DNA of 64,000 nucleotides from Hymenobacter polaris (lineage in GTDB: Bacteria; Bacteroidota; Bacteroidia; Cytophagales; Hymenobacteraceae): positions 1 to 64,000 of the forward strand of contig NZ_JABBGH010000004.1 in assembly GCF_012927305.1 (NCBI RefSeq). The letters run 5' to 3'. Positions 1 to 64,000 of the stretch are shown here, one piece after another (position 1 is the stretch's first letter; each line of letters opens with the position of its first letter). Under the pieces are notes generated by a model. That model saw only the letters and a program-made list of their open reading frames with translations. It searched no databases and was not told where the DNA came from. A program made the translations under genes and the position numbers.

Positions 1-28
1 CAATTAGGGACATATATGTCCCTAATTG
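1..28. promoter_or_regulatory. Perfect 28-bp palindrome, probable XRE operator
   Basis: Bases 1-28 read identically on both strands; the centre is GGGACATATATGTCCC. It lies about 33 bp before the GTG chosen as the start of the first XRE regulator. A related motif sits at a similar distance before the paralogous regulator (862-875). Autoregulation is inferred from this arrangement. The palindrome starts at the window edge, so it may extend further. Confidence 0.6.
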
Positions 29-60
29 CCCGCCCGGCCTTAGCTTTCCCAGCTTGCTTC

Positions 61-345
61 GTGAAAAATCCGGCCGGTCTTCAAGCCTTTGCCCACCGGT
101 TCCACCTATTGCGTAAGGCCCGGGGTTATTCCCAGCAAAAGCTGGCGGACATCGCCAACGTTGAGCAGTCCATCAGCAAGCGCATGGAGCTGTGCCAGCT
201 CGCCCCGACCCTCGACTTACTCATCTCCCTGAGTCGGGCTCTGGCCCTGGAGGTCCATGACCTGGTCGACGACCCGGCCATCACCAACTCCGACCCAGAG
301 GTGCCGGTTAAGAAGAGCGCGGCCCCCCCTACCTTAACAAACTGA
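61..345 (+). CDS. XRE-family helix-turn-helix regulator
   Basis: A small cytoplasmic DNA-binding protein of about 94 residues with one Cro/C1-type helix-turn-helix in its first 70 residues (LRKARGYSQQKLADIANVEQ, then RMELCQLAPTLDLLISLSRA). I chose GTG at 61 instead of ATG at 16. The ATG lies inside the palindrome at 1-28, and from GTG the protein begins MKNPAGLQAF, which lines up with MKKPASIQAF of the XRE protein at 599-826. The two are clear paralogues. The C-terminal tail (about residue 75 on) is not conserved and runs into a restriction-enzyme relic, so it may be altered by that junction. Its target is unknown; self-regulation through the upstream palindrome is likely. Confidence 0.75.
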   Translation: MKNPAGLQAFAHRFHLLRKARGYSQQKLADIANVEQSISKRMELCQLAPTLDLLISLSRALALEVHDLVDDPAITNSDPEVPVKKSAAPPTLTN

Positions 346-536
346 TTAAGGTGGCCCAGGAGTTGGAAAACCAAGACGCTTGCAGCAGCTGGTTGGAGCT
401 CACCGAAGTGAAACCAGCTTTTGAGGATGAGCTTAGGGTTAGCAACAGCGCCGTGGAAGGAATGGGCGACGAAAAGCTGCACGCCATCGCCTGCGAATTA
501 GTGGATAGGGTGCGTAAAAACACCAGCCTCGACTCG
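330..536 (+). pseudogene. Relic of type I restriction enzyme HsdR C-terminus
   Basis: A reading frame open from about 330 encodes YLNKLIKVAQELENQ and then SAVEGMGDEKLHAIACELVD followed by RVRKNTSLD. This matches the pattern of the C-terminal helical domain of HsdR subunits (the DUF3387 type: a LIELAKE-like helix, then LGDExLxxIARELVExVRxNxTIDW). The conserved Trp and the rest of the domain are missing after residue D at about 531-533, and the upstream ATPase and nuclease parts are absent. The frame overlaps the end of the XRE gene. I read it as a decayed fragment left by a lost restriction-modification locus. The assignment rests on family memory, not a search. Confidence 0.5.
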
Positions 537-598
537 CAGCAGCAGGTAACTATCCCGGCTACCGCTGCTGCGACAAGCGCGTATCGACTGTTGCTCAA

Positions 599-826
599 TC
601 AGGTAGTGGCCGCAAATGTTACTAGTTCCGCCAGCGAAATCTCCAGTCCCTCGGCCAGGCACACGAGTACGTCCAGCGTGGGGGCTGTTTGAGCCGTCTC
701 CATGCGGTAAATCGTCTTCTTGGTGATGTCCGCCGCGTCGGCCAGCGCCTGCTGGCTCCAGCCCCGCGCCTCGCGCAGCCGGCGTAGGTGCTGGCCGAAG
801 GCCTGAATGCTGGCCGGTTTCTTCAT
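599..826 (-). CDS. XRE-family helix-turn-helix regulator (paralogue)
   Basis: A 75-residue Cro/C1-type regulator: LRRLREARGWSQQALADAAD, then YRMETAQTAPTLDVLVCLAE. Nearly the whole protein is the helix-turn-helix domain. The start at 826 (MKKPASIQAF) is preferred over 856 because it matches the N-terminus of the paralogue at 61-345. It is read leftwards, so the two paralogues converge on the HsdR relic between them. A GGACATATAT operator-like motif lies about 36 bp before its start codon. It may repress itself, the neighbour, or both. Confidence 0.8.
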   Translation of the reverse strand: MKKPASIQAFGQHLRRLREARGWSQQALADAADITKKTIYRMETAQTAPTLDVLVCLAEGLEISLAELVTFAATT

Positions 827-861
827 TGGTGCAAGCTGCGGCCGGCCGGCGAGCATCTTGT

Positions 862-875
862 GGACATATATTTCC
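862..875. promoter_or_regulatory. XRE operator-like half site
   Basis: GGACATATATTTCC shares its left ten bases with the core of the palindrome at 1-28 and is positioned similarly, about 36 bp before the start of the second XRE gene. One arm is imperfect. A regulatory role is inferred. Confidence 0.45.
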
Positions 876-948
876 CCCTTTCGCGAAAAAAGGCGTAAGT
901 TTGCGCGCCTACTCCTCCTTAGTCCGGCAGCACGTCGCTCCCCCGTTC

Positions 949-1506
949 ATGACTCCTCCGCCCGACCCGACTCCCGTTTGCATCCCCTATGCCCAGGCGA
1001 CGCCGCACCAGCTTTCCCTCGCCCTGACCTACGCCATGGTGGCCCTGCCCGAGTCTTTTCCTACTCTCAGCTTAGCCGATTGGACCAATAGTCTGCTCGG
1101 ATTGAAACCCGATGTGTGGGTGAGCGGGGATGCCGTCTCGCTCGACGATCAGGCCATCCAACACCTGACTCAGCGACTGGCGGCCGCCGAAGAGCTGCCC
1201 GAGTTGGACCCAGCCAGCCCCCTGGACCGGGGCGACTACCTGTCCAAGCGTCTCTACAACTATCAGGACGAGGCGCTGGAGGCCTTGCCGGATATCGCCG
1301 CGAATCCGTTAATATACAGCAGCCGCGTCTTTAACATAGTGGTGACCCTGGCGCTGGGCAACTCCGTGGCCGATGCGGTCTTTCACGCTACGCACCAAGG
1401 GCCGCAGAGCCGCCCCAGGACCGAGGACCCGACGCTGGCCCGCGCGACGGTGCATGAGCAGGTGCGCGCGCTGCGTTGCGCCCGGGGGGAAGTTGGCTAT
1501 CAGTAA
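949..1506 (+). CDS. Hypothetical protein, 185 aa
   Basis: I do not recognise a family. The frame is open from 826, but the ATG at 949 (MTPPPDPTPVCIPYAQATPH) is the better start, because the first 41 codons of the longer version overlap the promoter and operator of the divergent XRE gene. The product is acidic and soluble-looking, with no signal peptide or membrane segment. Helical stretches include the region with DDQAIQHLTQRLAAAEELPE. Codon use is ordinary for the replicon. Confidence 0.5.
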   Translation: MTPPPDPTPVCIPYAQATPHQLSLALTYAMVALPESFPTLSLADWTNSLLGLKPDVWVSGDAVSLDDQAIQHLTQRLAAAEELPELDPASPLDRGDYLSKRLYNYQDEALEALPDIAANPLIYSSRVFNIVVTLALGNSVADAVFHATHQGPQSRPRTEDPTLARATVHEQVRALRCARGEVGYQ

Positions 1507-1717
1507 ACCTTGGCTGGCCCGGCGAACGCAGCCAGTGGCTTACCCTCATTCATTAGGTGCCAGCTACGCCAGCTCTCCCACATTTGCATGCCTTAGTAAC
1601 TCCGTTTGCGCCGGCCAATATGACTGACTTTCTCTGCGCACCAGTCTAAAACGTTGCTCCTCGGCAGCTGAGTCAGGCTAGCGCGCCAGTTGAGCAGGTC
1701 AGTGAGTACTTCGACCA

Positions 1718-2104
1718 ATGGGTAGCCAACGAATGCAGCTCCTGCCCCCATTACCAGGTGAGTTGACGCGCACCTACGAGTATAAGAGGAGCGAAGGCTG
1801 GTTTGGCCAGCACCACCAGCAGGTTCGGTCGCAACTCTACTACTTGCTGAACGGCAAGCTCTGCCGCTTCATGGCCCTAGGTGACCCAACCGTGCTGCGG
1901 CTGGAAGCGACTTACCAGTTCGGGCCAGGCCAGGCTCAGGCTAAGTACCGTCTCTTATGGGAGGGCAGCCGGGCGCGGGCCGCCTACAGCGGGCAGGCCA
2001 GCGGCCTGGGGCTGGAAGGTCAATGCGATGTACTCAGCACAGCCCTCGAAGCCGAACAAGCGGCACAGGCTCAGGCTAAGCTCAAGGCCGAGAAGGCTCA
2101 ATAG
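1718..2104 (+). CDS. Hypothetical protein, 128 aa
   Basis: Not assigned to a family. The middle looks like a beta-rich globular domain (LTRTYEYKRSEGWFGQHHQQ to LLWEGSRARAAYSGQ), followed by an Ala/Gln/Lys/Glu-rich C-terminal helix that could form a coiled coil. No export signal. It stands alone, with about 200 bp and 280 bp of non-coding DNA on either side. Support is only the open frame and plausible amino-acid composition. Confidence 0.4.
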   Translation: MGSQRMQLLPPLPGELTRTYEYKRSEGWFGQHHQQVRSQLYYLLNGKLCRFMALGDPTVLRLEATYQFGPGQAQAKYRLLWEGSRARAAYSGQASGLGLEGQCDVLSTALEAEQAAQAQAKLKAEKAQ

Positions 2105-2381
2105 AGGCCGCAGCTAGCCGGGTTGCCGCCAGGTACTACTCGCGTCGGCCACCGCCTGACAACTCCGCTGCTTACACGTCACCCCAAGCTAACCGGGCCA
2201 GCTACTCAGCGCCTGGACCAGCGATGGTGCGTGAGTCCAAGCGTAGCCCGACAGCTACCTGTTTTCGTAGCGAAGCACCGCTAAAAGTGGAGCGCAGACT
2301 TTCTTTCCCGAGGTAGTGATAGCCAGGGCAACCCGCTACTCATCTTGAAACTGGATTGCTTCACAAGCAGGCAAGCGCGCA

Positions 2382-3533
2382 TTACATTCCGTACTCGCTA
2401 TCCTGCTCCTTTTCGGCCTCGCTGCGCACGTCCTGGGCTTTGCTTTTAGGGGCCATTGCCCGCGACATTTTGTGTATAGCTTGCTCCATCGTGCTCATGG
2501 TAATTGTGGATGCGTCGTGCTTCTTTTCTTCCTTGGGATAGGTCGGAGTTGGAAAGAAATTATCATCCATCGTCATATGCAGACTGCCAGCCTCACTTAC
2601 CCTTCCAGTGGTTAAATATTCGTAAGGATTTATGGTAGCGATTCCCTTCTCCGCATTGCGCTCGATTCTACCGAGACTTGCGTAAAAAACGTTGTCGTAT
2701 TTTCTTTCCTTGGCTGCTTCTTTGACTCGCTCCGGGTCGAGGTGCTGGGCTGGATTGAGCTTGGAATTTGAGCGCGCTACTTGTGTATCGAGGCGGGCAT
2801 CTTTGGCCGCAATCTGCACTTCGGTCAACACTTTTTTCTCGCGCTTGTTAGCCGCCGCTTTGGTTGTTATCTCCTCGGCTTTTTCCGCAATGAGTTGCTT
2901 GCGGGTGGGCGCGGGTCGGGTAACGTCGTGGGCACTCACGCGCCCGAACTGAATCTCCATCTGGGCCACGGCCTTGGCCTGGAACTGCACCCGGTTGAAA
3001 CGGTCCGGCGTGCTCAGCGGGTTGAGCGTAATCTTCTGCTCGGAATCGCGGGCCGATACGATAACGTGAATGTGGGTCTGGGGTCCTTCCTTGCTTTCGC
3101 TTTGCTTACCGCCGTCGGTCCCGCGGTTCTTCCGGTCGTTGTGAATGATGGCGGCCCAGACCAAGTTCGACTTACCCAGCTCGCGCCCGCTTTTGAGCGT
3201 GAAGTTTTTGGCGTAGTCTTCCATTACGTTTTGAGTGTACTTCTCCAGCGCCTTGGGATTGTCGCCAATCAGGCGCAGCTCATCCGGGCTTGGGCTCAGC
3301 ACCAGCGAGTGAAATTTGGCGTCGTCTTTTCCCAGGCCCTTAACGTTGGAATCAATCATAGCCATCACTTCCTCGCGCGTCTTTTCCCCGCTGCCGGGTG
3401 CGCCAAAAAACTTCGCTTCCTCGCCCTGCTCTTTCGCTTCTTTGGCCAGGTAATTCGTGGTCCGGGCGGAGCTGCCCTTATTGTCGTAGGCTTTTTTGCC
3501 GTTGGTTTTTGGGTTGATTATTTTGGCATACAT
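2382..3533 (-). CDS. Mobilisation relaxase-like protein (DUF5712/MobB type)
   Basis: A 383-residue protein of the type found in Bacteroidota mobilisation modules, expected to nick and carry the transferred plasmid strand. Residues 1-45 contain MYAKIINPKTNGKKAYDNKG and a TTNYLAKE segment. A histidine cluster follows: HND at about 131 and HIHVIVSARD with His at about 154 and 156, the arrangement expected of a metal-binding relaxase site. The C-terminal third is charged and probably coiled. I start at 3533 rather than 3695 because the extra 54 residues lack sense and the start then matches family N-termini. It lies 194 bp downstream of a BfmA/BtgA-like gene on the same strand, forming a two-gene mob operon. 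Confidence 0.75.
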   Translation of the reverse strand: MYAKIINPKTNGKKAYDNKGSSARTTNYLAKEAKEQGEEAKFFGAPGSGEKTREEVMAMIDSNVKGLGKDDAKFHSLVLSPSPDELRLIGDNPKALEKYTQNVMEDYAKNFTLKSGRELGKSNLVWAAIIHNDRKNRGTDGGKQSESKEGPQTHIHVIVSARDSEQKITLNPLSTPDRFNRVQFQAKAVAQMEIQFGRVSAHDVTRPAPTRKQLIAEKAEEITTKAAANKREKKVLTEVQIAAKDARLDTQVARSNSKLNPAQHLDPERVKEAAKERKYDNVFYASLGRIERNAEKGIATINPYEYLTTGRVSEAGSLHMTMDDNFFPTPTYPKEEKKHDASTITMSTMEQAIHKMSRAMAPKSKAQDVRSEAEKEQDSEYGM

Positions 3534-3727
3534 GGTGCAGCTGGAAGAGAATTTGAAGGGAAGGGCAGTCCGGTTACCCGCCGGATTGTAACCGAAAGCT
3601 GTGGCTGTTCTACTCGGGTTGCAGTGGAAGCTGTAAGCGAAGCTGGCCCCAGCCGGAAGAAAAGTTGCCCGGCTTCCGGGATGGAAACCGGGCATCCAAC
3701 CGGGTCATACAACCGGACTTTTTCGAC

Positions 3728-4468
3728 TCACGGCTTAGGTATGGCCGATGAATTGGTTGGGGGCGGAGTTGGCGTTTTCGCTGGGACTGGCGTGGCCCCG
3801 GGCTTAAAGTTGGGTTGGGGCGTAGCCAGCTTATGCTCCTTGATAAACTCGCGTAGGCGGCCGACGACTCGCTCCTCGCGTTCCTTATCTAACTTGGCGT
3901 TCTGCTCGTTCAAAAGCGTGGGCTCGTCAATCAGCTTTAGGTAGATGCGGGCGGCTAATAAGCGCGTGATAAATGCTTCCTGCTCCGTTCGAAAAAGATG
4001 CTCGAACAAGGGCTGAAAAACATCGGAGTCAATTGCTACGAGGTGGCGCAGTAAGTTGGACTCAATGGCCTCCAGGTAGGAGTAAGTAGTCAGCTGCTGC
4101 TGCTGCTCGAAAGCGTAAAGCGTCTTCTCAAAATTGCGAATCAGGGCGAACAGCCGATTGCCAATGTCGGCGTTATGAATCCGCACGTTGGCCACGCCGT
4201 CCGTGACGGCCACGCCCAGCAAAGCAAAGCCCTCTTTCATTTGCTGACTCAGGCCCGCCAGGCTCGTGTGGTCCTGCCTCGGGTCGAGCCCATTTTCCGT
4301 GAAGTAAGCAATCGCTGCGCTGGCATACTCCCCCTTCGTCATGTCCAGCTTTTCAGATTCGACCGCTAGCCGGCGGTGGACTACCACATCAATTCCGACC
4401 GTCGAAGTAGTGCCCTTTTTTGGGGCGGACTTCTTCGCTGGCCGTTTAGGCACATCAGGGCTACTCAT
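3728..4468 (-). CDS. BfmA/BtgA-family mobilisation accessory protein
   Basis: 246 residues. A basic N-terminus (residues 1-20) is followed by a compact segment, GIDVVVHRRLAVESEKLDMT then KGEYASAAIAYFTENGLDPR, typical of the ribbon-helix-helix-like part of Bacteroides BfmA/BtgA proteins that bind the transfer origin and help the relaxase. The middle is helical and the tail (from about 215) is Pro/Thr-rich and disordered. It is the first gene of the leftward mob pair, so its promoter and probably oriT lie just to the right, at 4469-4740. Confidence 0.75.
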   Translation of the reverse strand: MSSPDVPKRPAKKSAPKKGTTSTVGIDVVVHRRLAVESEKLDMTKGEYASAAIAYFTENGLDPRQDHTSLAGLSQQMKEGFALLGVAVTDGVANVRIHNADIGNRLFALIRNFEKTLYAFEQQQQLTTYSYLEAIESNLLRHLVAIDSDVFQPLFEHLFRTEQEAFITRLLAARIYLKLIDEPTLLNEQNAKLDKEREERVVGRLREFIKEHKLATPQPNFKPGATPVPAKTPTPPPTNSSAIPKP

Positions 4469-4740
4469 AGGGAAAATGGGCTAAATTCAAAAAATAACTA
4501 CTGACTACTAATATTTTATCTACATTTTAGAAACAATTAGCTAAGTAGCGTATCTAAAACGCCAGAAATGGCTGGGCTAAAACTATCTATTTCTAAAAAT
4601 AACTATTGTAAATCAAGTAATTAGGGTACTAATTCTAAGACAAACTCTGTTTATCACTGATAATCAATACGGTAGTATTGATTGAAGGTGCTCCTCTAGC
4701 TAACTATTGTTATGGGTCGTTGAATTGGCACCCTATGTCG
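4469..4740. other. AT-rich intergenic region, candidate oriT and mob promoter
   Basis: About 270 bp of clearly AT-rich DNA between the mob operon and the pyrimidine tract. Transfer origins usually sit directly upstream of the mobilisation genes, so this is the likeliest oriT location. I could not identify a nick site or convincing inverted repeat by eye. Confidence 0.35.
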
Positions 4741-7170
4741 TCCACAAGCTACAACTAGTCTAACTTATTTCTACCACTGCCTGCTGTAAACTATCCCGCC
4801 ACCACTAGCCACAGTTAGCCTCTCTCTGCCACTATCTCGCCCCTCAACATCCTAACAGATTACTGCCCACCTACTGCTCTCCTGTGGCCCAAAATCCAAG
4901 CTATCCTACCCCACCAGTTTTACCCACCTACCGCCTCTAGTCAACGACTAGCCTTTAGAATTTTCCTTTTCGATTTCTGCCGGCTACCACTTCTCTATTG
5001 ACCTACCCCGACTAACCAACCTATCTCCAGATATTTTTCTACTCAGCCCACTCAACTTCTCTTGCTTCTGAGTCACAAAATCTTCGAGCAGATTCCTCAC
5101 TTGTTCTCACCTAACCCTTCATCCTTTCCTGAGACTCCCGGCACCCAGTTAATCGGAATCGCTGATCCTACCTCTAGTAAATCTGCTCATCAACCCCCAC
5201 CGATTTTGTTTCTATAGCCTCTCCTTTCCCAGCCATCCACCCCCAAACTCTACCCCTTCCGCGGCCATCTTTCCCGCTAGCCTACTCTTTCTACTGCCGC
5301 TTCATTTCTCATCGCTTCCTACTGATTCGCCTTCACGCTCACCTACCGCTTTTACGCCTCCTCGCCACACTTTTTTGTCTTTTAGAAGCTTCTTTTTACT
5401 GGTACTTCACCCGCTAAATCCTTCCTGCGCCTCCTGCTTTTCCCTTGGCTACACGAGCACTTCCTTCCTTGATCACCTCCCTTTACTCCTCCCGCTTGAG
5501 TGACTTCCTCTCTAAAGAACCACTTCTTTCTCCTGCCTTTTCTTGCTACTCCCCGCCCCTGTTCTCCTTAGTCTGTCCTCCAGCTACTGTCACCACCCAG
5601 TTGCTTTTCACCCCACCGACTGCTCGTTTACCGCCTGCCTTTTTTCCCAAACCGGCTACTCTTCACCCCACCCATCCGGCTCTTTCTTACTCATCTTTTG
5701 CGCATCCCTCCGCCTTCCACTCTTGCTATTAACTCCAACTTTTACGCTGGCCTACTTCCGTTCCCCTGCCTACCTATTCCACGCTAAAACTTCGGATTTC
5801 CTCCTACCTAACTCCTCTATCGCCTTCCTGTTTTCCCGCCTACAACCCGCCCCTGCTCTTGACTATTTTCTTCTTCTCACTCCTAAACACCCCGCTTCCT
5901 TTTACTAATTTCTGCTACTCTCCGCACCAATTTTTACAACCTGGTCCCTGCTCCTTTTACTCGCATATACCCCCTCTGGCAATCCAACCTAGTCTCAACC
6001 CTTCTCCAGTCTACTCCTATGTTTTCCAGTCAGACTCTTCCCAATACCAGCCTATGTTACCCCATCAGTCCTTCCACCTACCTCTGCTCTGCCAGCCAGT
6101 TTCCCCTGACCTACTCACGTAAAATCTGTCTTTCCCTGCGCTGAATTTCTGGCCTTGTCCATTCCTTTTCACCCCTGCCCACCCCCAAAAATCAACTCCT
6201 AGCCTTATCATTTTCAAGCATCGCCTCCCGCTCTTTTTTGGCCGATTACCATTGAAAATCTGCGTTAGCTGCTTTCATCTTTTACTTAAAACTCCTCCCT
6301 TTTCTTTCCGCCCTTTTACCCCGGCTGCTTCAAATTTCCTCCCTTATTGCCCGACTTCTTCCGCCGCTTTACTCGTCAATTTTCCTGCTACTTCCTTCCC
6401 ATTTTTTCCTTATCCACCGGTTGCTTTTTCCTTCCGCTACTCACCTGTTGCTACCTGCCAATCTCTGCTTGACCTTGTCCTTTTTCTACATTAGCTTCCC
6501 CTAAGAACCTCGCTTTCTTTAGCCGAATCCTCCCAGTTCCCAGCATCTTTCTCTCGGATTTAACCCGGCCTTTTCGCTCGTTCTTCTCCTGCAAAACCGT
6601 TTCCTGCTCCCCTCGCTTTCCACGAACTCCTTCCGCCATTTCTTACTCGGACTCCCCTGTTTTTTTTGTCGACTACTTTCAGAATCTAGCGACCTCTCCT
6701 TCAGTTTTTCTCTTTCCTGCCCGAACTTTTCGCTGCTTTCTTTTCGCTTTCTTCCCTGTTCTGCCCGCGCTCTTTTTCCCCGCCTCGCTTCTTCAATCTA
6801 TTGAGAAAACTTGCCTACTCCTTTGCCTATTGCTTCCGAGCCGCTCCTCAGTTCAGCCGCTACCCTCCCACCTATCGAGCTCAAAAATTCTACCACCTGT
6901 TCCCATTTTTCCTGGTAACCCCTGCGCTTTTCGGCTGCTCAACCATCCCGTTTCTTACTCACCCGCCCGCCCAACTTCGCTTTCTATTCGCGTCTTCTCT
7001 GCTTCTCCTCTACCATCCCCCCCGACTTTTTACTGCTACTTCGACTCTAGCTCTGCTCACGCTACAGCTGCTCTTATCCGCTTCTATTTTACCCGACTAC
7101 CAACTGTTGGCTTGCCCCGCTTCGTACCGCACCAGGGCCGCGGCTACCTCGTTCATCCCATTTCTGTTTT
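4741..7170 (+). other. 2.4-kb gene-free pyrimidine-rich tract
   Basis: The + strand is dominated by C and T and depleted of G. Five 60-base rows counted by hand gave 3 to 8 G each and 72-83 % pyrimidine. The bias begins near 4741 and stops where the helicase gene begins (about 7175). Open frames inside it translate to Ser/Pro/Leu/Phe-rich low-complexity strings in overlapping frames and look spurious; the purine strand has no convincing gene either. No tandem repeat unit stands out. Its role is unknown. Confidence 0.7.
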
Positions 7171-7174
7171 TCGG

Positions 7175-8377
7175 ATGTCTTCTTCAGAATCTACGCGTAG
7201 CGCTACTGCCCGCAAGCAAGCCCTTCAGGACCAGGTGCTGGCCATCATTCAAGGCCGACGCCTAGCTGGCATCGCCCTGACCATGGGCCTGGGTAAGACC
7301 CTTATCGGCCTGCGCGACATGGACCGCCTGCTCACCGCTGGTCAGCTCCCCGCCCAGGCGACCGGTAAGCCCTTTCTGGTGGCGGCGCCCACCCAGGCCA
7401 TTCTGGACTCCTGGCCTCAGGAGGCACAGAAGTTTGGGCTGGCGCACCTGCTCGACCACATCGCGTTCACCACCTACCGATCACTGGGCAAAGTCCTGGC
7501 GACCGGCACTTACCAGAAGCTCTACCTCGACGAGTGCCACGCCCTGAAGGACTCGCACGGGCCGGGCCTGAAAGCCCACGCGGCCCGGAAGCGTAGCATC
7601 CTGGGCCTGACGGGCACGCCGCCCGCCCAGCCTAATTCTGAGAAAGGCCGGCTGGTGGCCACCTTCTGCCCCATCGTGGTGGACTACACCACCGACGAGG
7701 CCGTGCTCGCCGGCCTGCTCAACGACTACCGCCTAGTCGTGCACCGCCTGCCGCTGCGCACTGCGCGCGACTACGTGCTCACCACCAAGTCGGGCAGCCA
7801 GTTCACCACCAGTGAGCGCGAGAACTATGCCTACTGGAGCAAGCGCCTGGCCAATGCCGCTCAGGACCAGCTGCCGGTCGAGACGCTGCGCATCCTGCGC
7901 ATGCAGGCCTTGATGAACTACCCCGGCAAGGGCCACTACATGCGCTACCTGGCCAGCCAGCAGGTGGAGAAGGTACTGCTCTTCACCTGCAATCAGCAGC
8001 AGGCTGAAGCGCAGGCGGACCACACCTACCATTCCAAGAACAAGCACAGCCAGGCTAACCTGGACCTCTTCAACGCGGGCGACATCCCGCGCCTGGCCTG
8101 CGTGGCCCAACTCTCGGAGGGCATCAGCATCCCCAACCTGCGGGTGGGCATTATCTGGCATGCCTTCGGCAACGAGCGCAAGGCCGCCCAGCGCATCGGC
8201 CGGCTGCTACGCCTCAACCCCGACCAGACGGCCACCGTGCACCTGCTCCTCTACCAGGACACGGTTGATGAGCAGTGGGTCGCCCAGGCTCTGGAAGCCT
8301 TCGACCCCACCAAAATCAGCTACGTCGACGCGGCGAGCGAAGACTGGGAGCCAGCTAGTGGGCCCAAAGCCAGCTAA
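7175..8377 (+). CDS. SF2 DEAD/SNF2-like helicase
   Basis: A compact 400-residue superfamily 2 NTPase. Visible motifs: Walker A MGLGKT (about 37-42), motif Ia-like LVAAPTQAILDSWPQEAQKF (68-87), Walker B box LDECH (118-122), motif III TGTPP (146-150), and motif VI QRIGRLLR (339-346). Near the C-terminus a second RecA-like domain is complete (VLLFTCNQQQAEAQ, then LSEGISIPNLRVGIIWH). It resembles the small helicases of phages and plasmids that move along or remodel DNA. The frame is open from 6830, but those 115 codons are part of the pyrimidine tract and have its composition, so ATG 7175 (MSSSESTRSA) is chosen. It may act on the adjacent tract or in replication or transfer; that is inference. 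Confidence 0.8.
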   Translation: MSSSESTRSATARKQALQDQVLAIIQGRRLAGIALTMGLGKTLIGLRDMDRLLTAGQLPAQATGKPFLVAAPTQAILDSWPQEAQKFGLAHLLDHIAFTTYRSLGKVLATGTYQKLYLDECHALKDSHGPGLKAHAARKRSILGLTGTPPAQPNSEKGRLVATFCPIVVDYTTDEAVLAGLLNDYRLVVHRLPLRTARDYVLTTKSGSQFTTSERENYAYWSKRLANAAQDQLPVETLRILRMQALMNYPGKGHYMRYLASQQVEKVLLFTCNQQQAEAQADHTYHSKNKHSQANLDLFNAGDIPRLACVAQLSEGISIPNLRVGIIWHAFGNERKAAQRIGRLLRLNPDQTATVHLLLYQDTVDEQWVAQALEAFDPTKISYVDAASEDWEPASGPKAS

Positions 8378-8443
8378 CTAGTACGCATTCAAGCGGACAC
8401 CTCGGCTGAAGCAGGAACTGCACGTAGCCAGACGGTCCCTTCT

Positions 8444-8644
8444 TTACTGTGAGTTGATTAACGGGTGGCGGTTGTAGCGCGTGAGGTAGCGGTCGAGTTC
8501 CGATTGTCGAAAGCCCCACTCCTTCTCCTTCAGGTGCACACCACTCAGGCGGCCTTGCCGCCGGGCTTTACGAACTCCTTCCGGGGTCAACCGCAAATAG
8601 TGCGCGGCTTCGCGCACGTTGAGCAGGCGGTCAGGTAACTGCAT
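8444..8644 (-). CDS. Small MerR/excisionase-type helix-turn-helix protein
   Basis: 66 residues forming a single winged helix-turn-helix: LLNVREAAHYLRLTPEGVRK then ARRQGRLSGVHLKEKEWGFR. The layout (LxVxEAAxxLxxTxxxVRxxxxxGxLxxxxxxxxWxF) is that of the HTH_17/excisionase group. Such proteins act as plasmid or phage regulators or as excision factors; no integrase lies nearby, so regulation is more likely. It is convergent with the helicase gene, with 66 bp between the stop codons. Confidence 0.75.
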   Translation of the reverse strand: MQLPDRLLNVREAAHYLRLTPEGVRKARRQGRLSGVHLKEKEWGFRQSELDRYLTRYNRHPLINSQ

Positions 8645-9142
8645 GACGCTACTTTCCAGGTAGATTAGACGCAGTACTACGAAATACGAGAAGACTGGTG
8701 ACCTCGGTTAAAAATCCGGTACAGAAATTAACTGAGTCGCTACTAAGCGTAGGAGAGCGGCAAAAGCACTTACGGCATCGCTACTACCTCGCTCCGTTTC
8801 GCAGCCACGGCCGCCTGCGCCAAGCACAGGTGGCCGTGGCTGCCCCTACGCTCACCAATTGTGTGCTGGCTGGTGGTCCCCAGCACGTGAGGCACCTTTC
8901 GCCTTGCACTGGGTCGAACTGATGAATTGCGCATGTCGTGGCAGGTTACCGGCTGGCAAGCTTAGGAACTGGCCCAGGACCGGCTCCCTGCCGCAGGCAC
9001 AGTAGTACATGTCCTCAAGCGTCTCGCAGCCTGTCCAGCACCAGCTAAAGCAAGGTCGCCTAAGCCGGGCAGGCGGCGGCCTGCCACCCGGCTTCTTGCT
9101 CCATTACTTAAGTCCACCAGCTAACCCTATGAGACAATGGCG
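8645..9142. other. Non-coding stretch
   Basis: About 500 bp in which I see no supported gene. A 74-codon frame at 8698-8922 has no recognisable features. Base composition is ordinary. Confidence 0.4.
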
Positions 9143-9301
9143 CTAGCTGCTAAGCGGTGCAGGCCCTGTTGCTGGCTTCGAGTTGCTGGCATTTTGTTTT
9201 TTCTTATCCCGCTTAATCCACGCGCTGATGCGGGCAAATTCCTGCTCAGATGGCTGCCGGCCAGTCGTGTAAAAGTCCACATTTTTGGGTTCCTTAATCA
9301 T
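9143..9301 (-). CDS. Small hypothetical protein, 52 aa
   Basis: Starts MIKEPKNVDFYTTGRQPSEQ, continues EFARISAWIKRDKKKQNA and ends with a Pro/Ala/Ser tail. The N-terminal 35 residues look like a genuine short conserved plasmid protein of Bacteroidota, though I cannot name it. The start at 9301 is preferred to 9328 because it gives a coherent N-terminus. The basic KRDKKK stretch might bind nucleic acid. About 440 bp to the right (9302-9744) hold no gene I can support. Confidence 0.5.
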   Translation of the reverse strand: MIKEPKNVDFYTTGRQPSEQEFARISAWIKRDKKKQNASNSKPATGPAPLSS

Positions 9302-9744
9302 GGCTGAAAGGTATTGTATTTTGGGCAAGTATTGGTTGATGCGCTTCTCAGCAGCTTTTAAGGCTAGTACCCTAACGCTGCCAAAGAAGCCAGGCGCGCC
9401 CAGCGTCTTTTGGTAGCTGCCCGGCGCCTGGCTTTACTCTCGAAGAAGATGTAGCTGTCGTAAGCCCTTCGCAAACGAAAGTTTGCAAGCAAAGGTCCTT
9501 GGATTACCGGGTACACCTGGCTATACTTTCGCCGGGGTCCGGTTAAAGTTACTGCGCTCAGGCAGATGCGTAAATAGCTGGCTGCATGGCCCCGTAGGGT
9601 AACGAGGCCTTGAATGATAGGCGCGTTACCAACCACCAACTGCTAAACAATCTGTAAGAGCATTAAAAAGCGCGGGGTACCCCACCTTTTCAGTTGGGCT
9701 AAGCAACAAGTGAGCGAATTGCCACTCAAAGCCAAGCCAAGCGG

Positions 9745-10770
9745 CTACTTCGGCAGGTACTCGGCGGCCAGCATTCTGGCTACCTCCCGGTTGCGTGGGT
9801 CGCCGCTCAGCAACAGATCGGCATAGACCAGTAGCGGGAAAACGCAGTCGGGCCGCGGAGCCGGGGGTTGGGTACCCGCCGGGGTCACCAGCACCTGCAC
9901 TACCCCATTGGGGTCTGGTACCAGGCGCATCGTGCGCATTAGTTCGCCCCGCGTGGCGGAGGAATACAGCGTAAAATCCTGCGGCAGCAGGTAGCCGTCT
10001 AGCAAGAGGTGAGCCGCCAAGAGGTGAGCCGCCGGCTCGCCGCCCCAGTGTCTACCCGCCGGCAGGGGCACCTGCTGCCAGCCGTGGCGCCCTAGCTTAA
10101 GCGTAGGCTCCAGCCAGCGGTACTGGCCCGCGACCAGTTTCGGACGTACCGTTTCCCCGTAGGCGGCTACCCAGCGGTGGCGCAGCTCTGCCAGCTCCAC
10201 CAGCCGGCGCGGCGTTTCCGGTACCAGGTAACGCTGGGCCTGGAGGCTGACCAGCAGCCAGCCAATAGTCGCGATGGGCAGCCCAACCCGGGCGGCAATC
10301 GTGCGGTAAGACTCGCGCACCAGCTGGGGCTCCGTAAGTAGATGCGGCAGTAGATGCAGGCCCATCTTACCGAGTAGCAGGCTGCCGGCGGCCCGGACCT
10401 CGCGCGGTTTCGCCCGTCCCTGCACCAGCACGGTCGTGAGGTGCGTCCCTTCAGTCAGCCAGGCGTTGCCGGCCCGGTCCAGGTAGCAAGTACCCTGCGC
10501 TCGCAGGCGTGTTCCCATCGCTTCGCTGACGTAGGGTGCGACGAGCACCTCGTGCGGGGCCAGCTCGCGCAAGCCCGCCGTAGCACCTCGCCAGCCCGGC
10601 TGGGCCAGCAAACTGAATTCCGCGTGGGGCCCCAGCCGGAGCCGGGCGGGTAGTGAACCGTCGGCAGGTAGCAGCTGCACGGGTAGTTGCGGGGGAAGTA
10701 GGTCAGCCAGCGCCGTTGCGGCCGCCTCAAAAAGCGCTTGTACTTCCGGTAGTTGTCTGTTGTCTCGCAA
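9745..10770 (-). CDS. AbiEi-like protein of type IV toxin-antitoxin antitoxin family
   Basis: 341 residues. The central motif GTCYLDRAGNAWL (about 115-127) and the following VRAAGSLLLGKMGLHLLPHL, ESYRTIAARVGLPIATIGWL (a winged-helix segment near 185-205) and a WGGEPAAHLL stretch fit the Bacteroidota proteins annotated as type IV toxin-antitoxin AbiEi antitoxins. AbiEi proteins usually repress their own operon and counter a nucleotidyltransferase toxin (AbiEii). No AbiEii-like gene is adjacent on either side, so this copy is an orphan or has another role, such as a plasmid regulator. The start ATG at 10770 is followed by RDNRQLPEVQ. Confidence 0.6.
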   Translation of the reverse strand: MRDNRQLPEVQALFEAAATALADLLPPQLPVQLLPADGSLPARLRLGPHAEFSLLAQPGWRGATAGLRELAPHEVLVAPYVSEAMGTRLRAQGTCYLDRAGNAWLTEGTHLTTVLVQGRAKPREVRAAGSLLLGKMGLHLLPHLLTEPQLVRESYRTIAARVGLPIATIGWLLVSLQAQRYLVPETPRRLVELAELRHRWVAAYGETVRPKLVAGQYRWLEPTLKLGRHGWQQVPLPAGRHWGGEPAAHLLAAHLLLDGYLLPQDFTLYSSATRGELMRTMRLVPDPNGVVQVLVTPAGTQPPAPRPDCVFPLLVYADLLLSGDPRNREVARMLAAEYLPK

Positions 10771-11121
10771 AGCAAAACAACACCTGAAAATGAGACAAAA
10801 GAGTAATTAAAAATAAACAAGTGGTGGGATGTGGCCGCCTTTACTACGCCGCTATTTGTAATCGAGAAGTGAATCCTCGCTTTGACGGCCCATACGAACC
10901 ATAGAAAACTGGGAGGCACATCAGGATCCAGGCACTGCTGCTGCACACAGCTCTTACCCAAGTCGGATTAACACTGCATAGCCGGCTCTCTCCTCCCTAC
11001 GCTGGTAGTACGAGGTGCGTCCCCTATCGCCTTTACTTTCTACTCGCTTTAAATGGGGTATGCTCTTAGAGTAAGTTTGGCTCCCTGCTGCTATAAGAGG
11101 GTCTTTCCAGAGTAACATCAC

Positions 11122-11308
11122 AGTTATAATTCTTATAATTGTTGCAATTATAACTATTTTCTATACGGTTACCATGTAAGAAATCCTAGGAATTACTTTG
11201 TTAACTCAATGAGTTCGCCCATTGATCGCATTAGCAATAATCCCTAGTAATTAGAATCTTTGCCAAAGATAGAATTATTAACATGTCCACAATTTTAACA
11301 ATTGTTAA
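11122..11308. promoter_or_regulatory. AT-rich palindromes before parA (candidate partition site)
   Basis: Three nested or nearby inverted repeats: arms AGTTATAATT/AATTATAACT (11122-11131 and 11147-11156), TTATAATTG/CAATTATAA (11133-11141 and 11145-11153), and the perfect palindrome TTAACAATTGTTAA (11295-11308). The core AACAATTGTTA reappears just after the parB-like gene at 12474. Such sites commonly bind the partition partner or ParA for autoregulation. No gene is visible in the surrounding 10771-11372. Confidence 0.5.
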
Positions 11309-11372
11309 TATTATTTACGTGGAATACATGGACAGTATAGCAAAAATGATGGGTATTTCTTTAATTTGCATC

Positions 11373-12134
11373 ATGCAAACCATTGTGATGGCCAACCATA
11401 AAGGCGGCACCGGCAAAACGACCAGTTGTTTGAATGTGGCGCACGCGCTGCGCGAACGGGGTCACAGCGTACTGCTCCTGGACTGCGATAGCCAGTGCAA
11501 CCTCACGCAAAGCTTCACGCTACCCGATCCGACTGGCAAGCGCCTCGACGCTGTCTTGCTGGGCCAAGCCAGCTTATCGGACACCGTGCAGGAAGTGGGG
11601 GAGGGGCTCTACCTGCTGCCCAGCTCGCCCGACCTAATGGAGGCGGAGGAGCGCATCGGGAAAAAGCCTGGGGCCGAGTTCGCCCTCAAAGAATTACTGG
11701 GCGAGGTCGAGGCCATTGACTACTGCCTGATTGATACGCCGGGGGGCCTGGGCAAGTTGACCTACGCGGCCCTGACGGCGGCCGCGGCGGTCTTCATTCC
11801 CGCCCAGCCGGAGTACTACGGCATTGAGGGGCTGGTGGGCCTGCTGGAAGTATGTCAGCAGGTGCAGAAGCGCTTAAATAAAGACCTGAAGGTGGGGGGC
11901 CTGTTCTTCACTCAGTACAACCGCAGCGATCGCCGTCGGGCCCAGAAGGATATGGTGGCGCTACTAGAGGCGCACCCCCTGTTTGGGCCGCTGGTCATGC
12001 ATACCACCATCCGGCCGAACGTGGCGCTGGTGGAGGCCCAGATTGAGAAGGAAAGCATCTACACCTGGGCCGGCCAGTCCGCCGGCGCCCAGGACTACAC
12101 CGCCCTTACGACCGAACTACTTGCCCGCCTATGA
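11373..12134 (+). CDS. parA: ParA-family partition ATPase
   Basis: A 253-residue Walker-type ATPase that segregates plasmid copies. The deviant Walker A KGGTGKTT lies at residues 10-17, followed by LLLDCDSQCNLTQSF (Walker A' region, about 43-57) and LIDTPGGLGKLTYAALTAAA (Walker B region). No N-terminal DNA-binding domain is present, so it is a short, type Ib-like ParA. Several in-frame starts exist from 11283 on; I chose ATG 11373 because MQTIVMANHKGGTGKT is the canonical N-terminus. Its stop overlaps the start of the next gene by four bases (ATGA), so they are co-translated. Confidence 0.88.
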   Translation: MQTIVMANHKGGTGKTTSCLNVAHALRERGHSVLLLDCDSQCNLTQSFTLPDPTGKRLDAVLLGQASLSDTVQEVGEGLYLLPSSPDLMEAEERIGKKPGAEFALKELLGEVEAIDYCLIDTPGGLGKLTYAALTAAAAVFIPAQPEYYGIEGLVGLLEVCQQVQKRLNKDLKVGGLFFTQYNRSDRRRAQKDMVALLEAHPLFGPLVMHTTIRPNVALVEAQIEKESIYTWAGQSAGAQDYTALTTELLARL

Positions 12135-12448
12135 GCTCCAAACCCACCTTTGGTAAAAAAGTCCTGTCCTCCATCAACGAGCGGATTGAGCCAGTTCCCG
12201 GGCCGGTAGTGGAGACTACGCCCGATGCCTCGGAAGAGCAACTGGTGTGGGTATCGTTTACCACCGCCGTAACCCGCGAAACTTACCTCAAGCTCAAGCA
12301 AGCCGAATACTGGATACCCGGGTTCCTAATGAAGGAGCTGACCGAAGCCGCCTTGGTAAAGGAGCTTGCTACCCATCCCGAGGCTGACAGGCCCTTGCCG
12401 GACGCATTGCTACAAAAGCTACTCCGGACTAATAAGAAGTTGCAGTAA
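12131..12448 (+). CDS. Small partition partner (ParB-like by position)
   Basis: 105 residues, overlapping parA by ATGA. Its sequence (SFTTAVTRETYLKLKQAEYW, then IPGFLMKELTEAALVKELA) suggests a ribbon-helix-helix-like fold: a beta strand with TTAVTRETY followed by two helices. Small RHH proteins of this sort are the usual DNA-binding partners of short ParA ATPases. It has none of the motifs of large ParB CTPases. Function is assigned from operon position and size, and it probably binds the palindromes flanking the operon. Confidence 0.6.
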   Translation: MSSKPTFGKKVLSSINERIEPVPGPVVETTPDASEEQLVWVSFTTAVTRETYLKLKQAEYWIPGFLMKELTEAALVKELATHPEADRPLPDALLQKLLRTNKKLQ

Positions 12449-12465
12449 CAGCCCTAACCACTACG

Positions 12466-12540
12466 ACCATTTAAACAATTGTTAGCATTTTGATAATTAT
12501 TAGTATTTCGCTAATTATTTAAATTGTGATAATTGCTCAA
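12466..12540. promoter_or_regulatory. AT-rich repeat region after parA operon (candidate centromere)
   Basis: A short, very AT-rich stretch with AAACAATTGTTA (12473-12484) and repeated TAATTATT-like words (GATAATTATTAG, GCTAATTATTTA, GTGATAATTGC). It shares AACAATTGTTA with the palindrome at 11295-11308 upstream of parA. Candidate parS. Confidence 0.45.
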
Positions 12541-13218
12541 GTGGTAGGTGTGTTCTCTGCTAGCGAGCCACGAAGTGAGTTGCTCTCACCATGAGTGTGG
12601 TTGGCTAGTAGGTCCTTATTCCTGCTGGCCAACTATACTCGTGGTGAACGCGCTAAAAAAGTGCCAAGTAGGGTTACCGCAAATTATGTCTGCGGCTACC
12701 CGTGCCAGCATTCTGCCTGACCTAGGTAGCTAATAGCTAAAAAGGGAGGTGAGCTATAGGGGGAATAGAAACCACCGATAGGGGGGACGGACCAGTTGGG
12801 CCGAGTGATACCTAGGGTTGGGGTGATCACGCGGGTTGTGGCCACATGCAGCAGCTGCTCGCGCGGGAACTGGTGGGTCGCCCACCAGATGGTGTGGTAG
12901 TTCAATGCGGTCTTGCTGACTGTATTGGGGGTTTTGCTTCCCAACGGGCGGACTTACGTGCCAAGTAAGCCCCGGCCTGGTTTAGTGACAGGTAAGGTAT
13001 ATCCTCAAGGCGTTACCCGTTGGAGCGACAAGTTCCGAAAGTCACAGGTCAGCGCGGTAGCCGGCGAAGTGGCTTATATCGTCAAGTCCGTGGCGTTACC
13101 CTGGGGCCTCAGCGCAAAGACCAAAACGCATTCGCGTTCAGGTGCGTCGTTGTTTAGCGGGCTACAGAACTTGGTGCATTGCATCGGGAGTCAGTCTGCG
13201 TCGGGCTCTAATCGGCAG
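12541..13218. other. Non-coding left flank of the Tn3 insertion
   Basis: About 680 bp with no gene I can support. Small frames on both strands (12696-12944 minus, 12913-13224 plus) have no recognisable content. The last bases before the transposon end are the target duplication TTCTA (13219-13223). Confidence 0.4.
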
Positions 13219-13223
13219 TTCTA

Positions 13224-13261
13224 GGGGTAGCACAAGAGTAGGAACAGAAACTATCGCTAGG
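13224..13261 (+). repeat. Tn3 terminal inverted repeat, left
   Basis: Matches the reverse complement of 21897-21934 at 35 of 38 positions and begins with the GGGG typical of Tn3-family ends. The tnpA stop codon (13257-13259) lies inside it. Confidence 0.9.
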
Positions 13262-16200
13262 CCCATTCACCAAGCGATGCTTCCCAGGGAGTGAGGGTGC
13301 GTAGAGGACGCAGCTGCCCGGCCGCAACGGCTTCGGGCAGCGTAAAGTCGTAGCGACCCAGCATATTTACGTGTTCGTGCAGCAAAGGCGAGAGGCGGGC
13401 CACATCCTCTGGATTCAAGTGCTCCTCCGTTTCCTGCCATTGCTCCAAGGCTTGTTGCAAATACCGAGTATTCCACAGCACCAAGGCGTTCACGACCAGG
13501 CCCAACGCCCCCAATTGGTCTTCCATGCCTTCACGGTAGTGCTGGCGGAGTTCGCTCTTTTTGCCGTGGAAAACGGCGCGGGTCAGCGCGTGGCGGCCCT
13601 CGCCGCGATTGAGTTGCACCAGAATGCGTCGCCGGTACGATTCGTCCTGCACGTAGGCCAGTAGATAAAGCGTCTTTTCTACCCTACCCAACTCGGCCAC
13701 CGCCCGCCCCAGCCCGGAGAGGGTACCGGCCCGCTGTAAGGTGCGCATGACAGCCGCAGCTTTCACCCGACCCAGTTTGAGCGAGCCGGCCAGCCGTAGC
13801 ATATCCTCCCAGTGGTCGCTGATGAGTTGGGCGTTGACGACATGCCGGCTTAGTTCGTTGAGGGGGCCATAATCGTCTTCCTTGCTGAGGCGCCAGAAGC
13901 GCTGGTCCGCCAAGTCGGCTAAGCGGGGGCTGAAGCGGTAGCCCAAGAGGGCGAAAAGCCCAAAAACCACCTCGCTGTAGCCGTGGGTATCGGCCATGAT
14001 TTCGCGCGGGTCCAGGCTCGTTTGCTGTTCCAGCAGCCCGGCCAGAATAAAGAGGGAGTCACGTAGCGTGCCGGGAATGACGATGCCGTGGAAGCCCATG
14101 AACTGGTCGCCCGTGAAGTTATAGTACGTCACCCCGCGCTGCGAGCCGTAGTATTTACGGTTCCACCCGGCATAAATCGTGCGCACGGGCACCACGAAAC
14201 GCATCCCGTCGGCCGAAGCCACTTCCCCGCCGCCCCAGACCTGGGCCAGGGGCAATTGTGCCTGCCCGTCCACTAACCGGGCGCTGGCAGCGGTGAGCGT
14301 TTCCACACGCACGTAGTTTTGCTGCACCCAGGACAAACGGGGCAAGGCTAGGGCTGGCACCTCGGCCCGTGCTACGGCTTTCAGGCCGATATTACAGGCC
14401 TGGGCTAGGAGCACCGCGCAGATGCTCAGCGGCAAATCAGCCGCTTTGTGCTGGCCGTCGGCCACGTGGGTAAAGGCATCGGCAAATCCCGTGAAAGCGT
14501 TCACCTCCAGCAGCAGCGCCGCCAGTTCCACTTGGGGTAACTGCTGCGTAAGCCGCGTCCGCAACTGCTGTAAGCTCTCGGGTTCTTCCTGAGCTGGTAG
14601 CGGGCTTACCCGCACATAGGGCTGGCCATCTTGCTGCCCCACGTGCAGCGCCGTGTTGCGGGGCAGGTGTTCGCGCACCTCTGCGTAGGCGACCCGCAGC
14701 TGCGTCTGAAGCCGCGTTAGCTCCACGACCGGGTCGAGCGAGCGGTCAAGCGCCCGCGCCACCGATTCCCGCGCCGCGTCCCAGGCCTCGCCCCGTAGCA
14801 TTTCCGCTTGGGGGTCGCTGTAGCGCTCACTAGCAGTCACAAAAATTTCCCGGCGGCGCAGCGCTTGGTGCAGACGGTTCAGTACGCAGAGGGTGTACGC
14901 GGCGGGGCTCACCTCGTCTCGGCTGGGAAATACCTGCCGCGTCCAGCTTTTGGGCACAAAGGGGCGGGGAGCAGTTTCCCACTTGGGCCGGCTCCGCCCG
15001 CCGGCTTCTTGGGCTTGTAAAAAGTGCCAGGCATCGAGCAGGGGCTTGGCTGAGGGGGAACTCTCGAAGGAAAGTCCGTTCAACAGAGACGGCAGAAACC
15101 GGCGCACGGTCGCGTAGCTGCCGCTCAGGGCTTGAAACTGCGGGTCGTCGGCTGGGCTGGCCAGCGCCTGCACCGCGTCGGCCGCTTCCCGCAACGAAGC
15201 TTCGCTGGTGCAACGCAGTACCTGGGCCCGCAGGCGGGCTTCGGGTACGGACTCGTCCAGCAGAATGCGCACCGCTTGTTCCAAGACCAGCGCGGCGTGG
15301 TCCAAGTCTTTGAGGGAGCGCAGCCGCTGGCGGCGCTTGGTTTCGCCCCGCAGGGCCAGCGATGTCATCAGCCCATCAAAGAGGTCGAGCACGTCATCGG
15401 TGGCCGTGCGTTCGAGGGCCTGGGCGAAGGCTAGCAGGGTAGCCAGGCGGCGTTCCTCCCCCATGCGGGCCAACGTTTGCCCCCAGGCTGCTTGGGCGTG
15501 GCGGGCCAGCCGCACCAAGCGGGCTTCGGGCAGGTCATGGAGGGAAATGTCCCCCACGCCGAGGGCCCGCACCTGGTCCAGCCGCCCTAACGCGGTCACC
15601 AAGGCAGAACTGGAAACGCGGGTCGGCGCGGTGCGCAGCAATTCCAAGCGGGTGAGTCGCTGGCCAGGCGGCACGGCCAGCAGCGATTCCAAGGCCTGCT
15701 ACTGCACCGGGTTCAACCGGTTACGGAGTTGGCGGTACAGGTGACGGCCCGTGCGTTCGCGGACCCGCGCAATCAGGCGGGCCAGCACCGTCACGCCGGG
15801 CAGCACCACGCGCTGGGCCACCAGGTGCGCGGTCGCCAAATCGAAGAGTACGCTGGGCCGCACGGGGCTGGTGAGCACCTGGGCGTAGAGCCAGCGGGTC
15901 AGGCGGAATGCCTGGCAGCCATCAAAGGCGTGAAAGCCTAAGTAGGCTACTACCCGTACCTGGTGGTCGTGCAGGGTGTTTGGCCGGGCGTACTGGTCAC
16001 GCCAGGTGTCAGCCGTCAGGTCGAGTTGTTGGGCCAGGGTTTGCACCACCACGTCCGGTACTCGCGCAGGAACAGGCAGAAATGTACCCAGAAACCGCAG
16101 GGTATAGAGTTGCACAGCACAGCCAAGCCGGGTGTAGGGCCGGCGGTAATCGGCCAGAAAACGAACGTCCAGAGGGCTGAGATAGAAGAAGCAGGCTAAT

Positions 16201-16274
16201 TGCTCCGGGCTGGGGTCGGCGTGGTAGCGCCCGTAGCGAGCGGCCTGCTCGTCACTGAGAAATTCAACGGGCAT
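13257..16274 (-). pseudogene. tnpA: Tn3-family transposase interrupted by one amber codon
   Basis: The full frame spans 1,005 sense-length codons, the normal size for Tn3 TnpA. The N-terminal piece (191 residues, MPVEFLSDEQAARYGRYHAD on) is the DUF4158 type DNA-binding region; it ends RNRLNPVQ, then TAG at 15701-15699, then QALESLLAVPPGQRLTRLEL in the same frame. The rest carries the DDE core: Asp in YNFTGDQFMGFHG, Asp in MADTHGYSEVVFG, and Glu in EGMEDQLGALGLVVNALVLW. No other lesion is visible, so the amber codon may be recent, suppressed, bypassed by restart at TTG 15692, or a sequencing error. It separates the end-binding region from the catalytic part. Confidence 0.88.
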
Positions 16275-16321
16275 GGTAGCAGAATGGCCGCGTTAGGTTG
16301 GTGTAGGCCACCGAGCCGGCA

Positions 16322-18808
16322 CTACCCACCCAATCCACCCGAATCGCCCCGCGGCTGGTCTTCAATAGAGCTACCGGACTTCTTGGACCCTAAAAACCAG
16401 GAAAATCCCAGGTAGCCCACCCGCGTTTCGTACTTGGTCTGAATGTCTGAGGTAAGCCCGTCGGCCGCGAACTGGGCGTACTGGCGGCGCGTGTTGAACA
16501 GGTCGCTCACGCGCAGCGTCAGCGCGGCCCGGTCGTGAAACAGGCGCTGGCGCAGGGCTACATCCACCCCGTACACGGCCAGCAAGCGGCCCTGAGGCAC
16601 CACCAGCGGAGCACGATAGTCGCCACTGAGCTGCACGGCCAGCGTCTTGGTCGGGCTAAACTGGTTGAGTAGATACGCCGTGCCGGTAAAGTTGGCGCGG
16701 GTGCCGTCGCCGGTGAAGCTGGCCACCTGGTTGCGGTAGTACGAGCCGTTGGCCGTGAGTTTCCACCACTTGGTCACGGTCTGCGTCAGCGACACTTCCA
16801 GCCCGTAGCTGGCCGTGTGGCCAAAATTGGCGTAGCTGGTGCGGGTGATAAAATCGGGCTGGCCGCTGCGGCGGGTGGCCACGGTATCGATGGTGCGCAG
16901 GCTCTGGATGGACTGGCTGGCAAAGCGGCCAAACAAGGTCGTGTTCAGCGTCGTGGACTTCCAAGTTGCCTGGTGACCTAATTCCGCGACATGCACGTAC
17001 TCCGGGCGCAGGTCGACATTGCCCACCACGTAATTGCGGGCATCGGAATAAAAAGGCAGCGGAATGACTTGTAGAAAGTTGGGGCGGTTCACGCGGCGCG
17101 AGTAGCTGACTTGCAGGCGCTGCTCGTGCGGCAGCGTGCGTGCCACCGTCGCCGAGGGGAAGAGGTTTAGAATCCGCTGGCTAGCCGTGCCCGTGGGCAG
17201 CACCTGGGCGGAGAGCCCCGTAAATTCAATTCGCAACCCGGCCTGGTACTCCCACAATCCCGCTTTGTGCCGGTAGGACCCGTAGGCCTGCGGAATGAGC
17301 TGCCGGTAGCTGTAGCGGTAGGAGCCCGTGTCCCGCCGCACAAATTCGCTCCCCGGGGTGGCTTGCACCGCATAATCGGATGTGCCGGGGGTCAGCAGGG
17401 CATCGGTTTTGATGCCCGCTTCCCAGCGCCGCTTCTCGTCCAGCGGATGCACGTAGTCCACCTGCACCGACGGCATATGAATGGTGACGTCGAGAAATTG
17501 CTGGCGGGCGTTGCGCGAGTAGCTGGCTGGCCCATCCAGCACGCGCTGCTGGGTCGTAACGGTGCCGACGTCCAGGTAGTACGAAGCACTGGCGGTCAAC
17601 TCCCGGCCCGGGGATGCGGCCCAGGTGCGCCGGTAGGTACCCGAAACCCGGCTGCCTTGCAGGTCGTCGGCCTGCGTGTTCTGGTTGCGCAGCAGGAACG
17701 CGGGGGTGGGGTCCCGGGCGAGCAGGGTGGTAAAGTCCTGTGCGGTGCGATAGTGCTCAGCATAGTACTGAGCCGTCAGGCTCACGCGCTGCTCGTCACT
17801 GATGGTGTAGTCAACCCCCAGCCGCAGGCTGTGATTGGTTTGCCGGCGCGTACTGGCCCCCGTCTGGTCGGTACGGGTGGTGCGGCCATCCACCGTGGCG
17901 ACCTGCTGCAAGGCCGAGCTGCCGTGGAACAGATTGCTCAACCCGTCAACGGTACCGGAAAAATTGAATTTGCCGACCTGCCGGTTGCCGCTGAGCGCTG
18001 CCGTGTACTTATCGCGGGTGCCCGCCGTGGCTAGGGCATCGCCGTTCCAGCCAGGTTGCTCCTGCTTTTTCTGCACCAGATTGATGATGCCCCCCGTGCC
18101 CTGGGCCGAATACTGCGCGCCGGGATTGGTGATGACTTCAATCGTTTCGAGGCGGCTGGCGGGCAGCTGGTCGAGGCGCAGATTGGGAGGCGCGGGCTTG
18201 CCGTCAAGGTAGAGCGTGACGCTCGAATTACCCCGTAAGCTGACTTGCCCGTTGTCATCTACGGCCACCGAGGGCACTTTCTGGAGGATATCCGCCGCCG
18301 TACCGCCCGCGCTGTTAAGGTCTTTGCTGACGTTAAGAGTGGTCTTGCCCAAGTCGTTGACCACGGCCGCTTTCTCGCCCTGCACCACCACGCCGCCGAG
18401 TTGTACGGCCGCCGGTGCCACCAGCCATTCCCCCAGGCGAACTACCGGTGCGGCCGCAGCCAGCGTGGTCGGTCGGCGAACAGCCTGGTAACCCAGCGCC
18501 TCGGCTCGCACGACGTACCGGCCCAGCGCGAGGTTGGTCAGGACGAAGGTACCGTTTTCAGCGGTCTGGGTGTTGCCAATAAGGGTCGAGTCAGCCTGCC
18601 GCAGCAGCAAGATATTAGCGAAGGGCAGCGGCTGACGCGTGCGCCGGTCCAGCAGGGTGCCCGACACTCCACCCGGCCCCTGAGCCAACAAGCGACCGGG
18701 CAGCAGGCCTGCTGCCACCAGCCCGAGCCAGCCGAAGCACCCCACCCCACGAAGGCAGCCGGTAATTCGGGGCCGTAGGGTAGCTGGGTCTTTCACCTGA
18801 TAGCGCAT
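16322..18808 (-). CDS. TonB-dependent outer membrane receptor (OMP_b-brl_3-like)
   Basis: 828 residues. An N-terminal signal segment (hydrophobic stretch WLGLVAAGLLPGRLLA before QGPGG) is followed by a carboxypeptidase-regulatory-like domain (VSGTLLDRRTRQPLPFANIL), a plug domain (GGTAADILQKVPSVAVDDNG, then GNSSVTLYLDGKPAP and YSAQGTGGIINLVQKK), and a long beta-barrel ending with the terminal Phe region (YLGFSWFLG). It should take up a ligand across the outer membrane or act as a signalling receptor. Start at 18808 (MRYQVKDPAT) is preferred to 18892. It is part of the Tn3 cargo, downstream of an ECF sigma/anti-sigma pair, which probably controls it. The ligand cannot be told. Confidence 0.85.
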   Translation of the reverse strand: MRYQVKDPATLRPRITGCLRGVGCFGWLGLVAAGLLPGRLLAQGPGGVSGTLLDRRTRQPLPFANILLLRQADSTLIGNTQTAENGTFVLTNLALGRYVVRAEALGYQAVRRPTTLAAAAPVVRLGEWLVAPAAVQLGGVVVQGEKAAVVNDLGKTTLNVSKDLNSAGGTAADILQKVPSVAVDDNGQVSLRGNSSVTLYLDGKPAPPNLRLDQLPASRLETIEVITNPGAQYSAQGTGGIINLVQKKQEQPGWNGDALATAGTRDKYTAALSGNRQVGKFNFSGTVDGLSNLFHGSSALQQVATVDGRTTRTDQTGASTRRQTNHSLRLGVDYTISDEQRVSLTAQYYAEHYRTAQDFTTLLARDPTPAFLLRNQNTQADDLQGSRVSGTYRRTWAASPGRELTASASYYLDVGTVTTQQRVLDGPASYSRNARQQFLDVTIHMPSVQVDYVHPLDEKRRWEAGIKTDALLTPGTSDYAVQATPGSEFVRRDTGSYRYSYRQLIPQAYGSYRHKAGLWEYQAGLRIEFTGLSAQVLPTGTASQRILNLFPSATVARTLPHEQRLQVSYSRRVNRPNFLQVIPLPFYSDARNYVVGNVDLRPEYVHVAELGHQATWKSTTLNTTLFGRFASQSIQSLRTIDTVATRRSGQPDFITRTSYANFGHTASYGLEVSLTQTVTKWWKLTANGSYYRNQVASFTGDGTRANFTGTAYLLNQFSPTKTLAVQLSGDYRAPLVVPQGRLLAVYGVDVALRQRLFHDRAALTLRVSDLFNTRRQYAQFAADGLTSDIQTKYETRVGYLGFSWFLGSKKSGSSIEDQPRGDSGGLGG

Positions 18809-18954
18809 AACTACTTTATTATCATACTTGTATGTAATGCAAATTACCTTGCAATACATACTAAATAGGCAAGAAAGGAGTGTCTTTTTCATAGTATCAG
18901 AGCAACTGGTACTGGAAGCTGGGTGCGCTCGGCTGGCTAGTGGTGCGAGGGATT

Positions 18955-19437
18955 CTACCGCAGCTCCTGCGAAAGGGTAACTGGATTTAGTGCTGCGCCA
19001 GCCGCTATTGTCCCGCTACCGGGGGCTGACTGCCAGGATTTGACCAGCACGGCGGTCGGCATCGCGCCGGAAGCCAGTTTAATCCGGCGGATAACCGAAC
19101 CCTGGTCCCGGGTTTGCACCCGCACCAGGCAGCGCTGTACTTGGTCACCCGCCTGTATCCACACGAGGTAGCGGCCGCTGGGCACGTGGTCGAAGTCAAA
19201 CCGATGGCCGTATACCGAGTCAGTGTAAGGTTCGGTGAAGAGCGTTTGCCCGCCATGCTGGCGCACGACTTGTACGCGCCCAGCCAAGACCGTGGGATTT
19301 TCGAGGCGCAGGCGCAGGGAGGCAGGGGCTACCTGGGTGAGACTGATGGCCCCGGACTTCTGGGCTAGGGTGGGTGTGGTGCCGGCACACAGGGCCACTA
19401 GTGAAAGTAGACCAAGAAGTTTGATGGGGGAATGCAT
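18955..19437 (-). CDS. Secreted hypothetical protein, transposon cargo
   Basis: 160 residues with a clear signal peptide (MHSPIKLLGLLSLVALCAGT, cleavage near TLAQ). The mature part looks like a small beta-sandwich: LRLRLENPTVLAGRVQVVRQ, then FDFDHVPSGRYLVWIQAG, like the prealbumin/carboxypeptidase-regulatory repeats on Bacteroidota surface proteins. Function unknown. It lies between the membrane protein and the TonB receptor in the cargo and is read with them. Confidence 0.65.
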   Translation of the reverse strand: MHSPIKLLGLLSLVALCAGTTPTLAQKSGAISLTQVAPASLRLRLENPTVLAGRVQVVRQHGGQTLFTEPYTDSVYGHRFDFDHVPSGRYLVWIQAGDQVQRCLVRVQTRDQGSVIRRIKLASGAMPTAVLVKSWQSAPGSGTIAAGAALNPVTLSQELR

Positions 19438-19517
19438 ACAAAAAAGGTTAAAAAGGTGAAGGAGCTACTCGGCAGATGGTAGGCAGCGGTAGGATTGGAC
19501 TGCTTGCTAGGCGCTGG

Positions 19518-19949
19518 CTACTTTGCTTTCGCTTGGTAACGCAGGAAGGAGTAGTAGGCCAGTAAGCCGCCGGCCGTGCTAAAGAGCAGGATGATGATGG
19601 GGTGCAACTCCCAGGGCAGGTACCGGCTGCATAGCGCTAGCCCAGTGCCCGTGCTTACGAGTAGCGCCACCCACTTCACCACCTTGTTTTGCTCGTTCTG
19701 CGGAACAGGCAGCAGGCGCTCGACAATGCTTTCTGAGGTAGCGGCCGCCACCATCTGCTTTTTCAGCAAGTAGTTTAATAGCAGCTTGATAGCAATCACG
19801 ATAAAGTTGCAGAGCAGGATAAACCCGGTCATCACGAACACTTTTGCGGCCAGGTCCTCATCGAGGACTGGTCCCGACATACCAGGACCTTGAGCCGAAG
19901 CCTGCCAGGTGGAGAGGCAAAAAAGCAGGAGCAGCCAAAAATATTTCAT
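19518..19949 (-). CDS. Small inner-membrane protein, transposon cargo
   Basis: 143 residues. A signal-like N-terminus (MKYFWLLLLFCLSTWQASAQ) is followed by three hydrophobic stretches: VFVMTGFILLCNFIVIAIKL (about 37-56), VVKWVALLVSTGTGLALC (about 90-107) and IIILLFSTAGGLLAYYSF (about 118-135). No known domain. It sits just after the sigma/anti-sigma pair in the same direction, so a role in envelope sensing or assembly for the receptor module is possible but not shown. Confidence 0.6.
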   Translation of the reverse strand: MKYFWLLLLFCLSTWQASAQGPGMSGPVLDEDLAAKVFVMTGFILLCNFIVIAIKLLLNYLLKKQMVAAATSESIVERLLPVPQNEQNKVVKWVALLVSTGTGLALCSRYLPWELHPIIILLFSTAGGLLAYYSFLRYQAKAK

Positions 19950-20011
19950 AGGGGGAGCCAGGTAGCGGTATCAGATGAGACTGGGCAGCGCCAGTCATGT
20001 TGCAAAAGTTT

Positions 20012-20440
20012 TTAGGAGAAAGCGAGTTGGCGCATTTGCCAGCGATGACGGACTAGCAACTCCAGGCACCGCCCGGCTACAAGAATGCCTCCCGCGGTGA
20101 CCAGCATGGGAGCTAAGCTTTGAAAAGTCTGTACCAGCAGGGCGCCAAACAAGGATAGAAACACGACAACCATCCCCAGCATGAGTACGGCCACAACACT
20201 CAGCGCCCAGGGAAAAGCCGGCTTGGCCCGGGGCAATTGCGCCAGGACGCTCGCGGTGAAGTCGACCGGAAAAGGAGGTGGCAGCAAGTGCTCCACCGCC
20301 GTGAATACCTGGTGGTAGGTAGCGACCCGGCCCTGGCACAGGGGACAGCCGCGGAGGTGAGTTAGTTGAGCGGCGGTCAGCAAGGCAACCGATTCGGCGG
20401 CCTCCTGAAGGGTCCGCTCGGCAAGATGGGGGCTCGTCAT
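20012..20440 (-). CDS. Anti-sigma-factor-like membrane protein
   Basis: 142 residues: a short cytoplasmic N-terminus with a CPLC motif (LTHLRGCPLCQGRVATYHQV, about 28-47), resembling the zinc-binding anti-sigma (ZAS) fold, then hydrophobic stretches ALSVVAVLMLGMVVVFLSLF and a second near 110-130. Its start overlaps the stop of the ECF sigma gene by four bases, the classic arrangement of a sigma factor and its antagonist. The usual upstream His of the ZAS motif may be H32; this is not certain. Confidence 0.65.
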   Translation of the reverse strand: MTSPHLAERTLQEAAESVALLTAAQLTHLRGCPLCQGRVATYHQVFTAVEHLLPPPFPVDFTASVLAQLPRAKPAFPWALSVVAVLMLGMVVVFLSLFGALLVQTFQSLAPMLVTAGGILVAGRCLELLVRHRWQMRQLAFS

Positions 20441-21054
20441 AAGTCGTCGCGTTGGTAAGTGGCCAGCAGGTGGTGCTTTAATAGTTTTCGCGCCCGGAAG
20501 AGGTAGTTTTTCACGGTGCCGCCCGGTAGTGAGGTTATCTGAGCAATTTCCTCGTAGCTCAGTTCCTGCTGGTGATACAAGGCAATTAAGGTGCGGTAGA
20601 GCGGGGGCAACTGTTCGATGGTCGTGCTCAAGATGTCAGCCAGGTTCTGGCCGAACAGGGCCGTTTCGGGGTCATACTCCGTGCCCGCAACCAGCGGGGG
20701 CGGAGCGCGGCGGCCCTCTTCCACTGCGCTATCCGGTTCGGGTTCCGCGGGGTCCACCAGTACCAGCTGCTTCTTTTCCAGGTACATCAAGCACGTGTTG
20801 TAGGTGATTTGCCCGACCCACGTGGAGAATTTTGCCTGAAACTTAAAACCGGCTAAATTCTTGAAAACCTTTAGATACACGTCCTGCCCCACATCGGGTC
20901 GGTCGGCCGGATGGCGAATCATTTTGGATACCATCTGCGAAACCAGCCCCTGCGTGCGCTGCATGAGTTGCCCAAAGGCCGCGGTGTTTCCCCCTAGCAC
21001 CTGCGCCACAAGCTGCTGGTCGGTTGCGGAAGAGGTGGGCGGGTTGCTCATCAA
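20437..21054 (-). CDS. ECF RNA polymerase sigma factor
   Basis: 205 residues. Region 2 (about 25-95) contains DRPDVGQDVYLKVFKNLAGF then FSTWVGQITYNTCLMYLEKK; region 4 (about 140-200) contains TIEQLPPLYRTLIALYHQQE then LSYEEIAQITSLPGGTVKNY. The linker is Pro/Glu-rich (DPAEPEPDSAVEEGRRAPPP). It would direct polymerase to a small regulon, most simply the cargo genes downstream, including the TonB receptor. First gene of the cargo operon; ATGA overlap with the anti-sigma-like gene. Confidence 0.88.
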   Translation of the reverse strand: MMSNPPTSSATDQQLVAQVLGGNTAAFGQLMQRTQGLVSQMVSKMIRHPADRPDVGQDVYLKVFKNLAGFKFQAKFSTWVGQITYNTCLMYLEKKQLVLVDPAEPEPDSAVEEGRRAPPPLVAGTEYDPETALFGQNLADILSTTIEQLPPLYRTLIALYHQQELSYEEIAQITSLPGGTVKNYLFRARKLLKHHLLATYQRDDL

Positions 21055-21140
21055 GGCATGAGACTGGTCAGTTAGAGTCTTGTTGCACTACGACACTTTA
21101 GTGGGGGTTCCATTTTTGGAAAGGCTCCGATACCAGTCAT

Positions 21141-21731
21141 TCAGGTGGGCGTGGCAGTGCCGCCAGTGGGCACGCCCAAGTGCCCGAGGTAGCGGTAGAT
21201 GGTGGCTCGGCCGACGCCGAGCAGCTGGCCGATTTCGGCCACCGTTTTGTCCTGCTGCAAGTACAGGGTCTTCGCCGCCTGGGCTTTGGAGAGGGCCTCC
21301 TTGGACAGCCCTTTGGGCCGGCCGCCCTGGCGCCCCCGGGCCCGGGCCGCCGTCAGGCCGGCGTTGGTCCGTTCGCGGATAATGTCGCGCTCAAACTCGG
21401 CCAGCGAAGCGAACAGGTTAAACATGAGCCGGCCCTGGGCCGTGGTGGTGTCCAGGTGGTCCTGTAGGCTGACGAAGTGAATGCCTCTGTCTTGAAATCC
21501 TGTTACCAACGTGACTAGGTCTTTGAGCGAGCGGCCCAGGCGGTCGAGTTTCCAGACCACGAGCGTGTCGCCCCGTCGCAGCCGGGTCAGCAGGTGTTGG
21601 AGCGCCGGACGCTCTTTCACAGATGACACTTTTTCTTGTGCTACCTCCGCGCAGCCGTAGACCTGCAAGGCATCGAGTTGCAGGTGTAGCTGTTGGTCGG
21701 CGGTGCTGACGCGGGTATAACCAAAAATCAT
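21141..21731 (-). CDS. tnpR: Serine resolvase/invertase-family recombinase
   Basis: 196 residues. The catalytic Ser is in FGYTRVSTADQQ (about residue 9), with DTLVVWKLDRLGRSLKDLVT (about 58-77) and FASLAEFERDIIRERTNAGL (about 106-125) completing the site. A C-terminal helix-turn-helix (KTVAEIGQLLGVGRATIYRY) binds subsites. It resolves the cointegrates made by Tn3-type transposition. Start at 21731 (MIFGYTRVST) instead of 21797, because the extra residues lie in the putative res region. The last gene before the right end of the transposon. Confidence 0.88.
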   Translation of the reverse strand: MIFGYTRVSTADQQLHLQLDALQVYGCAEVAQEKVSSVKERPALQHLLTRLRRGDTLVVWKLDRLGRSLKDLVTLVTGFQDRGIHFVSLQDHLDTTTAQGRLMFNLFASLAEFERDIIRERTNAGLTAARARGRQGGRPKGLSKEALSKAQAAKTLYLQQDKTVAEIGQLLGVGRATIYRYLGHLGVPTGGTATPT

Positions 21732-21896
21732 AGGTGTTTTTCTCACAAAGTCAAGGCGAGCGAAGATAGCGAGCCGTTGATTCGTGAGAACAAGCAATGA
21801 GACGTTTTATCGTAGCTTGGCCAGGCGGTTTGGTGGGGGCGGTGAGGGAAGCGAAAAAACGGCCGTTTCGCGAGACAGTCACCCGCGCACATTCCC
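21732..21896. promoter_or_regulatory. Candidate res site of the transposon
   Basis: The region between the resolvase gene and the right inverted repeat, where res sites of this arrangement normally sit. It contains the inverted words TTCTCAC (21740-21746) and GTGAGAA (21784-21790), plus AATGAGACG shortly after. Subsites were not resolved further. Confidence 0.4.
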
Positions 21897-21934
21897 CCTA
21901 CCGATACTTTCTGTTCCTACTCTTGTGCGACCCC
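21897..21934 (-). repeat. Tn3 terminal inverted repeat, right
   Basis: Inverted counterpart of 13224-13261; followed directly by the second copy of the target duplication TTCTA. Confidence 0.9.
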
Positions 21935-21939
21935 TTCTA

Positions 21940-22145
21940 TCACTGGGATCAGATCCTCGGCAAACCAGTTGTCGGCAAGAGCGCCGGTAGATGGGCTATC
22001 CTGCAACAGATTAGTGGAAAACTGCCTTAGCTGCGCGTAGCGTTGCCGCAGTAAGGCCAAAGGCGAATCCAGATGATTACGGTTTAAGGCCTAGTAGGCT
22101 TACAGGGCCTGCTCTACTTGTTCCCGAGGATAGTCCCAAATATAG
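21940..22145 (-). pseudogene. Decayed coding remnant interrupted by the Tn3 insertion
   Basis: On the minus strand a frame reads YIWDYPREQVEQAL, stop, AY, stop, then ALNRNHLDSPLALLRQRYAQ and LADNWFAEDLIPVIELP up to the target duplication. It resumes left of the transposon for about 15 codons. It looks protein-like but is broken by two stops. No family recognised; low certainty. Confidence 0.25.
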
Positions 22146-22209
22146 CTTCCCGCACCTACCCTGTAGGGTCTAGGTAGAAGTAAAACGTCAGGCACGACTA
22201 TGGCGTGAG

Positions 22210-22452
22210 CTTATAAAACCTTTCCTTTCGCTAGGTGGAATCGGGGTAAGCTAGCCTAGCATTCCTGACTTATAAAACCTTTCCTTTCGGTAGTTCTAAG
22301 TCAGGATAGGGTGGGGTGAAATCTGTAAGCTGGCTTATAAAACCTTTCCTTTTGGTAATAGGAGTTGATTTTTACCCTGCTTAGCTGACTATCCTTCGCC
22401 AATTCGATTGGGTCTTCCCTAGATGGCAACTGGCTTATAAAACCTTTCCTTT
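22210..22452 (+). repeat. Origin iterons, forward set (4 copies)
   Basis: Four identical copies of CTTATAAAACCTTTCCTTT at 22210-22228, 22269-22287, 22334-22352 and 22434-22452. Spacings between starts are 59, 65 and 100 bp. They are the inverse of the array next to the rep gene (22778-22892). Confidence 0.92.
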
Positions 22453-22740
22453 AGGAAACCGAGTTTTAACTAGTTAATAGTCAGCACTTAGTATTATTAT
22501 CTACTTAATTTGTGAGCGAGCAGCGAATGTTTAGGAACTCACATACATAGCTAAAGTTATTATAGCTATATAATTTCTTTAAAAAGTGCAAATTCGTTCC
22601 GTTTGGCTCATTAGGTCTCTTTTGTTTGTTTGTTTGCTCTGTTCGAGGGACCACCCCTTTTAGCTCTCCTAAAAGCCTTTTTTAGTTGATCATCACAAGC
22701 TTGTGAACTTTGTAGATATTTGTATCTATTTGTAGGGACC

Positions 22741-22767
22741 ATAACCCACTATTCTTTAGTGGGTTAT
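22741..22767. repeat. Hairpin inside the origin
   Basis: Perfect 10-bp arms ATAACCCACT/AGTGGGTTAT around a 7-base loop, directly before the second iteron array. Possible terminator or replication control element. Confidence 0.6.
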
Positions 22768-22777
22768 AAGGAACTTT

Positions 22778-22892
22778 GGAAAGGTTTTATAAGCGAAAGG
22801 AAAGGTTTTATAAGTCTAGCGGAAAGGTTTTATAAGCGAAAGGAAAGGTTTTATAAGTCTAGCGGAAAGGTTTTATAAGCGAAAGGAAAGGT
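22778..22892 (-). repeat. Origin iterons, reverse set (5 copies plus a partial)
   Basis: GGAAAGGTTTTATAAG starts at 22778, 22799, 22821, 22842 and 22864, and a truncated copy at 22885, so the period alternates 21 and 22 bp, two helical turns. Copies alternate in their lead-in (GCGAAAGG or CTAGCGG). The array ends about 80 bp before the rep start, so Rep binding here would also control rep transcription. Together with the forward set it brackets an AT-rich region (about 22480-22600) that could be the unwinding element: a likely oriV. Confidence 0.92.
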
Positions 22893-22973
22893 CTTTCGGA
22901 AAAAACTTTCCTTTTTACTTTCCTTTGCGCTGGCCAAGGCTATCTTCGTTATCTCTTCTTCAGTGACTGTCCT

Positions 22974-23969
22974 ATGCAAACCCTTGATAGTGTGATTAGT
23001 ATCGCGAATGCAAACGTGACCGGTCTGGAAATTCGGCAGCACAATGCCATTACGACAGCGCGCTACGAGATGACGGCCTGTGAGATGGACATTGTGTTCT
23101 ATCTGCTTTCGCTGCTGAAGAAGGAAGACCGCGTTGGTACCTTCTATCGGGTTAAGGTGCTGGACTTGCAGCACCTCACGGGCCGTCAGTGGAATTACCA
23201 TCAGTTTCTGGAAGCTACCTCGGCGCTGCGCTCACGCGAGTACGTGATTGAGGATAACAAGCGAATTCTGCAAGTTGGCCTCCTAGCCTCGGCGGAATAC
23301 ATCAAGGGGGAGGGGGTCATTGAGTTGGAAGTTTCTGAAAAGATTCGTCCCTACTTAATTGACTTAAAGCGCAACTTTACCTCCTTCCGGCTGCAGGCTG
23401 CCTTCAGCCTGAGTAGTAAGTATGCCAAGCGTATCTACCAGATTGCCTCGCAGTGGAAAGACAAGTCCGAGTCCCGCACCTTTACCCTGCACGATTTGAA
23501 GGTTATGCTGGCCCTGAAGGATCCCAAAGGCATTGAGTCGGAGCAGTACACCAAGGTATCCATGTTTCAGAAGTATGTGCTGGACGTAGCCGTTTCTCAA
23601 ATCAACCAGAATACCGATCTGCACATTGGCTATGAGCTTATCAAAAAGGGTCGCTCTTTCGAAAGTATTCGTTTTCAAATCAAGCAGCAGGAGCCCCAGC
23701 AGCTGCCCCTGCCCTTCGAGCAGCCGCTGGATGACTCGCGGGTGCAGATGGCGCGGCAGCGCCTAGCGGAGCTTGACATCAAGGATGCGCGCCTGATTGA
23801 TCAAATACTGAGCGAAGCCCGCATGGTTGACGAACTCTTTGCGTTTTGCTACAAGCTGAAAACTGGTAAAATAAAGGCGGTATCTAATCCGGGGGGATTC
23901 TTTTTGACGGTCATTGGCCTGCGGAAAGCCCAAAGTGGAGTACAAAAAAAGAGCGTAACTAATTACTAA
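22974..23969 (+). CDS. Rep_3-family plasmid replication initiator
   Basis: 331 residues. Two winged-helix domains typical of iteron-binding initiators (RepE/Pi type): the first includes ARYEMTACEMDIVFYLLSLL and VLDLQHLTGRQWNYHQFLEA (about 25-85), the second RLQAAFSLSSKYAKRIYQIA and FTLHDLKVMLALKDP (about 140-180). The sequence FRLQAAFSLSSKYAKRIYQ is the hallmark of the family. It binds the adjacent iterons to open the origin and, when dimeric, to repress itself. It is followed by a long terminator hairpin. This gene and its iterons are the best evidence that the window is plasmid DNA. Confidence 0.93.
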   Translation: MQTLDSVISIANANVTGLEIRQHNAITTARYEMTACEMDIVFYLLSLLKKEDRVGTFYRVKVLDLQHLTGRQWNYHQFLEATSALRSREYVIEDNKRILQVGLLASAEYIKGEGVIELEVSEKIRPYLIDLKRNFTSFRLQAAFSLSSKYAKRIYQIASQWKDKSESRTFTLHDLKVMLALKDPKGIESEQYTKVSMFQKYVLDVAVSQINQNTDLHIGYELIKKGRSFESIRFQIKQQEPQQLPLPFEQPLDDSRVQMARQRLAELDIKDARLIDQILSEARMVDELFAFCYKLKTGKIKAVSNPGGFFLTVIGLRKAQSGVQKKSVTNY

Positions 23970-23974
23970 TCAAA

Positions 23975-24025
23975 AGTATAAAATAGCATTAAGCCTTTTA
24001 GTAGGCTTTTATGCTATTTTATACT
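23975..24025. terminator. Bidirectional terminator hairpin after rep
   Basis: 15-bp arms (AGTATAAAATAGCAT at 23975 and its complement at 24011-24025) with an inner AAGCC/GGCTT pair. It lies between the convergent rep and DoxX genes and is AT-rich on both sides, so it can act in both directions. Confidence 0.8.
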
Positions 24026-24039
24026 AGGTAAGATAGGGG

Positions 24040-24666
24040 TCATTTTAGCCAGGCGGCCGCCGAGGTGACCAGCCGCTGAAAGTAGCCTAGAGTCCCGCTG
24101 GAATTTTGCAGAAAGCTCACCGTGTACATCGGCAGCATCCATCCCAAACTGAGCAGGCCCGCGGCCAGTGGCAGGAAGCAGTAGCCCCACCAGGGGTAGG
24201 CGAAACGGGTCGTCACGCCCTGCGTAAGCGCGCGGACGACGACCAGCATGCGCGCGCGGTAGTGGGCGAGAATGAGCAAGAGCAGGCCGATGTAGAACGG
24301 CAACATGTACTGAAAGGCCACCATCTGCCGCAGATAGGTCAGGTCAATCACGAAAATCGTGACGGCGATCGGCAGCAACAGCAGCGCCCCGAGCAGGGCC
24401 GTGCGGTTCCACAGCAAGCCCAGGCTAGCCAGGATTTGGGACACGCCGATATAAGCGGTGAACGGCTGGTGGTCGAAACAGTACCAGGCTAGGTGCGAGA
24501 GGCTCACCTGTCCCAGGGGTTGGGCCAGGATCTCGGGCGTGACCCCAAACTGCAGCCCCACTAGTTTGCCTACTCCGTAGACGAAGAAAATGCCGGCCAG
24601 CAGCACGCGGGCCGTGAGAATAAAATAGTCCCAGCGGCGAGCGCGGAGGGAGGCAACAGCAGCCAT
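24040..24666 (-). CDS. DoxX-like integral membrane protein
   Basis: 208 residues with four to five membrane spans: YFILTARVLLAGIFFVYGVG (about 14-33), then TAYIGVSQILASLGLLWNRT, ALLGALLLLPIAVTIFVIDL, MLPFYIGLLLLILAHYRARM and a final one near 175-195. The first span with FxxxGxxK matches the DoxX/DoxD fold. Such proteins affect redox or thiol stress tolerance or sulfur oxidation in some lineages; the role here is unknown. It has its own promoter region with a palindrome (24695-24716). Confidence 0.65.
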   Translation of the reverse strand: MAAVASLRARRWDYFILTARVLLAGIFFVYGVGKLVGLQFGVTPEILAQPLGQVSLSHLAWYCFDHQPFTAYIGVSQILASLGLLWNRTALLGALLLLPIAVTIFVIDLTYLRQMVAFQYMLPFYIGLLLLILAHYRARMLVVVRALTQGVTTRFAYPWWGYCFLPLAAGLLSLGWMLPMYTVSFLQNSSGTLGYFQRLVTSAAAWLK

Positions 24667-24694
24667 GGTTGTGGAAAAAAGAAGGGGGTGTCTA

Positions 24695-24716
24695 GTGTAC
24701 TATAACTCTAGTACAC
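24695..24716. promoter_or_regulatory. Palindrome upstream of the DoxX gene
   Basis: GTGTAC and GTACAC arms ten bases apart, within TCTAGTGTAC...TCTAGTACAC, about 30 bp before the DoxX start. It has the look of an operator for a TetR-, HxlR- or MarR-type repressor, none of which is encoded nearby. Confidence 0.4.
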
Positions 24717-24959
24717 GACAAATATAGGTGAGATGCTTCGCCCTCCTAACTTCCTTGCAATAGGGTGTTATTCCTACTTTTAGCGGCCGCTTTTTTCAAG
24801 CTATTGCTTACACGTCCTAGCTCGCCAGCTAGTGGTCAAAAGCTCCCGTCTCCCAGCAAGACGTTTACGAAGGTGCGTTTGTAGCGTGTGATAAGCTGTC
24901 TGGGCTGCTTTCTTCCGCCGAGCAGGCAACGGCAAGCCCGCTTCATGCATCTTCGGGGC

Positions 24960-25200
24960 ATGAAGCACCTCGGGTTACTCGGCTTCCTACTCACCACTGC
25001 GCCGGCCTGGGGACAAGGCCCAGCGACTCCGCTTCCAGATTCGGTCGCCTCCTACCTGGACGCGAGCCTGCGCTTGTTCGAGACCTATGCCCTCAACAGC
25101 AAGAGCCTCGATTGGCCGCAGCTACGCCAGCAACTCACCCAGCAGGCCCACGGCGCGCGCACCATCCGCGACCTGCTGCCCCTCTACCCCGGCGGGCGTG
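24960..25200 (+). pseudogene. S41 peptidase, N-terminal fragment
   Basis: ATG 24960 gives a signal peptide (MKHLGLLGFLLTTAPAWGQ) and then DSVASYLDASLRLFETYALN, SKSLDWPQLRQQLTQQAHGA and RTIRDLLPLYP. This resembles the N-terminal helical part of exported S41 (C-terminal-processing-like) peptidases of Hymenobacter relatives. The homology stops at about 25195; the sequence continues in another frame as HelD. The catalytic domain is absent. Assignment from family memory. Confidence 0.5.
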
Positions 25201-25206
25201 ATGTAG

Positions 25207-26796
25207 GGAGTTATCGACCTCAAGCGGCAGTACAAGATTCGCGACGGCCACCTAGAGTTCGTGCTGGAAAACGACGTGAACATCCACGACGAGGTATTGC
25301 AGCGCGAGTTGGCCAAGTCTTCCGACGACAAGCTCAAGAACATCGTCGCCACCATCCAGCGCGACCAGAACGCGGTGATTCGCAACGAAACCGCCCCGGT
25401 AATGGTCATCCAGGGCGTGGCGGGCTCGGGCAAAACCTCCATCGCCCTGCACCGGATTGCGTTTCTGCTCTACCGCTACCGCGACACCATCGCGGCCAAA
25501 GACGTGCTCATTATCTCCCCCAACAAGGTCTTTGCCGACTACATCTCGAACGTGCTGCCAGAGCTGGGGGAGGAGCACCTGCCCGAGTTGGGCATGGAAG
25601 AGCTAGCGGCCGACTTGCTTAGCCACCAGTACCCGTTCCAGACCTTCTTCGAGCAGGTGGCCGCGCTGCTCGAGCAACCCGACCCCGGCTTCATCGAGCG
25701 CATTCAGTTCAAGTCGTCGTTGGAGTTTCTCGGCCGGCTGAACCAATACCTGCTGCACGTGGAGAACACGTACTTCACGGTGTGCGAGTTGCGGGTGGGG
25801 AGCGTGCTGGTGCCCTTGCCCTGTCTGCTGGCCCGGTTCAAGACCTACCACCGGGTGCCGCTGCTCAAGCGCTTTGCGCTGGTGGCCGAGGACGTGCGCG
25901 CCCACGTGCGCGACGCCGCCCGCCGCAAGCTGACCGTGGCGGAGAAGGCCACGATTGGGGAGGCCATTCCGCGCATGTTCCGGTTTCACCAGGTGCTGGA
26001 CCTGTACCGGGATTTTTACCGCTGGCTGGGCCGGCTCGAGCTGCTGCGCTATGAGCCGGCCCAGCGCCTGTAGTACGCGGACGTGTTTGCCCTGATTTAC
26101 CTGCGCCTGGAGGACAGCAGCGCCTACGACCACGTGAAGCATTTGCTAGTGGACGAGATGCAGGATTACACCCCCGTGCAGTACGCGGTGCTAAGCCGCG
26201 TGTTCGCCTGCCGCAAAACCATTCTCGGGGATAGCAGCCAGACGGTGAACCCCTACGGCGCGTCCTCGGCCGAAACCATCGAGCGCGTCTTCCCACAAGC
26301 CGAAGTAGTGAAGCTCTACCGTAGCTACCGCTCCACCATCGAGATTACAACCTTCGCCCAGCGCATCACGCCCAACCCCGACCTCATCCCCTTGGAGCGG
26401 CACGGGCCGCCGCCCGCCGTGGCCCGCTACGCCAGCCCGGGCGAGGAGCTGCAGGGCATTCGGCAGCTGCTGGCGGCCTTTCAGGGCAGCGGCTACCAGT
26501 CGCTGGGCGTCATCTGCAAGACACAACGGCAGGCAGCGGCGCTGCACCAAGCGCTGGCGACCTCCGGCGTGCAGTTGCTCACGGAGGAGTTCACGACGTT
26601 CAAAGAAGGCATTATTATCACCACGGCCCATCTGGCGAAGGGGCTGGAGTTCGACGAGGTGGTGGTGCCGTTCGCCTCGGCCCGCAACTACAAAACGGAA
26701 GTAGACAGGCGCATGCTCTACGTGGCCTGCACCCGGGCCATGCACCAGCTCACTCTGACATGCTCCGGGGAGGCCACCCCCTTCGTAGCCAGCTGA
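25207..26796 (+). pseudogene. helD: HelD-like superfamily 1 ATPase, truncated and interrupted
   Basis: Homology begins abruptly at about 25207 (GVIDLKRQYKIRDGHLEFVL), so the N-terminal coiled-coil arm that enters the RNA polymerase channel is missing. Walker A is intact (MVIQGVAGSGKTSIALHRIA), followed by LIISPNKVFADYISNVLPEL. An in-frame TAG at 26071-26073 splits it; the second half (YADVFALIYLRLEDSSAYDH) has Walker B LLVDEMQDYTPVQYAVL, LGDSSQTVNPYG and the C-terminal TTAHLAKGLEFDEVVVPFAS and RRMLYVACTRA motifs. HelD recycles stalled RNA polymerase in Gram-positives; Bacteroidota carry related UvrD-like ATPases. Fused 5' to the S41 fragment; surely non-functional as full-length. Confidence 0.8.
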
Positions 26797-27141
26797 AGAA
26801 CGTGGGATATTACCGCACGCTAGGGGTTATCAGGCTTTCTGGCAACGTGCTGCCGGAGCTGCTGGCTTCGCTTATAGTGTTCAGCTCCGGCTTGCGTTGG
26901 CCTGCTGTGCCGGAGGCGTACACCGGGCATGGCGGGAACGCCCGCTCCCGTATGCCGTATAGCCAGGTAGCTGTGAACAGCATTCACTGGCTACGCCGCT
27001 AACTGTCCCGTAAGCCGAATAACAGTTGGATTTACGCGCCCGCGTAGTTCTCCATACCCAAGTCCTGGCGCGTCTGCCACGCACGGCACGGATTAGCTGG
27101 GCTGGTCGGGCGGGGCCTCATCACTTAAACAGTAAGTAGTT
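26797..27141. other. Non-coding stretch
   Basis: About 345 bp between the HelD relic and the oxidoreductase gene. I see no gene, repeat or hairpin to report. Confidence 0.5.
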
Positions 27142-28257
27142 ATGTTCGACCGCAAGAAGAAGATTCGCTACGCCGTCGTGGCTGGCGGTCAGATTTCGCA
27201 GCAGGCGTTTATGCCCGGCATTGCGCGCACCAACAACTCCGAGCTGGTGGCCCTGGTGACCGGCGACCCGGTGAAAGCCGACGAGCTGGCCGACCAATAC
27301 GACCTCAAAGCGTGGTCCTACGAGGAGTACGGCGCGCTGCTGGCCTCCGGCGAAATCGACGCCGTGTACGTGGCCACCCCCAATGCGCTGCATACCCCGT
27401 TTGCGGTGGCCGCGCTGGAAGCCGGCATACACGTGCTGCTGGAAAAGCCTATGGCTGCCAGCGTAGCGGAAGCCGAGCAAATCCTGGCCGCGCAGCAAAA
27501 AAGCGGGGCCAAGCTGATGGTTGCGTACCGGCTGCACTACGAGCCCGGCAATGTCGAGCTGTTTACGCGGGCCCACAACGGGGATTTTGGCGAGCTGCGG
27601 GCCTTCACTTCCACCTTCACCCAGGATGTAGCGGAAGCCAATTCGCGCGGCCACAACGGCTACTGGGGTGGGCCGGTGCCCGACATGGGGACCTACCCAC
27701 TCAACGCAGTGCGCAACCTCTTTGACGAGGAGCCCATCGCCGTGCATGCCGTCGGCACGAAGACGCCGGAACGTGGCTTCAACTTTCACGATACGGTAGC
27801 CGTGACCCTGCGCTTTGCCAGTGAGCGCACCGCGCAGTTCACCGTCAGCTACGCGACGGCTCCGGCCGAGGGCTTCACCCTGGTCGGTACCAAAGCCACG
27901 GTGTACGCCTCACCCTGCTTCATGTTTGGACCCGAAGTAGGCATCTCGTATGTCGAGAAGACCAAAGAAGGCAGCCAGACTCATGACTTTAAGCCGGTTG
28001 AACAGTTCGGCAACGAAACCCAGTACTTTTCCGACTGCATCCTCCACGACCGGCACCCGGAAGCCGACGGAGAGGAAGGCCTACTAGATATGCGCGTGCT
28101 GGCCGCTGTCGAGCAGTCGCTGGCTACCGGCGAAACGGTAGCCTTGCCCCCCGTGCAGCGCCGCCGCCGGGTGCAACCCGACCAAGCCCTGGAGCTGAAG
28201 CCCGCCAAGGAACCCAGCGAAGACGACATGATTAGCATTATCCCGCAATCAGCCTAG
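27142..28257 (+). CDS. Gfo/Idh/MocA-family oxidoreductase
   Basis: 371 residues. An N-terminal Rossmann domain (YAVVAGGQISQQAFMPGIAR, about 10-29), then DAVYVATPNALHTPFAVAAL and the signature LLEKPMAASVAEAEQIL (about 98-114), followed by the C-terminal alpha/beta substrate domain with GYWGGPVPDMGTYPLNAVRN, where Asp, Gly and Tyr mark the usual active site. It is closest in layout to glucose-fructose oxidoreductase and related sugar dehydrogenases using tightly held NADP. No export signal, so it is cytoplasmic. A link with the polysaccharide genes to the right is possible but they are separated by an IS relic. Confidence 0.82.
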   Translation: MFDRKKKIRYAVVAGGQISQQAFMPGIARTNNSELVALVTGDPVKADELADQYDLKAWSYEEYGALLASGEIDAVYVATPNALHTPFAVAALEAGIHVLLEKPMAASVAEAEQILAAQQKSGAKLMVAYRLHYEPGNVELFTRAHNGDFGELRAFTSTFTQDVAEANSRGHNGYWGGPVPDMGTYPLNAVRNLFDEEPIAVHAVGTKTPERGFNFHDTVAVTLRFASERTAQFTVSYATAPAEGFTLVGTKATVYASPCFMFGPEVGISYVEKTKEGSQTHDFKPVEQFGNETQYFSDCILHDRHPEADGEEGLLDMRVLAAVEQSLATGETVALPPVQRRRRVQPDQALELKPAKEPSEDDMISIIPQSA

Positions 28258-28259
28258 GC

Positions 28260-28905
28260 AGGTAGGTAGCTAGTAGTGCTTTCTGAGTGAGTGCCTGGCC
28301 TGTAGTAAGGGGCTGGGCCCTCGCGCACTTCGAGCACCTCCGTTTTGAGGTGCGACCCGGCGTGAGCGGCCGGGCCCAAAAAGCGCGTTGCAAGGCCGTA
28401 GTAATCGGCAAATAAGGCATGGCGGCCGTGACGTGCTCGCCCACCGCTTGCTGGCTGTGTCCTCTTACGCACATAAACAAGCCCAGTCGCCATTAGCCAG
28501 CGGCAGGTAGATGCTACTGCTGGCCCAGACCTAGTTAGCCTGCGTAGGCTTGGGCTGGTTGAGTGGCCGGTTCGGGGCGCAGCGCAACTCGTGCGCCAGT
28601 CGGTGGTGCATGGGCAAAGGCCTTGATTTGCAGCGCGTACAGGCGCCGGCGCCGAAAGGGCTACCGCGTCGGTGCCCGACGCGGTAGCCCTTTCGGCGCA
28701 AAGCGACCCGCAGGCAGCGGATGCCGTACAGGTCGGTTCCTGGACCTGCTGCCAGCGGTAGCGCAGCTTTTCGCTGATGCCTAGCTGGCAGACGGCGTAC
28801 CCCAGTCGAGCAGCTCTCGCGAGCCAGGCGCAGGGCCTCTGTTTTGAACGCCTCATCGTACTTGCGGTGCTTACTGGGTTTATTCACGGACATCGTACTT
28901 GCCAT
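28260..28905 (-). pseudogene. IS3-family transposase relic
   Basis: The start of orfA is visible (KHRKYDEAFKTEALRLARES), then the frame breaks and CQLGISEKLRYRWQQ appears in another frame; further fragments of orfB follow (YLPLANGDWA, then ITTALQRAFWA). The gene is frameshifted several times and contains a long hairpin (28649-28699). No terminal repeats were identified. Dead element. Confidence 0.75.
28649..28699. repeat. Perfect 24-bp-stem hairpin inside the IS3 relic
   Basis: GCGCCGAAAGGGCTACCGCG starts the left arm (28649-28672), repeated exactly as its complement at 28676-28699 with a 3-base loop TGC. The sequence encodes the same IS3 peptide (KGYRVG) in both directions, so it looks like a local inverted duplication. 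Confidence 0.85.
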
Positions 28906-29145
28906 CGGTAGTGAAAAGCACGTCCGAACTCTGTCTGCCCCAGCTAGACCACCTCCACAATGCCTCACGCTAACTTTGCTTCATCTAGCCAGTAACTAAT
29001 TACAACCTGAAGCGTGAAAGCGAACTAGTGCCGTAGGTAGCCTGCTCCCCGGTACACTTCCCCCACGCAGCAGCAGACCGGTCAATAGGGTGTGCTTCGG
29101 GGAGCCGGCATCTCTTTTATTAGGCTATAAGATAGCACCTTATTT

Positions 29146-30252
29146 ATGAGGCTTTCCTTTACGATGTTGCTGGTTGGGTGCAGCTGCTTGGCCGCCAGCC
29201 TTACGGCCTGGCCCACCCGGGCTCAGGGCCAGGCCACCGGGGTGCTGCCGGCCGCCGCGCTGCAACCCTGCGGCCGCACCCGGCTCAACCAGCAGCAGCT
29301 GGAGCTGATTAGCTCGGCGGCGCACGTCGGGTTCAGCTTCGAGGGCACCGAGTGCCGCGTGTACGCCGTGCTGCCCGGCGGCCAGGACCACAACTACCTG
29401 CAATACGAGCTGGACGGCGTGTACCAGAAGCGCCTGCGCGTGGCGGGCGGGGCGGCGGCCCCGCTCGTGCTAATGGCTCCGAGCGGCGGCAAGCATACGG
29501 CGTGGCTATACAAGGCCACCGAGGCGCACACCGGGGCCATTGCCATCCAGAAAATCACCGCCCAGCGGGTGCAGGCCCTGCCCGTGCCGGCGGGTCCGCT
29601 CATCGAGTTTATTGGCAACAGCATCACCTGCGGCGCGCTGGCCGACGCCTCGGAAGTGCCCTGCGGCACGGGCGCCTACCACGACCAGCACAACGCCTAC
29701 CTAGCCTACGGCCCCCGGGTGGCGCGGGCGCTCCAGGTTAGCTACGTGCTGAGCAGCGTGAGCGGCATCGGGGCGTACCGCAACTGGAACAGCGCCGGGC
29801 CTACCATGCCGCAGGTTTATGAGAAGGTCGATTTTCAGGCCACCACGCCGATGCTGTGGAATTTCGCCGCGTATTCCCCCAGGGTCGTCAGTATTGCGCT
29901 GGGTACCAACGACCTGAGCGCCGGCGACGGCAAAAGCCCGCGCCTGCCCTTCGACAGCGCCAGCTTCGTCAATAGCTACGGGCAGTTTGTGCGGCTCGTG
30001 AAGGCCAGGTACCCGAAAGCCCGCCTCGCGCTGCTCAGCTCGCCCATGGCCAGCGGCCCAAACCGGACGCTGCTCGAGCACTGCCTCACGGCCATCAAGC
30101 AGCAAGCCGACGCCAGCTACCCGGCCGACCCACCCGTGGCGCTGCACTTTTTCCAGCCCATGCAGGCCCGCGGCTGCAACAGCCACCCCAGCGTGGAAGA
30201 CCACGCCCTGCTAGCCAAGGAGCTGGAGCCGTTTTTCCGGCAGCTGCTGTAA
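29146..30252 (+). CDS. CE2-like carbohydrate esterase (SGNH hydrolase)
   Basis: 368 residues, exported: hydrophobic signal MLLVGCSCLAASLTAW, cleavage near TRAQG. An N-terminal jelly-roll domain (about 35-150, GFSFEGTECRVYAVLPGGQD, YLQYELDGVYQKRLRV) precedes the SGNH domain: block I IEFIGNSITCG (Ser at about 163), block III SIALGTNDLS, and the His in GCNSHPSVEDH. This two-domain order is that of family CE2, whose members remove 6-O-acetyl groups from mannan and glucomannan. That fits the mannan-directed enzymes in the region. The start at 29146 is the first ATG of a good signal peptide. Confidence 0.8.
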   Translation: MRLSFTMLLVGCSCLAASLTAWPTRAQGQATGVLPAAALQPCGRTRLNQQQLELISSAAHVGFSFEGTECRVYAVLPGGQDHNYLQYELDGVYQKRLRVAGGAAAPLVLMAPSGGKHTAWLYKATEAHTGAIAIQKITAQRVQALPVPAGPLIEFIGNSITCGALADASEVPCGTGAYHDQHNAYLAYGPRVARALQVSYVLSSVSGIGAYRNWNSAGPTMPQVYEKVDFQATTPMLWNFAAYSPRVVSIALGTNDLSAGDGKSPRLPFDSASFVNSYGQFVRLVKARYPKARLALLSSPMASGPNRTLLEHCLTAIKQQADASYPADPPVALHFFQPMQARGCNSHPSVEDHALLAKELEPFFRQLL

Positions 30253-30269
30253 GGTGGTTGGGGCTATCG

Positions 30270-30317
30270 GCGCCCCCCCCCCCCGGCCCCTCCCTTTTGG
30301 GGAGCGGGGGGGGGGGT
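30270..30317. repeat. GC-rich intergenic hairpin (family A, short form)
   Basis: A long C run (about 30272-30284) and a long G run (about 30305-30316) around CTCCCTTTTGGGGAG. It lies between the convergent CE2-like and GH27 genes and may terminate both. Confidence 0.6.
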
Positions 30318-30331
30318 AAATCGTGAGGCCA

Positions 30332-31561
30332 CTACTTGCTGAGCATTAGCACCACCACGTCGTGGGCGGGTACGGTGGCGGCGAAAGGTTTTTTAGTGGT
30401 GCCCGCCGCTTGGCCGGCCCAGGGATTGCGTAGGCGGTAGGTGGTTTGGCGGGCGTCCAGCGTGGCCTTCGATAGCTCGTCGGTGATGGGCGTGGCCTGC
30501 CAGTCGAAGCGCATGGGTTGGGGCCGATGGCTGCGGTTGAGAAAGGCCACGGCCCACTTACCGCCGGCCAGGGGCTTGAGCCAGGTTTCGAGGCTGTCCT
30601 TGGCGGCGTAGCGGTAGCCCTGCACCCCGAGGGGGTCCTGGTCGATGGCCAGCACCTCCCGGTTGGTGAGGGTGGCTTTAGTGGCCTCGCTCATCTGGCG
30701 CAGGTCGTTGCCCAGGATGAGGGGGGCGGCCATCATGCACCACATCGTGAAGTGGGCGCGGTCCTCGCTGGCACTCATGCCGTTGCCGACTTCGAGCATG
30801 TCGGGGTCGTTCCAGTGGCCGGGGCCGGCGTAGGGGCGCAGCTGCGCCTGCTTGTCCATGATTTGCATGGTGCCGAAGGCCTTCCAACTGCCGTTGTTCT
30901 TGGTGCAGTCGAAGCAGTTGTAGATGTCGCCGGTGGTGCGCCAGAGCTGGCCTACGGCGGGCCCCCACTTCCAAGGCTCGTCGCTGCCCCACTCGCAGAT
31001 GCTGAGCACCATCGGCCGCCCGGCCTTGCGCAGGGCCGCCGTGATAGTCTTGTAGGCGCCCTCGGCCTTGAGGCCCTCCGTGTTGCACCAGTCGTACTTG
31101 AGGTAGTCGACGCCCCAGGCGGCGTACTGCTGGGCATCCTGAAACTCGTAGCCCCGGCTGCCGGGCCGCCCGCCGCAGGTCTGCGAGCCGGCGTCGGAGT
31201 AGATGCCGAACTTGAGGCCCTTGCCGTGCACGTAGTCGGCCAGCGCCTTCATACCCGAGGGGAAGCGCTTGGCATCGGGCTGGATGAAGCCCTGCGCGTC
31301 GCGCTCGCCTTGCCAGCAGTCGTCGAGGTTGAGGTAGGTGTAGCCCGCGTCGCGCAGGCCCGAGGCCACCAGCGCGTCGGCCACCTCCCGAATCAGCTTC
31401 TCATCGACGTTGCAGGCAAACTTGTTCCAGCTGTTCCAGCCCATGGGCGGCGTCGGGGCCAGGCCCTCAAACTTGTGGTAGTTCTGGGCGTAGTTGTTGC
31501 CCTGGCTGAAGGCTGGCAGCGCGAGGCCGAGGCCCAGGGTAAAAAGAACGGCTTTTTTCAC
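30332..31561 (-). CDS. GH27 alpha-galactosidase
   Basis: 409 residues with a signal peptide from GTG 31561 (KKAVLFTLGLGLALPAFSQ); an ATG at 31600 would add 13 residues before it. The family signature TPPMGWNSWNKFACNVDEKL opens the mature protein, followed by YLNLDDCWQGERD, KFGIYSDAGSQTCGGRPGSR, the nucleophile Asp in YLKYDWCNTEG, and the acid/base Asp in WRTTGDI. GHWNDPDMLEVGNGMS is also diagnostic. The enzyme removes alpha-1,6-galactose side chains, for instance from galactomannan or galactoglucomannan, in the periplasm. Last gene of the leftward group that begins with susC. Confidence 0.92.
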   Translation of the reverse strand: MKKAVLFTLGLGLALPAFSQGNNYAQNYHKFEGLAPTPPMGWNSWNKFACNVDEKLIREVADALVASGLRDAGYTYLNLDDCWQGERDAQGFIQPDAKRFPSGMKALADYVHGKGLKFGIYSDAGSQTCGGRPGSRGYEFQDAQQYAAWGVDYLKYDWCNTEGLKAEGAYKTITAALRKAGRPMVLSICEWGSDEPWKWGPAVGQLWRTTGDIYNCFDCTKNNGSWKAFGTMQIMDKQAQLRPYAGPGHWNDPDMLEVGNGMSASEDRAHFTMWCMMAAPLILGNDLRQMSEATKATLTNREVLAIDQDPLGVQGYRYAAKDSLETWLKPLAGGKWAVAFLNRSHRPQPMRFDWQATPITDELSKATLDARQTTYRLRNPWAGQAAGTTKKPFAATVPAHDVVVLMLSK

Positions 31562-31590
31562 GGGTTGCAAATAAGGAAGTAAATTTGGAT

Positions 31591-31717
31591 GGCACCTCAC
31601 CCCCCGGCCCCCTCTCCTTGGGGAGAGGGGGAGCCTGACGATTACCGCCTAGGGTCGCCGTGGCTTCCCCTCTCTATGGAAGAGGGGGCCAAACCCAAAG
31701 GGGGCCCGTGAGGTGCC
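31591..31717. repeat. Intergenic hairpin element (family A)
   Basis: Outer arms GGCACCTCAC and GTGAGGTGCC enclose C- and G-rich arms and an inner GAGCCTGACGATTA, which recurs in the element at 58063. It ends exactly at the stop codon of the GH30-like gene. Confidence 0.75.
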
Positions 31718-33670
31718 CTACTCGCTCGTGAGCGTGGCGTAGCTGGTGGCGGGCAGCGTGAAGCGGGCGTGGCCGCCCCGCACCGGCACGGGCGGCTGGG
31801 CCTGGTTGCCGTGGGTCTGGTCGGTGAGGTGCAGCTGCAATAGCTTGACGGTGGCGGGCAGGCCGATGAGCGTGACCGGCCGGGTGGCGCCGTTATTGAC
31901 GACGTGCACGGCGTAGGTGCCCGTGGTGGGGTAGCCCAGGGCCGCGCAGGTAATGGCCGGCCGGTTGGCGGTGAGGGGCAGGTAGGCCACCTTTTTGGGC
32001 GTGGCGGCCAGCTGCTGCAAGTTCCAGAAGCGTTGGGTGGGGTGCAGCGGGACCGGATTGCCGAAGATGCCGCCACCGGCCAGCGGCGAGTAGTCGGCGG
32101 TGAGCTGCCACTGCAAGATGCTGAGCGGCTGGCAAATAGCTAATAAGCGCAGGTAGAGGCTGATTTCCTGCAGGGCATAGCTCGGCTCCTCGAAGATGGC
32201 CGGGTAGCCCCAGGCCTGGGCATCAATGCTGCCCTCGCCCACCAGCAGCGGCAGTTGCAGCTGGGTAGCCGCGTCGGCCCAGCGTTGCAGGGTGGGCGCG
32301 TTCCAGCCGCGCCACGAGTGAAACGACACGGCCCCGATGTAGGGCCGGGCCGCCGCGTCGTGCAGGGCCGGGCCGATGAAGGCGTAGCCGTTGGCGTCGG
32401 CCGTGTCGCCTAGCAGCAGCTTGGTTTTCAGGCCCCGCGCGGCAAAAACTGCCCCTAGGGCCTTGATGAGGTCGGCGTGCTCCTGCCCGGTTTGGCGCAC
32501 GTTGATGCCCAGGTCCGACTCGTTGAAGGAGAACAGGTCGGCCTCTACGCCATATTGCTCCTTCAGGTACACCAGGTAGTCTGCGATGGACTGGTAGCTG
32601 GCCGCCAGATTGGCTTGGTTGAGCGGGGCGCCCCACTTGCCGTCGGGGCCCGGCCCGGTGCCGTTGCCCTGCTCGCCCACCACGGCCCACTGCGGCGCGT
32701 TCCAGGCGGTCACGATTACCGGCATGCCGAGCTTGCCCAGGCGCTGCGCCAGCTCCAGCGACTCGCGCACGTGCGGCGCCAGCTGCCCCTGCCGGGCGGC
32801 GGCCCTAGGGTCCTGGCCCAGCTCGGGCTGCCAGAACTTCCACGGCAGTTCCACGCGGCCGTAGGCCACGCGCATGTGCTGCAAGCAGTAGTCGATTACC
32901 TGCGGGTCGGCCTTGGGGTTTTGCAGCCGAAAATTGCCCCCGAAGCCCGCCCAGGCCCGGCCCGGTTGCGCCGAATTAAGGGTCAGCTGCACGGGCGCGC
33001 GGTCGATTTCGCCACTCACTTTCAGGGTAATAACGCGCTGCGCGGCTTGCCCCTTGGCGAGGCTGCCGGCCAGCAGCGGCACGTAGAGGGCCGGCTCCTT
33101 GGTTGCGGCATCGGGGCGCAGCTGCACTACCGTGGGCTCGGCAAAGCCCACGAGCAGCTGGCGGGTAGCCGACGCGATGCGCACCTGGCGGGCGGCGGGT
33201 ACCGCATCCGGCAACGCGCTCACTGGCTTGGTGGCCAATATCTTGCCTTGCGCATCCAGCCACTGCACCGTGGCGCCGGCGTAGGCGGCCGGCGGCAGCC
33301 CCAGGCTCAGAAACGCCCCTAGGGCCGGGCGGACGGCCTCGTTGGTGGCCTGCACCGTGAGGGTGGCCTGGCCGGCGCCCGTGTCCTCCACGGTTTCGCG
33401 CAGGGCCAGGCTGTCGAGGCGCGTGGCTACGAGCTGCCGGGCGCCCTGGCGGGTGTAGGTGGGGCGCTGGCGCTCGTGGGCTGTCACCACGGCCGCGCGC
33501 CCGCCGGGCGGCAGCACTTGCAGGCTCGTGGGCACTTCCAGCAGCTGCCCCTGCACGCGCAGGCCCCGCAGGTTGCCCCAGGGCGCCAGCTCGGCTTGCG
33601 CGTGCGCAAGGTGGGGAGCGCCCGCCAGCGCCAGCAGGAAAGCCGCGCTTAGGAAATCAACTTTCTTCAC
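31718..33670 (-). CDS. GH30-like clan GH-A glycoside hydrolase
   Basis: 650 residues with a signal peptide (FLSAAFLLALAGAPHLAHAQ). The first 250 residues are a beta-rich region without a clear family; the catalytic barrel starts at AWAGFGGNFRLQNP (about 265). The acid/base Glu is in LFSFNESDLGI and the nucleophile Glu in LLVGEGSID; both are at strand ends, as in GH30. The C-terminal beta domain (about 560-650) is typical of GH30. Family placement is by these motifs only; it could be a GH30 subfamily acting on beta-1,6 or beta-1,4 glucan, xylan or galactan, or an unclassified GH-A enzyme. Confidence 0.65.
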   Translation of the reverse strand: MKKVDFLSAAFLLALAGAPHLAHAQAELAPWGNLRGLRVQGQLLEVPTSLQVLPPGGRAAVVTAHERQRPTYTRQGARQLVATRLDSLALRETVEDTGAGQATLTVQATNEAVRPALGAFLSLGLPPAAYAGATVQWLDAQGKILATKPVSALPDAVPAARQVRIASATRQLLVGFAEPTVVQLRPDAATKEPALYVPLLAGSLAKGQAAQRVITLKVSGEIDRAPVQLTLNSAQPGRAWAGFGGNFRLQNPKADPQVIDYCLQHMRVAYGRVELPWKFWQPELGQDPRAAARQGQLAPHVRESLELAQRLGKLGMPVIVTAWNAPQWAVVGEQGNGTGPGPDGKWGAPLNQANLAASYQSIADYLVYLKEQYGVEADLFSFNESDLGINVRQTGQEHADLIKALGAVFAARGLKTKLLLGDTADANGYAFIGPALHDAAARPYIGAVSFHSWRGWNAPTLQRWADAATQLQLPLLVGEGSIDAQAWGYPAIFEEPSYALQEISLYLRLLAICQPLSILQWQLTADYSPLAGGGIFGNPVPLHPTQRFWNLQQLAATPKKVAYLPLTANRPAITCAALGYPTTGTYAVHVVNNGATRPVTLIGLPATVKLLQLHLTDQTHGNQAQPPVPVRGGHARFTLPATSYATLTSE

Positions 33671-33710
33671 TAGTAGGAAACGTGGAAAAGGATGCTGTTA
33701 GAGGTAAAAA

Positions 33711-33820
33711 GAACGTCATGCTCATCTGGCGTCCGCTTGCCGGAGCATCTCTACCGCGCCGCCTAGGGTCCGTGCGGTAGAGATGCTCCGGCAAGCGGAC
33801 GCCAGATGAGCATGACGTTC
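33711..33820. repeat. Intergenic inverted repeat (family B)
   Basis: Long arms starting GAACGTCATGCTCATCTGGC and ending as the complement CATGACGTTC, with CTCTACCGC near the loop. Related copies lie at 50511-50614 and 53168-53279. Confidence 0.85.
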
Positions 33821-33836
33821 TAGTGGGCAGAATCCG

Positions 33837-34961
33837 CTAGTCTTTGGGCACGATGCGGAACGTGTCGAACGACATGTCGGCGTCGAGCGCGCCGTCGCCG
33901 AGGAAGACGAACTTGCACTCGTGCAGCGGCTTGTTCAGGTCGGCTGGCTTGTTGATGAAGTTGCTCAGCGGAATCGTGACCGTGCTCCACTGCCCGCGGG
34001 TGCTGAAGGGGGTGGCCGGCGTCCAGGTATAGGTGTTGGTCGAAGCAGCATCCCCGTCAATCGACATCCGGATGGCATTGGTACTGAACGGCTTGAGGGT
34101 GTTCACCTCGAACCGCAGCACGTAGTTGCCGGGGTTTTTCACCACGTCGGCGGGCAACGCGATGTTGTTGTTCGTGGAGAATTCCGTCCAGGCCCAGGCG
34201 CCGATAGACTGGTTGACGCGCACGTAGGGGCCGTTGACGGGGGCCGGCGTGGGGCCGCTGGTAATGAACGTGCTGCTGCCCCACACGCTGCCGTTGGTGT
34301 CGTAGCCGAAAATAACGTTGCGGTTGTCCTTGTAGCGGCCGGGCACGGCGGTTTCCTTGCCGTTGGCGTCCACTACTTTCAGCGTGGCGCCGGCCGTGGC
34401 GCCGCTCGGTACCACGAAGTACACCGAGTCGGCGGTGGTTTTGGTGATGGGCACGGCCGTGCCATTCCAGAGGATTTTGCCCTTGGCGGGCGTCACCTCG
34501 TATAGGTCGAAGTTCATGCCCACCACGGCCGCCTTCTGGCCGGGCGCGGCGTACTCGTTGCTCAGGCCCGTGGCCGAGAGGGCCGGAATGTTGAGCTTAT
34601 AGCTGGTCTGGGCCGTGCCGCCGGCCGTGGTCACGGTCACGGTGTTGGTCACGCTCTTGGGCACCACGCGGGGCACCTGCACCGTAATCTCGGTGGCGGT
34701 GACGTAGGCGTCGGTCAGCGACACGTCCACGTCGTTGAACGAGACCTGGCTGGCGTTGCAGAGGTTGGTGCCGTGCAGGATAACCCAGTCGGCGAGCGCC
34801 CCCGTGGTGCTGGCGGTGTTGCGGTCAGTGGTCGAGGTGACGCTGCTCAGGGTGGGGGTGCCGCCGCACACGTCGGCGTCGTCTTTCTTGCAGCCCCCCA
34901 GGGCCAGCGCGCCGGCCAGGGCTACCCCCAGGGCAGCTTTGGGTAGTAATGAGTAGTTCAT
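33837..34961 (-). CDS. Surface glycan-binding lipoprotein with IPT/TIG domains
   Basis: 374 residues. A lipoprotein signal (ALGVALAGALALGGCKKDD, Cys at 24) anchors it, expected on the cell surface. Two IPT/TIG-like beta domains follow (LADWVILHGTNLCNASQVSF; then GLSNEYAAPGQKAAVVGMNF), and a C-terminal carbohydrate-binding-like domain (about 215-374, ending VFLGDGALDADMSFDTFRIV). This is the layout of the surface glycan-binding proteins that follow SusD in many polysaccharide loci. It has no enzyme motif. 71 bp after susD and on the same strand. Confidence 0.8.
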   Translation of the reverse strand: MNYSLLPKAALGVALAGALALGGCKKDDADVCGGTPTLSSVTSTTDRNTASTTGALADWVILHGTNLCNASQVSFNDVDVSLTDAYVTATEITVQVPRVVPKSVTNTVTVTTAGGTAQTSYKLNIPALSATGLSNEYAAPGQKAAVVGMNFDLYEVTPAKGKILWNGTAVPITKTTADSVYFVVPSGATAGATLKVVDANGKETAVPGRYKDNRNVIFGYDTNGSVWGSSTFITSGPTPAPVNGPYVRVNQSIGAWAWTEFSTNNNIALPADVVKNPGNYVLRFEVNTLKPFSTNAIRMSIDGDAASTNTYTWTPATPFSTRGQWSTVTIPLSNFINKPADLNKPLHECKFVFLGDGALDADMSFDTFRIVPKD

Positions 34962-35032
34962 GAGTGGGTAAAGCGCAAAGCGTGAAGAAAGTAGCCGGGC
35001 GGCGCGCGGGGCGCCGCCCGGCGCCCGAGGGC

Positions 35033-36709
35033 CTACCAGCCGGGGTTGTTACCCGAGATTTCGTGGTTGATGTTCAGCTCCGTGACCGGGATGGGCATGA
35101 GCAGGTGCTTGGTGGTGCGGCGCTTGAGCACGTTGTTCTCGTCGTTGTCGATGGCGTTCATCACGGGCAGGTAGATGCCCCAGCGCAGCAAGTCCCAGCG
35201 GCGGTCGCCTTCCTGGGCCAGCTCGCGGCGGCGCTCCTCCAGCACAAACGAGCGGAAGGCCTGCTGGCTCATGGTCTTCACCTCGGAGGCCCCGTTGCGG
35301 CGCCGAATCTTGTTCACGGCCTCCAGGGCCTCGGCCGTGGGGCCGCCGCTGGCCTCGTTGGCGGCCTCGGCGTAAATGAGCAGCACATCGGGGTAGCGCA
35401 GCAGCGGGTAGTTGAAGTTGCCGCGCGTGACGGTGCGGTCGCTCACGGCCTCAAACTTGCGCAGCCGGGCCACGTGCGCGTCGTCCACGCCCGATACGTC
35501 GGTGGGCAGGTAGCCGTAGCGGGCGCGCTTGGCCTGGGCGCTGGCGCTTTGGTCCTTGCCGCTCACCACCAGGCTGTCGGTGATGGGGTAGTAGTTGAAG
35601 TTGCCGTACAGCTTGAAGCGGTGCAGCACGCCGTCGGTCACGCGTTGGTCGTTCTCCTCAAACAGCCGGTACCAGTGGTCGGACGAAGCAATCCAGCCGC
35701 CTTCAATCTCGTTGTTGAGCGGGTTGATGCGCCCGATGTGGAACATCGAAACTTCGTTGCCGAAGTTCGGGTCGTTGGAGATGGCTTGCAGCGACCAGAT
35801 GTGCTCGCCCTTGTTCTGGTTGCCCACGCTCCACACCTCGGCGTGCGTAGGAAAGAGCGTGTACACGCCGCTGGTCATCACCTCCTGGGCCTTGTCGCGG
35901 GCCAGCTTGAAGTAGTCGGTTGCGTTCAATCCCTCCAGGCCCCCCACCACGGTTTTGGTGTAGGTGCTGGCTACGGGCGGCAGCAGCAGCTTCTTACCGC
36001 CCACCACCTTGTGGGTGGGGCCGCCCAGCACCGTTACCTGGGCGCCGCTCAGGGCACCCGAGGCCATCGTGACGTATACCTTGGCCAGCAGGCTCTTGGC
36101 TATCGTTTGGTTGGGGTGGCCCACAATGGCGCTGGCGGCCGGGTAGAGGTCGGTTTCGGCCGCTTTCAAGTCTTCAATAATGAAGGCGTACACGTCCTTC
36201 ACGGGCGAGCGGGGCAGCTGGGGCGTTTCGCCGTCGGCCACGGCTTTTTTGAGCAGCGGCACCGGCCCGTAGGCGCGCACCAGCAGGTAGTAGCCCCAGG
36301 CGCGCAGAAACCGCAGCTGCGCGATGGCGTCCTTCTGGGCCGTTTCATCCATCGTCAGGGCCTGAATCCGGGCCATGGCAAAGCTGCAGTGGTTAATTAG
36401 GATGTAGGGGCCGTTCCAGCCGTTGTCGATGCCCCAATAGTTCTGGAAGTTGCCGGCCCCAATGTCGCCGAAGGCCCAGGTGGCGCCCGTGGCGTCGTCG
36501 TTGTCGTAGTCCCACAGGTTCGGGAAAGGCCCGTAGCGGAACATAGTTTCCCCGACAATCGTGTTGAGCGCCCCGTTCACGTAGAGGTCGGACGAGGTAA
36601 TCTGGGCGGGGGCCACGCCGGACACCGGCTTCTCCGTCAGGAAGTCCTTGCACGAGGTGGCCCCCAGCAGCGAAGCCGCGAGCAGGGCCGTAGTAACTAG
36701 TTTTTTCAT
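35033..36709 (-). CDS. SusD/RagB-family surface glycan-binding lipoprotein
   Basis: 558 residues. Lipobox LLGATSC with Cys20, then KDFLTEKPVSGV, the usual N-terminus of SusD proteins. The tetratricopeptide-like framework is visible (AIAQLRFLRAWGYYLLVRAY, then VPLLKKAVADGETPQLPRSP) and the C-terminal LEERRRELAQEGDRRWDLLR and VTELNINHEISGNNPGW endings are diagnostic. It forms the lid over the SusC channel and captures glycan at the surface. It starts 24 bp after susC ends, in the same operon. Confidence 0.95.
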   Translation of the reverse strand: MKKLVTTALLAASLLGATSCKDFLTEKPVSGVAPAQITSSDLYVNGALNTIVGETMFRYGPFPNLWDYDNDDATGATWAFGDIGAGNFQNYWGIDNGWNGPYILINHCSFAMARIQALTMDETAQKDAIAQLRFLRAWGYYLLVRAYGPVPLLKKAVADGETPQLPRSPVKDVYAFIIEDLKAAETDLYPAASAIVGHPNQTIAKSLLAKVYVTMASGALSGAQVTVLGGPTHKVVGGKKLLLPPVASTYTKTVVGGLEGLNATDYFKLARDKAQEVMTSGVYTLFPTHAEVWSVGNQNKGEHIWSLQAISNDPNFGNEVSMFHIGRINPLNNEIEGGWIASSDHWYRLFEENDQRVTDGVLHRFKLYGNFNYYPITDSLVVSGKDQSASAQAKRARYGYLPTDVSGVDDAHVARLRKFEAVSDRTVTRGNFNYPLLRYPDVLLIYAEAANEASGGPTAEALEAVNKIRRRNGASEVKTMSQQAFRSFVLEERRRELAQEGDRRWDLLRWGIYLPVMNAIDNDENNVLKRRTTKHLLMPIPVTELNINHEISGNNPGW

Positions 36710-36733
36710 ATAGCGCAGGTGGGAGAAAGGCGG

Positions 36734-39700
36734 TTAGAAGCCCAGGCGCACCCCTAGGGTATAGGTGCGGCTGTTGGGGTACGAGTTCATGTCCACGCCC
36801 CGGCGGGTGGCGTCGCCAGCGAAGGCGCTCACGTCCGGGTCAAACCAGCTGTACTTCGTGATGGTAAACACGTTGCCGATGGCCCCGTACAGGTTGATGG
36901 TATCGATAAAGGGCAGGGGCTTGCTGAAGACGTAGCCGAAGTTGATGTTCTTCAGGCGCACGTAGGACCCGTCCTCCACCAGGCGGTTGGAGAGGCGCAG
37001 CTGGCGCGTGTCGGCGGTCAGGGGCTTGGGCCAGGTGGCGGTGGCGGCGGTTTCGGGCGTCCAGCGGCCGTCGTACACAAACTGCGGGATGTTGGCCACC
37101 TGGCCTTCCCGAATCTGGTACAAGTTGCTGTTGACGATGTTGTTACCCTGCACGCCCTGCACAAACACGCTCAGGTTGAAGCCCCGGTACGAGAAGTTGT
37201 TGGTGACGCCGTAGGCGTACTTGGGGTTGGTGTTGCCGATGATGGTGCGGTCGGAGGCGCTGATGCTGGTGGGGTCGTTGTCGAGGTTCTTGTACTTAAT
37301 CTCCCCAATCTGCTGGCGCTGAATGGCTTCCGACTGGTTGGCGAACTGCGGGTCGGCCTTCACCTCGGCCAGGTTGTCGTAGAAGCCGTCCTCCACGAAG
37401 CCGTAGATGGCCCCGATGGGCTGGCCGTTGCGCTGCAGGAAGAACTGGTCGGCGCCGAAGTACAGGCGCGGGGCGTACTGGTCGCCGGGCAGGTCCTGCA
37501 GCTTGTTGCGGTTGAAGGAGATGTTGGCGTTGATGTCCCACTTGAAGCGCTGCGTGGCCACCAGCGTGCCGAGGCCCGAAATTTCGAGGCCCTTGTTCTC
37601 GACCGAGCCGAAGTTGGTTTGCTGGTAGAACGAGCCGCTGCTGGGGTTGAGCGAGATGCGCTGCAGCAGGTCGCGGGTGAGCTTGCGGTACACGTCCACC
37701 GTGAAGGTGAAGCGGTTCTGCATAAAGCCCAAGTCGATACCGGCGTTGAACTGGCCGGTGGTTTCCCAGCGCAGGTTCGGGTCGGCCGGGCCCACGTAGG
37801 GGTTGTCGGAGTAGCCGGCCTGCTGGTTGCCGCCCAGCACGTAGGGCGTGTAGTAGAGCAGGGCCAGCGTGCCGTAGGGCCCGATGGCCTGGCTGCCGGT
37901 TTGGCCGTAGCCGCCGCGCAGCTTCAGGGTGCTGAACACGTGGTTGCCCTCCATGAAGCGCTCCTCGTTCACGTTCCAGCCCACCGAGAACGAGGGGAAA
38001 TTGGCGTATTTGTTGGCGTCGCTGAAGCGGCTCGACCCATCGCGGCGGAACGAGAACGTGGCCATGTAGCGGCCTTTGTAGCTGTAGTTTATGCGGCTCA
38101 GCAGCGACATAATCGCGCCGTCCGACTTGCTGCTGTTGAGCTGCTTCTGGTTGGCCCCGTTGCCGATGCTGTTGTCCTGCAGCAGGTCGTCGGGGAAGCC
38201 CGTGGCCGACATGCTGCGGATGTAGTAGCTGTTGTTTTCGCGCGTCACGCCCACCACGGCGTTCACCGAGTGGTCTTTGCCAAACGTCTTGTTAAAGCTC
38301 AGGATAGACTCCAGGGTGAGCGCCCGCCAGGTATCGTCCGATACGAAGGCGGAGCCGTTCACGGTGCGGCCTTCCTGCAGGCGGCGGCCGTAGTACACCT
38401 CCCGGTTGTTGCCGCTAAAGTTCACCCCGATGTTCTGCCGAAAGCTCAGCCAGGGTGTAAACTGCAGCTGCACGTAGTTGGCCGAGTAAATGCTGGTGGA
38501 AGCCGTCTGGTCTTTGGCCTGCTGCAAGTAAATCAGCGGGTTGGCGGCGGCATACCACGAAATGTTGTTTTCGCGGGCCAGCGAAGCGGCGTCTACCACC
38601 GTGGGGTAAGTAGGCGGAAACACCAGGGCCGAGCTGATGAGGCTGGACTCGTTGCCGTTGGAGTTGGACTTGGCCAGGTTGTAGCTGCTGAAGGTGACGT
38701 TGTTGCTGGTGCCAAACTCCAGCCACTTAAACACCTTGCGGTTGATGTTGGCCTGCAGGCCGTAGCGCGTGAAGCCGGAGTTCTTCACGATGCCCTGCTG
38801 GTCGAGCACGTTGCCCGAGATGGAGTAGCCACCCTTGTCGCTGCCGCCCGACAGGCGCACGGTATAGTCTTTGGTAAGGGCGGTGCGGAAAATCTGGTCC
38901 TGCCAGTTGGTACCCGTAAAGCCGTCGGGGTAAGAGGTGCCCTGCAGGCCGGTGAGGTAGTCTTCAGGGGCGGGTAGGCGCACTACCTTACCCGTGAGGG
39001 GGTCTAGGGCCGTGATGCCGGGAAAAGGCGCCCGGTAAGGCGTGGCTCCGTTGTACGTAATGGCGTTTTGGTACGCCTCGTTCTGAAACAGGGCATAGTG
39101 ATAGGCGTCGAGCACCTGTACGCGCTTCGAGATTTGCGAGAGGGTAGTATTGGCAACTACCTCTACCTTATCGGTGCCGGCCTGGCCCTTTTTGGTTTGG
39201 ATAAGCACCACGCCGTTGGCCCCGCGCGCGCCGTAGATGGCCGTAGCCGAGGCATCCTTGAGAATCTCCATGCTGGCAATGTCCTGGGGGTTCAGGAACG
39301 ACAGCGCGTTGGTGCTTTGCTGCGTGGCATTGCCGGTGCCCGCCGAGGCCGCCGTAGCGGCCGGCGCGATGTAAGGAATGCCGTCAATCACGTACAGCGG
39401 CTCGGTATTGCCCGAGAGCGAGTTGGCCCCCCGGATGGTGAGGCTGATGCCCGCGCCGGGCGCCCCGTCGCTGCGGTTTACCGACACGCCTGCCACCTGC
39501 CCTTGCAGGCCCTGGTTGATGCTGGTGGGTACGGTTTTGAGGATGTCCTCGGTTTTCACCACCGACACCGAGCCAGTGAGGTCGCGCTTCTTGATGGTGC
39601 CGTAGCCCACCACTACCACTTCATCGAGGGCCTCCTGCTCCTCCATCCCCACGTCGAGGGTGGTGGTTTGGCCGTTCACGGTGCGCTCGGTGGGCTTAAA

Positions 39701-39934
39701 GCCGATGTACGAGAACACGAGCACGGAATTGGCCGCGGGCAGGGCCAGGGCGTAGCTGCCGTCGGAGTTGGAGGTGGTGCCGCGGGTAGTACCCTTCACC
39801 ACGATGCTGACGCCCGGCAGGCGCTCGCCTTTCTTGGCATCGGTCACGACGCCCTTGACGGTAACCTGGGCCACCGCGCACAAAGGCGCGGCAGCTAAAG
39901 CGGAAACCACTATTAACGGGGTAAAATTCTTCAT
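36734..39934 (-). CDS. SusC/RagA-family TonB-dependent glycan transporter
   Basis: 1,066 residues. Signal peptide (FTPLIVVSALAAAPLCAVAQ), a carboxypeptidase-regulatory-like domain (VTVKGVVTDAKKGERLPGVS), the plug with the family signature DEVVVVGYGTIKKRDLTGSV (about 104-123) and ATAIYGARGANGVVLIQTKK, and a 22-strand barrel with the C-terminal YTLGVRLGF. It imports oligosaccharides into the periplasm with SusD. It heads the leftward operon susC-susD-glycan-binding protein, probably with the GH30-like and GH27 genes. It has a 500-bp upstream region without the conserved TACAAG motif seen at the other promoters. Confidence 0.95.
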   Translation of the reverse strand: MKNFTPLIVVSALAAAPLCAVAQVTVKGVVTDAKKGERLPGVSIVVKGTTRGTTSNSDGSYALALPAANSVLVFSYIGFKPTERTVNGQTTTLDVGMEEQEALDEVVVVGYGTIKKRDLTGSVSVVKTEDILKTVPTSINQGLQGQVAGVSVNRSDGAPGAGISLTIRGANSLSGNTEPLYVIDGIPYIAPAATAASAGTGNATQQSTNALSFLNPQDIASMEILKDASATAIYGARGANGVVLIQTKKGQAGTDKVEVVANTTLSQISKRVQVLDAYHYALFQNEAYQNAITYNGATPYRAPFPGITALDPLTGKVVRLPAPEDYLTGLQGTSYPDGFTGTNWQDQIFRTALTKDYTVRLSGGSDKGGYSISGNVLDQQGIVKNSGFTRYGLQANINRKVFKWLEFGTSNNVTFSSYNLAKSNSNGNESSLISSALVFPPTYPTVVDAASLARENNISWYAAANPLIYLQQAKDQTASTSIYSANYVQLQFTPWLSFRQNIGVNFSGNNREVYYGRRLQEGRTVNGSAFVSDDTWRALTLESILSFNKTFGKDHSVNAVVGVTRENNSYYIRSMSATGFPDDLLQDNSIGNGANQKQLNSSKSDGAIMSLLSRINYSYKGRYMATFSFRRDGSSRFSDANKYANFPSFSVGWNVNEERFMEGNHVFSTLKLRGGYGQTGSQAIGPYGTLALLYYTPYVLGGNQQAGYSDNPYVGPADPNLRWETTGQFNAGIDLGFMQNRFTFTVDVYRKLTRDLLQRISLNPSSGSFYQQTNFGSVENKGLEISGLGTLVATQRFKWDINANISFNRNKLQDLPGDQYAPRLYFGADQFFLQRNGQPIGAIYGFVEDGFYDNLAEVKADPQFANQSEAIQRQQIGEIKYKNLDNDPTSISASDRTIIGNTNPKYAYGVTNNFSYRGFNLSVFVQGVQGNNIVNSNLYQIREGQVANIPQFVYDGRWTPETAATATWPKPLTADTRQLRLSNRLVEDGSYVRLKNINFGYVFSKPLPFIDTINLYGAIGNVFTITKYSWFDPDVSAFAGDATRRGVDMNSYPNSRTYTLGVRLGF

Positions 39935-40460
39935 ATAGCCCTAGGGTGAGACTGAAACAGTGATTAAGCGCGCCTTCCCGCGTGAAGGCGCGGAGGGGGC
40001 CGCGACCCCGCCGGCCACTAAAGCCAGCCGGATGCGAGCGGCCAGGGCACGGGGTTACGCCGACGAGAATCGCTGTTTCATGGGGGTGGGACTTTGAAAT
40101 AGAAAAGGGCGGTAGGAAGCAGCGGCCGCCTCTAGACGAGCCATAGCTGCAAGCGGCACCTCACAATCGATTGCGGAGGAATGCCATCGATAAGCCGTGA
40201 GTGTTTGGGGCAGAAATATAGGTTACTAAAACCCGGCAGCTGTACATTTTTTCACCATAATTTCACACACTGATACTCATTTAACCTATCGCGCCTAGAG
40301 TTAAATTTTGAACTATATTGAGTATAGTATTCACTACATTAAACTAAGTAGATATTCATTTTTAATATTTCCTGAATTTCTGATTAGCTTTTCATGAAGA
40401 GGACCTGTACTATATTATCAAGAAGTTAAAGCAGGCGAGTAGCTTCATTCGCGAAAAAAT
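39935..40460 (-). promoter_or_regulatory. Upstream region of the first susC
   Basis: About 525 bp without a gene. The half distal to susC (40200-40440) is AT-rich and is the likely promoter area; CAGAAATATA near 40210-40220 could be a complementary-strand minus-7 element. I found no copy of the TACAAGYAAAYGC motif here. Confidence 0.4.
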
Positions 40461-40502
40461 AAAGCCGCCGTCGCGTAGCCTAGGCTACGCGACGGCGGCT
40501 TT
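40461..40502 (-). terminator. Intrinsic terminator of the GH9 transcript
   Basis: 20-bp perfect stem (left arm AAAGCCGCCGTCGCGTAGCC) with a two-base loop, followed on the minus strand by TTTATTTTTTCG. It ends transcription coming from the GH9 gene and so isolates the susC operon from it. Confidence 0.85.
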
Positions 40503-40522
40503 GGCCCTAGGCCGCGAAAAGG

Positions 40523-42307
40523 CTACCTACCCGCTGGGGCCGGCGCTGCAAAGCCAGCCGGCACTTGCAGGGCCTCCAGGGCGGTGGCCAGGTACACCAG
40601 CGGCGCCTGCCAGTTGATGGCAATTTCATTGGAGGCGTACGAACACACAGTGTCGGAGTAGGCTAGCGGAGGCAGGGCCGAGGGGTAGGCGCAGTGGTCC
40701 TGGCGGCCAGGGTTGGGGCCGCCCACCAGCAGGCCGGGCACCGGCGCAGCCACGCCATCAGCCTCCGAGAGGCGGTGGTGCGGGTGCTGGGGCGAGTGGG
40801 TACCCGCACCGGTCACGAAGCAGTAGCCCGTGGCGTTGCGCCCCAGCAGGTAGTCGAGGTTGGCCAGGGCGGCGCGCAGGTAGCGAGGCTGCCCGCTGAG
40901 GCGATAGGCCTGCACCAAGGCAATGCCCTGGTTGGCCGCCACCGAGTTGCTGCCCCAGGTGTAGTCGGCGGCCTGGTGGCCCATGGCGGTGCCGGTGGCG
41001 CTAGCGGCCGCGCCGGCCAGCAGGCTGTCGGCCAGCGCCAGTAGCTGCCGGCGCACCGGCGGCGCGGACTGGGCCCCCAGGGCAGCCAGGGCCTTGGGGT
41101 GGCAGGCTAGGGTGTAGAGGGCCAGCGTGCGCACCCGGCTCCAGCCGGGCAGCGGCGCCGAGGTGGCGGCGGGCAGCGGCGCGGCCTGGTAGTAGCTAAG
41201 CTGACCGGTCGTCACATACAGCTCGGTGGCGGCCCACTGCCATTCGTCGCGCAGGTCGTGGTCGCCGTACTCGCCGGTGCTGATGGCGGGTTGAAACTGT
41301 TGGTTGATAGCCGCTTGGTCGTAGTACACGGCCGGGTGCTGCCGGGCCCAGCCCCAGGCCCGGATGGCGGCCTGCTGGCACGAGTCGGCCAGGCCCGGCA
41401 GCGGGCGGCCGAAGCCCCGGAATACGCGGCTGGCCTGGGCCAATACGGCGGCGAAGTCGAGGGCGGCGGCCGTGCTTTTCTGCACCACGTAGCGCGGCGT
41501 GGTGCAGGCGGCGGGCATCACCATGCCGTCGAAGCCGGCGTTGGTGAGCTTGTGGTACACGCCGCCGTCGGCCGGGTCCTGCATGGTGAGCAGCCAGCGC
41601 AGGTTGCAGAGCGCCTCGTCGAGCACGTCGGGCAGGGCGTTGGTGCTTTCGGGAATGTGCTCATCAAGGCGGGCGCAGTAGGCGGGAAAGTCCTCGTAGA
41701 GCGAAAGCAGCGTACCTAGCGTGATGCCCGAGTTGACGACGTACTTGTTATAGTCGCCGGCATCGTACCAGCCGCCGGGGCTGGCCAGCACCGCACCCGC
41801 CGGCCGCCCCGGCCCCGCCGCCGAGGGGTGCACCAGCACCTGCCGGTCGGGGTGCCCGGCCGGGCGGCTCAAGGCCCCGGCGTAGGCGGGCGGCAGCGCC
41901 ACCGAGGCCCGCTGGTAGTAAAAGCCCTTGAGGGCGGCCTGCGCCAGCCCGGCGTGCACCCGGGGCCCGATGCGGAATGGTGCCGATGCCCCCGCGCCCG
42001 GCACCGTCAGCACGAAGGTGCCCGTGTCGTGGCAGGCGGTAAAATCGGCCAGCTGCACCGCTCGCTGGGCCAGCGTGTCGCGCCGCCCCGGCCCCAGCTG
42101 CCCCGTAAACACTGCCGCCTGGCTGCCCGGCCGGGTGAGGGAGAACGTGCGGCCGCCCGCGCCGGCCACCACCGCCACCTTGGGAGCCAGCGGGTAGAAG
42201 CCCACCTGGTTGAGCTGAAGCGCCGACTGGGCGCGCAACGGCCGGGCCGCCAGCAGGCAGCCCAGCAGCAGGTAGACGGACAGGGGCGGGCGCATGAGGT
42301 TGACCAT
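40523..42307 (-). CDS. GH9 endo-/exoglucanase
   Basis: About 594 residues. Signal peptide MRPPLSVYLLLGCLLAARPL then RAQ; starts at 42307 or 42295 both give it. The longer frame from 42466 passes through a hairpin repeat and is rejected. An N-terminal CelD-type Ig-like domain (LQLNQVGFYPLAPKVAVVAG) precedes the GH9 (alpha/alpha)6 barrel. Family motifs are GGWYDAGDYNKYVVNSG (base Asp pair), HPHHRLSEADG (about 505), and CSYASNEIAINWQAPLVYL (acid Glu). It cuts beta-1,4-glucan or glucomannan. Third gene of the leftward set GH2-GH3-GH9. Confidence 0.9.
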   Translation of the reverse strand: MVNLMRPPLSVYLLLGCLLAARPLRAQSALQLNQVGFYPLAPKVAVVAGAGGRTFSLTRPGSQAAVFTGQLGPGRRDTLAQRAVQLADFTACHDTGTFVLTVPGAGASAPFRIGPRVHAGLAQAALKGFYYQRASVALPPAYAGALSRPAGHPDRQVLVHPSAAGPGRPAGAVLASPGGWYDAGDYNKYVVNSGITLGTLLSLYEDFPAYCARLDEHIPESTNALPDVLDEALCNLRWLLTMQDPADGGVYHKLTNAGFDGMVMPAACTTPRYVVQKSTAAALDFAAVLAQASRVFRGFGRPLPGLADSCQQAAIRAWGWARQHPAVYYDQAAINQQFQPAISTGEYGDHDLRDEWQWAATELYVTTGQLSYYQAAPLPAATSAPLPGWSRVRTLALYTLACHPKALAALGAQSAPPVRRQLLALADSLLAGAAASATGTAMGHQAADYTWGSNSVAANQGIALVQAYRLSGQPRYLRAALANLDYLLGRNATGYCFVTGAGTHSPQHPHHRLSEADGVAAPVPGLLVGGPNPGRQDHCAYPSALPPLAYSDTVCSYASNEIAINWQAPLVYLATALEALQVPAGFAAPAPAGR

Positions 42308-42327
42308 TAGGAAGCTTAGGCGGTATA

Positions 42328-42496
42328 CCACCAAGCTCCTGCTTGGTGAGGACGTCAGAACGACTCGCCCTCCGCGTGCTGCCAAGCAGGAGCTTGGCGC
42401 TGCAATTGTTGGGCGGTGTACCACCAAGCTCCTGCTTGGTGCCTCGTTGAACGAGTCGCCCTCCACGGGCTGCCAAGCAGGAGCTTGGCGCTACAC
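42328..42496. repeat. Tandem pair of hairpins (family C)
   Basis: Two near-identical units of about 75 bp, each with CCAAGCTCCTGCTTGG on the left and GCCAAGCAGGAGCTTGGCGC on the right and a GCCCTCC(A/G)CG loop. They lie between the GH3 and GH9 genes. Confidence 0.85.
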
Positions 42497-42522
42497 TCGG
42501 CTGGCTCCCTTCTTTCCAAGGC

Positions 42523-44916
42523 CTAGCGCCCGGTGGCCTGGGCCGTGGCCCCCGCATAGCGGAAGCGGGCTTTTTGGTCGCCCACGCGCAGGGTGAAGAA
42601 GCCGTCTTCGAGCAGGCGCTGGCCGCTGGCGGCGGGGTAGCTCAGGTCGCGTTGGGGCTCGATGGCGAAGGTTAGCGTGCGGGTTTCGCCGGGCGCGAAG
42701 GACTGCTTCTCGAAGTGCTTGAGCAGGCGCACGGGGCGGGTGATGCGGCCCACCTCGTCGGTCAGGAACCAGAGCACGGCCTCTTTGCCGACCCTGGGAC
42801 CGGTGTTGGTGACTTGCACCGTGGCCCGGACCGTGCCGTTGCTGCTTAGCACCGAGTCGGCTAGCTGCAGGTTGGCGTAGCGGAAGCTGGTGTAGCTCAG
42901 GCCGGTGCCGTACTCGGTGAGCATAGTGGTTTTGATAGCCTTGGTGTCGCGGTTTTCGAAGCCCGCGCCGAAGTCACTCAGCTCCAGGCTGTTCTCGTTG
43001 TTGTCGTGGTGGTAGTTGGCGATGTGGCCAGCGGCCTGGGGGTAGGTGAAGGGCAGCTTGCCGCTAGGGTTGGTGGTGCCGCTAATGATTTCGGCCAGCG
43101 CCTGCCCGCCGCCGAAGCCCGGCAGCCCGGCCCAGAGAATGGCTGGCGACCCGTCGGCGACGGGCCGGATAATGTTGGGCCGGCCGCCAATCATGACTAG
43201 TACGGTGGGCTTGCCGCTGCTTTGGGCGGTGCGCACCAGCGCCTGCTGGTCGGCGGGCAGGGTCAGGTCGTTGGTGTTGCCCAGGCCTTCGGCGTAGGGC
43301 TTCTCGCCCAGAGCCAGCACCACGGCGTCGGCGCGGCGGGCGGCGGCCAGTACGCTGGCTGCCAAGGGCTTGCCGGCGGCATCCTGGTAGGGCACGGTTT
43401 CGATGACGGCCTGGGGGTACTCGCGCCGCAGGGCGGTGAGCAGCGAGGGCACGTCGGCGGGGTACTGGCTTTCGGCGCGGCCCTGCCAGGCTAGCGTCCA
43501 GCCGCCCGCCAGGTTGGCCCGCGAGTCGGCCGAGGGGCCCACTACCAGCAGGCGCTTCACACGAGCCGGAGTCAGGGGCAGGGTGTTTTGCTCGTTTTTG
43601 AGCAGCACGATGCTCTCGCGGGCGGCCTCCAGGGCGTGCTGGCGGTGCTCGGGGGCGCCGATGCGGCCCAGGCGGTCGGCGCGGGGCAGGGGGTTGTCGA
43701 ACAAACCCAGCTCCTCTTTCAAGGTCAGCACGCGGCCGGCCGAAAGGTCGATGCGCGCCTGGGTGAGGCGGCCCTCCTGCACCAGCTCCTTCACGAGGCG
43801 GCAGAAGTTGGTGTTGTAGGGCGTCATGGCCATGTCGATGCCCGCGTCGAGGCAGCGGAAGGTGGCTTCCTTCTCGTTGGGCTCGGTTTTCTGCACCGTT
43901 ACCAAGCGCAGGATGTCCTGCCAGTCGGTCACGGCCACGCCCTTGAAGCCCATCTGGGTGCGCAGCAAATCGGTCAGGATAGCCTTGGAGGAGTGCACCG
44001 GCTCGCCGTTAATCTCGCCGCTGTTCACCATCACGGTCTTGAGGCCCGCGTCGATGGCGGCCTGGAACGAGGGCCGGAAAAACTCTTGGATGCGCTGCTC
44101 GGGAATGAGGGCGTTGGTGCGGTCCCAGCCGTTGCGCGGGTCGGAGTAGCCCAGGAAGTGCTTGCCGCAGCCGGCCACCTTGTAGGGCAGGATGTCCTGG
44201 TTGCCTTGCAGCTCCGTCACGTAGGCCGCACCCAGCGTGGCGGCCACCAGCGGGTCTTCGCCATAGGTTTCGTAGAAGCGCGGCCAGTACACGTTGAGGC
44301 CCAGGTCGAGCACCGGCGCGAACACCCACAGGTGCCCCAGGTCGGCCGATTCCATGACCGTGGCGCGGGCTTCCTGGCGGGCAAACTCGGGGTTGAAGGT
44401 GGCGCCCAGGTTGATGTTGTGGGGGAAGATGGCCGCCCCGCTCACGTAGCTCGCCCCGTGCATGTGGTCGATGCCGTACAGCATGGGAATGTGCAGCCGC
44501 GACTCGCGCATCGTAATGCGCTGCAGCGCCGCGAGCGTGCGCAGCCACTGCTGGGGCGGCACCGCCTCGCCATTCAGAAACGAGCCCACCCCGTAGTCGC
44601 GCACAAACGGCACGAGCTTGGCCGAGTCCAGGCTCACGTCCTTCTGCTCGCCGGTGTGGTTGATGGCCGCGTTGGTGAGCTGGGTCATCTGCCCGATTTT
44701 CTCTTCCAGCGTCATCTGCGCCAGCAGTTTCGTTACCCTAGGGCTCCACTGCGGCGCGGCCGGGGCCGCCGGCGCGGCCGTGGTGAGGGGCGTAGTTGCG
44801 GCCGTGGTGGGGGCAGCGGCCCGCTGGCAGGCGGCTAGCAGGGCGAGGGCGCCCAGGGCAGCCGGGGCCAGGCGGCGGAGCTTGCGGAGGTGAGAAGTGG
44901 CGTAAGGGAGGGGCAT
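42523..44916 (-). CDS. GH3 beta-glucosidase
   Basis: 797 residues, lipoprotein signal (LAPAALGALALLAACQ, Cys30). TIM-barrel domain from about 60: MTLEEKIGQMTQLTNA, LHIPMLYGIDHMHGASYVSG, VAGCGKHFLGYSDPRNGWDR, and the nucleophile Asp in GFKGVAVTDWQDI. The alpha/beta sandwich follows (about 440-640) and ends with a fibronectin III-like domain containing LTEYGTGLSYTSFRYANLQL. It hydrolyses terminal beta-glucosyl residues from gluco-oligosaccharides or glucomannan pieces. 203 bp downstream of GH2 with a hairpin element between. Confidence 0.92.
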   Translation of the reverse strand: MPLPYATSHLRKLRRLAPAALGALALLAACQRAAAPTTAATTPLTTAAPAAPAAPQWSPRVTKLLAQMTLEEKIGQMTQLTNAAINHTGEQKDVSLDSAKLVPFVRDYGVGSFLNGEAVPPQQWLRTLAALQRITMRESRLHIPMLYGIDHMHGASYVSGAAIFPHNINLGATFNPEFARQEARATVMESADLGHLWVFAPVLDLGLNVYWPRFYETYGEDPLVAATLGAAYVTELQGNQDILPYKVAGCGKHFLGYSDPRNGWDRTNALIPEQRIQEFFRPSFQAAIDAGLKTVMVNSGEINGEPVHSSKAILTDLLRTQMGFKGVAVTDWQDILRLVTVQKTEPNEKEATFRCLDAGIDMAMTPYNTNFCRLVKELVQEGRLTQARIDLSAGRVLTLKEELGLFDNPLPRADRLGRIGAPEHRQHALEAARESIVLLKNEQNTLPLTPARVKRLLVVGPSADSRANLAGGWTLAWQGRAESQYPADVPSLLTALRREYPQAVIETVPYQDAAGKPLAASVLAAARRADAVVLALGEKPYAEGLGNTNDLTLPADQQALVRTAQSSGKPTVLVMIGGRPNIIRPVADGSPAILWAGLPGFGGGQALAEIISGTTNPSGKLPFTYPQAAGHIANYHHDNNENSLELSDFGAGFENRDTKAIKTTMLTEYGTGLSYTSFRYANLQLADSVLSSNGTVRATVQVTNTGPRVGKEAVLWFLTDEVGRITRPVRLLKHFEKQSFAPGETRTLTFAIEPQRDLSYPAASGQRLLEDGFFTLRVGDQKARFRYAGATAQATGR

Positions 44917-44962
44917 TAGAAGTTAAGTAAACTGTTACTGTGGCGGGTCGGCCTGGCGGGCA

Positions 44963-45103
44963 ACCCCACCCCCGGCCCACGCCGCTTGATGCGCGGAATT
45001 CTCCGGGAGAGGGGAGCCACGGCACAAGCACACGCCTGCTGGCGTCAGGCTCCCCTCTCCCGGAGAATTCCGCGCATTAAGCGGCGTGGGCCGGGGGTGG
45101 GGT
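44963..45103. repeat. Intergenic hairpin element (family A)
   Basis: Arms ACCCCACCCCCGGCCCACGC and its complement near 45080-45103, enclosing a second pair GAATTCTCCGGGAGAGGGGA. Lies between GH2 and GH3. Confidence 0.8.
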
Positions 45104-45119
45104 CCAATCGTTGGCGCCG

Positions 45120-47744
45120 CTAAAACGCCTCCGCCAGCGTGCGCACCACTAGGCGCTGACGCAGCTCGGCGAGGGTGGCGGCGCCTTCGCTTTTGAAGGT
45201 CAGCGTCTTGGTTTCGCCGGGCAGCAGGTCGAAGTAGTTGTCGTCGAAAAAGCCGTCGCCCTGGGCTAGCGACAGCCATACCTCGCGGGCCAAGGTTTTG
45301 TTGCGCAGCGTTACTTGGTAGGTGCTGTCGGTGGCCTGGCGCCAGGTGGCGGTGATGCCGGCTTTGGGCAGCGCCATGTCCTTGGGCCGGGCGAAGTAGT
45401 GGGTGTTGGTGGAGAGGGTGGCGCCGCCGGCCGTCAGCGCGCAGCTGAGCACCACTTTCGTGGCGTCGCGGCCTTTCAGCAGCTTGTCTTTCGGAATAGC
45501 GAGGTAGGCCTTGCTGGTCAGCGGCTCCACTTGCAGTGGGGCGGCTTGCTGGTAGAGCACCTTGCCGGCGAAGTCGAGCAGGCGTACTTGCAGGCTGGCC
45601 CCTAGGGCGCTGGTGCGGTCCGATACCACGTACACCCGCACCTGGTCGCCCTCCTCGTGGGGGCTCACCAGCACCGGGGCGTAGAAGCGCTTGGCGTAGT
45701 ATTGCAGGGCCTTCCAGCGGCCGTAGTAGTCGATGCTCGACCACGAGGCCACGCCCCAGCAGTCGTCGAGCTGCCAGTACATCGAACCCATGGTGCGGGG
45801 CCGGCTGCGGCGCAGGTGCTCGGCGCTGAGCTTGATGGCCTGGGCTTGCAGCACCTGGCTCACATATAGGAAGGAGGCGAAGTCCTTGGGCTGCCGGTAG
45901 TCGCGCAGCAGGTACTCGGTCAGGCGCGGGTTGCCCACGGCGCTGCGCTGGTGCTCCTTCATCACGGGCGAGGCAATGTCGAGGTCGGCGGGCTGGGTAA
46001 ACTGCTGCACCGATTTCAGCTCTGGAAACGACTGGAAACCGTACTCGCTCATGAAGCGCGGCACCTGCTTCTCGTAGTCGGAAATGGGGGCCGTGCTTCC
46101 CCACACGTCCCAGTAGTGCATGTCGCCGGTGGTTTGCGAGCCGGCGATGTCCTCAAAGTCCGACGACGGGCTCGACGACCAGTAGGGCCGGCTGGGGTCG
46201 TTTTCGTGCAGTACGGTGGGTATCAGGTCGCGGTAGAGGGTCAGGTAGTTGCTCCACACCTCCAGCTTGTGGCTGCCCATCTTCTCGGGCACGCCCCACT
46301 GCTGCCAGGCCACCTCGTTCTCGTTGTTGCCCACCCAGATGGCGATGCTTGGGTGGTCGCGCAGGCGCCGCACTTGGTAGGTCAGCTCCTGCCGCACGTT
46401 GTCGGTAAACTCGGGGTTGCCGGGATAGAACGAGCAGGCAAACAAAAAGTCCTGCCACACCAGCAGGCCCATCTCATCGCAGGTATCGTAGAAATACTGG
46501 TTTTCGTAGATGCCGCCGCCCCACACCCGCACCATGTTCATGTTGCAGTCGCGGGCCGCTTGCAGCAGCTGGTGGTAGCGCCTAGGGGTCACGCGGGTCT
46601 GGAAGATGTCGGCCGGAATCCAGTTCACGCCCTTGGCGAAAATCGGGATGCCGTTCACCACGAACTCAAACGACTTGCCGTAGAGGTCCTTCTCGCGGCG
46701 CAGGGCCAGCGTGCGCAGGCCGGTGCGGGTGCGGGCGGCATCGAGCGGGCGGCCCTGCTGCACCAGCCGCGCCCGGAAGGTGTAGAGCGGCTGGGCGCCG
46801 TAGCCGGCCGGGTACCAGAGCTGGGGGCTAGCCAGCTGCACCTCGGCCGTGGCCGTGTGGCGGCCGGGCTGCAAGGTCAGGGCCTGCTCCAGGCGCGGGC
46901 CGGGCTGGCCGTCGGGGCCGGTGGTTTCGAGCACCAGCGTGGCCGGGCCGCTGGCGGTGGCGGCGCCCTCCACCTCTACGGCCAGTGCCAGGGTAGCCGC
47001 CTGGGCGCTCAGCTGCCGCTGCACCACGTGGAAATCCGTGATTTTGGCCGCGTCCCAGGCCTCCAGCTGCACCGGCTGCCAGATGCCTAGGCCCACGAAG
47101 CGCGGGCCCCAGTCCCAGCCGTAGTGGTAGGGGGCCTTGCGGGTGTAGGGGCTCAGCACCGGGCCTTTGTCGCCCACGTAGCCCATGGCCTGCTCGTCGT
47201 TGATGGCAAACAGGTTATACCCATACTTCTTGGGCAAGTCGGCCACCTCGTTCAGGGGCGAGCGGAAGTGCACCAGCAGGCGGTTGGCGCCGGCCTTGAG
47301 CAGGGGCCGGGCCTCGGCCCGCCACTCCCGAAACATGTTGTCGGCGTGCAAGAGGGGCGTGCCGTTGAGCGTCACGTCGGCGTAGGTGTCGAGGCCCTTG
47401 AACACCAACTCCAGGTGCTGGCGCTGGAGCAGGGCCGGCGTCACGTCGAAGGTGGTTTCGTAGTCCCAGTCGGTTTTGCCAATCCACTGCAGCTTCCGCT
47501 CGTTGTCGCGGTAGAGCGGGTCGGGTATCTGCTTGGTCGCCAGCAAGTCGGTGTGCACGCAGCCGGGCACCGTGGCGGGCTGCCAGTTGTCTTTGCCGGC
47601 CTGGTGAAAGCGCCAGCCGGTGAGAATGGGCTGGATGGTTTTGCCAGTTTCGGCGGCGGCCGGTTGCTGCGCGGCGGCGGGCAGGGCAGCGGCCAGCAGC
47701 GCCAGGCCGGCCAACTGCCGCACCGGAGTAGAAAGAAGGCGCAC
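45120..47744 (-). CDS. GH2 beta-mannosidase
   Basis: 874 residues from GTG 47744, which gives a signal peptide (VRQLAGLALLAAALPAAAQ). An ATG at 47852 is possible; the ATG at 47882 is ruled out because the promoter overlaps it. Domain order is sugar-binding (ILTGWRFHQAGKDNWQPATV), Ig-like, then a TIM barrel. The mannosidase signatures are WDYETTFDVTPALLQRQ, YHYGWDWGPRF, the acid/base Glu in IWVGNNENEVAWQQWG and the nucleophile in FMSEYGFQSFPEL. It releases mannose from the non-reducing ends of beta-1,4-manno-oligosaccharides in the periplasm. First of the GH2-GH3-GH9 group and preceded by the conserved promoter motif. Confidence 0.92.
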   Translation of the reverse strand: MRLLSTPVRQLAGLALLAAALPAAAQQPAAAETGKTIQPILTGWRFHQAGKDNWQPATVPGCVHTDLLATKQIPDPLYRDNERKLQWIGKTDWDYETTFDVTPALLQRQHLELVFKGLDTYADVTLNGTPLLHADNMFREWRAEARPLLKAGANRLLVHFRSPLNEVADLPKKYGYNLFAINDEQAMGYVGDKGPVLSPYTRKAPYHYGWDWGPRFVGLGIWQPVQLEAWDAAKITDFHVVQRQLSAQAATLALAVEVEGAATASGPATLVLETTGPDGQPGPRLEQALTLQPGRHTATAEVQLASPQLWYPAGYGAQPLYTFRARLVQQGRPLDAARTRTGLRTLALRREKDLYGKSFEFVVNGIPIFAKGVNWIPADIFQTRVTPRRYHQLLQAARDCNMNMVRVWGGGIYENQYFYDTCDEMGLLVWQDFLFACSFYPGNPEFTDNVRQELTYQVRRLRDHPSIAIWVGNNENEVAWQQWGVPEKMGSHKLEVWSNYLTLYRDLIPTVLHENDPSRPYWSSSPSSDFEDIAGSQTTGDMHYWDVWGSTAPISDYEKQVPRFMSEYGFQSFPELKSVQQFTQPADLDIASPVMKEHQRSAVGNPRLTEYLLRDYRQPKDFASFLYVSQVLQAQAIKLSAEHLRRSRPRTMGSMYWQLDDCWGVASWSSIDYYGRWKALQYYAKRFYAPVLVSPHEEGDQVRVYVVSDRTSALGASLQVRLLDFAGKVLYQQAAPLQVEPLTSKAYLAIPKDKLLKGRDATKVVLSCALTAGGATLSTNTHYFARPKDMALPKAGITATWRQATDSTYQVTLRNKTLAREVWLSLAQGDGFFDDNYFDLLPGETKTLTFKSEGAATLAELRQRLVVRTLAEAF

Positions 47745-47879
47745 GGGAGAAAATGCGGGAAAGGAAGGGTGGGAAGGAAGGCGCTGACCGCGCGGCCGGT
47801 TTGTAGCGAAGCCCGCGCCGCATAGTATGGAACTAAGCACCGGCTGCCCCATAGGTAGCCTAGGGTAAAACAGCTGCCG

Positions 47880-47934
47880 CAAAGGTCCGCTGATTCCGTG
47901 CCCGCGAGTAATAGTTTACCAGCATTTACTTGTA
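47880..47934 (-). promoter_or_regulatory. Promoter with conserved TACAAG operator (GH2 gene)
   Basis: Reading leftwards: TACAAGTAAATGC (from 47934), nine bases, ATTA (complement at 47909-47912), then ACCTTTG, the minus-7 element (CCTTTG complement at 47880-47885). The motif-to-CCTTTG distance is 49 bp. Same layout as 53456-53510 and 59937-59992. Confidence 0.75.
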
Positions 47935-48077
47935 CTGATTTAACACCCGCGCCGTGTTCCTATGGTATCTGGGCCGGTAAAAGCTGCCCCTAGGGGTGCG
48001 AGGCGCTTTGTTGCGCAAGGTCTTATGAGTGAGGGCGAGTAATAGTATTTTGCTAGTGGCTACTACGCGGCTCTGCG

Positions 48078-48223
48078 AACCTCACCCCCTAGCCCCCTCT
48101 CCCGTGGAGAGGGGGAACTAGCTCTAATCTAGCTTTAGACTAAAAACCAATAGGTTAACCTAAGTTCTAAATCTAGAAACTAGTCCCCCCTCTCCACGGG
48201 AGAGGGGGCTAGGGGGTGAGGTT
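48078..48223. repeat. Intergenic hairpin element (family A)
   Basis: Arms AACCTCACCCCCTAGCCCCC and its complement at 48204-48223, with inner CTCTCCCGTGGAGAGGG and AT-rich centre. Lies between the GH97 and GH2 genes. Confidence 0.85.
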
Positions 48224-48247
48224 ACCCACGGAGGGTGACCCCAGCGC

Positions 48248-50242
48248 CTACTGCACCGGGTAGATGCGGGCGGCCCAGCCGCCGCCGCTGCCCAGGTGCA
48301 GCGCGAGCTTGTCCTGGGCCGTGACGCGGCGCACCTCGCGCTGGTAGTCGGTGGCGTCGCGGTCGGCGTTGGGGCCGTCGCGGAAGAGCACCATTTCGTA
48401 GGTGCCGGGCCCTAGGAAGGCGCAGTCCAGGGTGAGGTCGCGGGCGGTCCAGTTGCTGAGGGCGCCCACGTACCAGGTGCGGCCCTGGCGGCGGGCCAGG
48501 GCGGCGCACTCGCCCACCTGGCCGGCCAGGGCCACCGTCTGGTCGAAGGTGGTGGGCACCTGGGCGATGAAATTGGTGCTTTCGGGCTCCTTCTGGTAGG
48601 CGCTGGGGCTGTCGGCCAGCATTTGCAGCGGAGCCTCAAACACCACGTACATCGCGAGTTGGTGGCAGCGGGTGCCCTGGCTCATGGGCAGCGCGTTGCT
48701 GGGGTGGAACTCGGCCTCGGTGGCGTTGCGCATGGCGCCGGGCGTGTAGTCCATCGGCCCGGCCACCATCCGGATGAAGGGGATGGTTACATCGTAGCGC
48801 GGCACGTCGTCGTGGAGCGTCCACTTGCTGTTTTCCAGGCCCTTCACGCCCTCGTAGTTGAGCACGTTGGGATAGGTGCGCTGCAAGCCGTCGGGCTTGT
48901 GCATGCCATGGAAATCCACCAGCAGGTGGTAGTCGGCCGCCCGGCGGGCCAGCAGGTACGACGATTCGACCATCTTCTGGTCGTCGCGGTCCAGAAAGTC
49001 AATCTTGAAGCCCTTGGCGCCCGTTTTAGCGTACTGCGCGTAGGCGGCCTCCATCTTCTCGCTGATGGCGTGCCAGTTGGCCCACAGGATAATGCCCACA
49101 CCCTTCTGCTTGCCGTAGGCAATCAGCTCGGCCAGGTCGATGGCCGGCACCACCTGCAGAATATTGGTTTCCTGCGACCAGCCCTCGTCCAGAATTACGT
49201 ATTCCAGCTTGTTGGCCGCCGCGAAGTCGATGTAGTACTTGTAGGTGAGTGTGTTGATGCCGGCCTTGAAATCGACGTGGGTCAGGTTCCAGTCGTTCCA
49301 CCAGTCCCAGGCCACCTTGCCGGGCTTTATCCACGACACATCCTTCACCCGCGACGGGGCCGCGAGCTTGTACACCATATCGTTGTCGAGCAGAGCTTTG
49401 TCGTCGGTGCTCACCACCACCGCCCGCCACGGAAAGCTGCGCGTGCCGCTGGTTTGGGCGATGAAGTTGGCCCGCTCGGGCACTACTAGCTGCATGTTGT
49501 GGAAGCCGCCAGCTACTTCTTTAGCCGGGTAGCGGGCGAAGTCGCCATGCAGGCCGGGCGCGGCCGCGCCGTTGGCTTGCACGAACATGCCGGGGTAGTC
49601 CTCCACGTCCGATTCCAGCACCACCACCTTCTTGCCGCCGCTCACTTCCACCAGCGCCGGCAGAAACGCCAGCGTATCGGGCTTGATGGCCGAGAGCTTG
49701 AGCGGCGAGTACAAGCTCTCGAACGACGACATGTAGGGGTCGGTGGGCACGCGCAGGTCGCGCACCAGCGGCACCAGGGCCGGAAAATCCTGGGCGAAGT
49801 TGAAGGTAGCCTGCTCGCGCTGCACCGTCAAGCGGCCCTTGCGCCGGGTGAAGAAGCGGTAGGCCACCCCGTCGTTGTAGGCGCGCAGCACCAGACCGTA
49901 ATTGCCCTTTAAGGTCAGCGTCAGCTGGTTGTAGTGGTCAACTACCTGGCTTTTCTTGTAAATCGGGCTGGCGATGGTCGTATTCACCGCCTCGGTCTTG
50001 GCGCTGGCCACCACGGCATTCCGGCCCAGCACCTCGCCCCTGGCCAACGTCAGCGCCAGGGCCGACGGTGTGATAATGGGCGTACCCGCGTGCTGCACCG
50101 CCCACTCAATGGTGGGGCCCACTTGCACGCTTAAATCGAGCTGCCCATCGGGCGATTTGACGTGGTAGGCGGTGAGGCGCTGGGCCCGGCCTGCCGAGGC
50201 CAGCAGCAGCAGCCCGCTTAGCAGGAGGTAGGTGGTACGCAT
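48248..50242 (-). CDS. GH97 alpha-galactosidase-like enzyme (retaining type)
   Basis: 664 residues; signal peptide from ATG 50242 (MRTTYLLLSGLLLLASAGRA). The N-terminal beta-supersandwich (about 20-290) carries LTAYHVKSPDGQLDLSVQVG and VVLESDVEDYPGMFVQANG; the barrel follows (WDWWNDWNLTHVDFKAGINT, YVILDEGWSQETNILQVVPA). At the catalytic strand it has GFKIDFLDRDDQ with Asp at about residue 415, where the retaining GH97 branch (alpha-galactosidases such as Bacteroides BtGH97b) has its nucleophile; the inverting SusB branch uses Glu residues elsewhere. So removal of alpha-galactose is likelier than alpha-glucose. Periplasmic. Confidence 0.88.
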   Translation of the reverse strand: MRTTYLLLSGLLLLASAGRAQRLTAYHVKSPDGQLDLSVQVGPTIEWAVQHAGTPIITPSALALTLARGEVLGRNAVVASAKTEAVNTTIASPIYKKSQVVDHYNQLTLTLKGNYGLVLRAYNDGVAYRFFTRRKGRLTVQREQATFNFAQDFPALVPLVRDLRVPTDPYMSSFESLYSPLKLSAIKPDTLAFLPALVEVSGGKKVVVLESDVEDYPGMFVQANGAAAPGLHGDFARYPAKEVAGGFHNMQLVVPERANFIAQTSGTRSFPWRAVVVSTDDKALLDNDMVYKLAAPSRVKDVSWIKPGKVAWDWWNDWNLTHVDFKAGINTLTYKYYIDFAAANKLEYVILDEGWSQETNILQVVPAIDLAELIAYGKQKGVGIILWANWHAISEKMEAAYAQYAKTGAKGFKIDFLDRDDQKMVESSYLLARRAADYHLLVDFHGMHKPDGLQRTYPNVLNYEGVKGLENSKWTLHDDVPRYDVTIPFIRMVAGPMDYTPGAMRNATEAEFHPSNALPMSQGTRCHQLAMYVVFEAPLQMLADSPSAYQKEPESTNFIAQVPTTFDQTVALAGQVGECAALARRQGRTWYVGALSNWTARDLTLDCAFLGPGTYEMVLFRDGPNADRDATDYQREVRRVTAQDKLALHLGSGGGWAARIYPVQ

Positions 50243-50510
50243 GGGGGTGGGAAAGGAGCACATCAGCCGGAGCAGGCCGCTGGCTGCCCCGGGCCGCCGG
50301 CTGACGCCAAGCCGCGGGGCCGCGCAAAAAGCCGGTAGCTGCCCGCTAATAGGTTTTAGTACTGCGCAAAGAAAGGCAGGCGTTACCGTACTTGCGGCTG
50401 AAAAATCAAATTGAATAAAGCAAAAGTCCTGCGGCGCCCGGCCGGTGCCCTGGGGGCGCCGGTAGCCGAGAAGCTAGGGTGCATATGCAGGTAGTAGGTA
50501 GCTAAGGCAA

Positions 50511-50614
50511 AAGTCATGCTGAGCCTGTCGAAGCATCTCTACCGCAGCAGTAATCCCAACGGCAGGAGTTAGTGACGTGGTAGAGATGCTTCGGCAAGCT
50601 CAGCATGACGTTCT
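50511..50614. repeat. Intergenic inverted repeat (family B)
   Basis: Arms AAGTCATGCTGAGCCTGTCG and its near complement CAGCATGACGTTC, with CATCTCTACC in each arm. Related to 33711-33820 but with a different middle. Confidence 0.8.
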
Positions 50615-50697
50615 TTTTCAATTTGAGCGATTTTCTAACCAGCTTCCCTACCCCCGCACCTCTGCGCAACTATCCCACCCTTTCGCCCCCTGAGAGT

Positions 50698-52170
50698 ATG
50701 AAAACCACCCTGGCTCTGGCGCTCGCCGCCGCCCTGGCGAGCCCCCTAGGGGCCCGCGCCACCGTGCGCTTGCCCGCCCTGGTGGGCGACCACCTGGTGC
50801 TGCAACGCAACGTGCCGGTACCCGTGTGGGGCTGGGCCGCGCCCGGCGAGCAAGTCACGGTCACGTTCCGGGGCCACAGCTACTCGGCCACGCCCGCAGC
50901 GGGGGGGCGGTGGCAGGTGATGCTGCCGGCCATGCCCGCCGGCGGGCCTTACACCATGACCATCCAGGGCCAGAACACCCTCACGGTGCAGGATATTTTG
51001 GTGGGCGACGTGTGGCTGGCCTCGGGGCAGTCGAACATGGAACTGCCGCTGCGCGACCCCAACGCCCCCAAGCCCGGCGCCTACCCGCTGCCCCTCATTG
51101 CCGAGCAAGAAGTGGCCGCCGCTAACTACCCGCAGATTCGGCAGTTTACGGTGAAGAAAACCGTGGCCTACCAGCCGCAGGCCGAGAACGAGGGCTACAG
51201 CTGGCAGGAGTGCAGCCCGGCTACGGCGGGCAGCTTCTCGGCCGTGGGCTACTTCTTCGCCCGCGACCTCTACCAGCGCTACCAGGTGCCCATTGGCCTC
51301 ATCAGCAGCCCCTGGGGCGGCACCCCGGCCGAGGCCTGGGTCAGCCCCGAGGTCCTAGCGCAGCTGCCCGACTTCAAAGACAAAGTAGCCAGCTTGGCGG
51401 CGCCCGCCACGCCCGATAAAAACGCCCAGAATACGCCCACCGTGCTCTACAACGGCATGATTGCCCCGTTGCTCCCTTATGCCCTCAAGGGCATCATCTG
51501 GTACCAGGGCGAGAGCAACGTGGACCGGGCGGCGCAGTACCGTACGCTGTTTCCGGCCCTTATCCGCGACTGGCGCCAGCGCTTCGGCCAGCCCGCGCTG
51601 CCCTTCCTGTTCGTGCAGCTGGCCAACTTCACCAAGGAAACGCCGCTGCCGGCCAAGTCGGACTGGGCCGAGCTGCGCGAGGCGCAAGCCCAGGCCCTAG
51701 CCCTGCCCCACACCGGCATGGCCGTAGCCATCGACCTGGGCGAGGGTGCCGACATCCACCCGGCTAATAAGCAGGACGTGGGCCACCGCCTGGCCCTGGT
51801 GGCGCGCCAGGTGGCCTACGGCGACCAGCAGGTAGTGGCAGCCGGCCCCACCTACCAAAGCATGCGCGTAGCCAATGGCCAGGTGCACGTCAAGTTCGCC
51901 AATGCCAGCGCCGGCTTGCAGCTGCGCACCGGCACCACCACGCTCACGGGCTTCGCCGTGGCCGGGGCCGACCACCAGTTTCACTGGGCCTCGGGCACGC
52001 TGGCGGGCGCGGAGGTGGTGCTAACCTGCGCCGCCGTGCCCGCGCCCGTAGCCGTGCGCTACGACTGGGCCAACAACCCAACCGGCAACCTCTACAACCG
52101 CGAGGGCCTGCCCGCCGCCCCCTTCCGCACTGACCAGTGGGTGGGTGGTGCCGTGCAGGGGCAGCCCTAG
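50698..52170 (+). CDS. Sialate O-acetylesterase-like SGNH enzyme
   Basis: 490 residues. Start ATG 50698 gives a signal peptide (MKTTLALALAAALASPLGAR); 50605 is rejected. A beta domain (VRLPALVGDHLVLQRNVPVP, then VTVTFRGHSYSATP) precedes the SGNH fold: GDVWLASGQSNMELPL (nucleophile Ser), GLISSPWGGTPAEAW, IIWYQGESNVDRAAQYR and the DIHPANKQDVGHRLA His block. The family deacetylates sialic acid, but many Bacteroidota homologues in plant-glycan loci act as acetyl-mannan or acetyl-xylan esterases. With the mannan enzymes here, that is the more likely role. Lone + strand gene between GH97 and AraC. Confidence 0.85.
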   Translation: MKTTLALALAAALASPLGARATVRLPALVGDHLVLQRNVPVPVWGWAAPGEQVTVTFRGHSYSATPAAGGRWQVMLPAMPAGGPYTMTIQGQNTLTVQDILVGDVWLASGQSNMELPLRDPNAPKPGAYPLPLIAEQEVAAANYPQIRQFTVKKTVAYQPQAENEGYSWQECSPATAGSFSAVGYFFARDLYQRYQVPIGLISSPWGGTPAEAWVSPEVLAQLPDFKDKVASLAAPATPDKNAQNTPTVLYNGMIAPLLPYALKGIIWYQGESNVDRAAQYRTLFPALIRDWRQRFGQPALPFLFVQLANFTKETPLPAKSDWAELREAQAQALALPHTGMAVAIDLGEGADIHPANKQDVGHRLALVARQVAYGDQQVVAAGPTYQSMRVANGQVHVKFANASAGLQLRTGTTTLTGFAVAGADHQFHWASGTLAGAEVVLTCAAVPAPVAVRYDWANNPTGNLYNREGLPAAPFRTDQWVGGAVQGQP

Positions 52171-52207
52171 GGGGGTGCGGTCCCGCCACCAGGGCGATTA
52201 CACGCGC

Positions 52208-53083
52208 TCAAATAAATATCCGGCTGCCGGCGTAGTTGCTGCGAAACTCCTTGGGGGTGCAGCCCTTACGCTTTTTGAAGGTGCGGTTGAAGTTAGAGAT
52301 GTTGTTGAAGCCGCACTTGTAGGCCACCTCCGTCACGTTGTGGGTGGTGTCGATGAGCAGGCGCGTGGCGTGGCCCAGCCGTATCTCGTTCAGGCTGTCG
52401 GTGAAGGTGTTACCCAAGCGCTTCTTGATGAAGCGGCTGAACGAGGTTTCGGGCATGTTGGCCACCTTGGCCACCTCGGCCAGCGTGATGGCCCGGCTGT
52501 AGTGAGTGTTCATGTAGGTGAATACCTTTTCGAGGCGGCGGCTGTGGTGGTTGGGCTGCTCATTATCGGCCGAGCTGGTGGAGAGCAGCCGCATGTTGCG
52601 CGACGTGGACAAGTCGTGCAGGATGGAAAACAACTCTAGCACCGAGTCGAAGCCGTGCTTGTGCTCCAGGCCTAGCAGGCGCGGCAGCAGGCGCTCGATA
52701 GTGTCGGGCGCGAACAGGATGCCGCGCTGCGCCATGTCGAACATGGCCTTGATGAAGCTGAGCTGGTTGCGCCGCAGCAGCCGGTCCTCAAACAGGTCGC
52801 GGTGAAACTGGATGGTCAGCTCCCGAATCTGCTTGCCCTGGCACTTGTGCGTAAACCAGGCGTGGTAGAGGTTGGGGCCCACCAGCACCAGCTCGGCGTC
52901 GCCGATTTCCTCTACGTGGTCGCCCACGATGCGCTTGGCCCCGCCGGCGTTCAGGATGAGGTTCAGCTCGTACTCCTCGTGGTAGTGCAGCGGAAAATCG
53001 AACTTCTCCTTCACCCGTGAAAACAGCATGAAACAGTCGCTCTGAGTGAGCGGCGTGATTTCACGCATAATCTCCTGTTTCAT
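52208..53083 (-). CDS. AraC-family transcriptional regulator
   Basis: 291 residues from ATG 53083 (MKQEIMREITPLTQSDCFML), chosen over 53293, whose extra part reads through a hairpin repeat. The N-terminus is a cupin-like sugar-sensing fold (FDFPLHYHEEYELNLILNAG, then GDAELVLVGPNLYHAWFT); the C-terminal 100 residues hold two helix-turn-helix motifs (ITLAEVAKVANMPETSFSRF and VTEVAYKCGFNNISNFNRTF, then KKRKGCTPKEFR). It should sense a soluble sugar and act as activator. It is divergent from the symporter operon, which is the natural target; it is the best candidate for binding the TACAAG motif. Confidence 0.9.
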   Translation of the reverse strand: MKQEIMREITPLTQSDCFMLFSRVKEKFDFPLHYHEEYELNLILNAGGAKRIVGDHVEEIGDAELVLVGPNLYHAWFTHKCQGKQIRELTIQFHRDLFEDRLLRRNQLSFIKAMFDMAQRGILFAPDTIERLLPRLLGLEHKHGFDSVLELFSILHDLSTSRNMRLLSTSSADNEQPNHHSRRLEKVFTYMNTHYSRAITLAEVAKVANMPETSFSRFIKKRLGNTFTDSLNEIRLGHATRLLIDTTHNVTEVAYKCGFNNISNFNRTFKKRKGCTPKEFRSNYAGSRIFI

Positions 53084-53167
53084 AGGGTAAATAGCTGATT
53101 GGGTGGGGAGTAGCTGGTAAGCGTGAGGTAGGGAAAAGGTGTAAGCATTGTTAGAAAGCCCACAATA

Positions 53168-53279
53168 GAACGTCATGCTCATCTGGCGTCCGCTTGCCGA
53201 AGCATCTTGGCTGGCGGTAATCATGCGGGTTTCGGCCAGCCAAGATGCTTCGGCAAGCGGACGCCAGATGAGCATGACC
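53168..53279. repeat. Intergenic inverted repeat (family B)
   Basis: Arms GAACGTCATGCTCATCTGGC and the complement ending in GAGCATGACCA, with a middle (CTTGGCTGGC) that differs from the other two copies. Sits between the AraC gene and the symporter promoter. Confidence 0.85.
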
Positions 53280-53455
53280 AGGCTTTTAATCACCCTTTTT
53301 TAGGTAATACTACTTCGGCAAAGTTGCCAATTACCAGCAAAATACTATCAGTAGTACTCATTACTTCCACTACGTTCAAAAAATACCTTGCGCGGCCCCA
53401 GGGCTACTTATAACCCCTAGGGTCGCGCAATGCCCAAGCGCACGAGCCAAATAAA

Positions 53456-53510
53456 TACAAGCAAACGCAATAAAAGTATTATGCGCGGGGAAAGAAGCGG
53501 CGGACCTTTG
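53456..53510 (+). promoter_or_regulatory. Promoter with conserved TACAAG operator (symporter operon)
   Basis: TACAAGCAAACGC (53456-53468), nine bases, ATTA (53478-53481), 23 bases, CCTTTG (53505-53510), 49 bp from motif start to CCTTTG. The start codon of the symporter gene is 74 bases further on. An imperfect inverted pair GTAATACTAC (53304) / GTAGTACTCATTAC (53351) lies upstream. Confidence 0.75.
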
Positions 53511-53583
53511 CGCCATCCCAATTCCCACCCTAGGCAGCGGGCGCCGCGCCCAGCCGCGGCGCCCGGCACGCCTACGTTTGTGC

Positions 53584-55416
53584 ATGAAGCTCCACCTGCT
53601 TGATTTTTTACTGATTGCCGCGTACCTGCTTACCACGGTGGGTATCGGTCTCTACTACCGCAAGAAAGCCAGCCAAAACAAAGACAGCTACCTGCTCGGC
53701 GGCAAAACCCTACCCTGGTACAAGCTGGGCCTGAGCGACGCCTCCGACATGTTCGACATCAGCGGCACCATGTGGATGGTGAGCCTCTGCTTCGTGTACG
53801 GCATGAAAAGCATCTGGATACCCTGGCTGTGGCCGGTGTTCAACCAGGTTTTCCTCATGATGTACCTCTCGCGTTGGCTGCGCCGCTCCAACGCCAGCAC
53901 CGGCGCCGAGTGGCTGGCCACCCGCTTCGGGCAGCGCGGGCCGGGCGTCACGGCCTCGCACCAGGTGGTCATTGCCTTCGCCCTGCTCAGCTGCCTGGGG
54001 TTTCTGGCCTACGGCTTCGTGGGGCTGGGCAAGTTCATGGAAATCTTCATCCCCTGGAGCCTGGTCAAGCCTTACGTGCCCTTCGCGGTGGCGCCGCAGT
54101 ACGTGCCGCACCTCTACGGCATCGTGTTCACGCTCTTTGCTACGTTCTATTCCATTCTGGGCGGTATGCACAGCATTGTGCTGGGCGATATTATTAAGTA
54201 CGCCGTGATGACGGTGGCCTGCGTGGCCATCGCCACCATTGCCTACCTGCGCCTGCGCGGGCACGAGCTGGCGGTGCCCGCCGGCTGGTTCAACCCCTTC
54301 TTCGGCTGGCGCCTGGGGCTCGACTGGTCGCGGCTCATCCCGGCGGTCAACAGCAAGATTGCCGCCGATGGGTACTCGCTGTTCGGCATCTTTTTCATGA
54401 TGATGGCCTTCAAGGGCGTGTTCGCGTCGCTGGCCGGGCCGGCGCCCAACTACGACATGCAGAAAATCCTGAGCACGCGCTCGCCCATCGACGCCAGCAA
54501 GATGAGCGGCTTCGTGTCGATTATCCTGCTGCCCATCCGCTACGCGCTCATCGTGGGCCTCACCATCCTGGGGCTGCTTTATTACCACCAGCTCAACCTC
54601 AAGGCGCCCGACGGCAGCATCGACTTCGAGCGCATTCTGCCGCTCACCATCAACAACTTCCTGCCCACCGGGCTGGTGGGGCTGGTGCTCACGGGCCTGC
54701 TGGGCGCGTTCATGGGCACGTTCAGCGGCACCGTGAACGCGGCGCAGGCCTACGTGGTCAACGACATCTATATCAAGTACATAAATCCGCACGCCAGCAC
54801 CCGGCGCATCATCTCGATGAACTACCTGGTGGGCGTGGGGGTGGTGACGCTCGGGGTGGCCCTGGGCTTTTTGGCCAAGGATGTAAACACGGTCTTGCAG
54901 TTCATCGTGTCGGCGCTCTATGGCGGCTACATCGCGGCCAACGTGCTCAAGTGGCACTGGTGGCGCTTCAACGCCACGGGCTTCTTCTGGGGCATGGCGG
55001 TGGGCATCGCGGCGGCGATGGTGCTGGGCGCCTTCGCCCCGGCCAGCCAGCTGCTGTACTGGTTTCCGGTGCTGTTCGGCGTGTCGCTGGCCGGCTCGGT
55101 GGCCGGCACCTACCTGGCCCCGCCCACCGAGCCGGCCGTGCTCCAGCACTTCTACCGCACCGTGCGGCCCTGGGGCTTCTGGGGCCCGGTGCTGGCCCAG
55201 GTGCAAGCCCAGGAGCCGGGCTTCCAGTCCAACCGCAACTTCGGGCGCAACATGCTGAACGTGGCCCTAGGCATCGTGGCCCAGCTGGCGCTCACCATCC
55301 TACCCATGTACCTGTTGCTGCGCCAGCACGGTCCGTTGGCCATCACGGTGGCGCTGCTGGTGGTGGTGGGCTTCATCCTGAAAAAGACCTGGTGGAACCG
55401 CCTGGCCGATGATTGA
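53584..55416 (+). CDS. SSS-family sodium/solute symporter
   Basis: 610 residues, start ATG 53584 (the ATG six bases earlier is also possible). About 13 membrane helices; the first helix (LLDFLLIAAYLLTTVGIGLY) and the following YYRKKASQNKDSYLLGGKTL are typical of the SGLT/SSS family, as are LGLSDASDMFDISGTMWMV and GTFSGTVNAAQAYVVNDIYI, which lie in the sodium and substrate region. In mannan loci this kind of transporter carries mannobiose or other disaccharides into the cytoplasm. First gene of the operon symporter, GH130, epimerase, GH28. Confidence 0.92.
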   Translation: MKLHLLDFLLIAAYLLTTVGIGLYYRKKASQNKDSYLLGGKTLPWYKLGLSDASDMFDISGTMWMVSLCFVYGMKSIWIPWLWPVFNQVFLMMYLSRWLRRSNASTGAEWLATRFGQRGPGVTASHQVVIAFALLSCLGFLAYGFVGLGKFMEIFIPWSLVKPYVPFAVAPQYVPHLYGIVFTLFATFYSILGGMHSIVLGDIIKYAVMTVACVAIATIAYLRLRGHELAVPAGWFNPFFGWRLGLDWSRLIPAVNSKIAADGYSLFGIFFMMMAFKGVFASLAGPAPNYDMQKILSTRSPIDASKMSGFVSIILLPIRYALIVGLTILGLLYYHQLNLKAPDGSIDFERILPLTINNFLPTGLVGLVLTGLLGAFMGTFSGTVNAAQAYVVNDIYIKYINPHASTRRIISMNYLVGVGVVTLGVALGFLAKDVNTVLQFIVSALYGGYIAANVLKWHWWRFNATGFFWGMAVGIAAAMVLGAFAPASQLLYWFPVLFGVSLAGSVAGTYLAPPTEPAVLQHFYRTVRPWGFWGPVLAQVQAQEPGFQSNRNFGRNMLNVALGIVAQLALTILPMYLLLRQHGPLAITVALLVVVGFILKKTWWNRLADD

Positions 55417-55425
55417 TTAGTGGTC

Positions 55426-55537
55426 AGCTGCTAGCTATTGGCTGTTAGCTAGCAGCTTTTTTCTAGAGCAAGATACTGCTCATCAACTTCATGAAAAGCT
55501 GCTAGCTAACAGCTAATAGCTAGCAGCTAATAGCTAA
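55426..55537. repeat. Intergenic inverted repeat (family D)
   Basis: Words AGCTGCTAGCTATTGGCTGT and TAGCTAGCAGCT on the left pair with AAAGCTGCTAGCTAACAGCT and AGCTAATAGCTAGCAGCTAA on the right, with TTTTTTCTAGAGCAAG in the middle. Sits between symporter and GH130 genes. Confidence 0.75.
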
Positions 55538-55542
55538 GAAAA

Positions 55543-56757
55543 ATGGTCTCTTCCTTTACCCACCGCCTGCACCAGCTGCACACCGCCCAGCACGAGCTGC
55601 TGCACCGCCCCAACGCGCCCGAGGCGCTCGGCAACGGCATCTTCACCCGCTACCAGCACCCGGTGCTGACGGCCGCCCACGCTCCGCTAACCTGGCGCTA
55701 CGACTTCAACCCCGCCACCAACCCCTTCCTGATGGAGCGCTTCGGGGTGAACGCCGTCTTCAATGCTGGGGCCATCCGCTGGCAGGGCCGCTACGTGGTG
55801 GTGGCGCGGGTGGAGGGGGCCGACCGCAAGTCGTTTTTCGCGGTGGCCGAAAGCCCCAACGGCGTCGATAATTTCCGCTTTTGGGAGCGCCCCATCACCC
55901 TGCCCGAAACCGACGAGCCCGATACCAACGTGTACGACATGCGCCTGGTGGCCCACCAGGATGGCTGGGTATACGGCCTGTTTTGCACCGAGCGCCGCGA
56001 CCCCGCCGCCCCCGAGGCCGACCAGTCGGCCGCCGTGGCCCGCTGCGGCATCGCCCGCACCAAGGACTTGGCGGCCTGGGAGCGCCTGCCCGACCTGACT
56101 ACCACCTCGGCCCAGCAGCGCAACGTGGTGCTGCACCCCGAACTGGTGCAGGGCCAGTACGCCTTCTACACCCGCCCGCAGGACGGCTTCATCGAGGCTG
56201 GCGCGGGCGGCGGCATCGGCTTCGGGCTGTCGGCGGCCATCGCGCCGGCGTGCATCGAGCAGGAGGTCATCATCGACAAAAAGCAGTACCACACCATCGC
56301 GGAGGCCAAGAACGGCCTGGGACCCGCGCCGCTCAAAACCGCGCAGGGTTGGCTGCACCTGGCCCACGGCGTGCGCAACACCGCTGCCGGCCTGCGCTAC
56401 GTGCTCTACCTGTTCCTGACCGACCTGCACGACCTGACGCGCATCACCCACAAGCCGGCCGGCTACTTCCTGGCCCCCGAAGGCGACGAGCGCGTGGGCG
56501 ACGTCTCGAACGTGGCCTTCGGCAACGGCTGGATTCTGGACCCCGACGGCCGGGTGTTCATCTACTACGCCTCGGCCGACACGCGCCTGCACGTGGCCAC
56601 CTCCACCCTGCCCCAGCTGCTCGACTACGTGACCAACACGCCCCCCGACGGGCTGCGCTCGGCCGCCTCGGTAGCGCAAATCAACCAGCTCATTGACAAG
56701 AACCTGGCCGTGCCCCCGCCCACCGTGGCGGAGCTGGTGGCCCAGGCGGCGCGGTAG
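55543..56757 (+). CDS. GH130 mannosyl-glucose phosphorylase
   Basis: 404 residues, cytoplasmic (no signal). Layout and motifs fit GH130 subfamily 1: [20 protein letters not shown] (about 62-81), [20 protein letters not shown], and the catalytic region [18 protein letters not shown], with Asp as the general acid. [20 protein letters not shown] and [20 protein letters not shown] complete the five-bladed propeller. Subfamily 1 includes 4-O-beta-D-mannosyl-D-glucose phosphorylase, which yields mannose 1-phosphate and glucose. The adjacent epimerase gene makes its substrate from mannobiose. Co-transcribed with symporter and epimerase. Confidence 0.9.
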
Positions 56758-56761
56758 GGGA

Positions 56762-56884
56762 GGCCTCACCCCCCGGCCCCCTCTCCTTCAGAGAGGGGGA
56801 ACCTAGCGATTTCTTAATAAAAGCAAACGTCCGCGCCGCCTCGGCTCCCCCTCTCTGAAGGAGAGGGGGCCGGGGGGTGAGGCC
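56762..56884. repeat. Intergenic hairpin element (family A)
   Basis: Arms GGCCTCACCCCCCGGCCCCC and its complement near 56865-56884, with CTCTCCTTCAGAGAGGGGGA in each half. Lies between GH130 and the epimerase gene. Confidence 0.85.
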
Positions 56885-56896
56885 CCCACTTGAACG

Positions 56897-58105
56897 ATGC
56901 TGCAAGCCGCCGACTTCGAGCAGGAGCTAGCCAACATCCTGCGCTACTGGGCCACCCACGTGCCCGACCCCAAGCACGGCGGCTTCTACGGCCAGCTCGA
57001 CAATGATAACCAGCCCAACCCGCTGGCCCCCAAGGGGTCGGTGCTGCACGCGCGCATCCTGTGGACGTTCGCGGCGGCCTACGGGCACACCCGCGACCCG
57101 GCGCACCTAACCCTGGCCCGGCGGGCCTACGACTACCTCACCACCCACTTCCTCGACCCCGCGCACGGCGGCGTATACTGGACGGTAGATTACCTAGGGC
57201 AACCGCTTGACACCAAGAAGCAGCTCTACGCGCTGGCCTTCAGCCTTTATGCCCTGGCCGAGTACCACCGCGCCAGCGGCGAGGCGGCGGCCCTAGGGCA
57301 CGCGCAGGCGCTGTTCGACACCATCGAGGCGCGCAGCTTCGACGCGGAGCGTGGCGGCTACTTCGAGGCGTTTGGGCGCGACTGGCAGCCGCTGGCCGAG
57401 GTGCGCCTGAGCGCCAAGGACGCCGACGCGCCGAAAACCATGAACACCCACCTCCACATCCTGGAGGCCTACGCCACGCTCTACCAGGTATGGCCCGACC
57501 CCAGGCTGCGCCGGCAGCTGAAAGCCCTGCTGCTCGATTTTGCCGACCACTTCCTCGACGCGCGCAGCCACCACCTCACGCTGTTTTTCGACGCCAGCTG
57601 GCAGCCGCAGCCCGACGTGATCTCCTTCGGCCACGACGTGGAAGCCGCCTGGCTGCTGTTCGAAGCCGCCCAGACCCTCGCCGAGCCGGGCCTCGTCCGC
57701 CACTTCCGGCAGGTGGCCGTGCAGCTGGCCCGCGCCGCCGCCGAGGGCCTGGCCCCCGACGGTAGCCTGCGCTATGAGCTAGCTCCTGGCGGCCACTACG
57801 ACGCCGACCGCCACTGGTGGGTGCAGGCCGAGGCCATAGTGGGCTTCTACAACGCCTACCAGGTAAGCGGCGACCCGCACTTCCGCGACCTGAGCGCAGG
57901 CGCCTGGCGCTTCATCCAGCAGCACCTGCTCGACCGCGCCCGCGGCGAGTGGTACTGGGGCGTGCGCCCCGACTACTCGCCCATGCCCGGCCAAGACAAG
58001 GCCGGCCTCTGGAAGTGCCCCTACCACAACGGCCGCGCCTGCCTGGAAATGCTGCGCCGGCTAGCCCCACCCCTGGCCCCTCCCCTGCGGGGGAGGGGAG
58101 CCTGA
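56897..58105 (+). CDS. Cellobiose/mannobiose 2-epimerase (AGE superfamily)
   Basis: 402 residues, cytoplasmic. The (alpha/alpha)6 barrel motifs of the family are visible: HGGFYGQLDNDNQPNPLAPK, LHARILWTFAAAYGHTRDPA, APKTMNTHLHILEAYATLYQ (catalytic His), DVISFGHDVEAAWLLFEAAQ (His) and LWKCPYHNGRACLEMLRRL (His). These three His sites are those of cellobiose 2-epimerases. The likely reaction is conversion of mannobiose to mannosyl-glucose, the substrate of the neighbouring GH130. The last 15 residues (RLAPPLAPPLRGRGA) and the TGA stop are encoded by a hairpin element at 58063-58168, so the native C-terminus has been replaced or extended. Confidence 0.9.
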   Translation: MLQAADFEQELANILRYWATHVPDPKHGGFYGQLDNDNQPNPLAPKGSVLHARILWTFAAAYGHTRDPAHLTLARRAYDYLTTHFLDPAHGGVYWTVDYLGQPLDTKKQLYALAFSLYALAEYHRASGEAAALGHAQALFDTIEARSFDAERGGYFEAFGRDWQPLAEVRLSAKDADAPKTMNTHLHILEAYATLYQVWPDPRLRRQLKALLLDFADHFLDARSHHLTLFFDASWQPQPDVISFGHDVEAAWLLFEAAQTLAEPGLVRHFRQVAVQLARAAAEGLAPDGSLRYELAPGGHYDADRHWWVQAEAIVGFYNAYQVSGDPHFRDLSAGAWRFIQQHLLDRARGEWYWGVRPDYSPMPGQDKAGLWKCPYHNGRACLEMLRRLAPPLAPPLRGRGA

Positions 58106-58168
58106 CGATTATGGTAGCGCGCCGCCGTGGCTCCCCTCCCCCGCAGGGGAGGGGCCGGGGGTGGGGCT
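58063..58168. repeat. Intergenic hairpin element overlapping the epimerase 3' end (family A)
   Basis: Arms AGCCCCACCCCTGGCCCCTC and its complement at 58149-58168. The inner GAGCCTGACGATTA is shared with 31591-31717; its TGA is the epimerase stop codon. Confidence 0.85.
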
Positions 58169-58205
58169 GCCTCCAGCGCGTCTATACACTCCCCCTTTCC
58201 CACCC

Positions 58206-59765
58206 ATGCCTGCCAAGCTCTGCCTACTCGCCTGCCTGCTACCGGCGCTCACTGCCTCGGCCCAAACCTACTCCATCAAAGGCTACGGCGCTACCGGCGA
58301 CGGACACACCGTGGCCACGCGGGCGCTGCAGCAGGCCGTGGATGCCTGTAACCAGGCCGGCGGCGGCACGGTGGAGGTGCCGGCCGGTACCTACGTCATC
58401 GGCACGGTTTTCCTGAAAAGCAACGTGGAGCTGCACCTGGCCAGCGGCGCGGTGCTGAAGGGCAGCGCCAACCTGGCCGACTACCACGCCTACACCCTGC
58501 CGGAATACGGGCAGAACTACTACGGCATGCTCTTTACCGAAAATGCTGAAAACGTGGCCATTACCGGTCAGGGTACCGTCGATGGTAATAACCCGGTATT
58601 CTACGACTTTACCCGGGCCAAAACCCTCGACACGGCCACCACGCGCTACACCCGCCAGAAAAGCAACTACCGCCACGTGGCCAGCGGCATTGGCGACGGG
58701 CCGGTGGTGCCCCGCGACCGGCCCCGGCAGATGGTCGTCTTTTCGGAGTGCCAGCGCGTGCGCGTCAGCAACGTCAGCCTCCTCAACTCGCCCTTCTGGA
58801 CGCTGCACTTTGCCGACTGCACGGGCGTGGCCGTGACGGGCGTGCGGCTCTACTCGGGCCTGCTCGTACCCAACGCCGACGGCATCGACTTCACGGATTG
58901 CCAGAACGTGACGGTGAGCGACTGCGACATTCAGGCCGGCGACGATGCGCTGGTGGTGGGCGGCTACAACCACCACTTCGAGATTCCGGGCTTTCACCGC
59001 CGGCGCCGGGCGTCGGAGAATATCGTCATCACCAACTGCAACCTGCAGTCGGCCAGCAGCGGCATTCGCATCGGCTACCTCGACCAGAACCCGGTGCGCA
59101 ACGTGACGGTGAGCAACTGCAACATCACCAACTCGACGCGGGGCATCAACATCTGCCTGCGCGACGAGGGCTCGCTGGAAAACCTGACGTTCAGCAACAT
59201 CCGCATCGAAACCCGGCTGCGCACCGGCGACTGGTGGGGCAACGGCGAGCCGATTCACCTCTCCGCCGTCCGGGGCAACGCCGATACCAGCGTGCCCCTG
59301 GGGCAGATTCGCAACGTGCAGTTCAACAACATCACCTGCCGGGGCGAAAACGGCATTTTGGTGTACGGCAGCGCCGAAAGCGTAATTAAGGACGTGACGT
59401 TCAACAACGTCACCTTCGACTTTGTGGCTAGCCCCCTCAACGACGTGGCCGGCGGCAACGTCGACCTGCGCGGCAACCTCGACCCTAGGGTGGGCCTGTT
59501 TGCCCGCGACATTCCGGGCCTGCTGGCTGAGCACGTGCAGGGGCTCACCATCCGCGACTTTACCCTGTGCTGGGTTGGCCCTAGGGCTACTTTCCTGAGC
59601 AACGGCCTGGAGGTTAACCACTTTCAGGACTTGCGCGTCAGCGGGTTTCGGGGCACCGGGGCGCCTACCAACCCGCAGGCCAAGGCAGTGGTGCTGCGCG
59701 ACGGCACCGGGGCCGCCGTGGCAGGCGTGCCCAAAAACCAGGTCGTGCGCACCGGCGTGCGGTAG
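58206..59765 (+). CDS. GH28-family-like polygalacturonase-type enzyme
   Basis: 519 residues; ATG 58206 gives a signal peptide (MPAKLCLLACLLPALTASAQ). A right-handed beta-helix with the opening YSIKGYGATGDGHTVATRAL typical of GH28 enzymes. The catalytic region has NADGIDFTDCQNVTVSDCDI and AGDDALVVG, matching the NTD and DD motifs, but the GHG motif is not visible and the RIK site reads IRIGYLDQN. It may therefore cleave another galacturonan-like bond (for example in rhamnogalacturonan) or have lost activity. Last gene of the operon; why a pectin-type enzyme joins a mannan set is unclear. Confidence 0.78.
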   Translation: MPAKLCLLACLLPALTASAQTYSIKGYGATGDGHTVATRALQQAVDACNQAGGGTVEVPAGTYVIGTVFLKSNVELHLASGAVLKGSANLADYHAYTLPEYGQNYYGMLFTENAENVAITGQGTVDGNNPVFYDFTRAKTLDTATTRYTRQKSNYRHVASGIGDGPVVPRDRPRQMVVFSECQRVRVSNVSLLNSPFWTLHFADCTGVAVTGVRLYSGLLVPNADGIDFTDCQNVTVSDCDIQAGDDALVVGGYNHHFEIPGFHRRRRASENIVITNCNLQSASSGIRIGYLDQNPVRNVTVSNCNITNSTRGINICLRDEGSLENLTFSNIRIETRLRTGDWWGNGEPIHLSAVRGNADTSVPLGQIRNVQFNNITCRGENGILVYGSAESVIKDVTFNNVTFDFVASPLNDVAGGNVDLRGNLDPRVGLFARDIPGLLAEHVQGLTIRDFTLCWVGPRATFLSNGLEVNHFQDLRVSGFRGTGAPTNPQAKAVVLRDGTGAAVAGVPKNQVVRTGVR

Positions 59766-59936
59766 GGCGCGGCGGGCCAGCGCCGGACCCTAGGGGCGCG
59801 GGCGCCCAAAACGATTGCGACGGGTGCTATAAAATTATCTGTTTGCGGGCGATTGAAGGGGATGAAAATAATTGCTTGTAAGCAAGTAACAAGCGCTGAA
59901 TCGCCGCAATGCCCGGCAGCGCGGCCCGCATTTTAA

Positions 59937-59992
59937 TACAAGCAAATGCTAAAATTTCATTAGAAAATACTGTTGGCTGCCTGCCACCTTTG
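59937..59992 (+). promoter_or_regulatory. Promoter with conserved TACAAG operator (second susC)
   Basis: TACAAGCAAATGC (59937-59949), nine bases, ATTA (59959-59962), 24 bases, CCTTTG (59987-59992), 50 bp from motif start. The susC start codon is 38 bases beyond. The gap 59766-60029 contains no gene. Confidence 0.75.
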
Positions 59993-60029
59993 ACTACTCA
60001 ATTCTCACCTAAATTCTTAACTCAGCTCT

Positions 60030-63000
60030 ATGAGGACTTTTCTACAAACGGCGGCGGTGTTGGTGTGCAGCACCTCGCTGGCGTTTGCGCAGCAGCGGGC
60101 CGTGCGCGGAGTCGTGACCGACAGCAAAGGCGACGCCCTGCCCGGCGCTACGGTGCTCGTGAAAGGCACCACCACCGGCGTTACGGCCGGGGCCGACGGC
60201 AGCTTCCAGGTGAGCTTGCCGGCCGGGGCTACCACCTTAGTAATTAGCTCGGTAGGCTCCAAGACCCAGGAAGTAGCCGTGGGCAACCAAACCGACTTGC
60301 GCATCGCCCTCGACGCCGACGCGCAGAGCCTCAACGACGTGGTGGTGGTGGGCTACGGCACCCAGCGCAAGAGCGACCTGACGGGCGCCGTGGCCACCGT
60401 CACCGGCCAGCAGCTGACGCAGGTGGCCACCGCCGACCCGGTGCAGGCCCTGCAGGGCCGGGCCGCCGGCGTCACCATCACCGCCAACAGCGGGCAGCCG
60501 GGCGCCGGCACCCGCATCCGCATCCGGGGCGTGGGCACCATCAACAACGCCGACCCGCTCTACGTGGTCGATGGCATTCAAACCAGCGACATCAGCTTTC
60601 TGCTGCCCATCGACATCGAGTCGACCGAGATTCTGAAGGACGCCTCGGCCACGGCCATCTACGGCAGCCGGGGCGCCAACGGCGTGGTCATCATCACCAC
60701 CAAGCACGGCAAGGCGGGCGCCACGCAGTTCAACCTCTTCGGCTACACCGGCTTTCAGGAAATCCGGCGCGAGCTGCCCCTGACCAACGCCCAGCAGTAC
60801 GCCACGCTCGTGACCGAGGCCTACGCCAACGGCGGCGGCACCGTGCCCTCCGACTACGCGCCCCTGCTGGCCAGCTCGCTGCAAAGCGGCGCGGCGGGCA
60901 CTAACTACCAAGATTTGGTGACGCAGAAGGGCCTGATTACCAACTACAGCCTCACGGCCTCGGGCGGCACCGAGCAGAACCGCTACCTGGTGAGCGGCAG
61001 CTACTTCCAGCAGAACGGCATCATCCAGGCCTCGGGCTTTAAGAAGTACGTGGTGCGCCTCAACGACGACATCGTGCTCACCAAGCGCATCAAGGCGGGT
61101 GCCTCGGCCACGTTCCAGGCCAGCAACCTCACGGGCGCGGGCGACGGCACCGGCAACGCCTTCTACAGCACCGTGCTGCAGAACGCCATCCAGGCCAGCC
61201 CGCTCATCGGGCCCTACAACCCCGACGGCTCGTACACTTATAATACCATCACGAGCTTCACGCCCAACCTGGCGCGCTACCTCGTGGAGCAGCAAACCAA
61301 TAAGACCTACAACACGTCGCTATTCTCGAACGGCTACCTGGACGTGACCCTGCTAAAAGGATTAACCTTCCGCTCGACCTTCGGCATCACCTACGCCAAC
61401 AACCACCCCAAGCTCTACCAGCCGCAGTACTACCTGGGGCCCAACGACCAGCGCTCGCAGAGCGACCTGGTGGAGAGCCGCAACGAGAGCGTGGCCTGGG
61501 TGTGGTCGAACTACGCCAACTACAACCTGGACCTGGGCAACGGCAGCTCGTTCTCGGCCACCCTCGGGCAGGAAGCGCAGCGCGCCTACGGCAACGGCAT
61601 TTCCATCACGGGCTACGACGTGCCGGCCGATGCCACCCTGCAGTACATCTCGGCGGCCCGCTCGGCTACCTCCTCCGTGCGCAGCACGCAGTACGACAGC
61701 GGCTTGCTCTCGTACTTCGGCCGGGCCAACTTCAACTTCCGCGACCGCTACCTGGTGACGGGTACCCTGCGCTTCGACCAGACCTCGCGCTTCCTAGGGA
61801 GCAACCGCACGGGCACGTTCCCGTCGGTGGGCGCGGCCTGGAACCTCTCGAACGAGGAGTTTATGAAGGGCATCACGGCCGTGACCCAGGTTAAGGTGCG
61901 CGGCAGCTACGGCGCGGTGGGCAACCAGAACGCCGCCCCCAACTACGGCTACGCCTCGGTGGCCACCAACAACCAGAACTACGTCTTTGGCCCCGGCCAA
62001 ACGAAGGCGCCCGGCCTGGCCATCGCCACGCTGAGCAACCCCAACCTGCGCTGGGAAACGGCCGTGACCACCGACGTGGGCCTGGACCTGTCGTTTCTGG
62101 ATAATAGCCTCACGTTCACGGGCGACTACTTCGTGCGCAAGACCGAGCACATGATTGCCCTGCTGCCGGTGCCCGACTACAGCGGCCAGGCCCCGGCCGC
62201 CGCCAACGTGGCCTCGCTGCGCAACCGCGGCGTGGAGCTGGCCCTGAACTACCGCAACCAGGTGGGCAAGCTGCAATACAGCGCCAACGTGAACTTCACG
62301 CGCATCACCAACGTCATCACTGACCTAGGGGGCGCCACGCCGATTTCGAGCGGCAACGTGCTCTCGCAGATTGGCAACACCACCCGCACCGACGTGGGCC
62401 ACGAGATTGCCTATTTCTACGGCTTGCAGGCCGACGGCGTGTTCCACTCGCAGGCCGAGGTAGATAGCTACAAGAACGCGGCGGGCACGGCCCTGCAGCC
62501 CGGCGCCCAGCCCGGCGATGTGCGCTACCGCGACATCAACGGCGACGGCAAGATTGACGCCACCGACAACACCTACCTGGGCAGCGCCACCCCGCGCTTC
62601 ACCTACGGCGCCTCGCTGAATTTGAGCTACGTCGGCTTCGACTTCAAGATTCTGCTCTACGGCGTGCAGGGCGCCGAGGCCGTGAACGCCGCCGCTTTCA
62701 ACCTGAGCAAGTCGAGCAATTTCGCCGGCCTCTGGACCAACTTCTACGCCGACCGCATCGACCGCTGGACGCCCAGCAACCCGAATAGTGACCAGCCGCG
62801 CGTGACGTCCAACGACACCAACAACGGCGGGGGCTACAACGACAAGTTCAGCAGCCGCTACGTGGAGGACGCCAGCTACCTGCGCGCCCGCAACATGGAG
62901 CTGGGCTATTCGCTGCCCAAGGACTTTCTAGGCCGCTACAAGGTGAACGGCCTGCGGGTGTTCGCCTCGGTCGATAACGTGTTCACCATCACCAAGTACC

Positions 63001-63122
63001 GCGGCCTAGACCCCGAGATTTCCTCGAGCGGCTACTACGGCAACCCGCTGGCTTTCGGCGTGGACTTCGGCAACTACCCCCAGCCGCGCACCTACCGCCT
63101 GGGCCTCAACGTGCAATTCTAA
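60030..63122 (+). CDS. SusC/RagA-family TonB-dependent glycan transporter
   Basis: 1,030 residues. Signal peptide MRTFLQTAAVLVCSTSLAFA then QQ, CarboxypepD-like domain (VRGVVTDSKGDALPGATVLV), plug signature DVVVVGYGTQRKSDLTGAV (about 107-125), ATAIYGSRGANGVVIITTKH, barrel ending TYRLGLNVQF. Clearly diverged from the first susC in the window (36734-39934), so it is a separate transporter rather than a duplicate. It starts a rightward operon with the SusD-like gene at 63149 and has the conserved TACAAG promoter. Confidence 0.94.
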   Translation: MRTFLQTAAVLVCSTSLAFAQQRAVRGVVTDSKGDALPGATVLVKGTTTGVTAGADGSFQVSLPAGATTLVISSVGSKTQEVAVGNQTDLRIALDADAQSLNDVVVVGYGTQRKSDLTGAVATVTGQQLTQVATADPVQALQGRAAGVTITANSGQPGAGTRIRIRGVGTINNADPLYVVDGIQTSDISFLLPIDIESTEILKDASATAIYGSRGANGVVIITTKHGKAGATQFNLFGYTGFQEIRRELPLTNAQQYATLVTEAYANGGGTVPSDYAPLLASSLQSGAAGTNYQDLVTQKGLITNYSLTASGGTEQNRYLVSGSYFQQNGIIQASGFKKYVVRLNDDIVLTKRIKAGASATFQASNLTGAGDGTGNAFYSTVLQNAIQASPLIGPYNPDGSYTYNTITSFTPNLARYLVEQQTNKTYNTSLFSNGYLDVTLLKGLTFRSTFGITYANNHPKLYQPQYYLGPNDQRSQSDLVESRNESVAWVWSNYANYNLDLGNGSSFSATLGQEAQRAYGNGISITGYDVPADATLQYISAARSATSSVRSTQYDSGLLSYFGRANFNFRDRYLVTGTLRFDQTSRFLGSNRTGTFPSVGAAWNLSNEEFMKGITAVTQVKVRGSYGAVGNQNAAPNYGYASVATNNQNYVFGPGQTKAPGLAIATLSNPNLRWETAVTTDVGLDLSFLDNSLTFTGDYFVRKTEHMIALLPVPDYSGQAPAAANVASLRNRGVELALNYRNQVGKLQYSANVNFTRITNVITDLGGATPISSGNVLSQIGNTTRTDVGHEIAYFYGLQADGVFHSQAEVDSYKNAAGTALQPGAQPGDVRYRDINGDGKIDATDNTYLGSATPRFTYGASLNLSYVGFDFKILLYGVQGAEAVNAAAFNLSKSSNFAGLWTNFYADRIDRWTPSNPNSDQPRVTSNDTNNGGGYNDKFSSRYVEDASYLRARNMELGYSLPKDFLGRYKVNGLRVFASVDNVFTITKYRGLDPEISSSGYYGNPLAFGVDFGNYPQPRTYRLGLNVQF

Positions 63123-63148
63123 TTCCTTTCCCGCCCGCTATACCTACC

Positions 63149-64000
63149 ATGAATACAATGCGCGCAACGCGCCTGCTGGCGCTTTCGGCGGCCCTGGTTT
63201 TCTCCCAGAGCTGCAAGTCGTTTCTCGACAAAGACCCCATAGGGACCATCACGCAGGGCAACCTCTTTAACGACCCCACCAACGCCGTGCAGGCCATCAA
63301 CGGCGTGTACGACGTGGCCAGCTGGGACCAGGGGCCCAAGTTTGGGGTGGGCGACTACGTGGGCCAGACCTACGAGTGGATGTTTGGCGACGTGATGACC
63401 GACGACGCTGAGAAGGGCAGCACGCCCAGCGACTTCACGCCCCTGACCGAGCTGAAAACCTGGACGATGACGCCGGCCAACTCGCCGCTCACCACGCTCT
63501 GGGTGCATAGCTTCACGGGCATCGCCCGCGCCAACACGGTGCTCAACAACATCGACGCGGGCACCATCGACGCGGCCCTGAAGACGCGCCTCAAGGGCGA
63601 GGCGTATTTTCTGCGGGGCTACTTCTACTTTAACCTGGTCAAGTCGTTCGGGGGCGTGCCGCTGTTCAGCCAGCCGGTGCTGCCGGGCGAGTCGGCCAGC
63701 GTGAAGCGGGCCAGCATCGCCGAAACCTACGCCTTCATTGAAAGCGACTGGAAGAACGCCGCCACCATGCTGCCCGAAAAGAGCGGCTACGCCAGCGGGG
63801 ACCTGGGCCGCGCCACCAAGGGAGCCGCCAACGGCTACCTGGCCCGCATCTATATGTACCAGCTGGGCACCGACAATACCAACAAGCACACCTGGCAGGA
63901 AGTGTACGATTTGACGAGCACCATCATTACCTCCAACCAGTACAGCCTGTATCCGAACTACGCCGCCATCCACCAGGACATTGGCGAGAACAGCAGCGAG
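63149..64000 (+). CDS. SusD/RagB-family lipoprotein, partial (runs off the window)
   Basis: ATG 63149 begins a frame that stays open to the window end (284 residues visible). Lipobox ALVFSQSCKSFLDKDP, Cys at about 22, followed by the SusD-type start FLDKDPIGTITQGNLFNDPT. The helical framework is seen in TRLKGEAYFLRGYFYFNLVK and FGGVPLFSQPVLPGESAS. 26 bp after the second susC; partner of that transporter. The C-terminal half lies outside the window. Confidence 0.92.
   Translation, partial: MNTMRATRLLALSAALVFSQSCKSFLDKDPIGTITQGNLFNDPTNAVQAINGVYDVASWDQGPKFGVGDYVGQTYEWMFGDVMTDDAEKGSTPSDFTPLTELKTWTMTPANSPLTTLWVHSFTGIARANTVLNNIDAGTIDAALKTRLKGEAYFLRGYFYFNLVKSFGGVPLFSQPVLPGESASVKRASIAETYAFIESDWKNAATMLPEKSGYASGDLGRATKGAANGYLARIYMYQLGTDNTNKHTWQEVYDLTSTIITSNQYSLYPNYAAIHQDIGENSSE

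Follow-up and report, generated by a model that had tools for sequence, protein, structure and literature searches.

A 2.4-kb stretch of gene-free, pyrimidine-rich DNA adjoins the putative origin of transfer (oriT) of a mobilization operon in Hymenobacter polaris, and tracts of the same composition recur on the same side and strand of relaxase loci in this genus. The tract is defined by its composition and carries no message; it probably keeps the first DNA entering a new cell free of folds. The more specific reading that we favour, at evenly balanced confidence and largely by analogy with F, is that the tract would be the first-transferred stretch of the T-strand and would function in keeping that strand unfolded. 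No description of such a tract was found in the titles and abstract openings of the open-access literature that was searched. In what follows, the window is the whole 64,000-nucleotide stretch of contig NZ_JABBGH010000004.1 that was analysed; its relevant features are collected in Table 1.

Table 1. Coordinates of features around the pyrimidine-rich tract in the window
Feature	Position	Strand	Evidence or remark
mobA, DUF5712/MobB (BtgB)-like relaxase	2382–3530	-	Pfam PF18976, 162 bits (cut-off 25)
mobC, BfmA/BtgA-like accessory mobilization protein	3728–4468	-	NCBIfam BfmA/BtgA, 21.7 bits (cut-off 24)
oriT-like block	4642–4712	+	Inverted repeat, hairpin and conserved box
Inverted repeat of the block	4642–4652
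Hairpin of the block	4662–4683		Perfect 9-bp stem, GGTA loop
Conserved box of the block	4693–4712
Conserved segment distal to the box	4714–4757	+	Alignment across loci; blastn matches to L045 and L034 span the segment
Pyrimidine-rich tract	4764–7185	+	357.9 bits; proposed leading region of the transferred strand
Small SF2 helicase	7175–8374	+	Pfam ResIII 35.6 bits and Helicase_C 32.8 bits, above cut-offs

A strand-asymmetric, noncoding tract

The original prediction placed a strand-asymmetric pyrimidine tract without coding sense at 4741–7170, and both parts of this description hold. The best C+T segment under a two-letter score is the one listed in Table 1 (72% C+T), and a four-letter score extends it to 4583–7185; between 4801 and 7100 the + strand contains 16.2% A, 38.6% C, 11.2% G and 34.0% T. 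Control DNA of this genome, taken from beyond the window (19 stretches, 352,150 bases, consisting of the remainder of the contig and samples of other contigs), reaches a maximum of 26.6 bits on either strand, and the richest of its 684 1-kb windows has 63.3% C+T on its richer strand, the 99th percentile being 57.6%. At the right edge, C+T drops from 74% (7001–7100) through 64% (7101–7200) to 52% (7201–7300), so the bias stops at the helicase ATG (7175), as had been predicted.

No codon-phase composition was found in the tract. Its nearest relative found, L033 of Hymenobacter sp. H14-R3 (mobA DNA 76.8% identical; tract 74–79% identical in two alignments), differs from it by unphased mismatches (176, 165 and 163 by position) and by indels of which 27 of 46 are single-base. 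The tract is therefore noncoding, and a coding identity was rejected. A known RNA family was rejected as well, since an Rfam search of the whole window at gathering thresholds gave no match. Across 4500–7300, a search for direct and inverted repeats found 14 families of direct repeats, all short, and two pairs of inverted ones, leaving the purine-pyrimidine triplex that had been offered as one option unsupported. Tracts are also present in the circular plasmid records CP014769 of H. psoromatis (L093, L045) and NZ_CP094535 of H. monticola (L077, L155), so faulty assembly of a single genome does not account for it; in these two records, whose gene table is incomplete, the tracts are mostly without annotated genes, each having a single small hypothetical gene close to one end. 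In H. psoromatis, the relaxase gene next to the strong tract of L093 (CP014769, 79205–80338) has an in-frame stop and is overlain by two annotated hypothetical proteins.

Mobilization genes and a putative oriT

The product of mobA scores 126 bits against NCBIfam MobB_relaxase, under the cut-off of 200, and is called MobB-like for that reason; its relatives on Bacteroidota plasmids are annotated as DUF5712 or BtgB. The product of mobC falls slightly under the cut-off of the NCBIfam BfmA/BtgA model and gave no match in a Pfam search, and among the 20 fetched mobA loci, 19 have a mobC homologue upstream of the relaxase gene. Two hypothetical genes on the far side of mobA (826–1506 and 1718–2104) have relatives recurring near the mob regions of several Hymenobacter loci. 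Elsewhere the window contains an AbiEi-type antitoxin gene (9745–10770) and a Tn3-family transposase gene (13257–15692).

The tract had been predicted to adjoin the probable oriT side of a mob operon, and indeed mobC and the tract are separated by an oriT-like block, with its repeats on the mob side of the conserved box. By search and alignment the box is present in 17 of 19 MOBB loci; it was searched for and not found in L090 and L092 (both MOBB), L034 and L037. The hairpin of the window is much more stable than its shuffles (z of -5.4). Hairpin-like matches with up to 4 mismatches to the query occur at 17 of 26 loci, the match used for L033 being an upstream copy, and 5 more loci (L128–L131, L094) have matches with 5 mismatches that may be due to chance. 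A complete stem is present in two of the 22 matched loci, the window and L076. Changes on both sides of a pair were found at pair 6 (A-T/G-C), pair 7 (T-A/C-G/G-C/A-T) and pair 8 (G-C/A-T), and the remaining stem positions are broken in some of the 22 loci, chiefly distant ones. The build of an oriT, with inverted repeats and a conserved box beside a relaxase operon, is thus present, and from this build and its position we read 4642–4757 as a putative oriT.

Distribution of the tract across relaxase loci

Of 120 Hymenobacter genomes, 61 have matches to mobA at E ≤ 1e-20, some at several places. The MOBB set comprises 26 loci (the window, L033, 20 fetched regions and 4 further loci); these were hand-picked and are mostly the best-scoring, so the counts do not describe a random sample. 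At each locus, the 4 kb preceding the relaxase start were scored for their best C+T segment on the strand opposite the gene, which was compared with that of the other strand. The predicted strand shows a C+T excess on the same side at 25 of the 26 loci, the exception being L082 with a slight excess on the other strand. Scores are at least 30 bits at 16 loci, exceed 100 bits at 11 and are below 30 bits at 10, and the opposite strand reaches 30 bits at none of the 26. The corresponding maximum for 115 null ORFs of the same genome (at least 250 codons) is 21.8 bits, with a same-strand excess in 57%. Nine of the 20 fetched mobA regions have a strong tract on the oriT side of mobC and on the same strand (L076, L077, L078, L080, L081, L088, L090, L092, L093; the contig of L092 ends inside the tract, and the sequence of L081 reaches 0.8 kb past it), and in the strong MOBB loci the tract starts only a few hundred bases from mobC.

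Loci of two other relaxase families were scored from the start of the matched domain; 20 MOBP and 20 MOBV loci were picked for contig room, several of them for a nearby helicase copy. The predicted strand is in excess at 17 of 21 MOBV loci and scores at least 30 bits at 6 of 21 (161 bits at L037, 92 at L196), or 16 and 5 of 20 without L037, which joined the set because its tract was already known; the other strand reaches 30 bits at one of the 21 (L209, 36 bits). MOBP loci show an excess on the predicted strand at 15 of 20, and none of the 20 scores 30 bits or more on either strand. Contig ends limit L121 and L126 to about 4 kb, L204 was kept with 781 bases upstream, and L127 was excluded. No tract was seen at 15 DUF5712 loci from outside the family, of which two are incomplete, or in the plasmids of Rufibacter, Spirosoma and Fibrella that were inspected. 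At L034, where no mobA was found beside the tract, a long inverted repeat recognized by eye lies just left of the tract (about 3494–3575), with genes for the type VI secretion proteins TssC and TssD further left. We consider it highly probable that the tract is tied to the mob/oriT side of relaxase loci. Transfer does not need it, as scores stay below 30 bits at 10 of 26 MOBB and all 20 MOBP loci and the tract is unseen at the loci inspected outside the genus.

Composition persists while sequence turns over

Thirteen tracts, a set chosen by composition (the 11 MOBB loci above 100 bits with L034 and L037), contain 65–73% C+T and 8–19% G. The mobA genes of L076 and L078 are 89.3% identical in DNA, yet their tracts (5010 bp to about 5.2 kb, and 2833 bp) have in common only segments of 127 and 55 bp at 68–76% identity; despite this divergence, C+T is 66.7% in the former and 69.8% in the latter. 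Composition thus outlasts sequence, and we infer that composition, more than sequence, carries the function of the tract. At L080 and L090, whose mobA genes are 94.5% identical, the tracts align at 82% over 1.7 kb. L079 scores 34.7 bits only, though it shares 94.2% identity with L080 in the relaxase gene; at 94% relaxase identity to L080 and L090, its weak segment looks like a recent loss or replacement and provides a natural control.

Mapping the strong tracts onto the relaxase tree takes 6 changes, at least 4 of which well supported branches force, compared with a mean of 9.4 after shuffling of the labels. They cluster on the tree, so the loci are not independent. A single origin of the strong tract was not borne out.

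Predicted folding, palindromes and trinucleotides

Skewed composition by itself lowers predicted folding: random DNA 120-mers with the composition of the window tract fold at -3.6 kcal/mol, compared with -12.0 kcal/mol at equal G+C (50%) without skew and -19.4 kcal/mol at 62% G+C without skew. The real tract folds at -3.4 kcal/mol, and 65 control segments taken elsewhere in the window fold at -20.6 kcal/mol. The 13 tracts average -6.6 kcal/mol on the C+T strand and -9.5 kcal/mol on the other. Selection against folding beyond composition is hinted at by the window tract, both as RNA and as DNA (+0.94 ± 0.31 kcal/mol relative to dinucleotide shuffles for the latter), but was not upheld across the 13 tracts (+0.12 ± 0.16 kcal/mol). 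Of the options named in the original prediction, an unstructured transfer strand is the best supported, by low predicted folding, position and strand.

Avoidance of palindromes, and hence of restriction sites, was rejected: six-base palindromes stand at 0.75 in the tracts, where composition and background predict 0.81–0.84, so their scarcity matches both. CTG and CTA are described as start trinucleotides of several bacterial DnaG primases (PMC5204125), and these two show the highest z-score excess on the C+T strand, which all 13 tracts display for each of them. CCA, CAG, CCG, TAC and GCT are likewise above expectation in all 13, and the primase starts TTA and CCC are below it. The CTG excess is found on both strands, and CTA is just as dense in a small noncoding control obtained by ORF masking, which is itself biased toward stop codons. 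A design for primase sites, weakened by these controls, was retained as a side argument only.

The neighbouring helicase

Against the PADLOC defence profile PbeA, the helicase scores 73.7 bits over part of the profile only. Matches to the helicase at E ≤ 1e-20 occur in 18 of 200 genomes of the family, all Hymenobacter. The tract had been proposed as an entry track for this helicase, and the two adjoin in the window, L033 and L093 and also occur together at L034 and L037. However, a strong tract lies within 4 kb upstream of the helicase at four of 16 helicase loci (L032, L033, L034, L037) and is absent from the other 12: L030 has a weaker tract of 54 bits, L041 is readable only 1.3 kb upstream, and the rest have none. 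The helicases of L029 and L031 are 90–92% identical to that of the window, yet no tract accompanies them. Conversely, no helicase match was found in the regions fetched around five strong tracts (L076, L077, L080, L088, L090), and a sixth, L078, has a helicase remnant only. A helicase kept where the tract is absent, which the original prediction had named as the finding that would speak against it, is thus the prevailing pattern among these 16 loci; the claimed association with both neighbours stands for the mob/oriT side and fails for the helicase side. This distribution led us to reject a partnership, and an entry track for the helicase is extremely improbable as the role of the tract.

The helicase gene lies on the oriT-distal side and reads away from the MOBB relaxase gene in the window, L033, L083, L084 and L093; it is likewise placed beside MOBV at L037 (and 7–11 kb off at L210 and L211) and beside MOBP at L179, L188 and L189, with a fragment at L187. 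Exceptions are helicase fragments on the opposite side at L082 and L084, the L029 helicase, which a MOBP relaxase has on its far side, and that of L031, which reads toward a partial DUF5712 match. The helicase looks like a frequent passenger of the oriT-distal side, independent of the tract, and is a candidate leading-region gene for plasmids of three relaxase families. Copies or fragments with in-frame stops were seen at L015, L016, L018, L019 and L026.

A proposed role as the leading end of the T-strand

In the relaxosome of F, the sites for the relaxase and the accessory proteins are located on the T-strand 5' of nic. A single-stranded bubble has to form immediately 3' of nic, and the helicase also loads on this side, unwinding in the 5' to 3' direction (PMC12117103). 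The relaxase gene is typically found in the lagging region and is transferred last (PMC11541004). If, as we assume, both the placement of the sites and the late entry of the relaxase gene apply here, the C+T-rich + strand would be the T-strand. With nic placed at the putative oriT between the mob genes and the tract, and with the mob genes and this block to the left, the tract would form the leading 2.4 kb. With so little G and A, the strand has no means of folding back on itself, so it would unwind easily and stay single-stranded 3' of nic. Such a strand may ease bubble formation and unwinding, may feed readily through the coupling protein and channel, and may ease SSB coating and priming in the recipient, a benefit that would arise within an otherwise G+C-rich plasmid.

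More tentatively, and with somewhat less than even confidence, we propose that the tracts represent a composition-only transfer element: 1–5 kb of noncoding DNA next to oriT, found in a single genus with at least two relaxase families, where selection would keep the transferred strand purine-poor, hence unfolded and perhaps readily primed, while the sequence turns over almost freely. If this holds, selection would act over kilobases on the physical state of the strand that is transferred, and it would become testable whether folding of single-stranded DNA limits the start of conjugation and whether base composition alone can hold a plasmid function. In some G+C-rich plasmids of Bacteroidota, the tract would then also mark oriT and the polarity of transfer independently of sequence.

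Alternative explanations

The alternatives are taken in descending order of probability. The skew could be a functionless mutational scar of DNA that, lying beside oriT, would often be single-stranded and damaged. This explanation is unlikely; the position beside the oriT-like block, the strand asymmetry and the fast-changing sequence speak for it. Cytosine deamination should, however, lower C, which is raised to 38.5% in the tract, and the skew is unseen at the MOBP loci and in the other genera inspected, where equal damage would be expected. The bias also halts at a start codon: the four-fold sites of the helicase gene contain 61% C+T in the window and 57 and 60% at two other tract-bearing loci, compared with 59 and 60% in two tract-less copies. 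Since the bias does not extend into the four-fold sites of the next gene, regional mutation pressure is disfavoured. Distinctly unlikely is a rightward transcript acting as RNA, either a long C-rich, G-poor, Rho-loading (rut-like) leader that ends transcription around oriT or an unstructured noncoding RNA. The + strand RNA would have more C than G and little structure (900 nt of it fold more weakly than 20 of 20 shuffles), and the window tract extends to a gene start; yet a Rho termination site needs far less than 2–5 kb, and the first mechanically called ORFs past the tract vary between loci and lie in either orientation.

Transfer with the opposite polarity, in which the purine-rich strand would be transferred with the mob genes first and the tract last, draws its appeal from the fact that MOBB polarity rests on analogy. 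We consider it very unlikely, given that the relaxase gene is typically last to enter (PMC11541004) and that the F binding sites lie 5' of nic (PMC12117103), the repeats here being on the mob side of the box. A vegetative replication origin, with the tract as lagging-strand template near a Rep gene, would account for the Rep3-type initiator gene within 0.8 kb beyond the tract in L080 and L090 and for the CTG and CTA excess. It is nevertheless highly improbable: the Rep3-like gene of the window (23025–23924) is about 16 kb from the tract, and the distance and orientation of such genes vary while the tract of strong MOBB loci keeps its place near mobC.

Comparison with known systems

Rho utilization (rut) sites are C-rich, G-poor and unstructured as RNA. 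The tract would resemble them if transcribed, and differs in being kilobases long and tied to the mob/oriT side. The BtgA/BtgB (BfmA, MOBB) modules of Bacteroides likewise have an accessory gene directly before the DUF5712 relaxase gene; unlike the Hymenobacter loci, the module of pBUN24 has no C+T tract upstream of btgA. Read as the leading part of the T-strand, the tract shares with Frpo and ssi single-strand promoters and initiation sites a proposed role early on entering single-stranded DNA; these are described as acting via folded DNA (PMC11541004), whereas the tract lacks structure and lasting sequence conservation. Conjugative leading regions of the F type are similar in position: the tract borders the putative oriT on the flank that faces away from the relaxase gene, and it would be the first to enter if the polarity holds. 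In the leading regions known so far, genes for anti-defence, SSB and anti-SOS functions are described as concentrated, with folded single-stranded DNA promoters (PMC11541004); unlike these, the tract side opens with 1–5 kb of gene-free, unfolded DNA.
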